Shown in pieces: positions 1 through 64,000 of a stretch of 64,000 bases of DNA. Below the pieces are notes generated by a model that was given only the letters and a program-made list of their open reading frames with translations, was not told the DNA's origin and did not search any database. The position numbers and the translations under genes are program-made. The stretch lies in the NCBI GenBank assembly GCA_020444245.1, contig JAHLLI010000016.1, forward strand, positions 1 through 64,000. The letters are read 5' to 3'. Position 1 is the first letter of the stretch; each line of letters begins with the position of its first letter. This stretch comes from Actinomycetales bacterium. GTDB lineage: Bacteria; Actinomycetota; Actinomycetes; Actinomycetales; Cellulomonadaceae.

Positions 1-135
1 TCGATGCCGCACCGCTCGATGCCGCACCGCTCGATGCCGCACCGCTCGATGCCGCACCGCTCGATGCCGCCGCGCCGGATGCCGCCGTGCTCGATGCTGC
101 CGTGCCGGGGGCTGCTGTCCCGGCCGCCGCCGTGC
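1..135 (+). repeat. 15-bp tandem repeat encoding LDAAP pentapeptides
   Basis: Four perfect copies of a 15-base unit (TCGATGCCGCACCGC) fill bases 1-60, followed by about five degenerate copies to base 135. In the folK reading frame (codons at 3, 6, 9 and so on) the unit reads L-D-A-A-P, drifting into D-A-A-V-P and A-A-A-V-P. Because 15 is a multiple of three, gain or loss of units keeps the frame. The array continues beyond the left edge, so its full length is unknown. Confidence 0.9.
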
Positions 136-869
136 CGGCCTGGACGCCGGTGATGTCGGGCCCGGGCCCCGAGGAAGCCGCGCCCGGTCACCTGCCGTCG
201 ACCCCTGCGTCCGGGCTCGACGTCCCGTCGCTCGAGCCGCTCACCGGCGAGCTGGCGCGCGCCGTGCCGCCCCCGCCGCCACCCCCGCCCGAGAGCTGGC
301 CGGACGAGCCCGAGCTGCTCGGTGACCAGCTCGACGAGGCCCCGGACGCGGCTGTCGACGTGGTCCTCGCGCTCGGCTCGAACCAGGGTGCGAGCCAGGA
401 GATCCTGCGCCACGCGGTCTCGACCCTCGCCGTGTCGCCGGGGTTCGAGGTCGATGCCGTCGCGCCGCTGGCGCGCACCGCCGCGGTGGGCGGCCCGCCG
501 CAGCCGGACTTCCTCAACACCGTGGTGCTCGGTCGCACCACGCTCAGCCCCCGCGCGCTGCTGCGCGCGTGCCAGGCGCTCGAGGCCGAGGCCGGACGCG
601 TGCCGAGCGAACGCTGGGGTCCGCGGCCGCTGGACGTGGACATCATCGTGTACGGCACCACCCTGGCGGTCGCCGACGACCTCGAGCTCCCGCACCCGCG
701 GGCCCACCAGCGGGCCTTCGTGCTCGAGCCGTGGGCCCAGCTCGACCCTGACGCCGTCCTGCCCGGGCTCGGCGGCGGGCCCGTCGCGGCCCTGGCCGGC
801 ACGGCGCCGGACCGCGAGGGCATCCGCTGGCTCGCCCTGGACTGGTGGACGCCGCCGGAGGACGGGTGA
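3..869 (+). CDS. folK: 2-amino-4-hydroxy-6-hydroxymethyldihydropteridine pyrophosphokinase (HPPK), 5' end missing
   Basis: Transfers pyrophosphate from ATP to 6-hydroxymethyl-7,8-dihydropterin, a cytosolic step of folate synthesis. The HPPK domain starts near base 355 (VVLALGSNQG) and carries the family signature ERWGPRPLDVDII at about 607-646. The frame is open to the left edge without a stop. About 115 residues of Ala/Pro-rich low-complexity sequence, including the LDAAP repeats, precede the domain, so the protein starts outside the window. In many actinobacteria FolK is fused behind FolB (dihydroneopterin aldolase); this stretch could be such a linker, but that is inference. An internal GTG at 87 is possible but unlikely. 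The stop overlaps the next start (TGATG). Confidence 0.9.
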   Translation, partial: DAAPLDAAPLDAAPLDAAPLDAAAPDAAVLDAAVPGAAVPAAAVPAWTPVMSGPGPEEAAPGHLPSTPASGLDVPSLEPLTGELARAVPPPPPPPPESWPDEPELLGDQLDEAPDAAVDVVLALGSNQGASQEILRHAVSTLAVSPGFEVDAVAPLARTAAVGGPPQPDFLNTVVLGRTTLSPRALLRACQALEAEAGRVPSERWGPRPLDVDIIVYGTTLAVADDLELPHPRAHQRAFVLEPWAQLDPDAVLPGLGGGPVAALAGTAPDREGIRWLALDWWTPPEDG

Positions 870-1351
870 TGCGACGCACGCCGTGGCCGCGGCTGGTGCT
901 GCTGGCCGGGGCCGTTGCGGTGGTGAGCGCCACGCTGCTGCACACGTTGGAGGGCCGAGGCGTGATCCTCGTCGCGCCGCCGGTGCTCGCCGCCGTCGTG
1001 ATGCTGGGCATCGCGGCGGTGATCGCCCGCCTCGGGTGGAACGTGCGGCAGTTCGTGCGCGGCAAGCGGCCCGGTCTGGACCCCCTCCTGGCTGCGCGCA
1101 CGGTCGTGCTGGCCACCGCGGCCGCCTACACCGGGGCGATCCTGACCGGGTGGTACTCCGGCCACGTGCTGGTGGTGCTCAGCAGGCTCGGCCACCCGCC
1201 GCTGCGGGACTTCGCGGTCGTGGCCGGTGTCTGCGCGCTGAGCGCGGTGGCGCTCGTCGTGGTCGGCCTGGTCGCCGAGCGCTGGTGCGAGGTCCCGCCG
1301 CCCGAGGACGACGACAGCGGCGGCGGGGTCTCGGCGGGGTCGGCGGCGTGA
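869..1351 (+). CDS. DUF3180 family membrane protein
   Basis: A 160-residue integral membrane protein with about four hydrophobic segments: two in the first 60 residues (LVLLAGAVAVVSATLL, VLAAVVMLGIAAVIA), two in the C-terminal half, then an acidic Asp/Gly/Ser tail. This matches DUF3180 proteins, which commonly follow folK in actinobacteria; their function is unknown. ATG 869 is chosen because it overlaps the folK stop (TGATG) and has GGAGGA at 856-861. A GTG at 845 would give eight more residues but overlaps folK more. Confidence 0.8.
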   Translation: MRRTPWPRLVLLAGAVAVVSATLLHTLEGRGVILVAPPVLAAVVMLGIAAVIARLGWNVRQFVRGKRPGLDPLLAARTVVLATAAAYTGAILTGWYSGHVLVVLSRLGHPPLRDFAVVAGVCALSAVALVVVGLVAERWCEVPPPEDDDSGGGVSAGSAA

Positions 1352-1419
1352 GCGGAGACCGAGGCCGGACAGGCGACCGAGGCGTGGGAGAGGCCCGCCC
1401 GGATGGGAGGATGGCCGGT

Positions 1420-1926
1420 ATGTCTGCACAGGAGGTGACCCCGACGAGCCCCTTCGACCCGATCGACGTCCGGTGGCAGCCGGTGTCGCCCCGGCTCGTC
1501 ACCGTCCGGCTGATCCCGGCGGGCATCGCCCTGGCGATCCCGCTCGCCGGCGGAGCCGTCGCGGCCGCGTTGAGCGGGATCGCGGCGCTGTGGGCGATCC
1601 CCGCCGTGGCGGTCCTGCTCTTCGCGTGGGCGGCGGTGCTGGTCCCTCGGCAGGTGCGGGCGATCGGGTATGCCGAGCGCGACGACGACCTGCTGATCCG
1701 GCACGGGGTGATGTTCCGGGCCCTGGTCGTCGTGCCGTACGGGCGGATGCAGTTCGTCGACGTGCACGCCGGTCCGCTGGACCGCTGGGCCGGCGTCGCG
1801 GCCGTCCAGCTGCACACCGCGTCGGCGGCGAGCGACGCCGCGATCCCCGGCCTGCCACCCGCCGAGGCGGCCCGGTTGCGTGACCGGCTCGCGGCCCGTG
1901 GCGAGGCGAGGCTGGCCGGGCTGTGA
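1420..1926 (+). CDS. Membrane protein with bacterial PH domain (YdbS-like)
   Basis: A 168-residue protein. Two hydrophobic segments (about residues 30-75) are followed by a bPH2/DUF304-type domain around LLIRHGVMFRALVVVPYGRMQFVDV, with the PLDRWAGVAAVQLHTA segment typical of YdbS. These proteins occur as adjacent YdbS-YdbT pairs; in Bacillus subtilis a YdbST pair has been linked to resistance to class II bacteriocins, but the role here is not known. ATG 1420 is preferred over ATG 1411 because GGGAGG at 1405-1410 is correctly spaced only for the later codon. The next gene overlaps by four bases (GTGA). Confidence 0.72.
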   Translation: MSAQEVTPTSPFDPIDVRWQPVSPRLVTVRLIPAGIALAIPLAGGAVAAALSGIAALWAIPAVAVLLFAWAAVLVPRQVRAIGYAERDDDLLIRHGVMFRALVVVPYGRMQFVDVHAGPLDRWAGVAAVQLHTASAASDAAIPGLPPAEAARLRDRLAARGEARLAGL

Positions 1927-3416
1927 GCGAGCCGCAGCCTGTGGCCGACGACCCGCCGGCCGGCCTGGACTGGGTGCGGGTGCACCCGGTCACGCCGGTC
2001 GTGCGGGGCTGGAAGGTCCTCGTCGTGCTGATCGTCGTGGTGATGCAGCAGCTCGAGTTCGACGTGTCCAACGCCGTCCGCATGGTGCGGGTCGTCGGCC
2101 TCGGCCCGGTCGGGGCCGCCCTCGTCGTCATCGTCGCGCTCGGCTTCGGGTACGCCACGCTCGCCTGGCGGATGACCCGCTACGCCGTGGACGACGACGC
2201 GGTCCACCTGCAGACCGGGGTGCTCTTCCGCCGCCAGCGCGCCGCCCGGCTGGACCGGATCCAGGGGATCGACACGATCCAGCCCCTGGTCGCACGGCTG
2301 TTCGGGCTCACGGAGCTGAAGATCGAGGTCGCCGGCGGGTCGGACTCCGCGGTCCGGCTCTCCTTCCTTCGCGACGATGTCGCCCAGTCGCTGCGCAACG
2401 ACCTGCTGGCCCGGGCCTCGGGCCTGCGCCGCACGTCCGAGCCCCGGCGCGCCGACGCGGTCCCGGGCGAGGCGGCCACGTCCCTCGCCGCGGAGCCGCC
2501 CGTCGCGGCGCCGGAGCGTGAGCTCGTCACGGTGCCGCCGGCCCGGGTCGTCGAGGGGCTGCTGCGGTCCTTCGGCACGATCATCGTGCTGCTCATGATC
2601 GTCGGCATGATCGCGATCGCCGTGGTCGCACGGCAGCCGGCGGTCACCCTCGCGCTGCTGCCGGCGGTGCTCGGCGGCGGTGGTGCGGTCTGGGGCCGGT
2701 TCTCCAGCGAGTTCGGCTTCCGGCTCGCGCAGTCGCCGGACGGCATCCGGCTGCGGCACGGGCTGCTGGAGACCAGGGCGCAGACCGTGCCGCCGGGGCG
2801 CGTCCAGGCGGTGCGGCTCAGCCAGCCGCTGCTGTGGCGAGGCCGGGACTGGTGGCGGGTCGAGGTCAACATCGCCGGCTACGCCACCCAGCAGGACGCC
2901 GGCAAGGAGACCGTGCTGCTGCCGGTGGGCGAGCGTGACCAGGCGCTGCTCGCGCTGTGGCTGGTGCTGCCCGACCTCGGCGTCGACGACGCCAGGGAGG
3001 TGCTCGACGTCGGGCTGTCCGGCTCCGGCCCCGGCGCGCAGTTCGTGACCAGCCCGCGCCGGGCCCGCTGGCTGGACCTGTGGGGCTGGCGGCGCAACGC
3101 CTACCTGGTCACTGCGCGGGCGCTGCTCGCGCGGCACGGCCTGCTCACCCGCACGCTGACCGTCGTCCCGCACGAGCGGACCCAGTCGATCGGGCTGCGC
3201 CAGGGGCCGTTGCAGCGGCGGCTCGGGCTGGCGAGCGTCGACCTGCACTCCACGCCCGGCCCGGTCGCGCCGCGGGTGCACCACCTCGACCAAGCCGTGG
3301 CCGGCGACCTGGTGACCACCCAGGCCCGTCGGGCGCGCGAGGCCCGCGCTGCCGCCGGTCCCGAGCGCTGGATGCAGCGGGATGCCGGGCCGGGGGCGGG
3401 AGAGGACGCGCGGTGA
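1923..3416 (+). CDS. Membrane protein with repeated bacterial PH domains (YdbT-like)
   Basis: A 497-residue partner of the preceding gene, translationally coupled by a GTGA overlap. Hydrophobic pairs near residues 20-75 and 205-255 alternate with bPH2-type domains: about 90-150 ([25 protein letters not shown] region), 275-345 ([22 protein letters not shown]), and a third near 385-455 ([26 protein letters not shown]). Each shows the RHGLL...PxxRxQ pattern of the family. A charged Pro/Ala-rich linker separates the first domain from the second membrane pair. The two proteins probably form a membrane complex; no specific function is assigned. Confidence 0.75.
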
Positions 3417-4345
3417 CCGCACCGGCGGGACGTCTCGGCGTCGGTGTGGTCGGTGCCGGCCGGGTCGGTGCGGTGCTGGCGAGCGCCCTCCGGGCGGCCG
3501 GCCACGCCGTGGTGGGCGCCAGCGGCATCTCCGAGGCCAGCCGCGAGCGGATCGACACCCTGCTGCCCGGCGTCCCGGTGCTCGAGGTGCCCCAGGTCGT
3601 CGAACGCGCGGAGCTCGTGCTGCTCACGGTCCCGGACGACGCGCTCGCCGGCCTCGTCGAGGGCCTGGCGGCGACCGGCGCGTGGCAGACCGGGCAGCTG
3701 GTGGTGCACACGTCCGGGGCTCAGGGGACCGCGGTCCTGGCCCCGGCCGCGGCCGCCGGTGCCATCCCGCTCGCCCTGCACCCGGCGATGACCTTCACGG
3801 GCACGTCGCTCGACCTCGACCGGCTGGCCGGGGCGACGTTCGCCGTGACCGCGCCGGCGCCGGTGCTGCCGATCGGCCAGGCCCTGGTGGTCGAGCTCGG
3901 CGCCGAGCCCGTGGTCGTGGCCGAGCAGGCCCGGCCGCTCTACCACGCGGCGCTCGCGCACGGCGCGAACCACCTCGTCGTGCTGGTCGCCCAGGCCGCT
4001 GCCGCGCTGCGTGCGGCGGGCATCGAGGACGCCGACCGGGTGCTCGGCCCGCTGCTGTCCGCCGCCCTGGACGGCGCGGTGCGCAGCGCCGCGGCCGACG
4101 TCACGACGCCGGGCGGTGTCAGCGCGCTGACCGGGCCGGTGGTGCGCGGCGACGCGGGGACGGTCGCGGCCCACCTGCGCGTGCTCGCCGAGCTCGCCGG
4201 GACCGATCCGGAGGCCGCCGACCTGGTGCCCGGCTACCGGGCGCTGGCCCGGGCCGGGACGGCGCGGGCGCTGCGTGCCGGACGGATCGATGCGGCGCAG
4301 GCCGAGCGGCTGCTCGACGCCCTGGCCGACCGGGAGGACGGATGA
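3413..4345 (+). CDS. Rossmann-like / DUF2520 domain protein
   Basis: A 310-residue soluble protein with an N-terminal NAD(P)-binding Rossmann fold ([18 protein letters not shown], residues about 7-24) and a helical C-terminal DUF2520 domain with the [14 protein letters not shown] segment. The architecture is related to 6-phosphogluconate and ketopantoate reductase-like dehydrogenases. In many actinobacteria it sits directly before panC, as here, which suggests a link to pantothenate supply, but the substrate is unknown. GTG 3413 overlaps the previous stop (GTGA), and ATG of panC overlaps this stop (ATGA). It is not a clear PanE; that would need biochemical proof. Confidence 0.8.
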
Positions 4346-5202
4346 GGATCCTGCGCACCCGCGCCGAGCTCGCCTCGGCGCTCGCCGACCGGCCGCCGCG
4401 GCGCGCGGTCGTCATGACGATGGGCGCCCTGCACGAGGGGCACCTGGAGCTGGTGCGCACCGCCCGTGCCCGCGCGGACCAGGTGGTCGTGACGATCTTC
4501 GTCAACCCGCTGCAGTTCGGTCCCACCGAGGACCTGGACCGCTACCCCCGTGACCTGGACGGCGACGTGGCCAAGCTCGAGGCGGTCGGTGCCGACCTGG
4601 TGTTCGCGCCGTCGGTCGACGAGGTCTACCCCCGCAGCCCCGTGATCACCGTGGTGGCCGGCCGGATCGGCGAGGTGCTCGAGGGCGCGCACCGCCCCGG
4701 CCACCTGGACGGGGTGCTCACCGTGGTGCTCAAGCTGCTGCACCTGGTGGACCCGGACGTGGCGCTGTTCGGCCAGAAGGACGCCCAGCAGCTCGTCGCC
4801 GTGCGCCGCATGGTGGCCGACCTGGACGTCGGCGTCGAGGTGCTCGGCGTGCCGACCGTGCGCGAGGCCGACGGCCTGGCGATGTCCTCGCGCAACGCCT
4901 ACCTCGCCCCCGACGAACGGGCGGCGGCCCTGGCGCTGTCGCGTGCGTTGGCGGCGGGACGGGTCGCTGCCGACGGTGGTGCGGAGCCCGATGCCGTGCA
5001 CCGGGCTGCCGCCGACGTGCTCGCCGCCGAGGCGCGGGTCGTCCCGGACTACCTGGCGCTCACCGACCCGGAGCTGGCGCCGGTCGGGCCGGGGTACCGT
5101 GGTCCGGCCCTCCTGCTGGTCGCCGGCCGGGTGGGCGCGACGCGGTTGATCGACAACGTGATGCTGGAGCTGACCGGCTCCGCCGAGGACGAGGAGCACT
5201 GA
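4342..5202 (+). CDS. panC: Pantothenate synthetase (pantoate-beta-alanine ligase)
   Basis: Condenses pantoate and beta-alanine with ATP via pantoyl-adenylate, the last step to pantothenate. The 286-residue length is normal. Visible motifs are the nucleotidyl-transferase [10 protein letters not shown] near residues 30-39, [12 protein letters not shown] near 50-61, FGQKDAQQL near 143-151 and the KMSKS-like AMSSRN near 180. It is coupled by ATGA to the upstream DUF2520 gene and by TGATG to panD, so the enzyme and its beta-alanine source are made from one transcript. Confidence 0.97.
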
Positions 5203-5636
5203 TGGCCATCGAGGGCCGTCTGCGCACGATGATGACCGGCAAGATCCACCGGGCGCGGATCACCGAGGCGGACCTGGACTACGTCGGTTCGATCACCGTC
5301 GACGCCGACCTGCTGGCGGCGGCCGACATCCTGCCCGGGGAGCAGGTCGACGTCGTCGACGTCACCAACGGCGCCCGCCTCACCACCTACGCGATCCCCG
5401 GCGAGCCGGGCTCGGGCGTGATGGGGATCAACGGCGCCGCCGCGCACCTCGTGGAGCCGGGCGACCTGGTCATCGTCATCGCCTACGGCACGCTGACCGA
5501 CGCCGCGGCCCGCACCTACACGCCTTCGGTGGTGCACGTCGACGCCGAGAACCGGATCGCGCACGTGGGCGCCGACCCCGGAGAGGCCAGGCCGGGTCTG
5601 GGTACCTCGGCCGTCGCGTTCGAGGGTCACCGGTGA
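5202..5636 (+). CDS. panD: Aspartate 1-decarboxylase proenzyme
   Basis: A pyruvoyl enzyme that makes beta-alanine from L-aspartate for PanC. The self-processing site is visible as [10 protein letters not shown]; cleavage is expected between Gly29 and Ser30, Ser30 becoming the pyruvoyl group. The catalytic-domain signatures MMTGKIHRA and [15 protein letters not shown] are present. The N-terminus is about five residues longer than usual (MAIEG before [12 protein letters not shown]), but the ATG overlaps the panC stop as TGATG, so this start is well supported. The next gene, nadB, also uses aspartate as substrate. Confidence 0.96.
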
Positions 5637-7315
5637 CGCTCGCCCGGCGGCTGGCGGCGCCGTCGCCGGGGTGGACCACCGCTGCCGACGCGATCGTGGT
5701 GGGCTCTGGCGTCGCCGGGCTCACGGCGGCCCTGCGGCTGCGCACCCGGGTGCCTCGGGTCCTGCTGGTCACGAAGGGCCCGCTGTCCTCGGGCTCGACG
5801 GTGTGGGCGCAGGGGGGCATCGCGGCGGCCCTGGACCCCGAGGACAGCCCTGCCGCGCACCTGCACGACACGTTGGTCGCGGGCGTCGGGCTGTGCGACC
5901 GCGCGGCGGTCGAGGTGCTCGTCACCGAGGGCCCCGACCGGGTGCGCGAGCTCATGGCGCTCGGCGCGCGGTTCGACACCGGCCCGGGCGGGGAGATCTC
6001 CCTGACCCGCGAGGGCGGTCACCGCGCGGACCGGATCGCGCACGCCGGCGGGGACGCCACCGGCGCCGAGATCTCCCGGGCGCTGGTCGCGCAGCTCGAG
6101 GCCGTGCGCAACGACCCGGGCATCGAGGTGCTCGAGCAGGCGCTGGTGCTGGACCTGCTCACCGCCGCGCCGGACTCCGACGGGCGGCCGGGCCGCGTGT
6201 GCGGGGTCACCCTGCACGTGATCGGCGAAGGCACCCGCGACGGGGTCGGCGCTGCCCTGGCGCCCGCGGTGATCCTCGCGACCGGCGGCATCGGCCAGGT
6301 CTACCCGTCCTCGACCAACCCGCGGGAGGCCACCGGCGACGGGATGGCGGCCGCGCTGCGCGCCGGGGCGGCGGTTGCGGACGTGGAGTTCGTCCAGTTC
6401 CACCCGACGGTGCTGTGGCTCGGCTCGGGCGTCAAGGGCCAGCTCACCCTGGTGTCGGAGGCGGTGCGCGGCGAGGGCGCCATCCTGCTGGACACCGACG
6501 GCCTGCGCTTCATGCCCGAGGTGCACGAGATGGCCGAGCTGGCCCCGCGTGACGTCGTCGCCCACGCGATCGTGCGGCGGATGGCCGAGACCGGCTCGGA
6601 CCACGTGTTCCTCGACGCCCGGCACCTGGGCGCGGACTTCCTGCGCCGCCGGTTCCCGACCATCGACGAGAGCCTGCGCGCCGAGGGCATCGACCTGACC
6701 ACCGACCTGGTGCCGGTCGCGCCGGCGCAGCACTACCACTCCGGCGGCGTGCTCACCGACCTGGCGGGCCGCTCGACGCTGACCGGCCTGTACGCCGCGG
6801 GCGAGGCCGCCTGCACCGGGGTGCACGGCGCGAACCGGCTGGCGTCCAACTCCCTGCTCGAGGGCCTGGTCTACGCCCACCGGGCCGCCGACGAGGTCGC
6901 GGCCCGGATCGTCGCGGGCGACCTGGTCGCCGACGAGCCGGTCGAGCGCGGTGGGGCTCCGGCGCTGGTCGCTGCCCCGGCGCGGCACCGGATCCAGCGG
7001 ATCGCGGCGTCCGGGCCCGGTGTGATCCGGCGCGCCGAGGGGCTCGAGCAGGCCAGGGAGCGGCTCGCCGCGCTGCCCACCAGGGCGGACCTCGCACCGG
7101 GCGTCGAGGCGACGCCGCAGGTCGCCGAGTGGGAGACCACCAACCTCCACCAGGTGGCGACCCTCCTGACCGAGACCGCCCTGCGGCGGACCGAGAGCCG
7201 CGGCGGGCACTACCGCGAGGACCACCCCGAGCGCGACGAGGCCTGGCGGCTGCGTCAGGTGGTCACCCTCACCCCCGAGGGCGACCTGGACATCGCCCCC
7301 GCCCCCGTCGCCTGA
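5633..7315 (+). CDS. nadB: L-aspartate oxidase
   Basis: FAD enzyme that oxidises L-aspartate to iminoaspartate, the first step of de novo NAD synthesis. The 560-residue protein has the dinucleotide motif [15 protein letters not shown] near residues 22-36, the FAD-contact segment [15 protein letters not shown] near 60-74, the active-site region [15 protein letters not shown] near 361-375 and the C-terminal fumarate-reductase-like helical domain. GTG 5633 overlaps the panD stop (GTGA). In many actinobacteria nadA and nadC adjoin nadB; here nadA is not in the window, and nadC lies 3.4 kb away beyond an island on the other strand. Confidence 0.95.
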
Positions 7316-7350
7316 CCCTCCCCACCCCGCCCCCCTCACGCCCAGCCCGC

Positions 7351-7459
7351 CGAGCCCGGTGGTGGGGCGCCGAGCCCGGTGGCCGGGCGTCGACTTCGGT
7401 GGCGGGGCGTCGAGTTCGGTGGTTGCGACCACCGAACTCGGCTCCCACCACCGAACTCG
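7351..7459. repeat. 20-bp degenerate tandem repeat ending in a 13-bp palindrome
   Basis: Four 20-base units follow one another at 7351-7370, 7371-7390, 7391-7410 and 7411-7430. Each begins CGA(G/C)(C/T)(C/T)CGGTGG; the first three end in a GGGCG-rich tail. The last unit pairs with an inverted copy: CGAGTTCGGTGGT (7411-7423), four-base loop TGCG, ACCACCGAACTCG (7428-7440); a second inverted copy is at 7447-7459. It lies between two convergent genes, so the hairpin may serve as a two-way terminator. The mix of direct and inverted copies also resembles a REP-type intergenic repeat family. Confidence 0.8.
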
Positions 7460-7477
7460 CGGGGTGGCGTGGGTGGG

Positions 7478-9157
7478 TCAGCCGAGGTCGAGGACCAGGT
7501 CGGGGAGGGCGGCGCGCAGGGTGAGCATGCCGCCGGACAGGTTCGCCGAGTCGAAGCCGGCCTGGACCAGCACGCGGTGGGCCAGGTACGACCGGAAGCC
7601 GCTCGCGCAGTGCACCCGCACGGGTCGGCCGGCGGCCTCCTCGCGGATCTCCTCCAGCCGCGCCCGGACCTCGGTGTGCGGCACGTTGAGCGCCTTGGGC
7701 AGGTGGCCGCGCCGGTACTCCCCGTGCGAGCGCACGTCGAGCACGAGCGCCGTGTCGAGCACCTCGTCGAGCTGGTGGGGGTACCAGAGCGTGAGGCTGC
7801 CGTCGAGCACGTTCTGCGCGACCATGCCGGCCATGTTGACCGCGTCCTTGGCCGAGCCGTAGGGCGGTGCGTAGGCGAGCTCGAGCTCGGCGACGTCGTC
7901 CATCGTCATCCCCGCAGCCAGGGCCGTGGCGAACACGTCGATCCGCTTGTCCACGCCGGCCCGGCCCACCGCCTGGGCGCCCAGCAGGCGGCCGTCGGGG
8001 GCGAAGGTCACGGTCATGTGCAGCTGCTCGGCGCCCGGGAAGTACCCGGCGTGGTGTCCGGGGTGGGTGTGCACGACGTGGTGCTCGACCCCTGCGCGGC
8101 GCAGCTGCTCCTGGGAGGCGCCGGTCACGGCGGCGGTCAGGCCGAAGACCCGGACCACGGCCGTGCCGATCACCGGTCGGGCCAAGGTCGCCTCGGTCAG
8201 CCGACCCAGGATGGAGTCGGCGGCCCGGCGACCCTGTCGGTTGGCCGGGCCCGCCAGCGGGATCGGGCCGAGCGCGCCGGTCACGCCGTGGCGCACGGCC
8301 GTCGCGTCGCCGACGGCCCAGATGCTCGGGTCGGAGGTGCGCTGGGCGGTGTCGACCACGATCGCACCGTGCTCGGTGAGCTCCAGGCCCGCGCCGGCGG
8401 CCAGGTGGGTGTCGGGCCGCACGCCGACCGAGAGGACCACGACGTCGGCGGGCAGCACGGTGCCGTCGGAGAGCGTCACCTCGACGGCGTGGTCGGTGCC
8501 GCGGCTCGGGCGGATGCCCTGGGCGGCCACGCCGATGTGGGTCGTGACGCCGTGCGCGCTGAGCTCGTCGTCCAGAAGGGTGGCGAGCTCGGCGTCCAGC
8601 GGCGGGAGCACGTGCGGCGCCAGGTCGACCAGGTCGACCTCCAGACCCCGCTCGCGCAGTGCCTCGGCGGCCTCCAGGCCGATGAAGCCGGCGCCCAGCA
8701 CGACGGCGCGGTCCGCGGCGTCGGTGAGCAGGGCGCGGATCGCGTCGGCGTCCGGCACGCTGCGCAGGGTGTGCACCTGGGGCAGGTCGAGACCCTCGAT
8801 GGGGGGACGGATCGCCGCCGCGCCGGGCGCCAGCACGAGGGCGTCGTAGTCGACGACGTCGGTCCCGTCGTGGGGCAGCCGGACGGTGACCTGCTTGGCG
8901 TCGGGGTCGATCGCGACGACCTCGTGGCCGGTGCGCACGTCCAGGTTCAGGGCCGCGTGCAGCGACGCCGGGGTCTGCAGCAGCAGCGAGGCGCGGTCGG
9001 CGATCTCGCCGCCGATGTGGTACGGCAGGCCGCAGTTGGCGAAGGAGACGTAGTCGCCTCGCTCCAGCACGATGATCTCGGCGTCCTCGTCCAGGCGTCG
9101 GGCCCTGGCCGCGGCGCTCATCCCTCCGGCGACTCCGCCGACGACAACGATCCTCAT
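7478..9157 (-). CDS. CoA-disulfide reductase with C-terminal rhodanese domain (CoADR-RHD)
   Basis: A 559-residue flavoprotein of the single-cysteine pyridine nucleotide-disulfide reductase family. The FAD motif VVVGGVAGGMSAAAR is at residues 4-18, the active cysteine is Cys42 in SFANCGLPYHIGG, the NAD(P)H motif AVVLGAGFIGLEAAEAL is near 155, and a dimerisation domain follows. The rhodanese domain occupies about 460-559, with its own cysteine Cys517 in HCASGFRS. Fusions of this type reduce CoA disulfide, CoA-persulfide or polysulfide. With a CstR-like repressor and another rhodanese nearby, a role in sulfane-sulfur handling is likely. ATG 9157 is preceded by GAGGACC; an upstream in-frame start at 9190 is less likely. 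Confidence 0.9.
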   Translation of the reverse strand: MRIVVVGGVAGGMSAAARARRLDEDAEIIVLERGDYVSFANCGLPYHIGGEIADRASLLLQTPASLHAALNLDVRTGHEVVAIDPDAKQVTVRLPHDGTDVVDYDALVLAPGAAAIRPPIEGLDLPQVHTLRSVPDADAIRALLTDAADRAVVLGAGFIGLEAAEALRERGLEVDLVDLAPHVLPPLDAELATLLDDELSAHGVTTHIGVAAQGIRPSRGTDHAVEVTLSDGTVLPADVVVLSVGVRPDTHLAAGAGLELTEHGAIVVDTAQRTSDPSIWAVGDATAVRHGVTGALGPIPLAGPANRQGRRAADSILGRLTEATLARPVIGTAVVRVFGLTAAVTGASQEQLRRAGVEHHVVHTHPGHHAGYFPGAEQLHMTVTFAPDGRLLGAQAVGRAGVDKRIDVFATALAAGMTMDDVAELELAYAPPYGSAKDAVNMAGMVAQNVLDGSLTLWYPHQLDEVLDTALVLDVRSHGEYRRGHLPKALNVPHTEVRARLEEIREEAAGRPVRVHCASGFRSYLAHRVLVQAGFDSANLSGGMLTLRAALPDLVLDLG

Positions 9158-9196
9158 GGTGGTCCTCACTACCCGATGTGTCCGTGGCACGACAAA

Positions 9197-9217
9197 GGGT
9201 GGGCCTCAGGCCCACCC
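9197..9217 (-). promoter_or_regulatory. Leader hairpin upstream of the CoADR-RHD gene
   Basis: A perfect 9-bp stem (GGGTGGGCC, 9197-9205) with three-base loop TCA pairs with GGCCCACCC (9209-9217). It lies between the operator at 9244-9259 and the ATG at 9157, so it would be in the 5' leader of the reductase mRNA. It could be an attenuator, or a terminator for readthrough from the upstream methyltransferase gene. There is no T-tract. Confidence 0.45.
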
Positions 9218-9243
9218 CGTCGCGGTTCCAGCAGGTCGAGCAT

Positions 9244-9259
9244 ATACCCCCGGGGGTAT
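9244..9259 (-). promoter_or_regulatory. CstR-type operator 1, before CoADR-RHD
   Basis: A perfect 16-bp palindrome ATACCCCCGGGGGTAT. It matches the A/T-flanked C4-5/G4-5 operators known for the CsoR/CstR family, and nearly equals operator 2 at 10618-10633. On the minus strand it runs directly into TATATGCT, a plausible -10, so binding would block the promoter of the reductase gene. Confidence 0.82.
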
Positions 9260-9278
9260 GCGATATGGGACTTCGGGC

Positions 9279-9914
9279 TCATTCGGCCGGGCGGCGGGCG
9301 AGGACCACCGTGTCGAGCGCCGGCCGGTCTGCGCCCTCGACCGGCCGGGTCACGACCTCGGCGCGCTCGACGAGCAGCCCTGCCGCGCGCAGCGCCGTGG
9401 TGACGACCTCGGCGTCGGTGAGCACCTCGGGGTGGCGCGGGCCCCCGGTGCCGTGGTCGAGGTTGGTGCGGTCATGGCCGACCAGTAGCAGCAGGCCGCC
9501 GGGTGCCACGGCCTGGGCGGAGAGCTCGAGGGCGGCCATGGCCTGGTCCGGCGGCAGGTGCAGGAAGGCGAGCAGCACCAGGTCCGCGCTGGCCGGCTCG
9601 GGGCGGTCGGCGCTGACGTCGGCCACCCGCCAGGTGACCGAGCCGGGCAGGGCGCCCTCGGAAGCCAGGCTCTCAGCCGTCCGTCGGCCCCGTTCGACGG
9701 CGACCGCGGAGAAGTCCACGGCCTCGACCTGCCAGCCCAGGCCGGCCAGCCACACGGCATGGCGGCCATCGCCGCAGGCCACGTCGCGCGCCCGGCCCGG
9801 GGGCAGGGGGGCGACGACCTCGTGCACGGTCACGTTCGGGCCCTGCGGCCACGGCGAGCCCGCGGCGTAGCGGGCGTCCCAGGCCGCGGCCGACCCGCGT
9901 GCCGACGAGGTCAC
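9279..9914 (-). CDS. Class I SAM-dependent methyltransferase (TehB/thiopurine-like)
   Basis: A 211-residue protein with a TehB-like N-terminus (WDARYAAGSPWPQGPN) and the SAM-binding motif I RDVACGDGRHAVWLAGLGWQV near residues 42-62, where the usual DxGCGxG is DVACGDG; motif II/III is VEAVDFSAVAVERG. Proteins of this family methylate small nucleophiles such as oxyanions or thiols; no substrate can be read from the sequence. GTG 9914 overlaps the cstR stop by four bases, so it is the third gene of the rhodanese-cstR operon. A thiol or persulfide substrate would fit the neighbourhood, but that is inference. Confidence 0.72.
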   Translation of the reverse strand: MTSSARGSAAAWDARYAAGSPWPQGPNVTVHEVVAPLPPGRARDVACGDGRHAVWLAGLGWQVEAVDFSAVAVERGRRTAESLASEGALPGSVTWRVADVSADRPEPASADLVLLAFLHLPPDQAMAALELSAQAVAPGGLLLLVGHDRTNLDHGTGGPRHPEVLTDAEVVTTALRAAGLLVERAEVVTRPVEGADRPALDTVVLARRPAE

Positions 9915-10174
9915 GCCAGCGACAGGAAGAGCTTCTGGAGCTTGGCGCGGTCCACACCGGCCTCTTCGTCACCGCGCGTGATGCACTGCTCCAGGCCGGA
10001 GGCGATGATGACGAAGCCGGCCCGGTCCAGAGCCTTGGAGGCGGCCGAGAGCTGGGTGACGACGTCGGCGCAGTCGGCGCCGGACTCCAGGAGCTTGACG
10101 ATCCCGCCGACCTGCCCCTGGGCACGGCGCAGGCGATGGATGACCGCGGTCATCTCCTCAGGGTCGAGCTGCAT
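9911..10174 (-). CDS. CsoR/CstR-family repressor, probable persulfide sensor
   Basis: An 87-residue DUF156-family helical repressor (VIHRLRRAQGQVGGI at residues 11-25). Copper-sensing CsoR uses Cys-His-Cys ligands, with His four residues before the second Cys. Here Cys35 and Cys64 are present with the right spacing, but the His position is Gly60. The Cys pair without His is the arrangement of CstR persulfide sensors. The genes around it (rhodanese, CoADR-rhodanese) and the two operators support a CstR-like role. ATG 10174 has an excellent GGAGG six bases upstream and gives normal length; a GTG at 10258, close behind the rhodanese stop, would add 28 Gln/Pro-rich residues and cannot be excluded. 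Confidence 0.85.
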   Translation of the reverse strand: MQLDPEEMTAVIHRLRRAQGQVGGIVKLLESGADCADVVTQLSAASKALDRAGFVIIASGLEQCITRGDEEAGVDRAKLQKLFLSLA

Positions 10175-10260
10175 GCCTGGCCTCCGTTCCGCCGGGGCTT
10201 GCTGGGCCTGCTCGCTCTGTTCGGGCTGCACGGGCTCCGGCGTCTGCTGCTTCGCCACGG

Positions 10261-10608
10261 TCACCTCACCGATCCTCCCGCCATACGCCATGCGGCGAGA
10301 CCGCCGGTGAGACTGGTGGCCTGGTACCCCATGGATCGTAGCTGGGCCGCCGCGGCCTTCGAGCGGGACCCTGTTGCACACATCACGACGACGGGCACGT
10401 CCTGCTTCAGCCTGCGCGCCTCGTTCGCCAGCTTGGCGAGCGGGATGTGGCGCGCCTGGGGAGCATGGCCCGAGCGCCACTCGGACTGCTCGCGGACGTC
10501 CACCAGCTGCGCACCGTCCGCGACGAGATCGAGGGCGCGGTCCACCCGGACGTTCTTGGGCAGGGCGTCGGGGTCGCGGTGCATGAGCCGGTCGAGGAAG
10601 GAAGCCAT
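10261..10608 (-). CDS. Single-domain rhodanese (sulfurtransferase)
   Basis: A 115-residue cytosolic rhodanese. The aspartate motif LVDVRE is near residues 35-40, and the active-site loop MCATGSRS has Cys77 as sulfur acceptor. The C-terminal LTGGLAAWRMAG is the standard family ending. Rhodaneses pass sulfane sulfur between thiols. It is the first gene of the operon rhodanese-cstR-methyltransferase. ATG 10608 has no Shine-Dalgarno sequence, but a TATCAT hexamer lies exactly six bases upstream, suggesting a leaderless mRNA; that hexamer overlaps operator 2. An in-frame start at 10644 would run through the operator and is rejected. Confidence 0.88.
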   Translation of the reverse strand: MASFLDRLMHRDPDALPKNVRVDRALDLVADGAQLVDVREQSEWRSGHAPQARHIPLAKLANEARRLKQDVPVVVMCATGSRSKAAAAQLRSMGYQATSLTGGLAAWRMAGGSVR

Positions 10609-10617
10609 GGGCGGATG

Positions 10618-10633
10618 ATACCCCCAGGGGTAT
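10618..10633 (-). promoter_or_regulatory. CstR-type operator 2, before the rhodanese operon
   Basis: Palindrome ATACCCC-CA-GGGGTAT, differing from operator 1 only in the central bases. Its distal half overlaps the proposed -10 (TATCAT, 10620-10615 on the minus strand) of the rhodanese gene, ten bases before the ATG. The divergent nadC promoter is about 30 bases to the right, so nadC might also feel this repressor. Confidence 0.85.
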
Positions 10634-10663
10634 ACCTCACGCACGCCGCACGTCCCGCCCGGC

Positions 10664-10669
10664 TACCGT
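10664..10669 (+). promoter_or_regulatory. -10 element of nadC (leaderless)
   Basis: TACCGT stands exactly six bases before the nadC ATG and there is no Shine-Dalgarno sequence, as expected when transcription starts at the start codon. It shows that nadC can be transcribed independently of nadB. Confidence 0.5.
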
Positions 10670-10675
10670 TCACCC

Positions 10676-11560
10676 ATGCAGCCCTCGCCCCCGGACGCCG
10701 CCTGGCTGGCGCGAGCCGTCGAGATCGCGCTCGACGAGGACCTCGGGCCGGCGCCGGGCCGGGACGTCACCACCCAGTCGACCATCCCGGCGGGGCGTCG
10801 GGGGACGGCGCACCTGGTGGCGAGGGCCCCTGGGGTCGTCGCCGGGCTCGTGGTGGTCCGGCCGGTGCTCGACGCGGTGGCGGCCCGCCTCGACCTGGAC
10901 CGGGCCGAGGTCGACACCCTGGTGGCGGACGGTGACGCCGTGGCCGTCGGCGACGTCGCCGCGGTCCTGACCGGGCCGGTCCAGGTGCTGCTCGTCGCCG
11001 AGCGCACCCTGCTCAACCTGGTGTGCCGGGCCTCGGGCGTGGCCACCCACACCCGACGGTGGACCGACGCCCTGGCCGGCACCGGTGCGACCGTGCTGGA
11101 CACCCGCAAGACCACACCCGGGCTGCGGGCGCTGGAGAAGTACGCGGTGCGCTGCGGTGGGGGTACCAACAAGCGGATGGGCCTGTACGACGTCGCGATG
11201 GTCAAGGACAACCACGTCGCCGCTGCGGGGTCGGTGGCCGCCGCGGTGCGTGCCGTGCGCGAGCGGTTCGACGTCCCGATCCAGGTCGAGGCGGACACCC
11301 TGGCCCAGGCGATGGAGGCGCTCGACGTCGGCGCGGACTTCCTGCTGCTGGACAACATGCCCACCCCGCTGCTCGCCGAGGTGGTCGCCGCGGTCCGGGC
11401 CCGCGAGCCCGAGGTGGGGCGGGTCGAGCTCGAGGCCACGGGCAACCTGACGCTCGACCGCGCCCGGGAGGTCGCCGCGACCGGCGTGGACTACCTGTCG
11501 GTCGGTGGGCTCACGCACTCGTCCCCGATCCTCGACCTCGCGCTGGACCTGGTCGGCTGA
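10676..11560 (+). CDS. nadC: Nicotinate-nucleotide pyrophosphorylase (quinolinate phosphoribosyltransferase)
   Basis: Decarboxylates quinolinate and adds phosphoribose to give nicotinate mononucleotide in NAD synthesis. The 294-residue protein has the conserved TLLNLVCRASGVAT, DTRKTTPGLRALEKYAVRCGGG near residues 142-163, the MVKDNH lysine segment near 179-184, and the barrel motifs EVEADTL-like (IQVEADTL) and DFLLLDNM. Normal length. It is the functional continuation of nadB but lies on the far side of the sulfur island and appears to have its own leaderless promoter. Confidence 0.96.
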   Translation: MQPSPPDAAWLARAVEIALDEDLGPAPGRDVTTQSTIPAGRRGTAHLVARAPGVVAGLVVVRPVLDAVAARLDLDRAEVDTLVADGDAVAVGDVAAVLTGPVQVLLVAERTLLNLVCRASGVATHTRRWTDALAGTGATVLDTRKTTPGLRALEKYAVRCGGGTNKRMGLYDVAMVKDNHVAAAGSVAAAVRAVRERFDVPIQVEADTLAQAMEALDVGADFLLLDNMPTPLLAEVVAAVRAREPEVGRVELEATGNLTLDRAREVAATGVDYLSVGGLTHSSPILDLALDLVG

Positions 11561-11579
11561 GCGGCGGCGGGCCCGCCGA

Positions 11580-11585
11580 TAGAAT
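11580..11585 (+). promoter_or_regulatory. -10 element of lysS (leaderless)
   Basis: TAGAAT, a near-consensus hexamer, lies six bases before the GTG start of lysS with no ribosome-binding site between. Confidence 0.55.
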
Positions 11586-11591
11586 CCCGCG

Positions 11592-13088
<1,497 letters not shown>

Positions 13089-13110
13089 GCGCGGAGCGGG
13101 AGGTGTCGGC

Positions 13111-13365
13111 GTGACCGGGTTCTGGGGCGGGGTCGCCGCGCTGCTCCCGCCCGTCGGCGTGGGGTTGATCTTCTGGGTCGTCATGCGCGCGATCGTGCAG
13201 GCCGATCGGCGTGAACGTGCCGCGATGGCCCGGCTCGAGGCCGCCGAGGACGCGGCCGCCGCGCACGGCGACGCGGGCCGGCCGGCCGTCGCGGACGTCG
13301 ATGGGCCGGCGCCCGTCGACGACGTCGCTGACCCGCCTTCGCAATCGCCGGCCGGCCCGGGCTGA
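13111..13365 (+). CDS. Small single-pass membrane protein
   Basis: An 84-residue protein with one membrane helix (about residues 5-28, GVAALLPPVGVGLIFWVVMRAI), a basic stretch QADRRERAAMARLEAAED that may continue as a helix or short coiled coil, and an Asp/Pro-rich tail. GTG 13111 has GGGAGG at the proper distance. Small proteins of this shape are often found between lysS and lsr2 in actinobacteria; no function is known to me. Confidence 0.65.
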   Translation: MTGFWGGVAALLPPVGVGLIFWVVMRAIVQADRRERAAMARLEAAEDAAAAHGDAGRPAVADVDGPAPVDDVADPPSQSPAGPG

Positions 13366-13472
13366 CGCCGCAACTATCGATGACGCCGAACGCGGTGGGT
13401 TTCGGCGTGCGGAATGGCGTCCTGGGTTATTCTTTCCGCGTCCGCAGGGGTACCCGACGTGAGGAAACGATG

Positions 13473-13802
13473 ATGGCGCAGAAGGTCCAGGTCGTGCTGG
13501 TCGACGACATCGACGGCGGCGCGGCCGACGAGACGGTGTCGTTCTCGCTCGACGGTGTCGCCTACGAGATCGACCTGTCGACGGCGAATGCCGCCGCGCT
13601 GCGCGAGGCCTTCGCGCCGTACGTCGGCGCGGGGCGCCGGGTCGGCGGTCGCAGCCGCGGTGGGCGCCGCTCGGCAGCGCCCCGCTCGCGCACGTCGAGC
13701 ACGGCGATCCGCGAGTGGGGCCGCTCCAACGGCTTCGAGGTGAGCGAGCGCGGGCGGATCTCCGCCGAGCTGCGTGACGCCTACGAGAAGGCGAACGGCT
13801 GA
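13473..13802 (+). CDS. lsr2: Lsr2-family nucleoid-associated protein
   Basis: A DNA-bridging, AT-rich-DNA-binding xenogeneic silencer, analogous to H-NS. The 109-residue protein has the N-terminal dimerisation domain (AQKVQVVLVDDIDGG...ETVSFSLDGVAYEIDLS), a basic linker, and the C-terminal DNA-binding domain with the minor-groove RGR-type loop (here SERGRIS) and IREWGRSNGFEV. Two in-frame ATGs follow each other (13470, 13473) behind GAGGAA; the second gives the usual MAQKVQ start. A hexamer TATTCT at 13428-13433 is a possible -10. Confidence 0.95.
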   Translation: MAQKVQVVLVDDIDGGAADETVSFSLDGVAYEIDLSTANAAALREAFAPYVGAGRRVGGRSRGGRRSAAPRSRTSSTAIREWGRSNGFEVSERGRISAELRDAYEKANG

Positions 13803-13813
13803 CCTGACGACGA

Positions 13814-13844
13814 GGCCCCGGGCGCGTCGAACGCGCCCGGGGCC
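13814..13844. terminator. Two-way terminator between lsr2 and the esterase gene
   Basis: A perfect 14-bp stem (GGCCCCGGGCGCGT, 13814-13827), three-base loop CGA and its complement (13831-13844), located between the convergent stops of lsr2 and the CE7 esterase. No T-tract, as is common in this GC range. Confidence 0.75.
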
Positions 13845-13862
13845 CGCGTTCGTCCGGGCGCC

Positions 13863-14822
13863 TCAGGCGCCCAGGGTCCGGGTGAGGAACCCGATCGCCT
13901 CGGCGTCGTCCTCGGGCCCGCCGGCCTCGTGGCCGTTGTAGCGCCAGACCCGCAGCTCCTTGGGGCCGCCCCAGGCGGCGTGCGCGGCGACCACCGTCGA
14001 GGGCGGCACGATGTCGTCCATCAGAGCGACCGAGAAGCGCGCCGGAGCCGTGGCGCGCCGGGCCAGCGCTACGCCGTCGACGTAGGACAGCGTGCGCAGC
14101 GCGTCCTCGGCCCGGTCGCGGTGGACCTTGAGCCAGTCGCGCACCTCGGTGAACGGTGCGTGGTCGGTGATCCCGATGGCCCGTGCGATGTCGCAGAGGA
14201 AGGGCACGTTGGCCACGGTGGCCTGCACGTCCCCCAGCGCAGAGGCCGCGATCGCCATGGCGCCGCCTTGACTGCCGCCCACGACGGCGACCCGGGTGGG
14301 GTCCGCGCCCGGCAGCGTCCGGGCGGCGTCGACGGCGCGGACGGCGTCGGTGAACAGCCGGCGGTAGTAGTACGTGGCCGGGTCCTCGATCCCGCGGGTC
14401 ATGACGCCGGGGAACGCGGGTCCCGAGCCCCACGGGTCGGGGGTGGCGCCGCGGCTCCAGCCCGACCCCTGTCCCCTGGTGTCCATCCGCAGGTGGGCGA
14501 AACCCGCCGCGGACCACTGGAGGTTCTCCAGGACGTGGCCGCGCCCGCCGCCGTACCCCACGTACTCCACGACCACCGGCAGCGGGCCCGCGGCGCCCCT
14601 GGGCCGTCGGTACCAGGCTCGGACCGGGTCGCCTGCGAAGCCGGGGAAGGTCACGTCGTACACGTCGGTGGTCACCAGGCCCTCGACGGGGTCGAGCCGC
14701 ACCGGCGTGTCGTGCTCGCGCGCCTGGGCGAGGGTCTCGGCCCAGAAGCCGTCGAGGTCGTCGGGCTCGACCAGGTCGCTGGTGTGGTCCCACAGGCCCG
14801 GTTCGGGAAGGTCGGTGTACAT
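13863..14822 (-). CDS. Acetyl-xylan esterase / cephalosporin-C deacetylase (CE7 family)
   Basis: A 319-residue alpha/beta hydrolase that removes acetyl groups from xylo-oligosaccharides. CE7 markers are visible: the substrate-site RMDTRGQG segment near residues 112-119, the nucleophile elbow GGSQGG near 183-188, the long insertion with PFLCD, and the catalytic Asp and His regions MDDIVPPST and NGHEAGG near the C-terminus. No signal peptide is seen, so it acts in the cytoplasm on imported oligosaccharides. It follows lacI by six bases, and its GAGGAAC ribosome site overlaps the lacI stop, so both share one mRNA divergent from the xylo-oligosaccharide transporter. Confidence 0.88.
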   Translation of the reverse strand: MYTDLPEPGLWDHTSDLVEPDDLDGFWAETLAQAREHDTPVRLDPVEGLVTTDVYDVTFPGFAGDPVRAWYRRPRGAAGPLPVVVEYVGYGGGRGHVLENLQWSAAGFAHLRMDTRGQGSGWSRGATPDPWGSGPAFPGVMTRGIEDPATYYYRRLFTDAVRAVDAARTLPGADPTRVAVVGGSQGGAMAIAASALGDVQATVANVPFLCDIARAIGITDHAPFTEVRDWLKVHRDRAEDALRTLSYVDGVALARRATAPARFSVALMDDIVPPSTVVAAHAAWGGPKELRVWRYNGHEAGGPEDDAEAIGFLTRTLGA

Positions 14823-14828
14823 CGTTCC

Positions 14829-15827
14829 TCAGCGCGGGGGGCTGGTGGTGCCGCGGACCAGCAGCGTGGTCGGCAGCCGGACGTGGGTGTCAGGGGCACC
14901 CTGGCCGCTCATCAGCGCGACGAGCAGGTCGATCCCGGCGGCGCCCATCTCCTGGATCGGCTGGCGCACCGTGGTCAGCGGCGGGGTGGACGACGCGGCC
15001 TCCGGGACGTCGTCGAAGCCGATCACCGACAGGTCGTCCGGCACTCTCAGACCCTGCTGGGCGGCGACCGCGAGCACCCCGAGCGCCGACAGGTCGTTGG
15101 CCGCGAAGATCGCGGTCGGCGGCTCGGGCAGCGCCAGCAGGTCGGCGGCCGGCCCGAGGGCCGAGTCCTTGCGGTAGCCGCCGACCCCGACCAGCGCCGG
15201 GTCGACCGGCACGCCGGCGGCCTCCATCGCGTGGCGGAAGCCACGCTCGCGGCGCCGGGAGGACTCCAGGTCCTCGCGCCCACCGAGGAAGCCGATCCGC
15301 CGGTGGCCGAGGTTCAGCAGGTGCTCGGTGGCGAGCACGGCACCGGCGAAGTTGTCCGAGTCCACGGTCGCCGGGCCCGAAGGGCCGGCGTGCGGGTCGA
15401 TGGCGACCACCGGCACGGCAGCGGCGGCGTCGACCACGGTGGGTGTGACCAGCAGCGCCCCGTCGATCAGGGTCCCGCTCAGCCGTGACAGGTAGCGGCG
15501 CTCCCAGCCGACGTCGCTGCCGGGTCGGCCCCCGCCGGAGTAGGCCAGCAGCTCGTACCCCGTGCCCGCGATCGCCTGGGAGGCGCCCTTGAGGATCTCG
15601 GTGCTGAACGGCTCGAACTCGGCCACCAGGATCCCGATCACGTGGGTCTTGTGCGAGCGCAGGCTCCGGGCGACGAGCGAGGACTCGTACCCGAGCTCCT
15701 CGATCACCTGCTCGACCTTCGCGTGGGTCGAGCTCGCGACGCCGTACCGACGGTTGATGACCTTGGACACGGTCGCGACCGAGACGCCTGCCGCACGGGC
15801 GACGTCATGGATCGTGACCCGTGACAT
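14829..15827 (-). CDS. LacI-family regulator of the xylan-utilisation cluster
   Basis: A 332-residue repressor. The N-terminal helix-turn-helix with hinge (VTIHDVARAAGVSVATVSKVINRRYG) is followed by a periplasmic-binding-protein-like ligand domain (IGILVAEFEPFSTEILKGA...; VIGFDDVPEA near 275). It is divergent from a sugar ABC operon and GH3 gene, as BxlR is from bxlEFGA in Streptomyces; by analogy the inducer would be xylobiose or a related oligosaccharide. Palindromic sites GAnAACGTTnTC occur at 15848-15859 and 15916-15927. A TATGCT hexamer lies seven bases before ATG 15827, so the mRNA may be leaderless and autoregulated. Confidence 0.9.
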   Translation of the reverse strand: MSRVTIHDVARAAGVSVATVSKVINRRYGVASSTHAKVEQVIEELGYESSLVARSLRSHKTHVIGILVAEFEPFSTEILKGASQAIAGTGYELLAYSGGGRPGSDVGWERRYLSRLSGTLIDGALLVTPTVVDAAAAVPVVAIDPHAGPSGPATVDSDNFAGAVLATEHLLNLGHRRIGFLGGREDLESSRRRERGFRHAMEAAGVPVDPALVGVGGYRKDSALGPAADLLALPEPPTAIFAANDLSALGVLAVAAQQGLRVPDDLSVIGFDDVPEAASSTPPLTTVRQPIQEMGAAGIDLLVALMSGQGAPDTHVRLPTTLLVRGTTSPPR

Positions 15828-15847
15828 GGCCGGGAGCATAGCGCGCG

Positions 15848-15859
15848 GAGAACGTTGTC
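15848..15859. promoter_or_regulatory. LacI-family operator, lacI side
   Basis: GAGAACGTTGTC fits the palindrome GA-n-AACGTT-n-TC with the CG centre typical of LacI-family sites. It lies just upstream of the proposed -10 (TATGCT) of the lacI gene, so autoregulation is likely. Confidence 0.65.
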
Positions 15860-15915
15860 GAGCGGACCTGTCCAGCCGTCCGACCGCCGCGCCCTGCGCG
15901 AGACCGGGACGTTAG

Positions 15916-15940
15916 GAAAACGTTATCGACAACGATTGAC
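15916..15940. promoter_or_regulatory. LacI-family operators and -35 of the sugar ABC operon
   Basis: GAAAACGTTATC (15916-15927) fits the same palindrome as the site at 15848. Directly adjoining is the imperfect GACAACGATTGAC (15928-15940), which contains a TTGACG hexamer (15936-15941) that could be the -35 of a plus-strand promoter with CATGGT at 15960-15965 (18-base spacer). The transcript would have a leader of nearly 190 bases before 16161. The rest of the 333-base gap between lacI and the binding-protein gene shows nothing further that I can name. Confidence 0.55.
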
Positions 15941-16160
15941 GAACGGCCTCGTTCGATGCCATGGTCTCGACGTAACCGGTCGACGACGACGAGGAGCGCG
16001 ACCCATGGTGGCATCGGCGGGCGTGCCGGTCACCACACGCACTCGCGTCGTTGGCGGGGGGTGGGAGCCGAGCCGGCGGGCGACAGCCGGTAGAGGTGCG
16101 AGACCCGCGTCCTAGGGGTTTCTCACTGTCCAGTGCTGCTCAACGAAGAGGACACATCTG

Positions 16161-17477
16161 ATGAAGACAAGGAAGTTCCTGGCAGTGTCCGCCGTCATGG
16201 CGATGGCCCTGGCTGGGCTCGCGGCCTGTAGCAGCGGCGGCGACACGTCGCCGGGCGACTCCGGCAGCAGCAGCGGCGGCGGCACCGAGCCCGTCACCCT
16301 GACCTTCTGGCACAACTCGACCACGGGCGAGGGCAAGGCGTACTGGGACGAGGTCGCCAAGGCCTACATGGACGCCAACCCGAACGTGACGATCGAGATC
16401 CAGGCCATCCAGAACGAGGACATGGACGGCAAGCTCCAGACCGCGCTCAACGCGGGCGACGCGCCGGACATCTTCATGGCGCGTGGTGGCGGCAAGCTCG
16501 CCGACATCGCCGCGGCCGGCCAGGTCATGGACCTCACGGACAAGATCACCGACGCGACCAAGGCAGCCGTGGGCGAGGGCGTCCTGAGCGCCTTCACCAT
16601 CGACGGCAAGCTGTACGGCATGCCCACAGCGATCCTCCCCGGCGGCATGTTCTACAGCAAGGACCTGTTCGACAAGGCAGGCATCACCTCGACGCCGGCC
16701 AACTTCGACGAGCTCAGCGCCGACGTGCAGAAGCTCAAGGACTCGGGTGTCGCGCCCATCGCGCTCGGCGGCAAGGACGCCTGGCCGGCCGCGCACTGGT
16801 ACTACTTCATGGCGCTGCGGGACTGCTCGCAGGACGCGATGAACAAGGCCGCCGCGTCCCGCACCTTCGACGACCCGTGCTGGCTCAAGGCCGGTGAGGA
16901 CCTGCAGGCCTTCGCCGAGACCAAGCCGTTCAACGAGGGCTTCCTGACGACCTCCGCCCAGCAGGGCGCGGGCTCGTCGGCCGGCATGATCGCCAACCAC
17001 CAGGCCGCCATGGAGCTCATGGGCGCCTGGGACCCGGGCGTGATCGCCTCGCTGACCCCGGACGAGAAGCCGCTGGCCGACCTCGGCTGGTTCCCGTTCC
17101 CGGCCGTCTCCGACGGTGAGGGCGACCCCACCGCCATGATGGGTGGCGTCGACGGGTACTCCTGCTGGGTCAACGCTCCCGAGCAGTGCGCCGACTTCCT
17201 GAACTTCTACATGCAGAAGGAGTGGCAGGAGAAGTACGCGACGGCCTTCCACACGCTGCCCGCCAGCAAGGACGCGCAGGGCGTCGTCGAAGAGCCTGCT
17301 CTGCAGGACATCCTCAAGGCGTACAACGACTCCGCGTACACCGTGGTGTGGCTGGACACGCTGTTCGGTCAGAACATCGGCAACGCGCTCAACGCCGGTG
17401 TCGTGGAGATGCTGGCCGGCAACGGCACCCCGCAGGGGATCGTCGACGCGGTCAACAACGCCTCTGCGAAGGGCTAG
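16161..17477 (+). CDS. Sugar ABC transporter substrate-binding lipoprotein (BxlE-like)
   Basis: A 438-residue family 1 extracellular solute-binding protein. The lipoprotein signal peptide (MKTRKFLAVSAVMAMALAGLAAC) places the acylated cysteine at Cys23, followed by a Ser/Gly linker. The core starts VTLTFWHNSTTGEGKAYWDEV, typical of oligosaccharide binders, with ALNAGDAPDIFMARGGG near 95-110. Neighbouring genes (two permeases, beta-xylosidase type GH3, GH51, GH39) point to xylo- or arabinoxylo-oligosaccharides. AGAGGA lies upstream of the ATG. The cluster has no ATPase, so the transporter probably uses the MsiK-like ATPase at 54193-55317. Confidence 0.92.
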   Translation: MKTRKFLAVSAVMAMALAGLAACSSGGDTSPGDSGSSSGGGTEPVTLTFWHNSTTGEGKAYWDEVAKAYMDANPNVTIEIQAIQNEDMDGKLQTALNAGDAPDIFMARGGGKLADIAAAGQVMDLTDKITDATKAAVGEGVLSAFTIDGKLYGMPTAILPGGMFYSKDLFDKAGITSTPANFDELSADVQKLKDSGVAPIALGGKDAWPAAHWYYFMALRDCSQDAMNKAAASRTFDDPCWLKAGEDLQAFAETKPFNEGFLTTSAQQGAGSSAGMIANHQAAMELMGAWDPGVIASLTPDEKPLADLGWFPFPAVSDGEGDPTAMMGGVDGYSCWVNAPEQCADFLNFYMQKEWQEKYATAFHTLPASKDAQGVVEEPALQDILKAYNDSAYTVVWLDTLFGQNIGNALNAGVVEMLAGNGTPQGIVDAVNNASAKG

Positions 17478-17488
17478 GCATCTGACAG

Positions 17489-18505
17489 ATGGAATCCATC
17501 AGCGAGAACGCGCCTGACGCGCAGAGCTCGCCCGTGGATCTCCCGAAGGACGGGGGCGGCGCGCTTGCCGTGTCGCCCCCGTCCCGGCGTGGCCGGCGGG
17601 GTATCGGGTGGGCAGCGCGTGCAGAAGTGGCGGTGCTCACGGGGCCGGCCCTGATCGTCTTCCTGGCCTTCGTGATCTTCCCCGTCGTCATGGCGGCCTA
17701 CTACGGCTTCTTCAGCTGGAAGGGCTACGGGCCGCCGACCGACTTCGTCGGTCTGCACAACTACAAGGTCATCCTCACCGACCCGACGTTCCACGACGCG
17801 GTCCGGCACAACTTCACCATCGTCGTGCTGTCCCTGGTGATGCAGGGGCCGATCGCCATCGGGCTAGCGCTGCTGCTCAACCGCAAGATGCGCTTCCAGT
17901 CGGCGATCCGGGTGCTGATCTTCGTGCCCTACGTGATCTCCGAGGTCGTCGTCGGTACCGGCTGGAGCCTGATGCTCCAGACCAACGGCGCGGTCAACGG
18001 GCTTCTGGAGAAGGTCGGGCTGGTCGGCCTCAAGCAGGACTGGCTGTCCGACCCGAAGATCGCCATCTGGACCCTGATGCTCATCATCACGTGGAAGTAC
18101 GTGGGGTTCGCGGTGATCCTGTTCCTCGCCGGGCTCCAGGGCATCCCGCCCGAGCTGCACGAGGCCGCGGCGATCGACGGCGCCTCGTACTGGCAGATCC
18201 AGCGGCGGATCACGCTGCCGCTGCTCGGCCCGACCCTGCGGATCTGGGCCTTCCTGTCGATCATCGGCTCGTTGCAGCTGTTCGACCTCGTCTACATCAT
18301 CTGGGGCCAGTACGTGGCTGCCACCGCCGGGACGTCGACCATGGCGACCTACATGGTGGTCAACGGCCGCAACGCCGCGAGCTACGGCTACGGCAACGCC
18401 GTCGCGGTGGTCCTGTTCCTCATCTCGCTCACGGTCGCGCTGGTGTACCAGCGGTTCGTCCTGCGGCGTGACACCCAGGGTGCGATCACGGGAGGTGGGC
18501 GCTGA
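17489..18505 (+). CDS. Sugar ABC transporter permease (MalF-type, BxlF-like)
   Basis: A 338-residue inner-membrane permease with six predicted helices after an approximately 45-residue polar N-terminus. The EAA loop that contacts the ATPase is visible as ELHEAAAIDGASYWQIQRRITLPLLGP near residues 228-254. It forms a heterodimer with the product of the next gene, which overlaps by one base (TGATG). The start ATG 17489 lies 11 bases after the binding-protein stop; no strong ribosome site is seen, so translation may be coupled. Confidence 0.93.
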   Translation: MESISENAPDAQSSPVDLPKDGGGALAVSPPSRRGRRGIGWAARAEVAVLTGPALIVFLAFVIFPVVMAAYYGFFSWKGYGPPTDFVGLHNYKVILTDPTFHDAVRHNFTIVVLSLVMQGPIAIGLALLLNRKMRFQSAIRVLIFVPYVISEVVVGTGWSLMLQTNGAVNGLLEKVGLVGLKQDWLSDPKIAIWTLMLIITWKYVGFAVILFLAGLQGIPPELHEAAAIDGASYWQIQRRITLPLLGPTLRIWAFLSIIGSLQLFDLVYIIWGQYVAATAGTSTMATYMVVNGRNAASYGYGNAVAVVLFLISLTVALVYQRFVLRRDTQGAITGGGR

Positions 18506-19398
18506 TGTCCGCGATCAAGACGACGCCCGCGCCGACCCCCGCCCCGGCGGTCCGACAGCGGCGCCGGCGCCACACCGACAACCGGCGCTTCAGCGGCCCG
18601 GCGGTGTACTTCGTCGCCCTGCTGCTCGTCGGCGCGATGCTCGCGCCGGTGGTCTACATCATCCTCGGCGGGTTCCGGTCGAACTCGCAGATCACCACCG
18701 ACCCGGCGGGGCTGCCCAACCCGTGGGTCACCGAGGGCTACGTCGCGGTGCTCACCGGCAGCACGTTCTGGCGGGAGGTGGGCAACTCCGTCATCGCAGC
18801 GACCGCCACGACGCTCGGTGTGGTGTCCCTGGGGCTGATGGCCAGCTACGCGCTGTCGCGCTACAACTTCCGCGGTCGCGGCGCGATGTACTCGCTGTTC
18901 GCCGCGGGGCTGATGTTCCCGATGACCGTGGCCATCACGCCGCTGTACATCCTGGTCCGCTCGCTGGGCCTGATGAACTCCCTCGGGGGTGTGATCCTGC
19001 CGCAGATCGCGTTCGCCCTGCCGGTCACGATCATCATCCTGGTGCCCTTCCTGCGGGCGATCCCGGCCGAGATCCAGGAGGCGGCCGAGATCGACGGGTG
19101 CAGCCGGCTGGGGTTCTTCCGCCGGATGGTCATACCGCTGTCGATGCCGGGCGTGATCACCGTGGGCATCCTCGCGTTCGTGAACAGCTGGAACAGCTAC
19201 ATGCTCCCGCTGTTCATCCTGAACATGGACGAGTCGTTCACGCTGCCGCTCGGCGTCCAGGCATTCGCGTCGCAGTGGTCGGTGGACACGGCGCGGGTGC
19301 TCGCGTTCACGTCGCTGTCGATGATCCCCGCGCTGGTGTTCTTCAGCCTCTTCGAGCGGCGGATCGTCGGCGGGCTGACCGGAGCGGTCAAGGGGTGA
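18505..19398 (+). CDS. Sugar ABC transporter permease (MalG-type, BxlG-like)
   Basis: A 297-residue inner-membrane permease with six predicted helices. The EAA motif reads EIQEAAEIDGCSRLGFFRRMVIPLSMPG near residues 189-216. It pairs with the upstream MalF-type subunit. ATG overlaps the preceding stop. The usual third component, an ATPase gene, does not follow; instead a hairpin and a GH3 gene come next. Confidence 0.93.
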   Translation: MSAIKTTPAPTPAPAVRQRRRRHTDNRRFSGPAVYFVALLLVGAMLAPVVYIILGGFRSNSQITTDPAGLPNPWVTEGYVAVLTGSTFWREVGNSVIAATATTLGVVSLGLMASYALSRYNFRGRGAMYSLFAAGLMFPMTVAITPLYILVRSLGLMNSLGGVILPQIAFALPVTIIILVPFLRAIPAEIQEAAEIDGCSRLGFFRRMVIPLSMPGVITVGILAFVNSWNSYMLPLFILNMDESFTLPLGVQAFASQWSVDTARVLAFTSLSMIPALVFFSLFERRIVGGLTGAVKG

Positions 19399-19403
19399 GC
19401 GGT

Positions 19404-19432
19404 CCGCGCCCCGGGCCGACCCCGGGGCGCGG
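19404..19432 (+). terminator. Intercistronic hairpin between the permease and GH3 genes
   Basis: A perfect 11-bp stem CCGCGCCCCGG (19404-19414) pairs with 19422-19432 around a seven-base loop. It sits inside the operon, six bases after the permease stop and before the AAGGAG of the GH3 gene, so it may cause partial termination or protect the upstream mRNA. Confidence 0.55.
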
Positions 19433-19468
19433 CCGCCCGCCGCACTGGTACTGAAGGAGATCTGCGTC

Positions 19469-21817
19469 GTGACCGTTGCACTGCCCGAGGCGTCGGCCCG
19501 GGTCCGCGAGCTTCTCGCGCGCATGACGATCGAGGAGAAGGTCGCCCAGCTGGTCGGCTTCTGGGTCGACCAGGGTGGCGAGGTCGTCGCGCCGATGGCC
19601 GGCGAGATGGCCACCTCCGGCCGGCTCGCCGAGGCCACCGCCCACGGGCTCGGCCACCTCACCCGGGTCTACGGGACCAGGCCGGTCGACCCCGTCGAGC
19701 GGGCGGCGTGGCTGTGGGCCGAGCAGCGCAGGCTCCGTGAGCAGACCAGGCTGGGCATCCCGGCTCTGGTCCACGAGGAGTGCCTGACCGGCCTCGCCGC
19801 GTGGCAGGCCGCCACCTACCCGACCCCGCTCGCCTGGGGCGCCACGTTCGACCCCGACCTGGTGCAGGACGCGGCAGGGCTGATCGGCGCCAGCATGCGC
19901 GAGCTCGGCGTGCACCAGGGCCTCGCCCCGGTGCTCGACGTGATCCGCGACCCGCGGTGGGGGCGGGTGGACGAGTGCATCGGCGAGGACCCGTACCTGG
20001 TCGGCACGGTCGGCACCGCGTACGTCAAGGGCCTGCAGGGCGCGGGCGTGCACGCGACCCTCAAGCACTTCCTCGGGTACTCCGCCTCGCGCGCCGGGCG
20101 CAACCACGCGCCGGTCGAGGCCGGCCCGCGCACGATCGCCGACGTGTTCCTCCCGCCGTTCGAGATGGCGCTGCTCGACGGCGGCGCCCGCTCGGTGATG
20201 AACGCCTACGTCGAGCTGGACGGCATCCCGGTCGCCTCCAGCACGCAGTACCTCACCGACGTGCTCCGCGACGGGCTGGGGTTCGACGGCGTCGTGGTCG
20301 CGGACTACTTCGCGGTGGCGTTCCTGCAGGTCATGCACGCCATCGCGGCGGACCGCGGCGAGGCGGCCCGGCTCGCGCTGACCGCGGGCATCGACGTCGA
20401 GCTGCCGGGCGCCGACGCGTACCCCGAGCTCGTCGAGCTGGTGCGCAGCGGCTCCCTGGACGAGGCGTGGGTCGACCGCGCCGTGCTGCGGGCGCTGAGC
20501 CAGAAGGAGGAGCTCGGCCTGCTCGACGCCACCTTCGACGACGGCCCCCCGGCCGCGATCGACCTCGACCCGCCGGAGCAGCGCGAGATGGCGCTGCGGC
20601 TCGCCGAGGAGTCGGTCGTGCTGCTCACCAACGACGGGCAGCTGCCGCTGGCGGGTCCGGGCGGTCCGCGCCGGGTCGCCGTGATCGGTCCGAACGCCGA
20701 CCGGTCCGAGGCGTTGATGGGCTGCTACTCGTTCATCAACCACGTCATGCCGTACCACCCGGAGATCGACCCGGGCATCGCGGTGCCCACCGTGCTCGAG
20801 GCGCTCCGCGCCGAGCTCCCCGGCGCCGAGGTCCGCTTCGCCGCGGGCTGCGCGGTCGAGGGCGAGGACCGGTCCGGGTTCGGCGAGGCGGTCGCCCTCG
20901 CGCGGGACAGCGACGTCGCGGTGCTCGTGATGGGCGACCAGGCCGGCCTGTTCGGCCGCGGCACCGTCGGCGAGGGCAACGACAGCGAGAGCCTCGAGCT
21001 GCCCGGCGTCCAGCGCGAGCTCGTCGAGGCCGTGCAGGCCACCGGCACCCCCGTGGTGCTCGTGCTCGTCACCGGCAGGCCGTACGCGATCGGGTGGGCC
21101 GTGGAAGGTCCGTCGGCGACGGCGGCCGTCGTCCAGTCGTTCTTCCCCGGCGAGGAGGGTGGCACCGCGATCGCCCGGGTGCTGTCCGGCCGGGTCAACC
21201 CCTCCGGCCGGCTCCCGGTCACCATGCCGCGGTCGGCAGGCGCCCAGCCGTACTCCTATCTGCACCCGATCCTCGGCGGTCCCTCGGAGGTGACCGACGC
21301 GACCAGCGCACCGGTGCTGCCCTTCGGGCACGGCCTGTCCTACACGACGATCGAGCACAGCGGCCTCGCGGTGGACCCCGAGGTGCCGGCAGGCGACGCG
21401 TTCGTCGTCGACGTCGTGGTGAGCAACACCGGTGACCGCGCCGGGACCGACGTGGTCCAGCTCTACGGGCGAGACGTGCACGCCGCCGTGACGCGGCCGG
21501 TGGCCCAGCTGCTCGGCTACTGCCGCGTCGAGCTCGCCGCCGGTGAGTCCGTCACCGTGCGGTTCACGGTCCCGACCGCACGGCTGGCCTTCACCGACCG
21601 CTCGATGCGCAAGGTCGTCGAACCGGGCGAGGTCGAGCTCTGGGTGGGCCCGTCGTGCGAGGCGAAGGAGACCACGGCGACCCTCCGGGTGACCGGAGCC
21701 GTCCACCCCGTGACGACGGCCGACCCGCGGCTGACCACCAGCGAGGTGCTGGGCGACGACCTCGCCGCGGCGCTGGCCGACGCGACCGCGCCGCTCGACG
21801 AGGCCGGGGCGCTCTGA
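19469..21817 (+). CDS. Glycoside hydrolase family 3, probable beta-xylosidase/beta-glucosidase (BxlA-like)
   Basis: A 782-residue cytoplasmic GH3 enzyme without signal peptide. Domains in order: the (beta/alpha)8 barrel (about 1-330) with [15 protein letters not shown] near 161-175 and KHFLGY near 199-204; the alpha/beta sandwich (about 370-590); and the C-terminal fibronectin-III-like domain (about 640-740). The catalytic nucleophile should be Asp279 in GVVVADYF, where many relatives have SDW or SDY. The position behind a BxlEFG-like transporter suggests cleavage of imported xylobiose. Start GTG with AAGGAG nine to ten bases upstream. Exact substrate specificity cannot be read from the sequence. 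Confidence 0.9.
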
Positions 21818-21900
21818 GCCGCGCCGGCGACCAGCACCCGCGACCCGCCGCGCGACCGGGCGCACCCCGCACGACCCGCACCCCGGAAGGACGCCCCGCC

Positions 21901-23468
<1,568 letters not shown>

Positions 23469-23487
<19 letters not shown>

Positions 23488-25025
23488 TCGTCCCCGCGAC
23501 GCCGATCGGCCCGCTGCCCGACGCCTGGCGGCAGTGCGTGGGCACCGGCCGGATGAACCTCGCGCTGCGAGCCGACTACACCGAGTCCCTCGCCCGTGTG
23601 CAGCGCGAGATCGGCTTCGCCCACATCCGCGGGCACGGCCTGCTGAGCGACGACATGGGCGTGCTGCGCGAGTCCGTGGTCGAGGGCCGGACCCATCGGC
23701 GGCACGCGTTCACCTACGTCGACCAGGTGCACGACCGGTTCCTCGAGCTCGGCCTGCGGCCGTTCGTCGAGCTCGGGTTCATGCCGTCCGCGCTCGCGTC
23801 GGGCGACGACTCGGTGTTCTGGTGGCGCGGCAACATCACCCCGCCGTCCTCGATGGCCGAGTGGGTCGAGCTGGTCCAGGCGCTCGTGCGGCACCTGGTG
23901 GACCGCTACGGGGTGGCCGAGGTGCGTCGCTGGCCGATCGAGGTGTGGAACGAGCCCAACCTCGACATCTTCTGGAAGGACGCCGACCAGGCCGCGTACT
24001 TCGACCTGTACGCCGCGACCGCGCGCGCGATCAAGGAGGTCGACGCCGAGCTCCAGGTCGGTGGCCCCGGACTGGCTCCCGGGCCCACCTGCGAGGCGTG
24101 GTGGCCGCCCTTCGCGGAGTTCGTCGAGCGGCACGACGTGCCCGTCGACTTCGTGAGCCGGCACGCCTACTCCTCGTTGGACCCCGAGCACATCCCGTTC
24201 GGCACCTACCAGGGCCTGCGTCCGCCGCAGGACCTGCTCGACCAGTTCGCCGAGCCGCGCGAGCACCTCGCCGGCACGCGGCTGGCCGGGCTGCCGGTGC
24301 ACATCACGGAGTTCAACACCTCCTACCGGCCGGACAACCCGGTCCACGACACCGCGTACAACGCCGCCTACCTCGCGCCGGTGCTGGCCGGGGGAGGGGA
24401 CCTGGTCGACTCGTTCTCCTACTGGACGTTCAGCGACGTGTTCGAGGAGTCCGACGTCCCGACGTCGTTCTTCCACGGCGGCTTCGGCATGCTCACCCAC
24501 CGCCAGGTCGCCAAGCCGACGTTCCACCTGTTCGCGTTCATGGCCCGGATGGGCGGGCAGGTGCTGGCGCGGGGTGTGGACCACCTGGTCTGCGCCGACG
24601 ACGACGGCCGGGTCACGGTCCTGGCCTGGCAGCCGGTCGGCGGCACCGACGTGCCGTCGCCCGAGCGGCACGAGGTCGCCCTGTCGCTGCCGGTCTCCCG
24701 GGGCGGGGTGCCCGCGGCCGACGGGTCCGGGGTGTTCGTGCTCCGCGAGCGGGTGGGCGAGACGGATGGCAACGCGTTCGCGGCGTGGCGCGAGCTCGGA
24801 CGACCGATGTCACCGACCGCGCGCGAGCTCGACACGCTGCAGGCCTGCGAACGTCCGGCCGTCGAGCACTCCCGTCTGACGGTCGAGGGCGGACGGGTGG
24901 AGCTCCGGCTGCCGCTGAGCCGCCACGAGGTGACGTTCGTCGAGCTCACCCCGGTGGTCGACACCCACCACGAGGGCCTGGACGACCGGCGCCTGGGTAG
25001 CGCCCACGTCCCGCACACGTCGTGA
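23469..25025 (+). CDS. Glycoside hydrolase family 39, probable beta-xylosidase
   Basis: A 518-residue cytoplasmic enzyme. GH39 features: the N-terminal [22 protein letters not shown], the acid/base Glu162 in [15 protein letters not shown], and the nucleophile Glu281 in [18 protein letters not shown]; a beta-sandwich domain follows the (beta/alpha)8 barrel. Members release xylose from xylo-oligosaccharide ends. The GTG at 23469 lies inside the GH51 reading frame and has GAGGAG eight bases upstream, so the two are coupled. Having both GH3 and GH39 exo-enzymes suggests different linkages or decorations; which does which is unknown. Confidence 0.92.
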
Positions 25026-25070
25026 TCACGGGGTTCGTGCCCGGCGGGCGAGCGCGAACCCCGTGATCAC
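25022..25070. terminator. Two-way terminator, 16-bp perfect inverted repeat
   Basis: GTGATCACGGGGTTCG (25022-25037) is exactly complementary to 25055-25070, with a 17-base GC-rich loop that can form its own small stem. It contains the stop codon of the GH39 gene and ends nine bases before the xylB stop, between convergent genes. The arms begin with GTGATCAC, itself a palindrome, which is unusual for a simple terminator. Confidence 0.75.
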
Positions 25071-25079
25071 GGCCGGCGT

Positions 25080-26549
25080 TCAGGGCCGGTCGGCCACCAT
25101 GTCGCGGACCGCGGCGTAGCGCTCACGCACCTGCGGCGTCGGCTCGGCGGAGCGCAGCTCCTCCGCCGCCAGGACCCAGCCTGGGGTGGCCGCGGCCGGG
25201 TCGGTCTCGCGCGCCAGGGCCCACGCGGCCTGCCGGGCGGCGCCGTCCGCGACGTACTCGCCGGCCTCCGGCACGAGCACGTCCAGCCCCAGCACGGCCG
25301 GCGCGATGGCACGCACGGCCTCGGACTTCGCCCCGCCGCCGATCAGCCTGACCCGCTCGACCGGGACGCCCTGGTCGCGCAGCGCGTCGAGGCCGTCCGC
25401 GAGCGCGCAGAGCATGCCCTCGACGAAGGCCCTGGCCAGGTGCGCCGGGTCGGTGTTGGCCAGCTGGATGCCGTGCAGCGCCCCGGTGGCGTTCGGCTTG
25501 TTGGGGGTGCGCTCGCCCTCCAGGTAGGGCACCAGCACCAGGCCGTCCGCACCGGCCGGCGCGGACAGCGCGAGCGCGGACAGCGCTGCGTGGTCCACAC
25601 CGAGCAGCCGGCACGCGGCGTCCAGCACGCGCGAGGCGTTGAGGGTGCAGGCCAGCGGGAGGTAGGCGCCCGTCGCGTCCGCGAACCCGGTCACCATGCC
25701 CGAGGCGTCGGCGGTGGCGTGCGGGCTGATCGCGGAGACCACGCCCGACGTGCCGATGGATACCGTCACGTCGCCGGGCACCATGCCCAGGCCCAGCGCG
25801 GCCGCGGCGTTGTCGCCGGCGCCCGGCGAGAGCAGCAGGTCGCCCGCAGCGTTGCCGGGCCGCGAGACCCGCTGGGCGACCTCGGCCGCGCCCACGACGC
25901 GCGGCAGGACGACCTCGTGACCGAGTGCCCGCACGACGAGGTCGGGCAGGTACTCCCCGGTCGCTGCGGACCAGTAGCCGGTGCCGGACGCGTCCGAGCG
26001 GTCGGTGGTGAGCGCCGACAGGTCGGGGACACCGCCCTCGGCGGCCGGCCCGTAGCCCGCCAGCCGCCAGGTCAGCCAGTCGTGCGGCAGGGCCACCGCC
26101 GCGACCTTCGCCGCGAGCTCGGGCTCGTGGTCCCGCAACCAGCGCAGCTTGGTCACCGTGAACGACGCGACAGGCACCGAGCCGATCGCGTCCGCCCAGG
26201 CCTTCGCGCCCGCCGCGGGGTCGCCGTCGCCGAGCTCGGCGATCAGGTCGACCGCCGCCTGGGCCGAGCGGGTGTCGTTCCACAGCAGGGCGTCGCGCAC
26301 CACGGCGCCGTCGGCGTCCAGCGCGACCATGCCGTGCTGCTGGCCCCCGACGCCCACGGCCGAGACGTCGTCCAGGCCGCCGGCCTCGGCGAGCGCGGTG
26401 GCGAGCGCGTCCCACCAGAACTTCGGGTCCACCTCCGACCCGTCCGGGTGGGTGGCACGGCCGGTGCGCACCAGCGCACCGGTGACGGCGTCGCGGATGA
26501 CGACCTTGCAGGACTGGGTGGACGAGTCCACCCCGGCGACGAGCGTCAT
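25080..26549 (-). CDS. xylB: Xylulokinase
   Basis: Phosphorylates D-xylulose to xylulose 5-phosphate, feeding the pentose phosphate pathway. The 489-residue FGGY-family kinase starts [16 protein letters not shown] (ATP-binding phosphate 1 motif), has [13 protein letters not shown] near residues 66-78 with the substrate-contacting QQHG typical of xylulokinases, LLWNDTRS near 88, and the C-terminal FGGY-family phosphate 2 segment [13 protein letters not shown]. It follows xylA on the minus strand after a 112-base gap that holds a hairpin, so it is probably expressed at a lower level than xylA. GAGGAG precedes the ATG. Confidence 0.96.
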
Positions 26550-26615
26550 CGCTCCTCCTCGGGCATCGCGCCGGTGTGCCGGCGCACGGTGGGTAGGGGT
26601 GCTGGGTATGGAACA

Positions 26616-26653
26616 GCCCGCCGGACGGTGGGGTGAACCACCGCCCGGCGGGC
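26616..26653 (-). terminator. Attenuator-like hairpin between xylA and xylB
   Basis: A 16-bp stem with one A-C mismatch: GCCCGCCGG-A-CGGTGG (26616-26631), loop GGTGAA, CCACCG-C-CCGGCGGGC (26638-26653). It begins eight bases after the xylA stop on the minus strand and precedes xylB by about 65 bases. It may end most transcripts or stabilise the xylA part. Confidence 0.65.
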
Positions 26654-26661
26654 CGGGTCGG

Positions 26662-27849
26662 TCAGCGGGCGCCGAGGGCGTGCTCGAGAGCCAGCTGGTT
26701 CAGGCGGACGAAGCCGTAGTTGCGCTCGGCGACCGCGTCGATGTCCAGGTCCTCGTAGGCGGACCGGTCGGCGAGGAAGTCGGCGAAGGTCTCGCCCTCG
26801 GCCATCGTCGGGATGGCGAGGTCGAACACGCCGGCCTCCTCCATCGCGGCCTTGACCTCGGGGTCCTCGCGGAAGGCCTTGGCGCGCTCGGCGAGCAGGA
26901 TGTAGGTCGCCATGTTGGCGGCCGCGGAGTCCCACACGCCCTGCATGTGCTCGGTGCGCGACGGCTTGTAGTCGAAGTGCCGCGGGCCGTCGTAGGTCGG
27001 GCCACCGCTCGGGAAGCCGTTCTCCAGCAGGTCGACGGTGGCGAACGCCGAGAACAGGTCGCCGTGGCCGAACACCAGGTCCTGGTCGTACTTGATCGAC
27101 TTCTGGCCGTTGAGGTCGATGTGGAAGAGCTTCTCGGCCCACAGGGCCTCGGCGAGGCCGGTGGTGTAGTTCAGCCCGGCCATCTGCTCGTGGCCGACCT
27201 CGGGGTTCAGCCCGACGATGTCGGCGTTGTCGAGCCGGTCGATCAGCGCGAGCGCGTGACCGATGGTCGGCAGCAGGATGTCGCCCCTGGGCTCGTTCGG
27301 CTTGGGCTCGAGCGCGATCTTCAGGTCGTAGCCCTGCTGCTTGATGTAGGCGGCGACGGCGTCGATGCCCTCGGCATAGCGGTCGTGCGCGGCCTTGAGG
27401 TCCTTGGCGCTGTCGTACTCGGCGCCCTCACGGCCGCCCCACATCACGAAGGTCTTGGCGCCGAGGTCGCCGGCGAGGTCCACGTTGCGCAGCACCTTGC
27501 GCAGGCCGTAGCGCCGCACCCGCCGGTCGTTGGAGGTGAAGGCGCCGTCCTTGAAGATCGGGTGGGTGAAGGTGTTGGTCGTGACCATCTCCACCTCGAT
27601 GCCGGTCTCCTTGAGCGCTCCCTTGAAGCGGTCGAGGATCCGCTCGCGGTCGGCGTCGTTGGAGCCGAAGGGGACCACGTCGTCGTCGTGGAACGTCACG
27701 TAGGAGGCGCCGAGCTCGGCGAGCTTGTGGACGGACTCGACCGGGTCGAGGTCGGGACGCGTGGCGTCGCCGAACTGGTCGCGGGCGGGCCACCCGACGG
27801 TCCACAGGCCGAAGGAGAACTTGTCCTCGGGAGTTGGGGTGCGCACCAT
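26662..27849 (-). CDS. xylA: Xylose isomerase
   Basis: Converts D-xylose to D-xylulose with two divalent metal ions. The 395-residue length and N-terminus ([21 protein letters not shown]) are those of the short actinobacterial class I enzymes. Catalytic features: [14 protein letters not shown] with the active His near residue 54, WGGREGAEY near 137-145, the metal-ligand region [11 protein letters not shown] near 180-190 (Glu, Lys), [13 protein letters not shown] near 213-225 and FHIDLNGQ near 242-249. GAGGAG precedes the ATG. Its promoter region (27850-27921) is shared with the divergent ROK regulator and contains the putative operator at 27874-27891. Confidence 0.98.
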
Positions 27850-27873
27850 GACTGGCTCCTCGCTGAGCTGGGA

Positions 27874-27891
27874 TTTGTTGTATGGATGAAC
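27874..27891 (-). promoter_or_regulatory. Putative XylR (ROK) operator before xylA
   Basis: Read on the minus strand the site is GTTCA-N6-CAACAAA and is followed by TCCCAG. The same arrangement occurs once more at 29275-29292 before the monosaccharide-binding protein gene. Both sites flank the ROK regulator gene, so it is the likely ligand. Only about 30 bases separate it from the ROK start, so both divergent genes could be affected. Confidence 0.6.
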
Positions 27892-27909
27892 TTATCGAGG
27901 AATCTACGG

Positions 27910-27915
27910 TAGGGT
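27910..27915 (+). promoter_or_regulatory. -10 element of the ROK regulator gene (leaderless)
   Basis: TAGGGT ends six bases before the GTG at 27922, with no Shine-Dalgarno sequence, as in other leaderless genes of this window. Confidence 0.45.
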
Positions 27916-27921
27916 CAAGTC

Positions 27922-29169
27922 GTGGCCGAGGATGCGAGCGCAGCGAAGGTGCTGCCCCGAGAGCGTCTGCGCGCCCCCGCGCGTGCCGCCCGGCAGCAGA
28001 GCCTGCGGGCGCACAACCTCGCCCTCGTCCTGCGTGAGGTGCTCACCGCGCCCTCCCCGGTCTCCCGCGCCGACGTCGCGGCCCTGACCGGGCTGACCCG
28101 CGCCACCGTCTCCGCCCTCGTCGAGCAGCTCGTGGCCGCGCGGCTGGTCCGTGAGCTCACCCCGGTGGCCGGTCAGCGCGCCGGGCGGCCCGCCGTCCCG
28201 CTGGCCGCTGCACGGGGCACCGTCGCGGCGATCGGCGCGGAGGTGAACGTCGACTACCTCGGGGTGTGCGCGCTGGACATGGCCGGCGAGACGCTGGTCG
28301 AGCACGTCGTGCGCGACGACTTCCGGCAGTCCGACCCGGTGCCCGTCCTGGACCGCCTGGCCGACCTGGTGGCCGACGTGGTCGCCGAGCTGGACGGCCG
28401 CGGCGTCGCGATCGCCGGGTCGGCCCTGGCCATCCCCGGGCTGGTGGACTCCGTCACCGGGCCGCTGCGGCTGGCGCCCAACCTGGGCTGGCGGGACGTC
28501 GACGTGCTCGCGGTGATCGCACGCCATCCCGTGCTCGCCGCCGTCCCGCCGAGGCTGGGCAACGACGCGAAGCTGGCGGCGATCGCCGAGTCCAGGGCGC
28601 GTCGACGCACGGGGCCGCGCAGCTTCGTGTACGTCTCCGGCGAGGTCGGCATCGGTGGGGCGATCGTGCTGGACGGCTCGATCTTCCGCGGCGTGCACGG
28701 CTGGAGCGGCGAGATCGGCCACGTCGCGATCGGCACGGACGGCCCTCGGGACATGGGCGGTCAGCTCGAGTCCTACGCCGGCCAGGATGCGCTCATGGAC
28801 GCAGCGGGCCTGTCCAGGTCCGCGTCGATCGCCGAGCTGCTGCGCGGCGGCGAGGCCGCTCAACGGGCGTTGGACCGGGCGGCCGATGCGATCGGCATCG
28901 CGCTCTCGGCGGTGCTGAACATCGTCGACGTCGATCGCGTCGTGCTCGGCGGGATCTACGCCGACCTGGCGGCCCGCCTGCGCCCCGGTGTGGAGGCTCA
29001 GCTGCGCGATCGGGTGATAGCGGCGCCCTGGACCGAGATCACCGTGGAGGCGGCCGTGGCGGGGCGCTACCCTGCGATGGCCGGGGGAGCACTCTCGGTG
29101 CTGGACGCCATCGCGGAGGATCCCGTCGAGTGGCTCGGCGCGGAGGACGAGGTCCTCGTCGCGCAGTGA
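27922..29169 (+). CDS. xylR: ROK-family transcriptional regulator (XylR-like)
   Basis: A 415-residue repressor. The winged helix-turn-helix is near residues 35-90 (SRADVAALTGLTRATVSALVEQLVAARLV), followed by the sugar-kinase-like ROK domain with GEVGIGGAIVLDGSIFRGVHGWSGEIGHVAIG near 233-264. The usual ROK zinc site CxCGxxGC is absent: the corresponding region reads GPRDMGGQLESYAG, with no cysteines. The gene lies between xylA (divergent) and a monosaccharide ABC operon, both of which carry the same putative operator, so xylose-responsive repression is inferred. The name xylR is by context; the inducer is not shown. Confidence 0.88.
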   Translation: MAEDASAAKVLPRERLRAPARAARQQSLRAHNLALVLREVLTAPSPVSRADVAALTGLTRATVSALVEQLVAARLVRELTPVAGQRAGRPAVPLAAARGTVAAIGAEVNVDYLGVCALDMAGETLVEHVVRDDFRQSDPVPVLDRLADLVADVVAELDGRGVAIAGSALAIPGLVDSVTGPLRLAPNLGWRDVDVLAVIARHPVLAAVPPRLGNDAKLAAIAESRARRRTGPRSFVYVSGEVGIGGAIVLDGSIFRGVHGWSGEIGHVAIGTDGPRDMGGQLESYAGQDALMDAAGLSRSASIAELLRGGEAAQRALDRAADAIGIALSAVLNIVDVDRVVLGGIYADLAARLRPGVEAQLRDRVIAAPWTEITVEAAVAGRYPAMAGGALSVLDAIAEDPVEWLGAEDEVLVAQ

Positions 29170-29212
29170 GATCAGCGGTCACTGAGCCGTCGGGGGGAGT
29201 TGCGTTCAACTT

Positions 29213-29241
29213 GTGACCGAATCGTGACCCCACTCGTGACC
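29213..29241 (+). promoter_or_regulatory. Three GTGACC direct repeats spaced one helical turn
   Basis: GTGACC occurs at 29213, 29224 and 29236, giving 11- and 12-base periods (TTGTGACCGAA, TCGTGACCCCAC, TCGTGACCGAA). They lie just upstream of the putative -35 (29250) of the monosaccharide transporter, on one face of the helix, where an activator could bind. No known regulator is assigned. Confidence 0.35.
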
Positions 29242-29249
29242 GAAGGGCC

Positions 29250-29292
29250 TTGCACGCCAGACCTTCGTTGATATGTTCAGTGAACCAACAAA
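29250..29292 (+). promoter_or_regulatory. Promoter and putative XylR operator of the chvE-mmsAB operon
   Basis: TTGCAC (29250-29255) and TATGTT (29272-29277) with a 16-base spacer form a plausible promoter. The motif GTTCA-N6-CAACAAA at 29275-29292 overlaps the -10 and the start region, matching the site before xylA. It contains the perfect 11-base palindrome GTTCAGTGAAC. Confidence 0.6.
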
Positions 29293-29358
29293 CATCCCAG
29301 TTGGGGTGACCACGCGCGCCGCAGCGGTTGCGGTGCCGCACCTAACCGGAAGGTGACA

Positions 29359-30513
29359 ATGATGTCGTGGAACTGGAAGAGGGCGGCTGCGGGCTTCGCC
29401 GCTGCCTCCGTGCTGATGGCGGGCATGGCTGCCTGCTCGTCGAGCCGCACGGACGACGGCGCCACCGCCTCGGAGAGCAGCACCGCTGCTGAGGGCGGCG
29501 GCAGCGGAGGCGAGCTCATCGGTATCGCCATGCCGACCCGCTCCCTGGAGCGCTGGAACAAGGACGGCTCGAACCTCGAGGCCCTGCTCAAGGAGAAGGG
29601 CTACAGCACCAACCTCCAGTACGCCGACAACAAGGTCGACCAGCAGATCTCGCAGATCCAGAACATGATCAACGAGGGTGCGAACATCCTCGTGATCGCC
29701 TCGATCGACGGCACCGCGCTGGCGCCGATCCTGGAGACGGCGGCCGGCCAGGGCATCAAGGTCATCGCCTACGACCGCCTGATCAACGGCACGGACAACG
29801 TCGACTACTACGCGACGTTCGACAACTACCAGGTTGGCAAGTTCCAGGGCGAGTACATCGAGACCGCGCTGGACCTGAAGAACCAGGCCGGCCCGTTCAA
29901 CATCGAGCCCTTCGCCGGTTCGCCTGACGACAACAACGCGAAGTTCTTCTTCGCCGGCGCGTGGGACGTGCTGCTCCCGTACGTCGAGAAGGGCGTCCTG
30001 AAGGTTCCGTCGGGCAAGTCCCCGGCGAGCGACGACGAGTGGCAGTCCATCGGGATCCCGGGCTGGACCTCTGAGGCTGCTCAGAACGAGATGACCACGC
30101 GTCTGAACTCCTTCTACGCCGGCGGCACCAAGCTCGACGCCGTGCTGTCGCCGAACGACTCGCTGGCACTGGGCATCGCCCAGGCCCTCGAGGGCGCCGG
30201 CTACACGCCGGGCCCGGACTACCCGGTGCTCACCGGCCAGGACGGCGACCAGGCGAACGTGCTGAACATCATCGCCGGCAAGCAGTCGATGACCGTGTGG
30301 AAGGACACCCGTGAGCTCGCCAAGCGGGTCGCCACGATGGTCGACGAGATCGCCAGCGGCGCCACGGTCGAGGTCAACGACGAGAAGACCTACGACAACG
30401 GCAACAAGATCGTCCCGACCTTCCTGATCCCGCCGGTCGTCGTGACCAAGGACAACATCCAGGACACCCTGATCGCGTCCGGCTTCTACACCGCTGCAGA
30501 CCTCGGTCTCTGA
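29359..30513 (+). CDS. chvE: Multiple monosaccharide ABC transporter substrate-binding lipoprotein (ChvE-like)
   Basis: A family 2 periplasmic-binding protein (PBP1/ribose type), about 384 residues. Lipobox MAAC places the lipidated cysteine near residue 26, followed by a Ser/Glu/Gly linker. The core begins LIGIAMPTRSLERWNKDGSNLEALLKEKGY, the ChvE pattern, with IKVIAYDRLINGTDNVDYYATFDNYQVG near 134-161. ChvE proteins bind xylose, arabinose, glucose or galactose; next to xylA-xylB-xylR xylose is most likely. Two ATGs (29359, 29362) and a GTG at 29353 are possible; GGAAGG at 29348-29353 fits the ATGs. Confidence 0.93.
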   Translation: MMSWNWKRAAAGFAAASVLMAGMAACSSSRTDDGATASESSTAAEGGGSGGELIGIAMPTRSLERWNKDGSNLEALLKEKGYSTNLQYADNKVDQQISQIQNMINEGANILVIASIDGTALAPILETAAGQGIKVIAYDRLINGTDNVDYYATFDNYQVGKFQGEYIETALDLKNQAGPFNIEPFAGSPDDNNAKFFFAGAWDVLLPYVEKGVLKVPSGKSPASDDEWQSIGIPGWTSEAAQNEMTTRLNSFYAGGTKLDAVLSPNDSLALGIAQALEGAGYTPGPDYPVLTGQDGDQANVLNIIAGKQSMTVWKDTRELAKRVATMVDEIASGATVEVNDEKTYDNGNKIVPTFLIPPVVVTKDNIQDTLIASGFYTAADLGL

Positions 30514-30528
30514 CGGGTAGCGCTTCGC

Positions 30529-30571
30529 CCGGCCTGTCCGGTGGTGGCTCTGTCGCCACCGGACAGGCCGG
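30529..30571 (+). terminator. Intercistronic hairpin between chvE and mmsA
   Basis: CCGGCCTGTCCGGTGG (30529-30544) is perfectly complementary to 30556-30571, with an 11-base loop. It starts 15 bases after the chvE stop, inside the operon. Such hairpins commonly let the binding protein be made in excess of the membrane components. Confidence 0.7.
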
Positions 30572-30619
30572 TGCAATGCTGCGGAGTGTCTCCGAGTCCC
30601 GCGAACCGAGGAGAAGCAG

Positions 30620-32215
30620 ATGTCCTACACCACGGCGCCCTACAGCGCCGAGCCGAGCGCGCCCCGCGCCGACACCATCCTTGAGATGCGCTCGATCACC
30701 AAGACGTTCCCCGGTGTCGTCGCCCTGCAGGACGTGTCCCTCGACGTCCGCAAGGGTGAGATCCACGCGATCTGCGGTGAGAACGGCGCCGGCAAGTCGA
30801 CCCTGATGAAGGTCCTGTCCGGCGTGTACCCCCACGGCACCTACGACGGCGAGATCGTCTTCGAGGGCCGGAGCGTGGACTTCCGGAACATCCGGGACTC
30901 CGAGCACCACGGCATCGTCATCATCCACCAGGAGCTGGCGCTGTCCCCCTACCTGTCGATCGCCGAGAACATCTTCCTCGGCAACGAGCGGTCCAGCCGC
31001 GGCGTCATCGACTGGAACAAGACCAACGCCGACGCCGCGAGCCTCCTCGCGGAGGTGGGTCTGCGGGACAAGCCCGAGACCCGGATCTACGACATCGGCG
31101 TCGGCAAGCAGCAGCTGGTGGAGATCGCCAAGGCGCTGAGCAAGGAGGTCAAGCTCCTGATCCTCGACGAGCCCACCGCGGCGCTCAACGACGAGGACAG
31201 CGCCCACCTGCTCGAGCTGATCGAGGTCCTGCGCCAGCGCGGGATCACCTCGATCATCATCAGCCACAAGCTCGCCGAGATCATCTCGATCGCCGACCGG
31301 ACGACGGTCATCCGCGACGGCCGGACGATCAGGACGTACGACATGAAGGCGGAGAAGGTCACCGAGGAGGACCTGATCCGGTCGATGGTCGGGCGCGAGA
31401 TGGGCAGCCGCTTCCCCAAGCGGAACCCGAACATCGGCAGCGAGGTCCTCCGGATCGAGGACTGGACCGTCCACCACCCGATCCAGCAGGACCGCAAGGT
31501 CGTCGACGGCGCCTCGATCACCGTGCGCCGGGGCGAAGTGGTGGGCCTGGCGGGTCTGATGGGAGCCGGCCGCACCGAGTTCGCGATGAGCGTCTTCGGT
31601 CGCGCCTACGGCACGCGCATCAGCGGCCGCGTGATCAAGGACGGCATCGACGTCACCCCGCACTCCGTGGGTGAGGCGATCGATGCCGGCCTCGCGTACG
31701 CCACGGAGGACCGCAAGCGGTACGGGCTCAACCTGCTCGCGGACATCAAGCGCAACGTCGCTGCGGCCTCGCTGAAGAAGATCTCCAGCTACGGGGTCGT
31801 CGACAGCGGTGCCGAGGCCAAGGTCGGTGAGCGCTACCGCCAGGAGCTCAACATCAAGGCGCCCAACGTCGACGTCGTCACGGGCAACCTGTCCGGGGGC
31901 AACCAGCAGAAGGTCGTCCTCAGCAAGTGGATCTTCACCGACGCCGACGTGCTCATCCTCGACGAGCCCACCCGTGGCATCGACGTCGGGGCGAAGTACG
32001 AGATCTACACGATCATCAACGACCTGGCCAGCGCCGGGAAGGCGATCATCATGATCTCGTCCGAGCTGCCCGAGCTGCTCGGGATGTGCGATCGGATCTA
32101 CGCGATCAGCGAGGGGAGAGTCACCGGTGAGGTGCCTCGCGACCAGGCCACCGAGGAGACGCTCATGCGGTACATGACCATGGAGAACGACTCGGACCAG
32201 GAGGTGACCCGGTGA
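30620..32215 (+). CDS. mmsA: Multiple monosaccharide ABC transporter ATP-binding protein
   Basis: A 531-residue protein with two tandem ABC ATPase domains. First domain: Walker [10 protein letters not shown] near residues 53-61, Walker [13 protein letters not shown] near 175-186; its signature is the degenerate [15 protein letters not shown]. Second domain: a relaxed Walker [10 protein letters not shown] near 314-322, the consensus signature [14 protein letters not shown] near 419-432, and Walker [13 protein letters not shown]. This asymmetric pair is normal for the RbsA/XylG/MmsA class. It energises uptake with the MmsB permease; the mmsB start GTG overlaps its stop (GTGA). Confidence 0.95.
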
Positions 32216-33387
32216 GCACGGTCAAGCAGATGCTGGGCGGGAACATCCGTCAGTACGGCATCGTCGGCGCGCTCTTCGCGATCGTCGTGCTCTTCGAGAT
32301 CATGACGGACGGCAAGCTGCTGCTGCCGAACAACGTCGCGAGCCTCATCCAGCAGAACGCGTACGTGATGATCCTCGCGGCCGGCATGGTCATCGTGATC
32401 ATCGCCGGTCACATCGACCTGTCGGTCGGCTCGATCGTCGGCTTCGTCGGCGGCGTGGTCGCGATCATGATGCAGCACTGGGGCTGGCCCTGGTGGCTCG
32501 CGATCCTCTCCGGGCTGGTCCTCGGCTCGATCGTCGGGATGTGGCAGGGCTTCTGGGTCGCCTACGTGGGCGTACCGGCGTTCATCGTCACCCTTGCGGG
32601 CTGGCTCGCGTTCCGCGGCCTGGCGATCCTCCTGGTCGGCGTCACCGTCTCGATCGGGACGCAGCCGCAGTTCGTGGCCATCTCCAACGGCTCGATCGCC
32701 AACTTCCTCGGGTACGTCGCCAACCGGGACGTCGTCACGCTGGTCCTCGGCGCCCTGGTCATCGCCCTGCTGGTGTTCACCCAGCTCCGGGCCCGCCGCG
32801 TGATGCGCAGCCACGGCCTCGACGTCGAGCCCGCCATCGCGGTCTGGGTCCGGCTCGTGGTGCTCAGCGCGCTGGTCGCGTTCTTCGCCTGGACCCTGGC
32901 CGGCAGCCGTGGTGGGACGCCCATCGTCCTGCTCATCGTCGGCCTCGTGGTCGTCGTCTACTCGTTCGTCACGCAGCGCACCGTGTTCGGTCGCAACGTG
33001 TACGCGATGGGCGGCAACCTCCAGGGCGCGATCCTCTCCGGCGTCAACACCAAGAAGATGAACTTCTTCATCTTCGTCAACATCGGTGTGCTGGCCTCGA
33101 TCGCTGCGGTCGTGACCACCTCGAAGGCGGGCGCCGCGGTGGGCACCGCCGGCACCCTGTACGAGCTCGACGCGATCGCTGCCTGCTTCATCGGCGGCAC
33201 CTCGGTGTCCGGCGGCATCGGCCGGATCTCGGGCGTGATGGTCGGTGCGCTGATCATGGGCGTGCTGAACATCGGCCTGTCGATCATGCAGGTCGACGCG
33301 GCGTGGCAGCAGGTCCTCAAGGGCCTCGTGCTGCTGGTCGCGGTCGCGTTCGACCTCACCGCGAAGCGGCGGGCCGGCACCCGCTGA
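32212..33387 (+). CDS. mmsB: Multiple monosaccharide ABC transporter permease
   Basis: A 391-residue inner-membrane protein of the RbsC/XylH/GguB class with about ten hydrophobic segments. The conserved motif [25 protein letters not shown] is near residues 63-87, and the ATPase-coupling loop is [30 protein letters not shown] near 260-289. It is coupled to mmsA by a GTGA overlap. A 10-bp GC-rich hairpin follows 34 bases after the stop. Confidence 0.94.
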
Positions 33388-33420
33388 CCCGCTCACCGGG
33401 CTCGTCCCGGTCCAGGCCAT

Positions 33421-33452
33421 CCGGCCCCGGTCGCCTCGGCGTCCGGGGCCGG
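33421..33452 (+). terminator. Terminator after mmsB
   Basis: CCGGCCCCGG (33421-33430) pairs perfectly with CCGGGGCCGG (33443-33452) around a 12-base loop, 34 bases after the mmsB stop. No T-tract. Confidence 0.55.
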
Positions 33453-33563
33453 AGGTGTTCTCGGCCGCGGATGCCGGGCCCGCGCACACCGGCCGAGCCG
33501 GGCCGGATGGTTCCTGCGGGGTGGCGAGGTGCCCCTCGCGGCTCGGTGTGGTCGGATCGCAGC

Positions 33564-34610
33564 ATGCCGAACTCGCCCGCACCCATGCGCTGCTGGGTCG
33601 GCTGCTACCCGGCGGCCGGCGCCGGCACACCAGCCGGCCGAGGCGAAGGGATCTGGCTGGTCGAGTGGACGTCGGGCGGCGCCTCCGCGCGGCAGGTCGC
33701 GACCGCTCCGGCGCCGTCGTACCTGGCGCTGAGCCCGGACGGGACGACCCTGTTCGCCGTGGGGGAGACCTCGCCCGGGCTTGTCGTGCGCTACGTGGTG
33801 CAACCGGACGGCGGCCTGGTCGAGCGCGAACGCGTGACCTCCGGCGGCGCCGACCCCTGCCACCTGCTGGTCCACCCGTCGGGGCGGTCGCTGTACGTGT
33901 CGCAGTACGGCAGCGGCTCGCTCGCGGTGCTCCCGCTCGAGCCGGGCCCCGCCGGGGGCTGGCGTTTCGCGGGGGGCATCGGCCAGGTGTTCGAGCACTC
34001 CGGCCGCGGCTCGCACGAGCGTCAGGCCGGCCCGCACGTGCACTCCAGCGTGCTGCTGGGCGACTGGTTGCTGGCCCTGGACCTGGGCACCGACGAGCTC
34101 CGTCGCTACCGGGTCGCGTCGGACGGTGCGCTCACCGTCGAGGGTCTCGCGGGGCGGCTGCCGCACGGCACAGGGCCGCGGCACGCGGCGGTGACGTCGG
34201 ACGGCGACCTGCTCGTGGTCGGCGAGCTCAGCGCCGAGCTGTACCTGCTCGGGTGGGACCCCGTGCAGGGCGTGGTGGCACCGCTGGACCGGCTCGCGCT
34301 CGGCGGGGTGCAGTCGCTGCTCTCGCACGTCACCGTGCACGCCGCCGCGAGCGGCGACCGGGCCGTGGTCGGGGTGCGCGGGCCGGACCACCTGGCGGTC
34401 GTCGACGTGGTCGAGCGGCGGCTGGTGCTCAGGGATCGGGTCGCGACGGCCGGCTGGCCGCGGCACCACGCCGTGGTCGGAGACCATCTCGTCGTCGCGG
34501 GCGAGCGAGCGCACCGCGTGGTGACCCACGCCGTGGCCGGTGAGGGCGTGCCGGGGGCCGCAGCCGGTGCGCTCGAGCTGCCCGCCCCGGCCTGCGTGCT
34601 GCCGGGCTGA
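33564..34610 (+). CDS. Lactonase-family beta-propeller protein (YbhE/6-phosphogluconolactonase type)
   Basis: A 348-residue protein of the seven-bladed-propeller lactonase family: CWVGCYPAAG at the start, repeated blades such as PSYLALSPDGTTLFAVGE and PCHLLVHPSGRSLYVSQYGSGSLAVLPL, and the family segment GPHVHSSVLLGDWLLALDLGTDEL followed by GTGPRHAAVTSDGDLL. Members hydrolyse sugar lactones. Being directly behind a monosaccharide transporter, an aldonolactone (for example xylono- or galactonolactone) is a possible substrate, but the isomerase route here does not need one. No clear ribosome site precedes ATG 33564; a weak TCGGAT hexamer is six bases upstream. Confidence 0.78.
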   Translation: MPNSPAPMRCWVGCYPAAGAGTPAGRGEGIWLVEWTSGGASARQVATAPAPSYLALSPDGTTLFAVGETSPGLVVRYVVQPDGGLVERERVTSGGADPCHLLVHPSGRSLYVSQYGSGSLAVLPLEPGPAGGWRFAGGIGQVFEHSGRGSHERQAGPHVHSSVLLGDWLLALDLGTDELRRYRVASDGALTVEGLAGRLPHGTGPRHAAVTSDGDLLVVGELSAELYLLGWDPVQGVVAPLDRLALGGVQSLLSHVTVHAAASGDRAVVGVRGPDHLAVVDVVERRLVLRDRVATAGWPRHHAVVGDHLVVAGERAHRVVTHAVAGEGVPGAAAGALELPAPACVLPG

Positions 34611-34905
34611 GCGCGCCGGGCCCCGTCGGGCGGCCGCGCCGGCCGGGGGACCTCGGCCTCAGCCCGCGTCGAGTAGGGCAGCAAGTCCCGGCGCTCCACG
34701 CGGCGACGACCGACTCAGACACCGATCCGTGCGGGGTCGTCCGCACTGCGGACGCCGACCCGACCCTCCGACACCCCTCGCCGCGCCGGCTGCTCACGGT
34801 CCGCACGTCGCCGTGGATGGCATCGCGGCGTGGCGTCGTCCGGTCACGCAGCCGCGCACCGCGCGCCGGGCCGGCCCCGTCGACGGGCCTGGCATCACAT
34901 CGAGC
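34611..34905. other. Non-coding gap between convergent lactonase and GntR genes
   Basis: This 295-base stretch is GC-rich without a convincing open frame, ribosome site or strong hairpin. I see nothing in it that I can name beyond short GC palindromes. Confidence 0.4.
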
Positions 34906-35643
34906 TCAGCCGGCGAAGAGCGTGACCGCAAAGGTGTACCGGGACGCCCGGTAGAGGTGCCGGCCGACCTCGACCGCGACCCCCGCGTCGTCGAAGGCGA
35001 CCCGCTCCAGGGTCAGCAGTGCGGCGCGCGGTGACTCCCCGAGCGCCCGGGCCTCGGCTGCCGAGGCGGCGCGCGCCCCGATCCGTTCGTTGGCGATGCG
35101 CGGCGTGACGCCCCTGCCGCGCAGGGCCTCGTACAGGCCGGCGGTCTCCAGCTCCGCACGGTCGGGGGCGATGCCGACCGGAAGGTAGTTCGTCATGAGG
35201 GCGATCGGCTCGCCATCGGCCAGGCGCAGCCGTCGCACCAGGACGACCTGCGTCCCGGGCGGGACGTCGAGGGCGTCGGCCACGTCGGGGGGCGCGACGA
35301 CCGCCGCGTGCTCGAGGACCTGGGTCGTCGGGGCCCTGCCGCCCCGGCTGAGCTCCTCGTGCAGCGAGGTCAGGTCGGCGGGTCGGCGGATGCTGGCCGG
35401 CGCGACGCGGGTGCCGGCGCCGCGCTTGCGCACGAGCCGGCCCTTGTCGACCAGCTCGCGCAGGGCCTGGCGCGCCGTCGGTCGGGAGATCCCCAGACGG
35501 GCGGCGAGGGAGATCTCGTTCTCCAGGAGCTCGCCCGGCCCCAGGCGCCCGTCGTCGATCGCTGCACCGATGGCCTCGGCGACCTGGTGGTACAGCGGGA
35601 CGGGGCTGGCGCGGTCGAGCTCGATGCGCAACGGCTGCGGCAC
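34906..35643 (-). CDS. GntR/HutC-family transcriptional regulator
   Basis: A 245-residue regulator. The N-terminal winged helix (PLYHQVAEAIGAAIDDGRLGPGELLENEISLAARLGISRPTARQALRELVDKG broken over residues 12-63) is followed by a UTRA ligand domain with VVLVRRLRLADGEPIALMTNYLP near 130-152. HutC-type regulators sense small metabolites such as sugar phosphates. GTG 35643 is chosen because GAGGAGG stands four to five bases upstream; the open frame runs 36 codons further, without a ribosome site. The target is unknown; the nearest genes are mshA (divergent) and the lactonase (convergent). Confidence 0.85.
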   Translation of the reverse strand: MPQPLRIELDRASPVPLYHQVAEAIGAAIDDGRLGPGELLENEISLAARLGISRPTARQALRELVDKGRLVRKRGAGTRVAPASIRRPADLTSLHEELSRGGRAPTTQVLEHAAVVAPPDVADALDVPPGTQVVLVRRLRLADGEPIALMTNYLPVGIAPDRAELETAGLYEALRGRGVTPRIANERIGARAASAAEARALGESPRAALLTLERVAFDDAGVAVEVGRHLYRASRYTFAVTLFAG

Positions 35644-35834
35644 GGCGCCTCCTCGTGGACGCGGCACACGCAGCGCACACCGTGCCGTCGCGGGCGCCGC
35701 TGCCGTGACCGTACCAGCCCGGCATGTCCGGATGGCGGGATGTCCTGACAAGCCGTCCTAGTGCCTTCCCGGTTCGTCGGGCAGTGCTCGGCCGCCCGGG
35801 ACCTGCGCCGTTCGCACGTGTCGGTCGCGGGGCC

Positions 35835-35840
35835 CAGAAT
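35835..35840 (+). promoter_or_regulatory. Possible -10 of mshA
   Basis: CAGAAT lies about 30 bases before the mshA ATG, ahead of an AGGAAAGGGAA ribosome site. No good -35 is visible. Confidence 0.35.
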
Positions 35841-35870
35841 GGGGCGCGGCCGAGGAAAGGGAACGGGTTG

Positions 35871-37169
35871 ATGGACCGGCGTGTGGCGATGCTCTCGGTG
35901 CACACCTCGCCGTTGGACCAACCCGGCACCGGCGACGCCGGTGGGATGAACGTCTACGTCGCCGGCCTCGCCCGGGCGCTGGCGGACCAGGGCACCGAGG
36001 TCGAGATCTTCACCCGCCGTACATCCGCCCGGCAGCCGGAGTGCGTGGAGCTCGCACCCGGGGTCCAGGTGCGCCACGTCGAGGCCGGTCCCTACGAGGG
36101 CCTGGACAAGAACGACCTGCCCGGTCAGCTGTGCGCCTTCACGGCCGGCGTGCTGCGCACCGCGGCGAGCCGGCCGCGCGGCTGGTACCGCGCGGTGCAC
36201 TCCCACTACTGGCTCGCCGGCCAGGTCGGCTGGTTGGCGGCGGACCGCTGGGACGTGCCGCTGGTGCACACCATGCACACCATGGCGAAGGTCAAGAACG
36301 CCTCGCTGGGCCCCGGCGACAACCCGGAGCCTACCGGCCGGCTGATCGGCGAGGAGCAGGTGGTGCACGCCGCCGACGCGCTCGTGGCCAGCACCGCTGA
36401 GGAGGCCGCGGACCTGGTGGACCTCTACGACGCCGACCCCGATCGGGTGCACGTCGTCGCGCCGGGGGTCGACCTGGAGACGTTCGGCCCGGGCACCGAC
36501 CGGCTGGACGCGGCGTCGCTCGCCGCCGGCCGCGCCAGGGCGCGCACGGACCTCGCCCTCCCGCTCGCGGAGCACATCGTGCTGTTCGCCGGCCGGGTGC
36601 AGCCCCTCAAGGCGCCCGACGTGCTCGTCCGGATGCTCGCCGAGCTGCGTGTCGCGGGCCGCCCGGTCCCGCTGCTCGTGGTGGTCGGCGGCCCGAGCGG
36701 GAACCCCGACGCGGTCGACGACCTGGCGCGGGTCGCCACCGAGCTCGGGGTCCGTGACCGGGTGCGTTTCACCCCGGCCCAGCCGCAGCGCGACCTTGCC
36801 CGGTGGTTCCGCGCCGCGGACCTGGTGGCGATGCCGTCGCGCTCCGAGTCGTTCGGCCTGGTCGCTGCCGAGGCCCAGGCCTGCGCGACCCCGGTGGTCG
36901 CGACCGGTGTCGGCGGGCTGCGCACCGTGGTCGCCGACGGGGTCGGCGGGGTGCTGGTGCGCGGCCACGACCCGCGGCTGTGGGCCGGTGCGGTCGGGGA
37001 CCTGCTCGCCGATCCGGCACGCCGCGCGACGCTCGCCGCCGGCGCCCGCCGGCACGCGCTGCGGATGGGGTGGGACGCCGCGGCCGAGGCGATGGCCAAG
37101 GTCTACGAGCTGGCCGCGCAGTGCCGACCGGGACCGGGGCCCGAGGTCCCCTCGGCCCCGACGCGGTGA
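35871..37169 (+). CDS. mshA: D-inositol-3-phosphate glycosyltransferase
   Basis: Transfers GlcNAc from UDP-GlcNAc to 1L-myo-inositol 1-phosphate, the first step of mycothiol, the main low-molecular thiol of actinobacteria. The 432-residue GT4 enzyme has the acceptor-side N-terminus [37 protein letters not shown] near residues 137-147, and the donor-site segment [27 protein letters not shown] near 320-346 with the EX7E motif. The order mshA-gpmA-senX3-regX3 resembles that in mycobacteria. Its presence confirms a mycothiol-based redox system, relevant to the sulfur and Dsb-like genes elsewhere. Confidence 0.95.
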
Positions 37170-37174
37170 TGGGG

Positions 37175-37180
37175 CAGGAT
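37175..37180 (+). promoter_or_regulatory. -10 element of gpmA (leaderless)
   Basis: CAGGAT ends six bases before the gpmA ATG; no Shine-Dalgarno sequence intervenes. Confidence 0.4.
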
Positions 37181-37186
37181 GGTCCC

Positions 37187-37927
37187 ATGACCTACACCCT
37201 GGTGCTCCTCCGTCACGGCGAGAGCGAGTGGAACGCGAAGAACCTGTTCACGGGCTGGGTGGACGTGCCGCTGTCCGCCAAGGGCGTCGAGGAGGCGACT
37301 CGCGGCGGCACCCTGCTGACCGACGCCGGCGTGCTGCCCGACGTCGTGCACACCTCGCTGCTGCGCCGCGCGATCACCACCGCGAACCTGGCGCTCGACG
37401 CGGCCGACCGTCACTGGATCCCGGTCAAGCGCAACTGGCGGCTCAACGAGCGGCACTACGGCGCCCTGCAGGGCAAGGACAAGAAGCAGACGCTCGCGGA
37501 GTTCGGCGAGGAGCAGTTCATGCTCTGGCGCCGCTCCTACGACGTCCCGCCGCCCGAGATCGCCGCCGGCTCCGAGTTCTCGCAGGACGCCGACCCGCGC
37601 TACGCCGGTGAGCCCATCCCGGCCGCCGAGTGCCTCAAGGACGTCCTCGAGCGCGCGCTGCCGTACTGGGAGTCGGACATCGTGCCGGACCTCAAGGCCC
37701 GCAAGACGGTGCTCGTCGCCGCCCACGGCAACTCGATCCGCGCGATCGTGAAGTACCTCGACGACATCAGCGACGAGGCGATCGCCGGCCTCAACATCCC
37801 GACCGGCATCCCGCTGCTGTACGAGCTGGACGAGGCGACGCTCAAGCCCGTGACCAAGGGCGGCACGTACCTCGACCCGGAGGCCGCCGCGGAGGCGATC
37901 AAGGCCGTGGCGAACCAGGGCCGCTGA
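37187..37927 (+). CDS. gpmA: 2,3-bisphosphoglycerate-dependent phosphoglycerate mutase
   Basis: Interconverts 3- and 2-phosphoglycerate in glycolysis. The 246-residue enzyme has the phosphohistidine motif [10 protein letters not shown] with His near residue 10, [21 protein letters not shown], the [12 protein letters not shown] segment near 86-97, and the second catalytic His in AAHGNSIRA near 181-189. Normal length. ATG 37187 is 17 bases after the mshA stop. Confidence 0.97.
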
Positions 37928-37936
37928 CCTCACGAC

Positions 37937-37968
37937 GAAGGCCCGGTCCCCTCGGGGGCCGGGCCTTC
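37937..37968. terminator. Two-way terminator between gpmA and phoU
   Basis: A 15-bp stem with one T-G mismatch pair (GAAGGCCCGGTCCCC, 37937-37951; complement 37954-37968) and a two-base centre, between convergent gpmA and phoU. The outer GAAGG/CCTTC ends give short A and T runs on both strands. Confidence 0.8.
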
Positions 37969-37996
37969 GCGCTGCTCGGGTGTGGGTGCCGCGCGC

Positions 37997-38656
37997 TCAG
38001 TGCGCGCGGTGGTGGTCGGCCACCTCACCGGTCACCAGGTAGACCACGCGCCGTGCGACGGAGACGCCGTGGTCGCCGAACCGCTCGAAGTAGCGGGCCA
38101 GCAGGGTCACGTCGACCACCGCGGCGCCCTCGAACGGGCAGTTGTCGGCGGCGGTCGCGGCGAACGTGTCGGCGAGGAGCCGGTCCAGCTCGTCGTCGTC
38201 CTTCTCGATCTCGGCGGCGAGGTCGAGGTCGAGCGTGTCGATCACCGTGGTGACCTTCTGGGCGACCAGCGCGGCCGCCTGGTGCATGCCGGTGAAGGTG
38301 GCCTCGAGCTCGGCGGGCACCGCCTTGCTCGGGTACCGCAGCCGGGCGACCTCGGCGATGTGCCGGGCCAGGTCGCCCATCCGCTCGAGCGAGGCGCTCA
38401 TCCGCAGCCCCGCCACGATGATCCGCAGGTCGCGTGCGACGGGCTGCTGCTGCGCGATGAGCTGGACGCACCGCTCGTCGAGGTCGCGCTCCATCGCGTC
38501 GATGGTGTGGTCGTCGGCGATGACGCTCTCCGCCAGGGACAGGTCCTGGGTGAGCAGTGCCGTGCCCGCCGACGCGATCGCGGTCTCGACGAGGCGGCTC
38601 ATCGAGACGAGGTCCTCGCCCAGCGCGGTCAGCTCGGCGGTGAAGATGTCCCGCAT
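37997..38656 (-). CDS. phoU: Phosphate transport system regulatory protein
   Basis: A 219-residue all-helical protein with two PhoU repeats (about 10-100 and 110-205; metal-site motifs ERMGDLARHIAEVA and ERFGDHGVSVARRVVYL). It links Pst transporter status to the sensor kinase, restraining the Pho response when phosphate is plentiful. Divergent from senX3-regX3 and 3.7 kb from pstS. GGAAGGG precedes the ATG. Pho-box-like repeats at 38696-38724 face this gene. Confidence 0.95.
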   Translation of the reverse strand: MRDIFTAELTALGEDLVSMSRLVETAIASAGTALLTQDLSLAESVIADDHTIDAMERDLDERCVQLIAQQQPVARDLRIIVAGLRMSASLERMGDLARHIAEVARLRYPSKAVPAELEATFTGMHQAAALVAQKVTTVIDTLDLDLAAEIEKDDDELDRLLADTFAATAADNCPFEGAAVVDVTLLARYFERFGDHGVSVARRVVYLVTGEVADHHRAH

Positions 38657-38695
38657 GTGTTCCCTTCCGGTCGACGAGCCACGTTTTCAGGCGGA

Positions 38696-38724
38696 GGTGA
38701 ACGCCGGCCCACCCTCAGGTGAAC
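38696..38724 (-). promoter_or_regulatory. Pho-box-like repeats upstream of phoU
   Basis: GGTGAAC at 38696-38702 and 38718-38724, exactly 22 bases (two 11-base units) apart; on the minus strand these read GTTCACC, the half-site of actinobacterial PhoP/RegX3 boxes. The box is 40 bases upstream of phoU. Confidence 0.6.
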
Positions 38725-38785
38725 ATCCTGACGCCCCCGGCCGTCGGTTCGCTCTCAGGCGCGCCGTCCGCGTCTTCCCCGACCG

Positions 38786-38791
38786 TACGCT
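38786..38791 (+). promoter_or_regulatory. -10 element of senX3 (leaderless)
   Basis: TACGCT ends six bases before the GTG at 38798, without a Shine-Dalgarno sequence. Confidence 0.5.
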
Positions 38792-38797
38792 GGTCGC

Positions 38798-39979
38798 GTG
38801 AGTCTCGGACTGGAGCTCCTGGCCGCCGGCGTCGTCGGTGTCGTCGTCGGCGTCGTCGCCATGCTCGCGTTCTGGTTCAGCGACCGCGACCAGCACGAGG
38901 TCGTGCCGCCGCCGCCGCCCGAGCTGGACGACGCCGCGACCGAGGTCCTCACCGTGCTGCGCTCGGCCTCCGTGGTGCTGCGCAGGGACGGCTCGGTGGT
39001 GCGGGCCAGCGCCGGTGCGCACGCGTTCGGGCTGGTGGCCGGCGACCGGATCGCGGCGGGCCCTGCGCACGAGCTCGTCGAGCAGGTGATCGCGGACGGC
39101 GAGACCAGGGACGCCGAGCTCGAGCTGCCCAGGGGGCGGTTCGGGCAGGGCACCCGGGTGGTCCAGCTCCGCGTCGCGCCCCTCGGGACGTCCCTCGTGC
39201 TGCTGCTCGCGGACGACCACACCGAGGCCAGGCGGGTCGAGGAGGTCCGGCGCGACTTCGTGGTGAACACCTCCCACGAGCTCAAGACCCCGATCGGCGC
39301 GATGTCGCTGCTCGCCGAGACGGTCGAGCAGGCGGCCGACGACCCCGAGACCGTGCGGCGCTTCGCGGTCCGGATCCAGACCGAGGCCGCGCGGCTGTCC
39401 GCCCTGGTGCAGGAGATCCTCGAGCTGTCCCGGCTGCAGGCCGGGGACTCGATGCTCGACGCCAGGGTGATCCCGGTCCGCGTCCTGATCTCCGACGCCG
39501 TCGACCGGGCCCGGACCGGAGCGGTCGCCAAGGAGATCGACATCCAGGTCGGCGAGGAGTCCGACGCCCGCGTCTGGGGTGACGCGGACCTGCTGGTCAC
39601 CGCGCTGCGGAACCTCATCGACAACGCCATCGCCTACTCCGAGCCCGGCACCCAGGTGGGGGTCGGGACGACGGTGCGCGACGGGGCGGTGGAGATCGCC
39701 GTGGTCGACCAGGGCATCGGCATCGCGCAGCAGGACCTGCCCCGGCTGTTCGAGCGGTTCTACCGGGTCGACCCGGCGCGGTCGCGCGACACCGGCGGCA
39801 CCGGGCTGGGACTCAGCATCGTCAAGCACGTCGTCGCCGACCACGGCGGCGAGGTCACCGTGTGGTCGGAGCAGGGCAAGGGCTCGACCTTCACCATCCG
39901 GCTGCCCCTGGTGGTGCCGGTGGCCGAGGACGAGCCCGCCGCACCGAACGCGGACCACGAAGAAGGAGTACGCCGATGA
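38798..39979 (+). CDS. senX3: Phosphate-sensing histidine kinase SenX3
   Basis: A 393-residue membrane sensor kinase. One N-terminal helix (about residues 4-26) is followed by a PAS-like region (45-140), the HisKA domain with phospho-His in NTSHELKTPIGAMS near residue 160, and the HATPase domain (NLIDNAIAYS, VDQGIGIAQQDLPRLFERF, GGTGLGLSIVKHV). Mycobacterial SenX3 has two N-terminal helices; only one is evident here. Divergent from phoU, it activates RegX3 when phosphate is low. The gene ends in ATGA overlap with regX3. Confidence 0.94.
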   Translation: MSLGLELLAAGVVGVVVGVVAMLAFWFSDRDQHEVVPPPPPELDDAATEVLTVLRSASVVLRRDGSVVRASAGAHAFGLVAGDRIAAGPAHELVEQVIADGETRDAELELPRGRFGQGTRVVQLRVAPLGTSLVLLLADDHTEARRVEEVRRDFVVNTSHELKTPIGAMSLLAETVEQAADDPETVRRFAVRIQTEAARLSALVQEILELSRLQAGDSMLDARVIPVRVLISDAVDRARTGAVAKEIDIQVGEESDARVWGDADLLVTALRNLIDNAIAYSEPGTQVGVGTTVRDGAVEIAVVDQGIGIAQQDLPRLFERFYRVDPARSRDTGGTGLGLSIVKHVVADHGGEVTVWSEQGKGSTFTIRLPLVVPVAEDEPAAPNADHEEGVRR

Positions 39980-40659
39980 CCCGCATCCTGGTGGTCGAGG
40001 ACGAGGAGTCCTATCGCGACCCCCTCGCCTACCTGCTGCGCAAGGAGGGCTTCGACGTCTCCCTCGCGGCGGACGGGCTCGCGGCGCTCGACGAGTTCGA
40101 CCGGGGCGGCGCGGACCTGGTGCTCCTCGACCTCATGCTGCCGGGGATGAGCGGCACCGACGTGTGCCGGACGCTGCGGGCCCGCAGCCAGGTGCCGGTC
40201 ATCATGCTCACCGCGAAGGACAGCGAGATCGACAAGGTCGTCGGCCTGGAGATCGGCGCGGACGACTACGTCACCAAGCCGTACTCCTCGCGCGAGCTGC
40301 TCGCCCGGATCCGCGCGGTGCTCCGGCGCCAGGTCGAGGCGCCCGCGGCTCCTGATGCGTCCATCGAGGTCAGCGGGGTCACGCTGGACCCCGAACGGCA
40401 CACCGTCGAGGTGGACGGCGAACCGACCGCGTTCCCGCTCAAGGAGTTCGAGCTGCTCGAGGTGCTGATGCGCAACGCGGGCCGGGTGCTGACCCGCGGC
40501 CAGCTCATCGACCGGGTGTGGGGCTCGGACTACGTCGGGGACACCAAGACGCTGGACGTCCACGTCAAGCGCATCCGCGCGAAGATCGAGCCCGACCCGG
40601 CCAACCCGGCCCGCCTGGTCACGGTGCGCGGCCTCGGCTACAAGATCGTCGACGACTGA
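39976..40659 (+). CDS. regX3: Response regulator RegX3 (OmpR/PhoB family)
   Basis: A 227-residue regulator. The receiver domain has the acidic pocket VEDEE, phospho-Asp in VLLLDLMLPGMSG near residue 52, and Lys in VTKPYSSREL near 101. The winged-helix DNA-binding domain includes FPLKEFELLEVLMRNAGRVLTR and KTLDVHVKRIRAKIE. The family binds direct repeats of GTTCACC; such repeats occur before phoU and pstS in this window. AAGGAG lies upstream of the ATG, which overlaps the senX3 stop. It is convergent with the chemotaxis-like gene only 17 bases away, with no hairpin between. Confidence 0.96.
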   Translation: MTRILVVEDEESYRDPLAYLLRKEGFDVSLAADGLAALDEFDRGGADLVLLDLMLPGMSGTDVCRTLRARSQVPVIMLTAKDSEIDKVVGLEIGADDYVTKPYSSRELLARIRAVLRRQVEAPAAPDASIEVSGVTLDPERHTVEVDGEPTAFPLKEFELLEVLMRNAGRVLTRGQLIDRVWGSDYVGDTKTLDVHVKRIRAKIEPDPANPARLVTVRGLGYKIVDD

Positions 40660-40676
40660 GCCCGGAACGCGTCGGC

Positions 40677-41621
40677 TCAGCCCTGCCGCATCGCGTCGAG
40701 CACTCGTCCCGACTCCACCCTCAGGACCTCGGCCATCTGGGCCAGGCCCTTGCCTGCGTCGTCGTCCCCGCCGTCGAGCGCTCCGGCGTCCACCGCCACT
40801 GCCACAGCACCGATCATCTGATCCATCTCGGACATCGTGCCGCCGAGGCGCTCTGCGGCGCCCCGGAGCGACGCCGTCGCCTCCTGGAGCGTGGCGACCT
40901 GGTCGGCGATGCGGTCGGTCGAGGTGGCCGTGGAGTCCGCGAGGGACTTCACCTCGGCCGCGACGACAGCGAAGCCTCGGCCCCGGTCGCCGGCACGCGC
41001 CGCCTCGATCGTCGCGTTGAGCGCGAGGAGCCGGGTCTGGTCGGCGACCGCGGCGATGAGGTCCACGACGGCGCCGATCTCCTTCGCCGTCCCGTCCAGG
41101 GCGCGGGCGTGCGCGAGGCTGCCCTCCGCCTCCCGCACGGCGCCGGTGGCCGAGAAGGCCAGGCTCGAGGCCGAGGCGCTCATCTCGACGGCGGCGGCCG
41201 CCAGCTGCTCGACCAAGGTCATCACGGTGTGCTCGAACGACTCGGCGGTGGCACGTCGGTGCTCGGCCGCGGCAGCGATCTCCCGCTGGGCGGCGCCGAG
41301 CCGGTCTCGTGCGTCGTTGATCGTCGCGGCTCCGGCGCGGAAGACCCCGGTCATGCCGGTCGTCAGGAAGGCGCGGTGGTGCCGCCCCTCGGCCGAGGCT
41401 GCGAGCGAGGCCGTGGACTCCCTGACGAACGCATCGATCCGGTCCAGGGCGCCGTTGACGGCGGTGCGGGTCGCGACGAGCTCGTGGTCGGCCGCCGCGC
41501 CCTCGACGGGGGCCATCCGTGCCTCGAGGTTGCCGCGCGCGACGGCCTCGGCGACCCGGTGGATCTCGGCGAGGGCCGCGCGCGCCGGGTCGGGCCGCGC
41601 CTCGCGCTGCCGGCGCCTCAT
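40677..41621 (-). CDS. Soluble methyl-accepting chemotaxis-type signalling protein
   Basis: A 314-residue protein without membrane segments. An N-terminal HAMP-like helical region ([22 protein letters not shown]...) is followed by the MCP signalling hairpin, whose tip reads [39 protein letters not shown] near residues 200-238. The tip matches the conserved receptor region that binds CheW and CheA. It overlaps the upstream PAS gene by four bases (ATGA). Together they resemble an Aer aerotaxis receptor split in two proteins and without a membrane anchor. No che or flagellar genes are in the window. Confidence 0.85.
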
Positions 41622-42157
41622 GCCGCCGCTCCGGCCAGTGACCAGACGAACTCGTCGTAGCTCTGACCACGGGCCGCGAGGTCGGCGGTGAGCTGGGCCG
41701 ACGACGCGGCGATCGCCTCCTTCGGCGAGCCGTGGCGCTTCTCGATGTCGACCAGGCGCCGGTAGAGCTGCTCGATCGTGGCGACCGCCGCCCGGTCCGG
41801 CACGCGGCGGTTGGAGTGGTACCCCACCAGCGTCCCGCGCTCGTCGAGCGACGGGGTGACGTGGGCGAGCACCCAGTAGTGCGCGCCGTCCGCCGCAAGG
41901 TTCACGACGTAGGCGAACATCTCGTCGCCCGCCTCGAGCGTCTCCCACAGCAGGGCGAAGATGCACCGAGGCATCGCGGGGTGCCGGATGATGTTGTGCG
42001 GCTTGCCGATGACCTCGTCCTCGTCGAAGGCCGAGACCCGGAGGAAGACGTCGTTGGCGTAGGTCAACCGACCCTTGAGGTCGGTCTTCGAGACGATCAG
42101 CTCGTCGGGTGCGAAGGTCCGCTCGACGCCGGTCGGTCGGACTGCTGAGCGGATCAT
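41618..42157 (-). CDS. Aer-like PAS domain protein, probable FAD redox/oxygen sensor
   Basis: A 179-residue protein made of one PAS domain plus a C-terminal helix. It follows the FAD-binding PAS of Escherichia coli Aer closely: [23 protein letters not shown], then the diagnostic [14 protein letters not shown] (the Arg-His pair important for FAD in Aer) and [23 protein letters not shown]. The tail ([17 protein letters not shown]) may contact the MCP partner encoded next. ATG 42157 has GGGAGGAC upstream; the frame extends 34 codons further without support. It sits between regX3 and pstS, on the opposite strand. Confidence 0.85.
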
Positions 42158-42291
42158 GGGGTCCTCCCGGTCGACGGCTCTGCGACGGGGGTACAGATCG
42201 TCGCGATCGCCGGCGACTTGAGGAGTAGGTGCCGGAGTCTGCGAGGGTCTGCGCCCCATCGCCTCGGGGCGGACCCAACTCGTCTCGCCCT

Positions 42292-42313
42292 GTTCACCGT
42301 CCGTTCACCGCCC
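42292..42313 (+). promoter_or_regulatory. Pho box of the pst operon
   Basis: Two GTTCACC half-sites at 42292-42298 and 42303-42309 with the exact 11-base period of PhoP/RegX3 direct-repeat boxes. A TAGCGT hexamer at 42341-42346 is a suitable -10, placing the box over or just upstream of the -35 position, as for activated Pho promoters. The pstS GTG follows 53 bases later. Confidence 0.8.
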
Positions 42314-42398
42314 CTGGGCCTCCGGGTCACCGGTGGTCCCTAGCGTCGGGACCAGCCCCGGGCACCCGCCTGGGCGGATCTCGACAGGACGGAACACT

Positions 42399-43532
42399 GT
42401 GAAGCTCAACCGACAGGGCCGGCTGGCTGGTGCCACCGCGCTCATGGGTGCGCTCGCGCTGACCCTCGCAGCGTGTGGTTCGGACAACAACACCCCCGCG
42501 GCCGGCGACAGCAGCTCGGACACCTCCTCCTCGAGCTCGAGCGCCGCCATGGCGCTGAGCGGCGAGCTCGTCGGCGCCGGATCCTCGGCCCAGGAGAAGG
42601 CGATGGACGCCTGGCGCGCCGGGTTCCAGAACGCCAACGCCGACGTCACGGTCAGCTACGACCCGATCGGCTCGGGCGGCGGCCGGACGAAGTTCATCTC
42701 CGGCGCCACCGACTTCGCCGGCTCGGACGCCGCGCTCAGCGGTGACGAGCTCACCCAGGCTGACGCGCGCTGCGCCCCCGGCACCGCCGTCGACCTGCCG
42801 GTCTACATCTCCCCGATCGCGGTCGTGTACAACCTGCCGAGCGTGCCGGACCTCCAGCTCTCCCCGGAGACGATGGCCAAGATCTTCGACGGCAAGATCA
42901 CGACGTGGGACGACGCCGCGCTGAAGGCCGACAACCCCGACGCCACGCTGCCCTCGTCGCCGATCGTGGTGGTGCACCGCTCCGACGAGTCGGGCACGAC
43001 GAAGAACTTCACCGACTACCTCGCGCAGGCTGCCGGTGGCGCGTGGCCGTACGACGCCAGCGGTGACTGGCCGACCGACGGCGGCCAGTCCGCCCAGGGC
43101 ACCTCGGGCATCATCCAGACCGTCCAGGGCGCCGAGGGCACGATCAGCTACGCCGACGCCTCGCAGGCCGGCTCGCTGGGCGTCGCCAAGGTGAAGGTCG
43201 GCGACAAGTACGTCGCCTACAGCGCCGAGGGCGCTGCGGCCGTGGTCGCCGACTCCCCGCGCGACACGAGCCGTGCCGCCGGTGACATCGTGGTCGACAT
43301 CAACCGCAAGACCACCGACCCGTCGCACTACCCGCTGGTGCTGCTCTCGTACCAGATCGCCTGCACCAGCTACTCCGACGCCGGCAAGGCCGACATGGTC
43401 AAGCAGTGGCTGACCTGGGTCTCCAGCGCGGACGGCCAGACGGCCGGCTCGGACGCCTCGGGCTCGGCCCCGATCTCCGACGCGCTGCGCGCCGACATCC
43501 AGAAGACGATCGACATGATCGCCGCGGGCTGA
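42399..43532 (+). CDS. pstS: Phosphate-binding lipoprotein of the Pst system
   Basis: A 377-residue high-affinity phosphate-binding protein. Lipobox LAAC gives a lipidated Cys26, then a Ser/Asp-rich linker. Binding-site loops are visible: GAGSSAQEKAMDAW near 62-75, DPIGSGGGRTKFISGATDFAGSDA near 88-111, and VVVHRSDESGTTKNFTDYL near 190-208. Normal length. GTG 42399 follows an AGGA element. The gene heads pstSCAB behind a Pho box; a hairpin separates it from pstC. Confidence 0.95.
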   Translation: MKLNRQGRLAGATALMGALALTLAACGSDNNTPAAGDSSSDTSSSSSSAAMALSGELVGAGSSAQEKAMDAWRAGFQNANADVTVSYDPIGSGGGRTKFISGATDFAGSDAALSGDELTQADARCAPGTAVDLPVYISPIAVVYNLPSVPDLQLSPETMAKIFDGKITTWDDAALKADNPDATLPSSPIVVVHRSDESGTTKNFTDYLAQAAGGAWPYDASGDWPTDGGQSAQGTSGIIQTVQGAEGTISYADASQAGSLGVAKVKVGDKYVAYSAEGAAAVVADSPRDTSRAAGDIVVDINRKTTDPSHYPLVLLSYQIACTSYSDAGKADMVKQWLTWVSSADGQTAGSDASGSAPISDALRADIQKTIDMIAAG

Positions 43533-43549
43533 CCGTCGGATGACCAGCA

Positions 43550-43588
43550 GGCGTGGCCGGCCCTACCCTGCGTAGGGTCGGCCACGCC
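43550..43588 (+). terminator. Intercistronic hairpin between pstS and pstC
   Basis: A 17-bp stem with one G-T pair (arms 43550-43566 and 43572-43588, loop CCTGC), starting 18 bases after the pstS stop. Likely gives more PstS than membrane subunits by partial termination or 3' protection. Confidence 0.75.
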
Positions 43589-43615
43589 CGTCCTCACAGA
43601 CTCGGAGCGATCCAG

Positions 43616-44608
43616 GTGACCACGACCACGGCCCGTCCCCCCGACGGGGTCGAAGCACTGCGCAAGAAGCGGAGCTCGGGGATCGGCAGCGGCCTGTTCG
43701 CGGGCCTGTCGACCGGCTCGGGCGCCCTGATCCTGGTGGTCCTCGCTGCGGTCGCTGCCTTCCTCCTCATCCAGGCGTGGCCGGCCCTCACGGCGGACCC
43801 GGCCGACCTGAACGCCGGCGTCGCGTGGTTCCCCGCGGACACCTCGTTGCTGCAGTTCGTCGGCCCGCTGGTGTTCGGCACGCTGCTGGCCGCAGCGCTG
43901 GCCCTGGCGATGGCGACCCCGGTGGCGATCGGCATCGCCCTGTTCATCTCGCACTACGCCCCGCGCCGGTTCGCGTCGGGCCTCGGCTACCTCATCGACC
44001 TGCTGGCGGCCATCCCGAGCGTGGTCTACGGCCTGTGGGGCGTGCAGGTGCTGGTGGGGGAGAACGGCATCGGTCAGCCCGTCCAGCAGATCCTCAACGA
44101 CGTGCTCGGCTTCATCCCGCTGTTCGCGGGGACCCCGGCCCGTCCGGCGCGGAGCCTGTTCATCGCGTCCATGGTGCTGGCGGTGATGATCCTGCCGATC
44201 ATCACCGCGGTGTCCCGCGAGGTGTTCCTGCAGACCCCCCGGCTGCACGAGGAGGCCTCGCTGGCCCTGGGCGCCACCCGGTGGGAGATGATCCGGATGG
44301 CCGTCCTGCCGTTCGGGCGCTCCGGTGTGGTCTCGGCCGCGATGCTCGGTCTGGGCCGCGCGCTCGGCGAGACGATGGCCGTCCTGATGATCCTGTCACC
44401 GGGGATGACGTACAGCTGGCACGTCCTGGAGGCGGGCAAGCAGCAGACCATCGCGGCGAACATCGCCGCGCAGTTCCCCGAGGCGAACCCGCTCGGGGTC
44501 AACACGCTGATCGCCACCGGCCTCGCGCTGTTCGTCATCACCCTGGCCGTCAACATGCTGGCGCGCTGGATCGTCTCGCGCCGCGCCGAGTTCTCGGGAG
44601 CCAACTGA
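43616..44608 (+). CDS. pstC: Phosphate ABC transporter permease PstC
   Basis: A 330-residue inner-membrane subunit with six predicted helices. The coupling loop reads PRLHEEASLALGATRWEMIRMAVLPFGRSG near residues 203-232. It forms the channel with PstA. GTG 43616 has GGAG about nine bases upstream; the frame is open back to 43553, through the hairpin, which argues for the later start. pstA starts one base after its stop. Confidence 0.94.
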   Translation: MTTTTARPPDGVEALRKKRSSGIGSGLFAGLSTGSGALILVVLAAVAAFLLIQAWPALTADPADLNAGVAWFPADTSLLQFVGPLVFGTLLAAALALAMATPVAIGIALFISHYAPRRFASGLGYLIDLLAAIPSVVYGLWGVQVLVGENGIGQPVQQILNDVLGFIPLFAGTPARPARSLFIASMVLAVMILPIITAVSREVFLQTPRLHEEASLALGATRWEMIRMAVLPFGRSGVVSAAMLGLGRALGETMAVLMILSPGMTYSWHVLEAGKQQTIAANIAAQFPEANPLGVNTLIATGLALFVITLAVNMLARWIVSRRAEFSGAN

Positions 44609-44609
44609 C

Positions 44610-45560
44610 ATGGCCGTCTCGACCGCGACCCCCACGGCGGCGCCGGCTTTCCAGCTCGAGGGTGTCGGCACGCGGCGCAGGGTCGTCAACGGCGTGATGA
44701 CCGTGCTGGTGGTCCTCGCCTTCGTGCTTGCGATGACCCCGCTGATCTCGGTCACCTGGTCGGTGATCGCCGAGGGGTTCAAGCAGCTCTCGCCGTACTT
44801 CCTCACCCACTCGATGCGGGGCGTGGTGGGCGGCGCGGAGACCGGCGGCATCTACCACGCGATGCTCGGCACGGTGCTCATCACCCTGGCCGCGACGGTG
44901 ATCAGCGTCCCGATCGGCCTGTTCGCCGCGGTCTACCTCGTCGAGTACGGCAAGGGCCCGCTGGCGCGATGGGTGACGTTCTTCGTCGACGTGATGACCG
45001 GCATCCCCTCGATCGTCGCAGGTCTGTTCGCCTACGCCCTCTTCGCGGTGCTGCTGGGACCCAGCGCCAAGTTCGGCCTGATCGGTGCGGTCGCCCTCTC
45101 GGTGCTCATGACACCCGTGGTGGTGCGGTCCAGCGAGGAGATGCTCCGCCTGGTGCCCAACGAGCTGCGCGAGGCCGCCCTGGCCCTCGGGGTGCCCAAG
45201 TGGCTGACGGTCGTCAAGGTCGTGCTGCGCACCGCGGTCGCCGGGCTGACCACCGGCGTGATGATCGCCATCGCGCGGGTGATCGGCGAGACCGCGCCGC
45301 TGCTGCTCACGGTGGGGTTCACGGACTCGATCAACCGGAATCTGTTCGAGGGCCGGATGATGACGCTCCCGGTGTTCATCTACTCCTCCTGGCACAAGGG
45401 CTACGTGCCGTGCAACGCGGGCGACCTCGCGTGCAACACGAACATCAACTTCGAGCGCGCCTGGGCCGCGGCGCTGACCCTGATCGTGATCGTCATGCTG
45501 CTGAACCTGGTGGCCCGCCTGATCGCTCGATTCTTCGCCCCCAAGACCGGAACGCACTGA
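44610..45560 (+). CDS. pstA: Phosphate ABC transporter permease PstA
   Basis: A 316-residue inner-membrane subunit with six predicted helices and the coupling loop [30 protein letters not shown] near residues 184-213. A periplasmic segment near the C-terminus contains two cysteines ([17 protein letters not shown]), which could form a disulfide. It pairs with PstC. Confidence 0.94.
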
Positions 45561-45570
45561 CAGGACACCG

Positions 45571-46350
45571 ATGGCACAGCGGATCGACGTCAAGGACCTC
45601 AACATCTACTACGGCTCGTTCCTGGCCGTGGCGGACGTGAGCATGCACATCGCGCCCCGCGCCGTCACGGCGCTCATCGGGCCGTCCGGGTGCGGCAAGT
45701 CCACCTTCCTGCGCACCCTGAACCGGATGCACGAGGTGATCCCCGGCACGCGTGTCGAGGGCACCGTCGCGGTCGAGGGCGTCAACCTGTACGGCAGCGA
45801 CGTGGATCCCGTGGCCGTGCGCCGGCACATCGGCATGGTGTTCCAGCGCCCCAACCCGTTCCCGACCATGTCGATCGCGGACAACGTGCTCGCCGGCGTC
45901 AAGCTCAACAACCGGCGGATGTCCAAGTCGGACGCCGCCGACCTCGTCGAGGAGTCGCTGGTCGGCGCGAACCTGTGGAACGAGGTCAAGGACCGCCTCG
46001 AGAAGCCCGGGTCGTCACTCTCCGGCGGCCAGCAGCAGCGGCTGTGCATCGCGCGCGCGATCGCCGTCAAGCCCCAGATCCTGCTCATGGACGAGCCCTG
46101 CTCGGCCCTGGACCCGATCTCCACGCTGGCGATCGAGGACCTCATGCAGGAGCTCAAGGACGAGTACACGATCGTCATCGTCACGCACAACATGCAGCAG
46201 GCCGCGCGCGTGAGCGAGCAGACCGCGTTCTTCAACATCGAGGGCACCGGCAAGCCGGGCCGCCTCATCGAGATGGACGACACCCGGACGATGTTCTCCT
46301 CGCCCGCCAAGCAGGAGACCGAGGACTACATCTCCGGCCGCTTCGGCTGA
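45571..46350 (+). CDS. pstB: Phosphate ABC transporter ATPase PstB
   Basis: A 259-residue ATPase. Walker [10 protein letters not shown] near residues 32-40, signature [17 protein letters not shown] near 150-166, Walker [14 protein letters not shown] near 170-182, and switch His in [17 protein letters not shown]. The segment [15 protein letters not shown] is diagnostic for PstB. Last gene of pstSCAB. Confidence 0.97.
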
Positions 46351-46375
46351 GGCGGCGGTTCGTGCCTACGGCGGT

Positions 46376-46846
46376 TCAGGGCTGCGGCACGAGGGTGGCG
46401 TAGTCCGGCAGCGTCCCGTCGAGCACCGGGACCTGCAGCGACGCGCTGCCCGCCACGTCCGAGTCGATCGAGAGCTCGACCAGGGCGCCGGGCGCGGCCG
46501 GGACCGAAGCCAGGTCGATCGTGGTGTGCTGCGGCCCGATGAGCGTCGTCGAGTGCGCCTCGACGGGGACCGCCGTGGGCGAGGCCGGCAGACCGATCTT
46601 CACGGTCATGGCCTGGTCGCCGTTGTTCGTCAGCGCGCCGATCAGCGTGCCGGGGTCGTTCTCGGCGGCGGTCAGGACCAGCAGGTTGTCCGCCTGCAGG
46701 CTGCCCAGGGTCAGGTCGACACCGTCCGACGCGGGGTAGTTGACGATCTCCGACGGGGCGATCCCGCACCCCGCGAGTGCGGCGGCGGACGCGAGCGTGG
46801 CGGCGGCGAGAAGGCGGCGGCGGCCGCGCGATGGGGTGCGGGTCAC
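46376..46846 (-). CDS. Putative lipoprotein of unknown function
   Basis: A 156-residue protein with a Tat/Sec-like charged start ([10 protein letters not shown]), a hydrophobic stretch and lipobox LAGC giving Cys27. The rest is predicted beta-rich, with a pattern ([29 protein letters not shown] broken over residues 50-80) suggesting an immunoglobulin-like fold. No domain is recognised. GTG 46846 has AGGAGA upstream. It lies convergent to pstB (25 bases) and divergent from carD; a TAGGCT hexamer on the minus strand at 46886-46881 may be its -10. Confidence 0.72.
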
Positions 46847-47025
46847 GGTCTCTCCTGGGTCCCTGGGCGTGCTGCGCGTCAGCCTAGTGGCAGGCCGCTT
46901 CGCGGGCCCGTCGGGTCGGTGGACGAGGCGTGCAGACGGGCGCCCGGTCGGCGCCGGCCGCTTCCACGGCGCCCTGACCAGCGCAAACGGGTGGTCCGAG
47001 GGTCCGAACCCGGCCGACGGCATGG

Positions 47026-47031
47026 TAGGAT
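47026..47031 (+). promoter_or_regulatory. -10 element of carD
   Basis: TAGGAT, close to consensus, gives a leader of about 22 bases that includes the AAAGGGGA ribosome site before the carD ATG. The -35 is weak. Confidence 0.5.
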
Positions 47032-47059
47032 GGGCCTCCGCGAAAGGGGACGCCTACAC

Positions 47060-47542
47060 ATGACCTTCACCGTCGGCGAGACCGTTGTCTACCCGCACCA
47101 CGGCGCAGCACTCATCGAAGAGATCAAGACCAGGACGATTCGCGGCGAGGAGAAGCAGTACCTCAAGCTGAAGGTCGCCCAGGGCGACCTGACCATCGAG
47201 GTCCCCGCAGAGAACGTGGACCTGGTCGGCGTGCGCGACGTGGTCGGCGCCGAGGGGCTCGAGCAGGTCTTCGACGTCCTGCGGGCGCCGTACACCGAGG
47301 AGCCCACCAACTGGTCGCGCCGCTACAAGGCCAACCTCGAGAAGCTCGCCTCGGGCGATGTCATCAAGGTCGCCGAGGTCGTCCGCGATCTCTCCCGCCG
47401 GGACGCCGACCGCGGCCTGTCCGCCGGTGAGAAGCGGATGCTCGCCAAGGCCCGCCAGATCCTGGTGTCCGAGCTCGCACTGGCCGAGCACACCGAGGAG
47501 GACAAGGCCGAGGCGATCCTCGACGAGGTCCTCGCTTCCTGA
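47060..47542 (+). CDS. carD: CarD-family RNA polymerase-binding transcription factor
   Basis: A 160-residue essential-type actinobacterial regulator that stabilises open complexes, notably at rRNA promoters. The N-terminal Tudor-like RNA polymerase-interacting domain ([23 protein letters not shown]...) is followed by the helical DNA-binding domain, with the conserved wedge tryptophan in [18 protein letters not shown] near residue 85. Followed by ispD after 33 bases, the common actinobacterial order carD-ispD-ispF. Confidence 0.96.
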
Positions 47543-47575
47543 CCCGGCTCACGGGCTGCGGACAGGCTGGCTGAG

Positions 47576-48313
47576 GTGAGCGTCGCCGCGGTGCTCGTCG
47601 CCGCCGGCAGCGGATCCCGGCTCGGGCAGCAGCTCCCCAAGGCGCTCGTCGCGCTCGGCGGCGAACCGATCGTCGCTCGCGCCGCGCGAGGGCTGGCCGC
47701 CGCGTTCGCGGGCCTCGGGGAGCCGCTGGCCGTGCTCGTCGTCACCGCCCCGCCGGCGCACCTCACGGCGGTCTCGGAGGCCGTCGAGCGGCTCGGACTG
47801 CCCGTGCCGGTCGTCGTCGTCGCCGGCGGTGCCACACGCCAGGGATCCGTCGCGGCCGCGCTCGCCGCGCTCGGCCCCTATCCCGACGCCGACGTCGTGC
47901 TCGTGCACGACGCGGCGCGTCCGGGTGTGCCCGCTGCCGTGGTCGAGCGCGTGGTGGACGCCGTGCGGTCCGGTCACGGCGCGGTGGTCCCGGCCGTTCG
48001 GGTCGCCGACACGATCAAGCGCGTCGGCCCGGGGACCGGCGGAACCGAGCCCGTCCTCGAGACGGTGCACCGCGAAGCGCTGCGCGCGGTGCAGACGCCG
48101 CAGGGCTTCGCCAGGGCGCTGCTGGAGCGGGCCCACGAGGCCGCCGCCGCGCACGCCGCCGACGAGTCCGTGGCCGCGTCCGACGACGCCGGCCTGGTCG
48201 AGCTGCTCGGCGAGGCGGTGTGGGTCGTCGCGGGTGACGAGCGGGCCGCCAAGATCACCACGGCGCGCGACCTCGCCGTGGCCGAGGCGCTGCTGGGCCG
48301 GGAGGAGCGATGA
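47576..48313 (+). CDS. ispD: 2-C-methyl-D-erythritol 4-phosphate cytidylyltransferase
   Basis: Third step of the MEP isoprenoid pathway, using CTP. The 245-residue protein has the nucleotide-binding [19 protein letters not shown] near residues 6-24, [13 protein letters not shown] near 84-96, [12 protein letters not shown] near 107-118 and [12 protein letters not shown] near 169-180. The ispF ATG overlaps its stop (ATGA). Confidence 0.96.
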
Positions 48314-48795
48314 CGACACCGCGCACCGGGATCGGTGTCGACGTGCACGCCTTCGCACCAGAGGGCTCGGACCGGCCGATGTGGCTGGCCGGGTTGCACT
48401 GGCCGGGTCAGACGGGCCTGGCCGGGCACTCCGACGCGGACGTGGCCGCGCACGCCGCCGCCGACGCGCTGCTGTCCGCCGCCGGTGTGGGAGACCTGGG
48501 CTCGGTGTTCGGCACGTCCGACCCGCGATGGTCCGGGGCTTCCGGTGCCGCGCTGCTGGGCGAGGCGGCCCGCGTGGTGCGCGCGGCCGGGTTCGAGATC
48601 GGCAACGTCGCGGTCCAGGTGATCGGGGTCCGGCCGCGCCTCGGGCCGCGGCGCGCCGAGGCGGCCGCGGCGTTGTCCGAGGCGTGCGGGGCGCCGGTCA
48701 GCGTGTCGGCGACCACCACCGACGGTCTCGGCCTCACCGGCCGCGGGGAGGGCGTCGCGGCGATCGCGACCGCGCTGGTCGTGCCGAGGAGCTGA
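48310..48795 (+). CDS. ispF: 2-C-methyl-D-erythritol 2,4-cyclodiphosphate synthase
   Basis: Cyclises CDP-methylerythritol 2-phosphate in the MEP pathway. The 161-residue protein has the zinc ligands in GIGVDVHAF (Asp and His, near residues 8-16), [17 protein letters not shown] near 39-55, and the CDP-binding [20 protein letters not shown] near the C-terminus. Coupled to ispD. Confidence 0.96.
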
Positions 48796-48822
48796 CCGGC
48801 GGTCGACGGCCGCTCGCGTGCG

Positions 48823-49749
48823 TCAGGGCAGGAGCACGATCTTGCCGGTGACGTGCCCGTCGATCCCCGCGCGGTGCGCCCGAGCGGCATCGGCCAGGTG
48901 GTAGGTGGCCCCGATCCGCACGTCGAGCTTGCCCAGCTCCCACACCCTGAGGAGCTTGCCCCTCGCGGCCATCCGCACCTCGGTGCCCGGGTCGGAGCCC
49001 TCGCCACCACCGAGCAGGTGCACGCCGAGCCGCGCCCCCAGGGCGTGGCCGGCGAGCGTGGCGACCCGTCCCTTGGGCGCGAGGGCCACGGACGTCTCCA
49101 GCGCCTCGGCCGTGCCGGCCGCGTCGACAGCGGCGGTGATCGTCCCGAGCGCCCGCACCCGATCGGTCAGGCCGGGTCCGTAGGCCACCGGCGTCGCCCC
49201 GAGGTCGGTGAGGTAGGCGTGGTTGGCCGGGCTCGCCGTGCCGATCACCCGGGCGCCACGGCAGTGCGCGAGCTGCACGAGCATCGCGCCCACGCCACCG
49301 CTCGCGCCGTGCACCAGCACGGTGTCGCCGGCGCCCACGTGGGTCGCGGTCAAGGCGTGCACGGCGGTGACACCGGCCACCATGAGGCCGGCGGCCTTCT
49401 CCCAGCTCATCGTCGTCGGCTTGGGGAGCACGGAGGTCGCCGGGACCACGAGCTGCTCGGCGTACGCACCGGGTGCCGGGTAGGCGATCACCTCGTCACC
49501 GGCCGCGATCCCGGTGACCTCACGACCGTGCGCGAGCACCACGCCGGCGGCCTCGTGCCCCAGGCGCATGGGCAGCTTGAGCGGGTCCGTGGTCCAGGCG
49601 CCGGAGTACGCCTTCCAGTCGGCCGGGTTGACCCCGGCGGCGCGGACCTCCAGCAGCACGTCGTACGGCCCCATGACACCCGGCTCGGCATCGACCACCG
49701 TGAGCATCTCGGGGCCGCCGTATCCCGTCGCCACCACTGCGCGTGTCAT
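48823..49749 (-). CDS. NADP-dependent oxidoreductase, MDR superfamily (quinone oxidoreductase-like)
   Basis: A 308-residue zinc-independent medium-chain reductase. The N-terminal GroES-like fold ([29 protein letters not shown]) is followed by a Rossmann domain with [19 protein letters not shown] near residues 140-158. The AxxGxxG-type motif and lack of zinc-binding cysteines indicate a quinone or enone reductase. It is alone on its strand, divergent from cysS; a weak AATGAT hexamer is six bases before the ATG. Substrate not predictable. Confidence 0.85.
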
Positions 49750-49899
49750 ACCTCGATCATTCTCCGCGGGGTCGCACCGGTCCAGGGGAACCGGCTCCGA
49801 CCCCCGCAACGGGTGAGGTCGGCGCTCGGGACGTGGGACGGGCGTCCGAGGGGCGAGGCCGTGCGCGACGGGCGGCCTCGGAGCGGGGCACCGCGCCGG

Positions 49900-49905
49900 T
49901 ACCCT
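49900..49905 (+). promoter_or_regulatory. -10 element of cysS (leaderless)
   Basis: TACCCT ends six bases before the cysS GTG, with no Shine-Dalgarno sequence. Confidence 0.45.
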
Positions 49906-49911
49906 TGCGCG

Positions 49912-51315
49912 GTGACCCTCCACCTCTTCGACACCTCGGCGCGCGAGCTGCGCGAGCTCGCCCCGTTGCACCCCGGCGAGGTCGGGGTGTACGTCTGCGG
50001 GGCCACCGTGCAGGGTCCGCCACACATCGGGCACCTGCGCACCGACGTCGCCTTCGACGTGCTGGTGCGCTGGCTGCGGCGCAGCGGCCTGCGGGTGACG
50101 CTGGTGCGCAACGTCACCGACATCGACGACAAGATCCTCGCCAAGGCCGAGGAGGCCGGGGTGCCGTGGTGGGCGTGGGCGCTGCGGTACGAGCGCGAGT
50201 TCGCCGAGGCCAGGACGGCGCTCGGGGTGCTCCCGGCCGACTACGAGCCACGCGCCACCGGCCACGTGACCGAGATGGTCGACCTCATGGCGACGCTCGT
50301 CGACAAGGGGCACGCCTACACCACGGGCGACGGGGACGTCTGGTTCGACGTCCGCTCCTGGCCCGGCTACGGGAGCCTGACCCACCAGCGGCTCGACGAC
50401 CTGACTCCCTCGGAGGACGAGGGCCCGTCGGGCAAGCGTGACCCGCGCGACTTCGCGCTGTGGAAGTCGCCCAAGCCGGGCGAGCCGCTCACCGCCGCCT
50501 GGCCGACGCCGTTCGGCGCCGGACGCCCGGGGTGGCACCTGGAGTGCTCGGCGATGGCGCGCCGGTACCTCGGCGACGCGTTCGACATCCACGGCGGCGG
50601 CATCGACCTGCGCTTCCCGCACCACGAGAACGAGCAGGCGCAGTCCCACGCCGCCGGGCTCGGCTTCGCCCGGACCTGGCTGCACACCGCCTGGGTCAGC
50701 CAGGCCGGCGAGAAGATGAGCAAGTCGTTGGGCAACACGGCGCTGGTCACCACGCTCCTCGGGCAGACCTCGGCCGCCGTGCTGCGGTACGCGCTCGCGT
50801 CGGTGCACTACCGCTCGGTGCTGGAGTGGGGCCCGGAGACGGTCGCGGAGGCCGAGGCGACCTGGGGCCGGCTGGCCGGGTTCGTGCGCCGGGCCGGCGA
50901 GCTGGTGCCGGGCGTCGACCCGGCCTCGGCCGAGCTGCCCGCGGCGTTCGTCGCGGCGATGGACGACGACCTCAACGTCTCGGCCGCGCTCGCGGTGGTC
51001 CACGAGCACGTCCACCGGGGCAACACCGCGATCGCCGACGGCGACCTGGTGGACCTCGCCGCCGCCGTGGCCGTGGTGCGGGCGATGCTCGACGTGCTCG
51101 GCCTCGACCCGGTCGCGTGGCAGGGTACGGACGCCGGGGCCGCCGGCCGGGCGCTCGACGCGCTGGTCCGGGCCGAGCTCGAGGCCCGTGCCGCCGCTCG
51201 GGCGGCCCGGGACTGGGCCACCGCCGACGCGGTCCGGGACAAGCTCGCGGCCGCCGGCGTCGTGGTCGAGGACTCGCCCACCGGGGCGCGCTGGTCGTTG
51301 AAGGAGCAGAGCTGA
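49912..51315 (+). CDS. cysS: Cysteinyl-tRNA synthetase
   Basis: A 467-residue class I synthetase. The zinc site Cys in [10 protein letters not shown], the HIGH motif PHIGHLRTD near residues 38-46, WHLECSAMA and [10 protein letters not shown] (further zinc ligands), and the KMSKS motif [11 protein letters not shown] near 265-275 are present. The start [12 protein letters not shown] and full C-terminal anticodon domain distinguish it from the mycothiol ligase MshC, which is related. GTG 49912 appears leaderless. rlmB follows with a TGATG overlap. Confidence 0.95.
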
Positions 51316-52304
51316 TGGCAGGCAACTCCCAGCGCCGGGGCGCGACCCGCAAGCCCGGCAGCAAGAAGCAGCCCACCGTCGGGTCGGGCGGCCAGGGCCG
51401 CAAGGCGCTGCAGGGCAAGGGGCCCACGCCCAAGGCCGAGGACCGGCCGTACCACGCCGCGCACCGGCGCAAGGCCGCCGCGGACCAGGGCGGGCGCAAG
51501 GACGGCGGCGAGCGGCGTCGGCCGCAGCGCGACCTGGGCTCGCGGACCAAGCGCAGCGGGGCCGAGCTGGTCGCCGGGCGCAACCCGGTGGTCGAGGCGC
51601 TGCGGGCCGGCGTGCCGTGCACCGGGGTCTGGCTGGCCCACCAGATCGACGTCGACGACCGGGTCCGCGAGATCCGGAAGCTCACCACCGAGCGGCACCT
51701 CCCGCTGGCCGAGGTGACCCGCGCCGAGCTCGACAAGATCACCGACGGGCTGGCCCACCAGGGCGTGGCGATGCAGGTCCCGCCGTACGAGTACGCGGAC
51801 ATCGGCGCCGTGCTCGCGGCGGCGCGCCGGGCGGGAGCCCCGCCGTTCGTGGTCGCCCTCGACGGCATCACCGACCCGCGCAACCTGGGTGCCGTGCTGC
51901 GCTCGGCCGGCGCGTTCGGCGCGCACGGCGTGGTGGTGCCCGAGCGTCGCGCCGCGGGCGTGACCGCCGCCGCGTGGAAGGTCTCCGCGGGTGCGGCGGC
52001 GCGGGTGCCGGTCGCCAGGGTCACCAACCTGGTCCGGGCGCTCGGCGAGCTGCGCGACGCGGGCTGCTCGATCGTGGGGCTGGACGCGGGCGGCACGATG
52101 CCGGTGGCGGACCTGCACCTGGCGACCGACCCGGTGGTGCTGGTGATCGGTTCGGAGGGCAAGGGCCTGGGCCGCCTCGTGCGGCAGAACTGCGACGTCA
52201 TCGCCTCGATCCCGATCGGCCCCACCGTGGAGTCGCTCAACGCCGGCGTGGCGGCCGGGATCGCGCTGTACGACGTCGCGCGGCTCCGGGGGGGAGCGGG
52301 CTGA
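51315..52304 (+). CDS. rlmB: 23S rRNA (guanosine-2'-O-)-methyltransferase RlmB (SpoU family)
   Basis: A 329-residue SPOUT methyltransferase that modifies a conserved guanosine of 23S rRNA. A long basic, Gly/Lys/Arg-rich N-terminal extension (about 1-80), typical of actinobacterial members, precedes the substrate-binding domain (ELVAGRNPVVEAL) and the knotted SAM domain with motifs NLGAVLRSAGAFGAHGV, VIGSEGKGLGRLVR and IPIGPTVESLNAGVAAGIALY. Coupled to cysS, as commonly seen. Confidence 0.95.
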   Translation: MAGNSQRRGATRKPGSKKQPTVGSGGQGRKALQGKGPTPKAEDRPYHAAHRRKAAADQGGRKDGGERRRPQRDLGSRTKRSGAELVAGRNPVVEALRAGVPCTGVWLAHQIDVDDRVREIRKLTTERHLPLAEVTRAELDKITDGLAHQGVAMQVPPYEYADIGAVLAAARRAGAPPFVVALDGITDPRNLGAVLRSAGAFGAHGVVVPERRAAGVTAAAWKVSAGAAARVPVARVTNLVRALGELRDAGCSIVGLDAGGTMPVADLHLATDPVVLVIGSEGKGLGRLVRQNCDVIASIPIGPTVESLNAGVAAGIALYDVARLRGGAG

Positions 52305-52305
52305 C

Positions 52306-52857
52306 GTGCGGGTCAGAGGTCAGGTCGCCACGACCCCCGTGCTCGCCTGGCGGCTCCAGCTCGCCACCCTCCGCCTGACCTGGCTGTGGATCGCGGTGGT
52401 GGCGGTCGGCGCGCTCATCCTGTTCGGTGACACCGGGAGCGACCTGGTGGTGCGCGTGGTGCGCGCGGTGGGCTACGGCGTCGCGGCCGCGGCGGTCGTC
52501 GTGCTGCTGTCCGGCGCCCTGACCTGGTACTCGTGGCGCTCACGGTTCGGCGCGACGCAGCACGTCGAGGTCACGGATCGTCGCGTCATGGTGCAGACCG
52601 GGGACACCACCGTCACGGTGCCATGGGCGAAGGTCGTCGAGACCCGTCGGACCCGCACGGCCTGGGTCCTGCGCACCGAGGCGAGCCCGCTGCCGGTCCC
52701 GCGCGCCGCGTTCTCGCCCCAGGACGCCGCCGCGGTGGACCAGCTGCTCGTCGACCGGGCGGCGCAGACCAAGGCGCGTGCTCTCGATGCCGAGCGGGAC
52801 GCCAAGGCGGCCGGTCAGGAGCGCAGGCCGGCGAGGAAGGCCCGCCGCGAGGACTGA
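52306..52857 (+). CDS. Membrane protein with PH-like (YcxB-type) domain
   Basis: A 183-residue protein with two hydrophobic segments (about 23-40 and 53-72), then a short beta-rich region (QHVEVTDRRVMVQTGDTTVTVPWAKVVETRR) of the YcxB-like PH type, and a charged Lys/Arg/Glu-rich tail. It begins one base after the rlmB stop with GTG and has no clear ribosome site, so it is probably translated by coupling. Function unknown. Confidence 0.65.
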   Translation: MRVRGQVATTPVLAWRLQLATLRLTWLWIAVVAVGALILFGDTGSDLVVRVVRAVGYGVAAAAVVVLLSGALTWYSWRSRFGATQHVEVTDRRVMVQTGDTTVTVPWAKVVETRRTRTAWVLRTEASPLPVPRAAFSPQDAAAVDQLLVDRAAQTKARALDAERDAKAAGQERRPARKARRED

Positions 52858-52874
52858 CCCCTCGCCGGTGGCTC

Positions 52875-54131
52875 TCAGCCGGCCTCGTCCTCGGCGACCT
52901 GCGGGAGGGATGCGGTGTCGACGCCGAGGACGGCCTTCTCGTCCGGCCGGTCGCGCAGCACACGCTCGACGTAGGTCTGGGCCGCCTCGGACATCGGTAC
53001 GTCGCGATCCTGCTCGGCGGAGACGAACCAGCGGTGGTCGAGCATCTCGTGGAACACCTGCGCAGGCTCGAGCTTGCCGCGCAGGTCCCCGGGCACGGCG
53101 CGGACGGCCGGCTCGAACACCTCGGTGAGCCAGTCGCGTGCCACCCGGTCCTCGGGCTCGTTCTGGCGCTCGGTCGAGGCGCGGTACTGGTCCAGGTCGT
53201 TGAGCAGCCGCCGGGCCTGGCTCTCCTCGACGTCGAGCCCGGTGAGCCGTGCCAGACGTCGGGCGTGGTGCCCGGCGTCGACGACCTTCGGCTGGATCGA
53301 CACCGTGGTGCCGTCGACGTCGGTGACGATGTCCAGCTCCGCGACGTCGAAACCGAGCTCGTTGAGGCGTTCGATCCGGGCAGCGACCCGCCAGCGGTCC
53401 GCAGCGCCGAACGACTCGGCGCCGGTCAGCGCGTCCCACAGCCGCTCGTACCGCTCGGCCAGACGGTTGCCGATCGCGACCGGGTCGACCTCGGCCTCGA
53501 GCAGGCCGCCGGCCTCGAGGTCCATCAGCTCGCCGATGATGTTGACCCTGGCCACCTCGAGGTCGTAGCCGCGCTGGCCGGGCGTGAGCCGGTCGTGCAG
53601 GTCGCCGGTCTCGGCGTCGACGAGGTACGCGGCGAAGTTCTCCGCGTCGCGGCGGAACAGCGTGTTGGACAGGGACACGTCGCCCCAGTAGAAGCCGGTC
53701 AGGTGCAGCCGGACGAGCAGCACCGTGAGGGCGTCGACCAGCCGGGCGCTGGTGCCCGGCTGGAGCTGTTGGCTGAACAGCGCCCGGTACGGCAGCGAGA
53801 ACTGCAGGTGCTTGGTGATCAGGGCGGCCTCGAGGCGTTCGCCGGTCGAGTCGCGCCTGCCGGTGATCACCCCGAGCGGCTCGACGCTCGGCACGCCCAG
53901 GCGGCGCAGCGCACGCAGCAGCTCGTACTCGCGGTAGGCGACCGTCTCGCCGATCTCCTTGACCGCGATGATCCGCCCGGACAGCCGCACGAACCGGACC
54001 ACGTGCCGCGAGATGCCGCGCGGCAGGGCCGCCAGCACCTCGGCGGGCCAGTCCTCCAGCGGAACGTCCCATGGCAGGTCGAGCAGTGCGGGGTCTGCGG
54101 CCGCGGCGGTGATCTGCAGCCGGTCCGACAT
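52875..54131 (-). CDS. DUF4032 domain protein with kinase-like fold
   Basis: A 418-residue protein. The N-terminal part resembles lipopolysaccharide-kinase (Kdo/WaaP)-type protein-kinase-like folds: VRLSGRIIAVKEIGETVAYREYELLRAL near 48-75 (Lys and Glu of the ATP site) and LHLTGFYWGDVSLSNTLFRRD near 152-172 (a WGDxSxxN catalytic-type loop). The DUF4032 region follows (about 230-395). Such proteins are widespread in actinobacteria; substrate unknown. AAGGAG precedes the ATG. It lies downstream of msiK, separated by a strong hairpin. Confidence 0.78.
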   Translation of the reverse strand: MSDRLQITAAAADPALLDLPWDVPLEDWPAEVLAALPRGISRHVVRFVRLSGRIIAVKEIGETVAYREYELLRALRRLGVPSVEPLGVITGRRDSTGERLEAALITKHLQFSLPYRALFSQQLQPGTSARLVDALTVLLVRLHLTGFYWGDVSLSNTLFRRDAENFAAYLVDAETGDLHDRLTPGQRGYDLEVARVNIIGELMDLEAGGLLEAEVDPVAIGNRLAERYERLWDALTGAESFGAADRWRVAARIERLNELGFDVAELDIVTDVDGTTVSIQPKVVDAGHHARRLARLTGLDVEESQARRLLNDLDQYRASTERQNEPEDRVARDWLTEVFEPAVRAVPGDLRGKLEPAQVFHEMLDHRWFVSAEQDRDVPMSEAAQTYVERVLRDRPDEKAVLGVDTASLPQVAEDEAG

Positions 54132-54145
54132 GGCGCTCCTTCATG

Positions 54146-54184
54146 CCGGAGGGCGGGGCGGCGACCGCCGACCCCGCCCTCCGG
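54146..54184 (-). terminator. Terminator after the MsiK-like gene
   Basis: A perfect 13-bp stem CCGGAGGGCGGGG (54146-54158) pairs with 54172-54184; the interior CGGCG/CGCCG can extend it. It begins eight bases after the ATPase stop on the minus strand and lies just before the DUF4032 start. Confidence 0.75.
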
Positions 54185-54192
54185 GACGCGTC

Positions 54193-55317
54193 TCAGACCT
54201 CGATGCGGGTGCCGGACGAGGGCCGGAACAGGTGGCGCTCACCCTCGCGGACGGCGACCGAGATGATGTCGCCCTTGTTCGGGGTCTTGCGCGGGTCGAC
54301 GCGGACGATGACCTGGTCGTCACCGGCGCCGGAGTGGATCCCGCCCTCCGCGCCCGGCTCGGCGATGGTGCCGTAGGCGAGCGCGTCGGAGCCCAGCTGC
54401 TCGATGATGTCGACCTTGACGTGGAACGCGCCGGTCGAGCCCTCGGGCACGAGGTCGAGGGACTCGGGGCGGAACCCGACCGTGATGCGGCCGCCGTCCT
54501 CGGGGCTCAGGGCGTCGAGCGCCGCGCGGGGCAGCGGGATCACGGCGGCACCCAGCTTGGCGGCGCCGTCGGCGACCTTGAACTCGCCGATGTTCATCGC
54601 CGGAGAGCCGATGAAGCCGGCGACGAACACGTTCTTCGGGGTGTCGTACAGGTCGCTCGGGGAGCCGACCTGCTGGAGGATCCCGTCCTTGAGCACGCAG
54701 ATCCGGTCGCCCATCGTCATGGCCTCGGTCTGGTCGTGGGTGACGTAGACCGTGGTGACGCCGAGCCGGCGCTGGAGCGAGGCGATCTGGGTGCGGGTCT
54801 GGACGCGCAGCTTCGCGTCGAGGTTCGACAGCGGCTCGTCCATGAGGAACACCTGCGGCTGGCGGACGATCGCGCGGCCCATGGCGACGCGCTGACGCTG
54901 GCCACCGGAGAGCGCCTTGGGCTTGCGGTCCAGGTACTCGCTCAGGTCGAGGATCTTGGCGGCCTCTTCGACGCGCTGGCGGATCTCGGCCTTCGGGGTG
55001 CCGGCGATCTTCAGGGCGAAGCCCATGTTGTCCGCGACCGACATGTGCGGGTACAGGGCGTAGTTCTGGAAGACCATGGCGATGTCACGGTCCTTGGGCT
55101 GGACGTCGGTGACGTCGCGGTCGCCGATCAGGATGCGGCCGGCGTTGACGTCCTCCAGGCCGGCGAGCATGCGGAGCGAGGTGGACTTCCCGCAGCCGGA
55201 CGGGCCGACCAGGACGAGGAACTCGCCGTCGGCGATCTCCAGGTCGAGCGCGTCCACTGCGGGACGCTCTGTGCCCGGGTAGATCCGGGTCGCCTTGTCG
55301 TACGTGACAGTTGCCAT
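54193..55317 (-). CDS. msiK: Shared sugar ABC transporter ATPase (MsiK/UgpC type)
   Basis: A 374-residue ATPase. Walker [10 protein letters not shown] near residues 37-45, signature LSGGQRQRVAMGRAIVR near 133-149, Walker B VFLMDEPLSNLD near 153-164, switch His in VTHDQTEAMT, then a C-terminal TOBE/MOP regulatory domain (about 240-374; VGFRPESLDLV). In Streptomyces one MsiK energises several oligosaccharide importers whose operons lack an ATPase. The BxlEFG-like operon at 16161-19398 lacks one, so this is its likely partner. It is a stand-alone gene with GGAGGG upstream and a terminator downstream. Confidence 0.93.
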   Translation of the reverse strand: MATVTYDKATRIYPGTERPAVDALDLEIADGEFLVLVGPSGCGKSTSLRMLAGLEDVNAGRILIGDRDVTDVQPKDRDIAMVFQNYALYPHMSVADNMGFALKIAGTPKAEIRQRVEEAAKILDLSEYLDRKPKALSGGQRQRVAMGRAIVRQPQVFLMDEPLSNLDAKLRVQTRTQIASLQRRLGVTTVYVTHDQTEAMTMGDRICVLKDGILQQVGSPSDLYDTPKNVFVAGFIGSPAMNIGEFKVADGAAKLGAAVIPLPRAALDALSPEDGGRITVGFRPESLDLVPEGSTGAFHVKVDIIEQLGSDALAYGTIAEPGAEGGIHSGAGDDQVIVRVDPRKTPNKGDIISVAVREGERHLFRPSSGTRIEV

Positions 55318-55416
55318 CGTTGAAACCCTCCACCGGCAGGTACGTGCCGGACGATCCGAGTAGAGGACGAGAGGCCTAGGCCGGCCCCCGCGCCGGCGCC
55401 GCAGGCGACGCCACGG

Positions 55417-56250
55417 TCATCCTGCCACAGAGTCCCCGCCCCGGGCAGGGGACGGTCCACCGGACCCGGGTCGGGCGAGCAGGTCCGCGAGCCGGTGCAG
55501 CGCTGCAGCCATCGCCTCCGGGTCCGCCACCCGGTAGGGCGCCACGGACTCGCCGTCGCCCACCCGGACGCCCACGTCCCCGGGCTCGAGCACGGCCATC
55601 GCCCGCTCGTCGGTGACGTCGTCCCCCGCGAACAGCACCCGGGCGGCGTGGGTCCGCGAACGCAGCTCGCGCAGGGCGTCGCCCTTGGTCACGTGCAGCA
55701 CGGAGAGCTCGACGATGTCGCGCCCCTGCATGACGTCCACGCCCTGCCGTGCGCCCAGCTCGAGCGCGGCCTGCGTGAGGCGCGACGTGGTGCCCGGGTC
55801 GACGCCTCGGGTGTGGAGCACCGCCGTGGTGGGCTTGACCTCGACCCGGGCGGCCGTGGCCTCCGCGAGGTCGCGCAGCCGGCCGGACAGGTCCGTCAGG
55901 AGCTCGGCCTGCGCCTCGTCCAGGACCGGCCCGCCGCGTCGCAGCCCGCCGTCCCAGGAGCCGACCTCCGCGCCGTGCGAGCCGACCAGCAGCGTGCCGT
56001 CCGGCACCTGCGCCACGGACGCCAGGTCGGCCAGCCCTCGGCCCGAGACCAGGGCGAGGTGCACGTGCTCGGTCCCCCCGAGCCGGCGCATCGCCGCCAC
56101 GCCGTCCGGGATGGCGCGGGACTGCGACGGCACGTCGACCAGCGGGGCCAGGACGCCGTCGAAGTCCAGCGCGACCAGCACGGGTGCACCGCCGCGGGCC
56201 GTCGCGGCCAGGTCGGCCAACGCGGTGTCGAGGCCCTCCGGGCCGCTCAC
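55417..56250 (-). CDS. otsB: Trehalose-6-phosphate phosphatase
   Basis: Removes phosphate from trehalose 6-phosphate. The 277-residue HAD enzyme has motif I LVALDFDGVLAPLVD (nucleophile Asp near residue 29), motif II LVSGRGLADLASV, and motif IV LFAGDDVTDERAM. GTG 56250 overlaps the otsA stop by four bases, so synthase and phosphatase are made together. Confidence 0.93.
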   Translation of the reverse strand: MSGPEGLDTALADLAATARGGAPVLVALDFDGVLAPLVDVPSQSRAIPDGVAAMRRLGGTEHVHLALVSGRGLADLASVAQVPDGTLLVGSHGAEVGSWDGGLRRGGPVLDEAQAELLTDLSGRLRDLAEATAARVEVKPTTAVLHTRGVDPGTTSRLTQAALELGARQGVDVMQGRDIVELSVLHVTKGDALRELRSRTHAARVLFAGDDVTDERAMAVLEPGDVGVRVGDGESVAPYRVADPEAMAAALHRLADLLARPGSGGPSPARGGDSVAG

Positions 56251-57704
56251 GCGGTGGCCTCGTGGCTGCCCCGGCGGGAGGGGGCGTCGGCAGGCACGGG
56301 GACCTCGGGCCTCTCGACGTCGGCGAGCGCGGCCAGGAACCCGCGCGACCAGCGTGCGACGTCGTCGGTCAGCACCCGGCGGCGCAGCCGGCGCATCCGG
56401 GACCGCACCTCCCGCTGGTCCATCGTCACGGCCCGCTCGATCGCCGCCTTCATCCCGTCGATGTCGTGCGGGTTGACCAGCAGGGCGCCGTTCAGCTCGT
56501 CGGCGGCACCGGTGAACTCCGAGAGCACGAGGACGCCGGCGTCGTCGACGTTCGCGGCGACGAACTCCTTGGCCACCAGGTTCATCCCGTCGCGCAGCGA
56601 GGTGACGAGCATGACGTCGGCGGCCCGGTACAGCGCGGCCATCTCCTCCGGCGGGTAGGAGTGGTGCAGGTAGTGGATGGGCTGGGTACCGATCCGGCCG
56701 TGCTCGCCGTTGATCCGCCCGACCTGGAGCTCCAGGTCCTCGCGGAGCTGCTGGTAGGCCTCGACGTTCTCCCGGCTCGGGCTGGCCACCTGGACGAAGG
56801 CGGCGCCCGGCACCTCGAGGCGGTGCTCGGCGAACAGCTCCCCGACCGCCTTGACCCGGTGCAGGATGCCCTTGGTGTAGTCCAGCCGGTCGACGCCCAG
56901 GAGCAGCACCTCGGGCGAGCCGAGGTCGGCTCGGATCTCCGCGGCCCTGGCGCGGACCCACGGCGAGCGGGCCAGCTCGTCGAACCGGCGCGAGTCGATC
57001 GAGATCGGGAACGAGCCCACCCGGACCTTGCGCTCGGGTTCGGTGTCGGTGGTCACGGTCCCGGCCCGGACGGGCAGGTCGGTCCAGCGACGCACCACCC
57101 GCAGGAAGTTCGCCGCGTCCCCCGAGCGCTGGAAGCCCAGCAGGTCCGCGCCCAGCAGGCCCTCGACGACCTGACGCCGCCACGGCAGCTGGGCGAACAG
57201 CTCCAGGGGTGGGAACGGGATGTGGTGGAAGTAGCCGATCCGCAGGTCGCTGCGCAGCTCGCGGAGCATCGACGGGACCAGCTGGAGCTGGTAGTCGTGC
57301 ACCCAGACGGTGCCGCCGGGGTCGGCCTCCGCCGCCGCGGCCTGCGCGTAGCGCCGGTTCACCCGGCGGTAGGCGTCCCACCAGTGCCGGTGGTAGACGG
57401 GCGGGCTGATCACGTCGTGGCTCAGCGGCCAGAGCGTGTCGTTGGCGAACCCCTCGTAGAAGTCGGCGACGTCCGCCGCGGACAGCGCGACCGGCACGAG
57501 GTGCATGCCGTCGGCGTCGAACGGCTCGGGTGCGTCGCCGGGTGAGCCGGGCCAGCCCACCCAGGCGCCGTCGGCGTCACGCATCACCGGCTCCATCGCG
57601 GTGACCAGCCCGCCGGGGGAGCGCTGCCAGGTCACGGACCCGTCGGGCCCGGTGGTCTGATCGACGGGCAGACGGTTGGCCACCACCACGAGTGGGTGCG
57701 TCAC
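56247..57704 (-). CDS. otsA: Trehalose-6-phosphate synthase
   Basis: A 485-residue GT20 enzyme that joins glucose from a nucleotide sugar to glucose 6-phosphate. Visible: VVVANRLPVD at the start, SPGGLVTAMEPVM near residues 29-41, VWVHDYQLQLVP near 133-144, YFHHIPFPP near 158-166, LLGVDRLDYTKGILHRV near 269-285, and SLRDGMNLVAKEFVAA near 377-392. GTG 57704 has GGAGGGGA upstream. Trehalose serves as compatible solute and carbohydrate reserve. Divergent from the Ser/Thr kinase gene. Confidence 0.96.
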   Translation of the reverse strand: MTHPLVVVANRLPVDQTTGPDGSVTWQRSPGGLVTAMEPVMRDADGAWVGWPGSPGDAPEPFDADGMHLVPVALSAADVADFYEGFANDTLWPLSHDVISPPVYHRHWWDAYRRVNRRYAQAAAAEADPGGTVWVHDYQLQLVPSMLRELRSDLRIGYFHHIPFPPLELFAQLPWRRQVVEGLLGADLLGFQRSGDAANFLRVVRRWTDLPVRAGTVTTDTEPERKVRVGSFPISIDSRRFDELARSPWVRARAAEIRADLGSPEVLLLGVDRLDYTKGILHRVKAVGELFAEHRLEVPGAAFVQVASPSRENVEAYQQLREDLELQVGRINGEHGRIGTQPIHYLHHSYPPEEMAALYRAADVMLVTSLRDGMNLVAKEFVAANVDDAGVLVLSEFTGAADELNGALLVNPHDIDGMKAAIERAVTMDQREVRSRMRRLRRRVLTDDVARWSRGFLAALADVERPEVPVPADAPSRRGSHEATA

Positions 57705-57816
57705 GAGCGATCCCCTCCAAGGTCCGCACCGAGGCTAGCCGCCGGGCCGGGTCACCGCAGTCGGTCGAGTCGCCGCGCACGCGGCGAGGGGGCGGCGCAG
57801 GTCGCCGGACGGCCGC

Positions 57817-57822
57817 TAGCGT
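57817..57822 (+). promoter_or_regulatory. -10 element of the Ser/Thr kinase gene (leaderless)
   Basis: TAGCGT ends six bases before the ATG at 57829, with no Shine-Dalgarno sequence. Confidence 0.5.
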
Positions 57823-57828
57823 GCCGAC

Positions 57829-59571
57829 ATGGAGCGGATCGGACTCGCGCCGGGCACCGAGATCGGGGGATACCGGGTCGTCGGGCCGGTGGGTCGCGGC
57901 GGGATGGGGGCGGTCTACCGGGTCAGGGACGGCGACGGGGCCGAGGTCGCGCTCAAGCTGTTGCACCCGCACCTGGTCGACGGCCCGGCACGCCAGCGGC
58001 TCGGCCGCGAGGTGGCCGCGCTGCAGCGCGTCCGCCACCCCGCTGTCGCGCGGGTGCTCGACGCCGAGCTCGACTCGGCCGACGCCTTCGTGGTCACCGA
58101 GCTCGTCGAGGGCGAGGACCTGGCGGGGCACGTGGCCCACCACGGCCCGTTGGCCGGCGCGGAGCTCGCTGACCTGGCCGAGCGGCTGCGCGAGGCGCTC
58201 GGCGCCGTGCACGCGGCCGGAGTGCTGCACCGGGACCTCACCCCCGGCAACGTCGTGGTGGGCGACGACGGCCCGGTGCTGATCGACTTCGGGATCGCGC
58301 AGGCTGCCGAGGACGCCCGCGTGACCGCCGCGGGGAACGTCGCGGGCACGCCCGGCTACCTGAGCCCCGAGCTGCTCTCGGGCGGCGAGCCCGACGAGAC
58401 GGCGGACTGGTGGGGCTGGGCGGCGACGGTGGCCTTCGCGGCGACCGGCCGCCCGCCGTTCGGAGTCCGCCCGCTGGCCGCGGTCCTCGCCCGGGTGCGC
58501 ACCGCGGACGCGGACCTGGACGGGCTGGACGCCGCCACCGCCGCCGCGCTGACCGGTGCGCTCCAGGCGGAGCCCGAGCGACGCAGCACCCCCGAGCAGA
58601 CGGTCGCCGCACTGCGGGCCGCTGCGACCGGCGGGACCGAGGTCGTCGGCGGGCCGGCGATGGCGGCGACCCTTGTCGCGCCGGTCGGCTCGCCGACCGA
58701 GGTCGTGCCCGCCGGCTCACCGCCACCGCCGCCCCCGCCCCCGGAGGGCGACGGGCGGGAGACGGTCGTGCTCGCCGCGGGCGACGCGGCGACCGGGGGC
58801 GACGGCGCGCCCGACGCGGACGGGCCGGACCTGGACGGGGACGGCGCTCCCGGCCCGGACGGGGACGACGCGGGTTGGGACGAGGTGCCGACCGGGGACG
58901 ACGAGTCGGGCTGGGACGGGACGGGCGAGCCGGGTCCCGCGCCCCCGCCGCCGCCCCGGCGGGCCGGCTCGGTGCTCGCGATCGGGGTGCTGCTGGCCAC
59001 CGCCGGGTCCGGCTGGCCCGGCATCGCGCTGGCGGTCGCGGTCGGTCTGGCCGTGCTGGCCCGCAGTGTGGGCCTGGACGTCCAGGCTCTGCAGGCGCGT
59101 CGCGAGCGCCGCGGGGAGAGGCGCGGCGAGACGGCGCGTGCGGTCGCCGGCTGGCCCTGGTACCTGCTCCGAGCGGTCCTCGGTGTGGTGCCTGCCGCGC
59201 TGGTCGCCGCGAGCGCGGTCGTCGTGGTGGGCGGCGTCGGCTGGTGGGGCATCGGGACGGGTCGATGGCCGATCGCGCCGCTGGCGCCGGGGGAGGTCTC
59301 CGGTGGCCTGCCCGGCACCCAGGCGTGGGTCGAGCGTGCCCTGCTGGTGCTCGCGGTGGTGATCGGGCTCCTGCTGGTCTGGTTCGGACCGATGAGCCGC
59401 ACCACCCGGCTGGGCGCCCGGTTCGCGCTCGCCGCGTTGGCCCCGCCGCGCGGTGCGGCGGTCGCGCTGGTGCTGCTCGCACTCGCCGCCGCCGGCGTGC
59501 TCGCGACGATGGTCGTGCTCGGCCAGGAGGTGGTCTGGTGGCCGCTCCCTGGCCCGCCGGACCTGGGCTGA
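57829..59571 (+). CDS. Membrane serine/threonine protein kinase
   Basis: A 580-residue Hanks-type kinase. Gly loop GPVGRGGMGAVY (residues 19-30), Lys43, catalytic HRDLTPGN (Asp136), DFG at 153-155, and activation loop AGTPGYLSPELL. The kinase ends near 265. A Pro-rich and Asp/Gly-rich linker (about 290-370, with runs of eight Pro and repeated D-G-D) leads to about four membrane helices in the last 210 residues. There are no PASTA repeats, so it is not PknB-like; the multi-helix C-terminus is unusual and may sense a membrane or redox signal. Likely substrates are unknown. Confidence 0.9.
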   Translation: MERIGLAPGTEIGGYRVVGPVGRGGMGAVYRVRDGDGAEVALKLLHPHLVDGPARQRLGREVAALQRVRHPAVARVLDAELDSADAFVVTELVEGEDLAGHVAHHGPLAGAELADLAERLREALGAVHAAGVLHRDLTPGNVVVGDDGPVLIDFGIAQAAEDARVTAAGNVAGTPGYLSPELLSGGEPDETADWWGWAATVAFAATGRPPFGVRPLAAVLARVRTADADLDGLDAATAAALTGALQAEPERRSTPEQTVAALRAAATGGTEVVGGPAMAATLVAPVGSPTEVVPAGSPPPPPPPPEGDGRETVVLAAGDAATGGDGAPDADGPDLDGDGAPGPDGDDAGWDEVPTGDDESGWDGTGEPGPAPPPPPRRAGSVLAIGVLLATAGSGWPGIALAVAVGLAVLARSVGLDVQALQARRERRGERRGETARAVAGWPWYLLRAVLGVVPAALVAASAVVVVGGVGWWGIGTGRWPIAPLAPGEVSGGLPGTQAWVERALLVLAVVIGLLLVWFGPMSRTTRLGARFALAALAPPRGAAVALVLLALAAAGVLATMVVLGQEVVWWPLPGPPDLG

Positions 59572-59631
59572 GCGCCGACCCTGCCCGACGTTTCGCCCGC
59601 TCAGGCCCTGCCCGCAGGCGAGGTCACGGCG

Positions 59632-59637
59632 TATCCT
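59632..59637 (+). promoter_or_regulatory. -10 element of the 59644 gene (leaderless)
   Basis: TATCCT ends six bases before the GTG at 59644, with no Shine-Dalgarno sequence. Confidence 0.5.
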
Positions 59638-59643
59638 CGGCGC

Positions 59644-60138
59644 GTGACCCGCACCCGCACCGTGCCGGCGCCGCTCGTCGCGGCGTCCGCGGTGCTCGCC
59701 GTGCTCGCGGCCGGCGCGGTCGCGCTCTCCCGGTTCGGCACGGTGCTGGTCCACCAGTGCGTGGCGGCCGAGGGTACGGCCGGGACGCTCGGCCTACGTC
59801 TGGCGCTGCTGCGCCAGGACGCGGCGTGCCCGTCCGGCAGCCTCGCCGTCGGCGGTGACAGCCGCCAGGTGATCGGCGTGCTGGTGCTCGTGGCGCTGCC
59901 CGTGCTGGTCGCGCACCTGGTTGCCGCCGCTGCGGCGCTGGGGCTGCTGGCCCGGGTGCGCAGCGGCGTGCGCACCGTCGTGCGTGCCCTCGCCGGGCTG
60001 GTGCGGCGTCCTGAGCCGGCGCGCCCGGTGCTGCCCAGGCTCGCCAGGCCGGTCCTGGCGCGCCTCGTGGCCGTCCCGGCCGACGGGCCCACGCTCGGCA
60101 GCCCGCTGCGGCGCGGTCCTCCGCTCCGGTTCGCCTGA
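59644..60138 (+). CDS. Small membrane protein, unknown function
   Basis: A 164-residue protein with two hydrophobic segments (about 9-28 and 77-100) separated by a loop that carries two cysteines (HQCVAAEG and DAACPSGS), probably outside the membrane and able to form a disulfide. The C-terminus is Arg/Pro-rich and cytoplasmic. It is followed by the MauE-like and DsbA-like genes, so a place in the same redox group is possible. No family recognised. Confidence 0.65.
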   Translation: MTRTRTVPAPLVAASAVLAVLAAGAVALSRFGTVLVHQCVAAEGTAGTLGLRLALLRQDAACPSGSLAVGGDSRQVIGVLVLVALPVLVAHLVAAAAALGLLARVRSGVRTVVRALAGLVRRPEPARPVLPRLARPVLARLVAVPADGPTLGSPLRRGPPLRFA

Positions 60139-60187
60139 GGCGCGCCGGACCCGGCGCGCCCACCTTCGCGCCACCCTGGAGAACCGC

Positions 60188-60715
60188 ATGTCCGACCCTG
60201 CTGTGCCCGACGCCGCCCCGGTGGCTGCGTCGCCCCCGAGCCGCTGGGCCGTGGCCCAGCCTTGGGTGTCCACCGTGTCCCGGCTCGTGCTGGGCGTCGT
60301 CCTGGTGTGGGCCGGCGCCGCGAAGGCCGGCGACCTGGCCGCGAGCGTGCGTGCCGTGCGCGCGTTCGAGCTGCTCCCCGAGTGGCTCGCCAAGCCGGTG
60401 GGCTACGGCCTGCCTGCCGTCGAGATCGTCGTCGGGGTGTTGCTGATCGTCGGCCTGCTCACCCGGTATGCCGCGGCCGTCGGTGGCCTGCTGATGCTCG
60501 CCTTCGTCGTCGGCATCGCCGCGGCGTGGGCGCGCGGGCTGTCCATCGACTGCGGTTGCTTCGGCGGCGGCGGCCCGACCGAGCCCGACCTCACCCAGTA
60601 CCCGCTGGAGATCACCCGCGACCTCGCCCTCGCCGCTCTGGCGGCGGTGCTGGTCCGCTGGCCCCGATCACGCTTCTCGCTCGACCAGACCCTCGGCCTC
60701 AACCAGGCCCCCTGA
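60188..60715 (+). CDS. MauE/DoxX-family membrane protein with CxC motif
   Basis: A 175-residue four-helix membrane protein of the MauE/DoxX type (VSRLVLGVVLVWAGAAKAGD near residues 30-49). The conserved DCGCFGGGG has Cys122 and Cys124 in an exposed loop. MauE-like proteins in actinobacteria are often paired with DsbA- or TlpA-like thioredoxins and are thought to exchange disulfides across the membrane. GGAG precedes the ATG. The DsbA-like gene follows after 18 bases. Confidence 0.85.
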   Translation: MSDPAVPDAAPVAASPPSRWAVAQPWVSTVSRLVLGVVLVWAGAAKAGDLAASVRAVRAFELLPEWLAKPVGYGLPAVEIVVGVLLIVGLLTRYAAAVGGLLMLAFVVGIAAAWARGLSIDCGCFGGGGPTEPDLTQYPLEITRDLALAALAAVLVRWPRSRFSLDQTLGLNQAP

Positions 60716-60733
60716 CCGGAAGGACCCACTCCC

Positions 60734-61597
60734 ATGCCCTCGAACCAGCCCAGCAAGGCCGATCGCCGCGAACAGGCGAAGGCCGCGGCCGACGCGCTCC
60801 GAGCGAAGCAGGCCCGGGCCGCGGCCCGACAGCGCACCATCGCCATCGTCTCGCTCGTGGTCGGCCTCGTCGTGGTGGTCGCCCTCGTGATGGTGATCCT
60901 CAACAACGGCAAGTCCTCGTCCAACACGGCCACGGCCGACCAGATCACCCCGACCGCGGCGAGCGCGCACGGCGGCTTCGTCTTCGACAAGACCGGCCGG
61001 CTCGACCCACCGTCGGACCAGGGCAGCGGCACGTCCGCGTGGCCGCAGAGCCTGGCCAAGTCCGGCGGCCCGGTCGTGGTGAGCGTCTACTACGACTTCA
61101 TGTGCCCGTGGTGCGGTGAGTTCGAGCGGACCCAGGGTCCGACGCTCGACGCCCTGCTCGCCTCCGGCGCGATCGTCCTGGACTCCCACCCGTTGGCCAT
61201 CCTCGACAGGTACTCCGCCGGCTCGAACTTCTCGACCAGGAGCTCCGCGGCGGCGATCGCGGTGGCCGAGGGCGACCCGTCGCACTACTTCTCCTTCGTC
61301 GAGGCGATGATGGCCACCGACACCCAGCCGAAGGAGAACACCGCCGGCCTGACGAACGCCGAGATCGCCGACGTCGCCAAGGGCGTGGGTGTGACCCAGG
61401 ACGTGCTCGACCAGATCACGTCGGGCGCGTTCACCGACTACGCGGCCAAGGCCACCGACCTCGCCTCGCAGGACCTCGGCCAGCTCAGCACGCCGACGAT
61501 CCTGCTGAACGGCAAGAACCTGACCCAGGACCTCGGGGTCGACTGGACCCAGCAGGGTGCCCTCGCGGCGGCGATCGCGGCCGCCGCCCAGGGCTGA
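60734..61597 (+). CDS. Membrane-anchored DsbA-like thiol-disulfide oxidoreductase
   Basis: A 287-residue protein with a charged cytoplasmic start (KADRREQAKAAADALRAKQAR), one membrane helix (about 35-56), and an extracytoplasmic DsbA/DSBA-like thioredoxin domain (thioredoxin_4 type). The active site YYDFMCPWCGEFE has Cys124 and Cys127; the cis-Pro loop is STPTILLNGK near 250. It probably oxidises or isomerises cysteines of exported proteins, with MauE recycling it. Candidate clients just downstream are the three secreted proteins with two cysteines each. GGAAGGA precedes the ATG. Confidence 0.9.
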   Translation: MPSNQPSKADRREQAKAAADALRAKQARAAARQRTIAIVSLVVGLVVVVALVMVILNNGKSSSNTATADQITPTAASAHGGFVFDKTGRLDPPSDQGSGTSAWPQSLAKSGGPVVVSVYYDFMCPWCGEFERTQGPTLDALLASGAIVLDSHPLAILDRYSAGSNFSTRSSAAAIAVAEGDPSHYFSFVEAMMATDTQPKENTAGLTNAEIADVAKGVGVTQDVLDQITSGAFTDYAAKATDLASQDLGQLSTPTILLNGKNLTQDLGVDWTQQGALAAAIAAAAQG

Positions 61598-61604
61598 GCC
61601 CGAG

Positions 61605-61647
61605 GTGAGGGTGGCCCGGGACCGCTAGGGTCCCGGGCCACCCTCAC
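61605..61647 (+). terminator. Strong terminator after the DsbA-like gene
   Basis: A perfect 19-bp stem (61605-61623 with 61629-61647) and five-base loop GCTAG, eight bases after the stop codon. It closes the kinase/MauE/DsbA gene group before the tRNA. Confidence 0.88.
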
Positions 61648-61708
61648 GCGTGCCTGCGGCAGGTCCGCGATGGCACACTGACCAGCGCGCCCGGCCCGGC
61701 CGGCACGC

Positions 61709-61780
61709 GCCGCCTTAGCTCAGTGGTAGAGCACCCGCCTTGTAAGCGGACGGTCGTCGGTTCGAGTCCGACAGGCGGCT
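61709..61780 (+). tRNA. tRNA-Thr (anticodon TGT)
   Basis: Full cloverleaf: acceptor GCCGCCT pairs with AGGCGGC (61773-61779), D arm GCTC...GAGC, anticodon loop CTTGTAA (61739-61745) with anticodon TGT at 61741-61743, T arm GTCGG-TTCGAGT-CCGAC, and discriminator T at 61780. The CCA end is not encoded. The outer base pair of the anticodon stem is a C-A mismatch. Confidence 0.95.
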
Positions 61781-62064
61781 CCCTGCGAGCCACTACCGCG
61801 GTGCTCGCGGCCCCGCACCCGCTGTAGCCCGGTCGTGTGTACTCCGAACGGGTGAACCCGTGCGCCGAGGCGGCCGCTATGTCCGGATTCGCCCGGGTAT
61901 CGGCCGACCTTCCACTTTCGCGGCGTCCGCGAGCTGCGTCATCGGTCCTCAAGATCAGACTCTCACCGGACGACACACATCACGGACCGGCCCCCAACCG
62001 GTCCGCCCCCTCAGTGGCGTCGGCCCCCCAAGCCTCGCCTGACCCGACACAGAAGGACATTCCC
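61781..62064 (+). other. Leader region of the secreted-protein/signal-peptidase locus
   Basis: The 284 bases between the tRNA and the first secreted-protein gene contain an open frame back to 61837, but it lacks a ribosome site at its start and its composition is unlike the gene that follows. An AGAAGGA ribosome site stands before the ATG at 62065. I cannot identify a definite promoter. Confidence 0.4.
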
Positions 62065-62472
62065 ATGGCCAAGAACCGCCGCAAGTCTGCTGCCATCGCG
62101 CTCGCCGTCATCGGTATCGCCGGTCTCTCCCTGGCCAGCGCGTCGCAGCTCGACCTCACCGGTGGCACGCTCCAGGCGGGCACCACGGACCTCACCGACT
62201 GCCAGCCGTCCGGCACCCCCGTGGTCGCCGAGATGTCGGCCGGCACGTTCGTCGCCGGTACCGGCTACGAGGCCGGCGACGTGTCGCTGACCGGCATCGC
62301 CGCTGCCTGCACCGGCAAGCAGATCGAGGCCGTCCTGCTCGACGCCGGTGGCAACGCCCTGACCACGTCGGCCTCGGCCGCCATCGGCGGCGCCTCCGCC
62401 ACCGTGTCGGTGCCGGCCGGCATCTCCGCCGGGAGCGTCGAGGGCATCGCGGTCGTCATCTCGGACAACTGA
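62065..62472 (+). CDS. Small secreted protein with SipW-type signal (paralogue 1)
   Basis: A 135-residue protein. Basic start KNRRK, a hydrophobic stretch and the junction ASA-SQL near residues 25-29, then a predicted beta-sandwich of about 105 residues with two cysteines, Cys46 (DCQP) and Cys82 (AAC). The run SQL-x5-GTLQAG-x4-L-x-DCQP recurs in the protein at 63578, so the two are paralogues. The ER-type signal peptidase gene follows after 16 bases, as in SipW-TasA type matrix-fibre or alternate-signal export loci; the resemblance is in organisation and signal, not proven homology. AGAAGGA precedes the ATG. Confidence 0.8.
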   Translation: MAKNRRKSAAIALAVIGIAGLSLASASQLDLTGGTLQAGTTDLTDCQPSGTPVVAEMSAGTFVAGTGYEAGDVSLTGIAAACTGKQIEAVLLDAGGNALTTSASAAIGGASATVSVPAGISAGSVEGIAVVISDN

Positions 62473-62488
62473 TCTCCCCTTCGGGCAC

Positions 62489-63121
62489 GTGATGCACGCC
62501 ACTGAGGTCTCCGTGGCCGGCGCAGCTCTGCTGCGCCGGCTGCGGAGCCATGCCGGTGACGTGCTGTTCCTGGTGGCCGCGCTGGTCGTCGGGTACTTCC
62601 TGTGGCCCACCTCGCTCGGTGGCTGCACGACCCTGACGATCGTGTCCGGTCACTCGATGGAGCCGACCTACTACACCGGCGACCTGGTGGTCTCCCGGTG
62701 CGGCGACTACCAGGTGGGCGACATCGTCGTCTACAACCCGCCGAACGTCGGCACCGCACGCGTGATCCACCGGATCATCGGCGGCGACGGCGCGACCGGT
62801 TGGGTCATGGAGGGCGACAACAACGACTTCATCGACCCGTGGGAGCCGACGGACGACCGGGTGCTCGGCAAGGCCGTGCTCCACCTGCCGAAGGTCGGGC
62901 TGGTGGGCAGCGTCCTGGTCAGCCCGATCACGTGGGTCTCGCTGCTCCTGCTCGCAGCGGCGCTGGTGATCTGGCCCGCCAAGCCCGAGCAGCCGGACGA
63001 CGAGGAGCCCGCCGACTCCGCCGACGCCCCGGCGGACGACTCGGCCCCGCCCGTCGACGCGCCCGAAGCCGCGGTCGCGATGTCGGCCGCGGCCGCGACC
63101 TCCGCGGATCCGCCGGCATGA
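62489..63121 (+). CDS. Signal peptidase I, ER/SipW type (Ser-His)
   Basis: A 210-residue membrane peptidase of the S26B class. One helix (about 24-41), then the catalytic Ser56 in VSGHSMEPTYYTGD. In place of the bacterial catalytic Lys it has His94 in RVIHRIIGGD, the hallmark of archaeal, eukaryotic and SipW-like enzymes; EGDNND near 109-114 carries the conserved Asp. A second helix (about 143-163) and an acidic Asp/Ala/Pro tail follow. It likely cleaves the neighbouring secreted proteins. GTG 62489 and ATG 62492 are both possible; no strong ribosome site. The next gene overlaps by four bases (ATGA). Confidence 0.88.
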   Translation: MMHATEVSVAGAALLRRLRSHAGDVLFLVAALVVGYFLWPTSLGGCTTLTIVSGHSMEPTYYTGDLVVSRCGDYQVGDIVVYNPPNVGTARVIHRIIGGDGATGWVMEGDNNDFIDPWEPTDDRVLGKAVLHLPKVGLVGSVLVSPITWVSLLLLAAALVIWPAKPEQPDDEEPADSADAPADDSAPPVDAPEAAVAMSAAAATSADPPA

Positions 63122-63537
63122 GGGCGGCTCGAGCGGCAGGCGTCGGGGCCCTGGCGGCGGCGCTCGCCCTGGGCGCCGGGCTCGCGCACGCCTCGACGCT
63201 CACCGTCGGTGCGTCGACGCTCGACCTCCGCTCGGCGGGCCCGTGCTCGACGTCGACCGTCGCCCTGTCCCCACAGCCCGGTGACTTCATCTCGTGGCTG
63301 TTCGGTTACACCCAGGTCCGGCTCACGGTGCCGGCCGCCTGCGCCGGAACCTCGCTCAGCGTGACGATCCACGCCACCTCGGGCGGCGCCGCGCTGGCCA
63401 CCGCGAGCGCCACCGACGTCCCGGCCGGGACCCTGACGCTCACGACCTCGGCGACCTACGGCGGAGTGCTCACCGGACGCCCGGCATACTCCGGGGCCGT
63501 GACCTTCGACGGCTGGTCCGTCCCGGCGTCCTTCTGA
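63118..63537 (+). CDS. Small secreted two-cysteine protein (paralogue 2, divergent)
   Basis: A 139-residue protein with a signal sequence (MRAARAAGVGALAAALALGAG broken at LAHAS) and a predicted beta-rich body. Cysteines are Cys43 (GPCSTST) and Cys75 (PAACAG). The start of the mature part, HASTLTVGASTLDL, resembles the SASQL...GTL region of the two other secreted proteins, and the second Cys is again in an Ala-Ala-Cys, so it is probably a distant relative. Translation is coupled to the signal peptidase gene (ATGA). Function unknown; a structural or adaptor subunit of a surface fibre is possible. Confidence 0.72.
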   Translation: MRAARAAGVGALAAALALGAGLAHASTLTVGASTLDLRSAGPCSTSTVALSPQPGDFISWLFGYTQVRLTVPAACAGTSLSVTIHATSGGAALATASATDVPAGTLTLTTSATYGGVLTGRPAYSGAVTFDGWSVPASF

Positions 63538-63577
63538 CCGACCGCTACCCCCCCGCGACGAGATCCCTGGAGCCCCG

Positions 63578-64000
63578 ATGAGCCGCCTGCGACCGTCCCG
63601 GCGCTTCGCCGCCCTGGCGCTCGGGGTGCTCGCGCTCGCCGGCCTCTCGGCGGCCTCGGCCTCGCAGCTGGCGGTGGACGGCGGGACCTTGCAGGCGGGG
63701 GTCGGTACGCTCGCCGACTGCCAGCCGGCCGGCCAGCAGATCGTCGTCTCCCTGACGAGCGCCTTCTCCGCGGGTCAGTACCGCTCCACGGCGGTGCGGT
63801 TCTCCGACGTCGCCGCGGCATGCAGCGGGCTGACCTATCGCACACAGCTGCTCGACGGCTCGGGTGCGCCGATCGACCTCAACGGCGCGGCCGCCGGAAC
63901 CGACCTGAGCGGAGTGGTCGCCCTCACGGGCGGTGCCTTCTCCGTGGCGATCCCGTCCACGCCCTCGGCCGGCATCGGCGAGGCCGTGCTGGTCATCCAC
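63578..64000 (+). CDS. Small secreted protein (paralogue 3), truncated by the window end
   Basis: The first 141 codons of a protein close to that at 62065: basic start SRLRPSRR, hydrophobic stretch, junction ASA-SQL, then GGTLQAG and L-A-DCQP with Cys48 and Cys82 (AAACSG). It continues past base 64000; the C-terminal length and what follows are unknown. ATG 63578 has only a weak ribosome site (GGAG at 63569-63572). Having a paralogue on each side of the peptidase suggests a set of subunits exported by one dedicated enzyme. Confidence 0.75.
   Translation, partial: MSRLRPSRRFAALALGVLALAGLSAASASQLAVDGGTLQAGVGTLADCQPAGQQIVVSLTSAFSAGQYRSTAVRFSDVAAACSGLTYRTQLLDGSGAPIDLNGAAAGTDLSGVVALTGGAFSVAIPSTPSAGIGEAVLVIH

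Follow-up and report, generated by a model that had tools for sequence, protein, structure and literature searches.

What does a signal peptidase do when its gene is enclosed by genes for small exported proteins, and do these proteins together build a structure at the cell surface? This question is raised by the right-hand end of a 64,000-nucleotide stretch of DNA, here called the window, which belongs to a 4.4 Mb assembly of 44 contigs (the window genome). A sequence-only reading of the window had proposed a surface-fibre or coat system there, with one enzyme and three two-cysteine proteins. To our knowledge, most Gram-positive fibres described so far are sortase pili, type IV pili or TasA-type fibres, and among the papers listed by searches of the published literature, with most subscription journals outside their scope, none deals with this gene set.

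The gene set continues beyond the window

The set begins with P1 (62065 to 62472, + strand), a two-cysteine exported protein of 135 residues and the proposed major subunit. The signal peptidase gene follows on the + strand (62489 to 63121, with the start uncertain, at 62489 or 62561), and its stop overlaps by 4 bases with the start of P2 (63118 to 63537, + strand), which encodes 139 residues with two cysteines and has P4 as its best BLAST relative within the locus. P3 (63578 to 64006, + strand) is a paralogue of P1, and its stop codon ends six bases past the window edge at 64000. When the contig was read rightward, P4 was found outside the window after a gap of 8 bases (64015 to 64869; 284 residues, two domains and six cysteines, one of which is the final residue), followed by a GDSL hydrolase gene on the opposite strand, a match to the c-di-GMP-I-GGC riboswitch (RF03167, 65866 to 65941) and P5 (about 66194 to 66604), a further P1-family member with 66.5 bits to the P1 profile. 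The three small exported proteins first described thus exist as P1, P2 and P3, but three is an undercount, because the set goes on with P4 and P5.

The features described inside the window were borne out. The words SASQL, GGTLQAG and DCQP are common to P1 and P3, which align as paralogues at 37% over 116 aa (pairwise E 2e-15); P1 and P2 are weakly alike (pairwise E 0.002). The cysteines are spaced C46-x35-C82 in P1, C43-x31-C75 in P2 and C48-x33-C82 in P3, the second lying in AAC each time.

The peptidase and its neighbours stay together in relatives

Scanning genome contigs with 16 aligned peptidases as query gave 68 loci, and the counted set comprised the window genome and loci L063 to L128, with 60 called peptidase genes bearing the GGC string in 59 loci; eight of the 66 loci (L120, L121 and L123-L128) hold no such peptidase call and lie outside the 60. 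P1 is directly upstream of all 60 called peptidase genes, so the pairing on which the sequence-only reading had staked its proposal is present in relatives. The gene after the peptidase is a P1 or P4 member in 56 of 60; the four exceptions are L100 and L116, where the called genes on the contig end, L068, where a 467-aa call is the peptidase plus further sequence, and L082, where the next gene is P5 after a gap of 944 bases. A four-base overlap between the peptidase and the next gene recurs in 35 of 58. P1 often has several paralogues per locus, L082, L168 and L169 have no called P4, and the P4-type protein of L064 lacks the second domain. We read the pairing of P1 with the peptidase as more than chance, although the records share ancestry and the 60 pairings are not independent events.

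The set occurs in Actinotalea, Cellulomonas, Sanguibacter, Cellulosimicrobium, Flavimobilis and Pengzhenrongella, and further in some Arthrobacter, Diaminobutyricibacter and Propionicimonas. A strong peptidase match (E below 1e-50) was obtained in 22 of 101 genomes of the family, all of which are among the P1-positive genomes (40 of 150). Up to genome G100, five further genomes are P1-positive without a strong peptidase match: in G009 and G100 a looser peptidase adjoins a cysteine-free P1-type gene, in G022 and G026 the P1-type genes lie at a contig start, and in the stretch read of G038, P1, peptidase and P4 are jointly absent while P5 alone remains. In a phylum-wide draw of 396 genomes, P1 relatives were found in nine, the window genome included, and they reach other families of the phylum. 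Of the other eight loci, five (L152, L153, L155, L156 and L157) carry at least one P1-type gene together with an S26B-type gene in the same stretch. No S26B-type gene was found in the remaining three: L151 is a complete contig of 12 kb, and in L154 and L158 the match lies near a contig end. That an ordinary signal peptidase should lie by chance beside unrelated secreted proteins is hardly credible in view of the 60 pairings with their reading-frame overlap, the recurrence of this pairing of families in distant actinobacteria and the joint absence in the stretch read of G038.

A Ser/His signal peptidase of the S26B type

Peptidases of the S26B type are defined by a catalytic pair of Ser and His, not Ser and Lys. 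As claimed from the sequence, Ser56 lies in SGHSMEP and His94 in RVIHRI, and both are invariant in 16 of 16 aligned peptidases (S32 and H70 of the trimmed query, equal to Ser56 and His94 of the 210-aa ORF). The ER/archaeal type is supported by a match to TIGR02228 (64.3 bits, curated cut-off 51.85) and by SEC11A/C as the best PDB matches of the peptidase profile (8e-11); when the P1, P4 and peptidase profiles were searched against solved structures, real matches were obtained for the peptidase only. Against Bacillus SipW (NF046067), it scored 26.2 bits, below the equivalog cut-off of 190. The closest named match is from an Actinotalea species, at 77% identity. The enzyme resembles SEC11 and archaeal signal peptidase I (TIGR02228, MEROPS S26B) in the catalytic pair and the profile match above cut-off, whereas here two more S26 peptidases are kept elsewhere in the genome and this peptidase stays beside one client family.

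P1 and P4 belong to one family

No match above cut-off was found for P1-P5 in Pfam or NCBIfam, the TasA model included. Among 51 P1 and 32 P4, no Pfam family was matched in more than 3 P1 and 2 P4 members, none of them convincing, and P1 had no match to any binding domain. The P1 and P4 profiles align across almost all of P1 (hhalign 98.9%, E 1.3e-17), and judged by this alignment P4 is a P1-type domain joined to a second, four-cysteine domain; the P4 alignment and model exclude a longer form of about 357-374 aa (14 of 46). The unrelated folds that the sequence-only reading had named as evidence to the contrary did not come out, because P1 and P4, the two proteins modelled, share one family.

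The P1 model has a confident all-beta core of six strands; its ten-residue blocks from 51 on have a mean pLDDT of 89-96, and residues 23-41 are unplaced with pLDDT under 50, a low value that is common at the N-terminus of any secreted protein. Conservation of the post-signal segment (29-45) equals that of the core (1.74 versus 1.70 bits), and that of the signal peptide is higher (2.17-2.50 bits). In P4, the signal peptide does not stand above the domains in conservation (1.56 versus 1.57 and 1.67 bits); the cleavage-site box is more conserved (1.94 bits) and residues 34-46 are less so (1.20 bits). When five distant partner proteins were tested by position weights for the N-terminal segment of P1/P4, their scores were reached by 22 to 115 of 360 controls with the P1 block and by 4 to 41 of 360 with the P4 block.

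Compared with solved structures by Foldseek, neither model had a match at E <= 0.001, and no TasA chain was among the 50 of 870 P1 matches listed. The P1 core is probably Ig-like, a term that we use because its weak matches (E 0.57 at best) are to FN3 and antibody domains; the weak matches of P4 are lectin- or CBM-like (1gzt, prob 0.94; 8wae, prob 0.69). Viral fusion-protein matches of the P1 profile (E 0.57 and worse) were taken as chance. A reading of the P4 second domain as the cellulose-binding CBM2 was considered and is not claimed, because there is no Pfam CBM match in the 32 P4 or in the P4 of the window genome.

Cysteines and the supply of disulfides

Two cysteines are present in 58 of the 60 P1 directly upstream of a peptidase; the exceptions, in L106 and L119, are short calls of 69 and 87 aa, respectively. 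These are unfiltered counts; the alignment of 51 P1 (A2) was prefiltered for exactly two cysteines, so its invariance is not evidence. Just upstream of P1 in the window genome lie a gene for a MauE/DoxX-type membrane protein (60188 to 60715, + strand; MauE 1.3e-30) and, adjoining it, a gene for a DsbA-like thioredoxin-fold protein (60734 to 61597, + strand; Thioredoxin_4 1.5e-11), which could be the suppliers of the disulfides of the operon. Some relatives (L043 and L044) have similar genes upstream, in L046 such genes are not directly upstream, and L061 and L062 encode a CxxC protein at a greater distance upstream.

These cysteines and the adjoining DsbA- and MauE-like genes would also suit a coat, sheath or S-layer-like array of two-cysteine proteins, in which disulfides might cross-link one subunit to another. 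We consider such an array improbable, as a single disulfide inside one small domain is the simpler reading, and as 8 of 70 enzyme-client pairs have no cysteine in either partner (58 have at least two cysteines in the peptidase and two in P1, and 4 are off-diagonal). Because P1-type proteins beside related peptidases can be cysteine-free, the wider system needs no disulfide. The cysteine-free peptidases adjoin cysteine-free P1-type proteins in L072, L088, L102 and L123-L127, and L072, L088 and L102 hold the cysteine-bearing and the cysteine-free kind in one locus. A cysteine link between enzyme and client was rejected as functional evidence, given that the sequences are related and the P1 calls of L106 and L119 are short.

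Shared modules with TasA-type sets and adhesion domains

In L109 and L123, between the kinase and UDG genes that border the set, there are also peptidase modules whose clients carry a SipW-type leader (TSAxWxDDAWF), and from this leader we take these to be TasA-type modules; against the NCBIfam TasA model, the sole score of their proteins was 12.1 bits (cut-off 450). In one protein of L123 (L123_8), the second domain of P4 comes straight after a SipW-type leader (45% to L102_12 over 123 aa, E 3e-31; against the profile of P4, 85%). In L165_0 of genome G026, a P4-type protein with an inserted CBM4_9 domain (1.1e-19; one protein, from a genome of the same family) is fused to a SipW-type leader that matches L109_14 at 50% over 34 aa (E 1e-4). 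In these domain swaps we see the strongest sign that the P1 set and the TasA-type sets may do the same kind of job. Homology of P1 to four TasA-type clients was not found, as hhalign with a shallow profile gave 13% with the signal peptide alone aligned; because this test failed, the set is kept apart from the TasA family though it is laid out like TasA/SipW. The TasA-type module of L123 also contains a protein with a sortase-like LAxTG tail (5089 to 5643; NF058582 22.4 bits, below the cut-off of 27).

Among the distant loci, two have a secreted partner with CBM96 (2.5e-20 and 3.9e-28), and one has a protein with a P5-like start (1.6e-8) plus RTX repeats (6.9e-24). Such CBM4_9, CBM96 and RTX partners, together with the lectin- and CBM-like Foldseek matches of P4 and a P1 model that matches no fibre fold, could also be explained by dedicated soluble or wall-bound carbohydrate-binding or adhesion proteins that the peptidase matures and that do not polymerise. 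This explanation is unlikely but deserves serious attention: P1 itself matches no binding domain and is often present in several copies, and its post-signal segment is conserved though outside the predicted core, points that speak against a set of non-polymeric adhesins. The fibre system proposed by the sequence-only reading holds up in its S26B enzyme, its stable pairing, its continuation past the window and the SipW/TasA modules in the neighbourhood of relatives, but not in a structural match of the P1 or P4 model or in detectable homology of P1 to the four TasA-type clients tested.

A proposed mechanism and its relation to known fibres

We propose, at what we judge an even chance, that the products of the operon P1-peptidase-P2-P3-P4 build a fibre or matrix at the cell surface that is TasA-like and has a minor subunit for adhesion. 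First, the S26B peptidase would cleave the related exported proteins P1-P4 at a common alanine-rich box (ASA-A/S-x-L). P1, with P3, would then be the major subunit, a small all-beta protein with a probably Ig-like core and one predicted disulfide. Its N-terminal post-signal segment (AAQLNL..G.L.AG), free in the monomer, may act as a donor strand that fits into the neighbouring subunit and so drive polymerisation, a step suggested by analogy with TasA fibres, which use an N-terminal donor strand (PMC9674648), and with archaeal threads, in which such a strand and a conserved post-signal segment are likewise described (PMC9715654). P4, and P2 as well, might act as a minor or capping subunit, presumably at the tip, and the four-cysteine second domain of P4 (with CBM4_9, CBM96 or RTX domains in counterparts from single related loci) may bind a surface, for example a plant polysaccharide.

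Compared with TapA-SipW-TasA of Bacillus subtilis and sipW-calY of B. cereus, the common features are a small operon, a SipW-type S26B peptidase, a major and a minor exported client, and beta-rich clients with a flexible N-terminus (here from the P1 model). The stop/start overlap of the peptidase and minor-client genes is also shared, as the TapA and SipW genes overlap in this way (PMC10151520). However, the clients here are of about 100 residues with two cysteines, belong to no Pfam or NCBIfam family and have no detectable homology to the four TasA-type clients tested, the minor subunit bears a four-cysteine or CBM domain, and the peptidase falls short of the SipW cut-off. The archaeal threads (Saci_0406) and archaeal bundling pili have in common with the present set small beta-rich, Sec-exported subunits with a conserved post-signal segment, and they, like the present set, would assemble without an usher; no sequence or fold match to them was found, and the threads are glycosylated and isopeptide-linked (PMC9715654). 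The set described here has its own neighbouring peptidase. We know of no such dedicated peptidase for the archaeal threads and bundling pili.

More tentatively, and with real doubt, the set may represent a new class of surface fibre, patchily distributed over the Actinomycetota, with Ig-like subunits, its own S26B peptidase, an N-terminal donor strand, neither usher nor sortase, and exchangeable carbohydrate-binding tips, which would have evolved apart from TasA and yet be interchangeable with TasA-type modules in the same locus. If the fibre reading is true, there would be a second case in which to ask whether donor-strand assembly arises where small beta-sandwich proteins go together with an S26B peptidase. 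Cellulomonas and its relatives are degraders of plant cell walls (PMC4780727), and the separate peptidase and subunit set, the carbohydrate-binding partners and the c-di-GMP-type switch would then provide a concrete gene set for how Cellulomonas-type cells may hold plant material.

Regulatory features around the locus

The riboswitch match of the window genome scored 64.2 bits with RF03167 (gathering threshold 59) and 68.6 bits with RF01051 (threshold 35). An Rfam scan of 25 loci gave a c-di-GMP-I or -GGC match in 10, always 202-283 bases ahead of the called P5 start: the window genome, L063-L068 and L070 (every one of the seven Actinotalea records scanned), L076 and L083, with RF01051 as the best riboswitch match in L066 and L067. 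It was not found in the other 15, including L091 with the same gene order. In Actinotalea-like loci, P5 would thus be a family member under separate control through a c-di-GMP-I-type riboswitch in its mRNA leader, and the second messenger might turn its expression either up or down.

Promoter and terminator scans gave none, against 0.1 and 0.5 in shuffles. By a word-and-length rule, with Pfam domains checked in L123, 37 of 57 loci have a histidine-kinase-like gene upstream of P1, and 27 of these 37 also have a divergent regulator-sized gene. In L124 (8424 to 13340), two genes come after a cysteine-free P1-type/peptidase module: one is response-regulator-like, and the other encodes a membrane protein whose GGDEF-like match is very weak and below cut-off (E 0.045). 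The window genome contains five c-di-GMP-I matches in all, two of which (G000:C22:166089-166162 and G000:C8:187509-187584; L161 and L162) precede genes of 76 aa that we presume to resemble BldC regulators.
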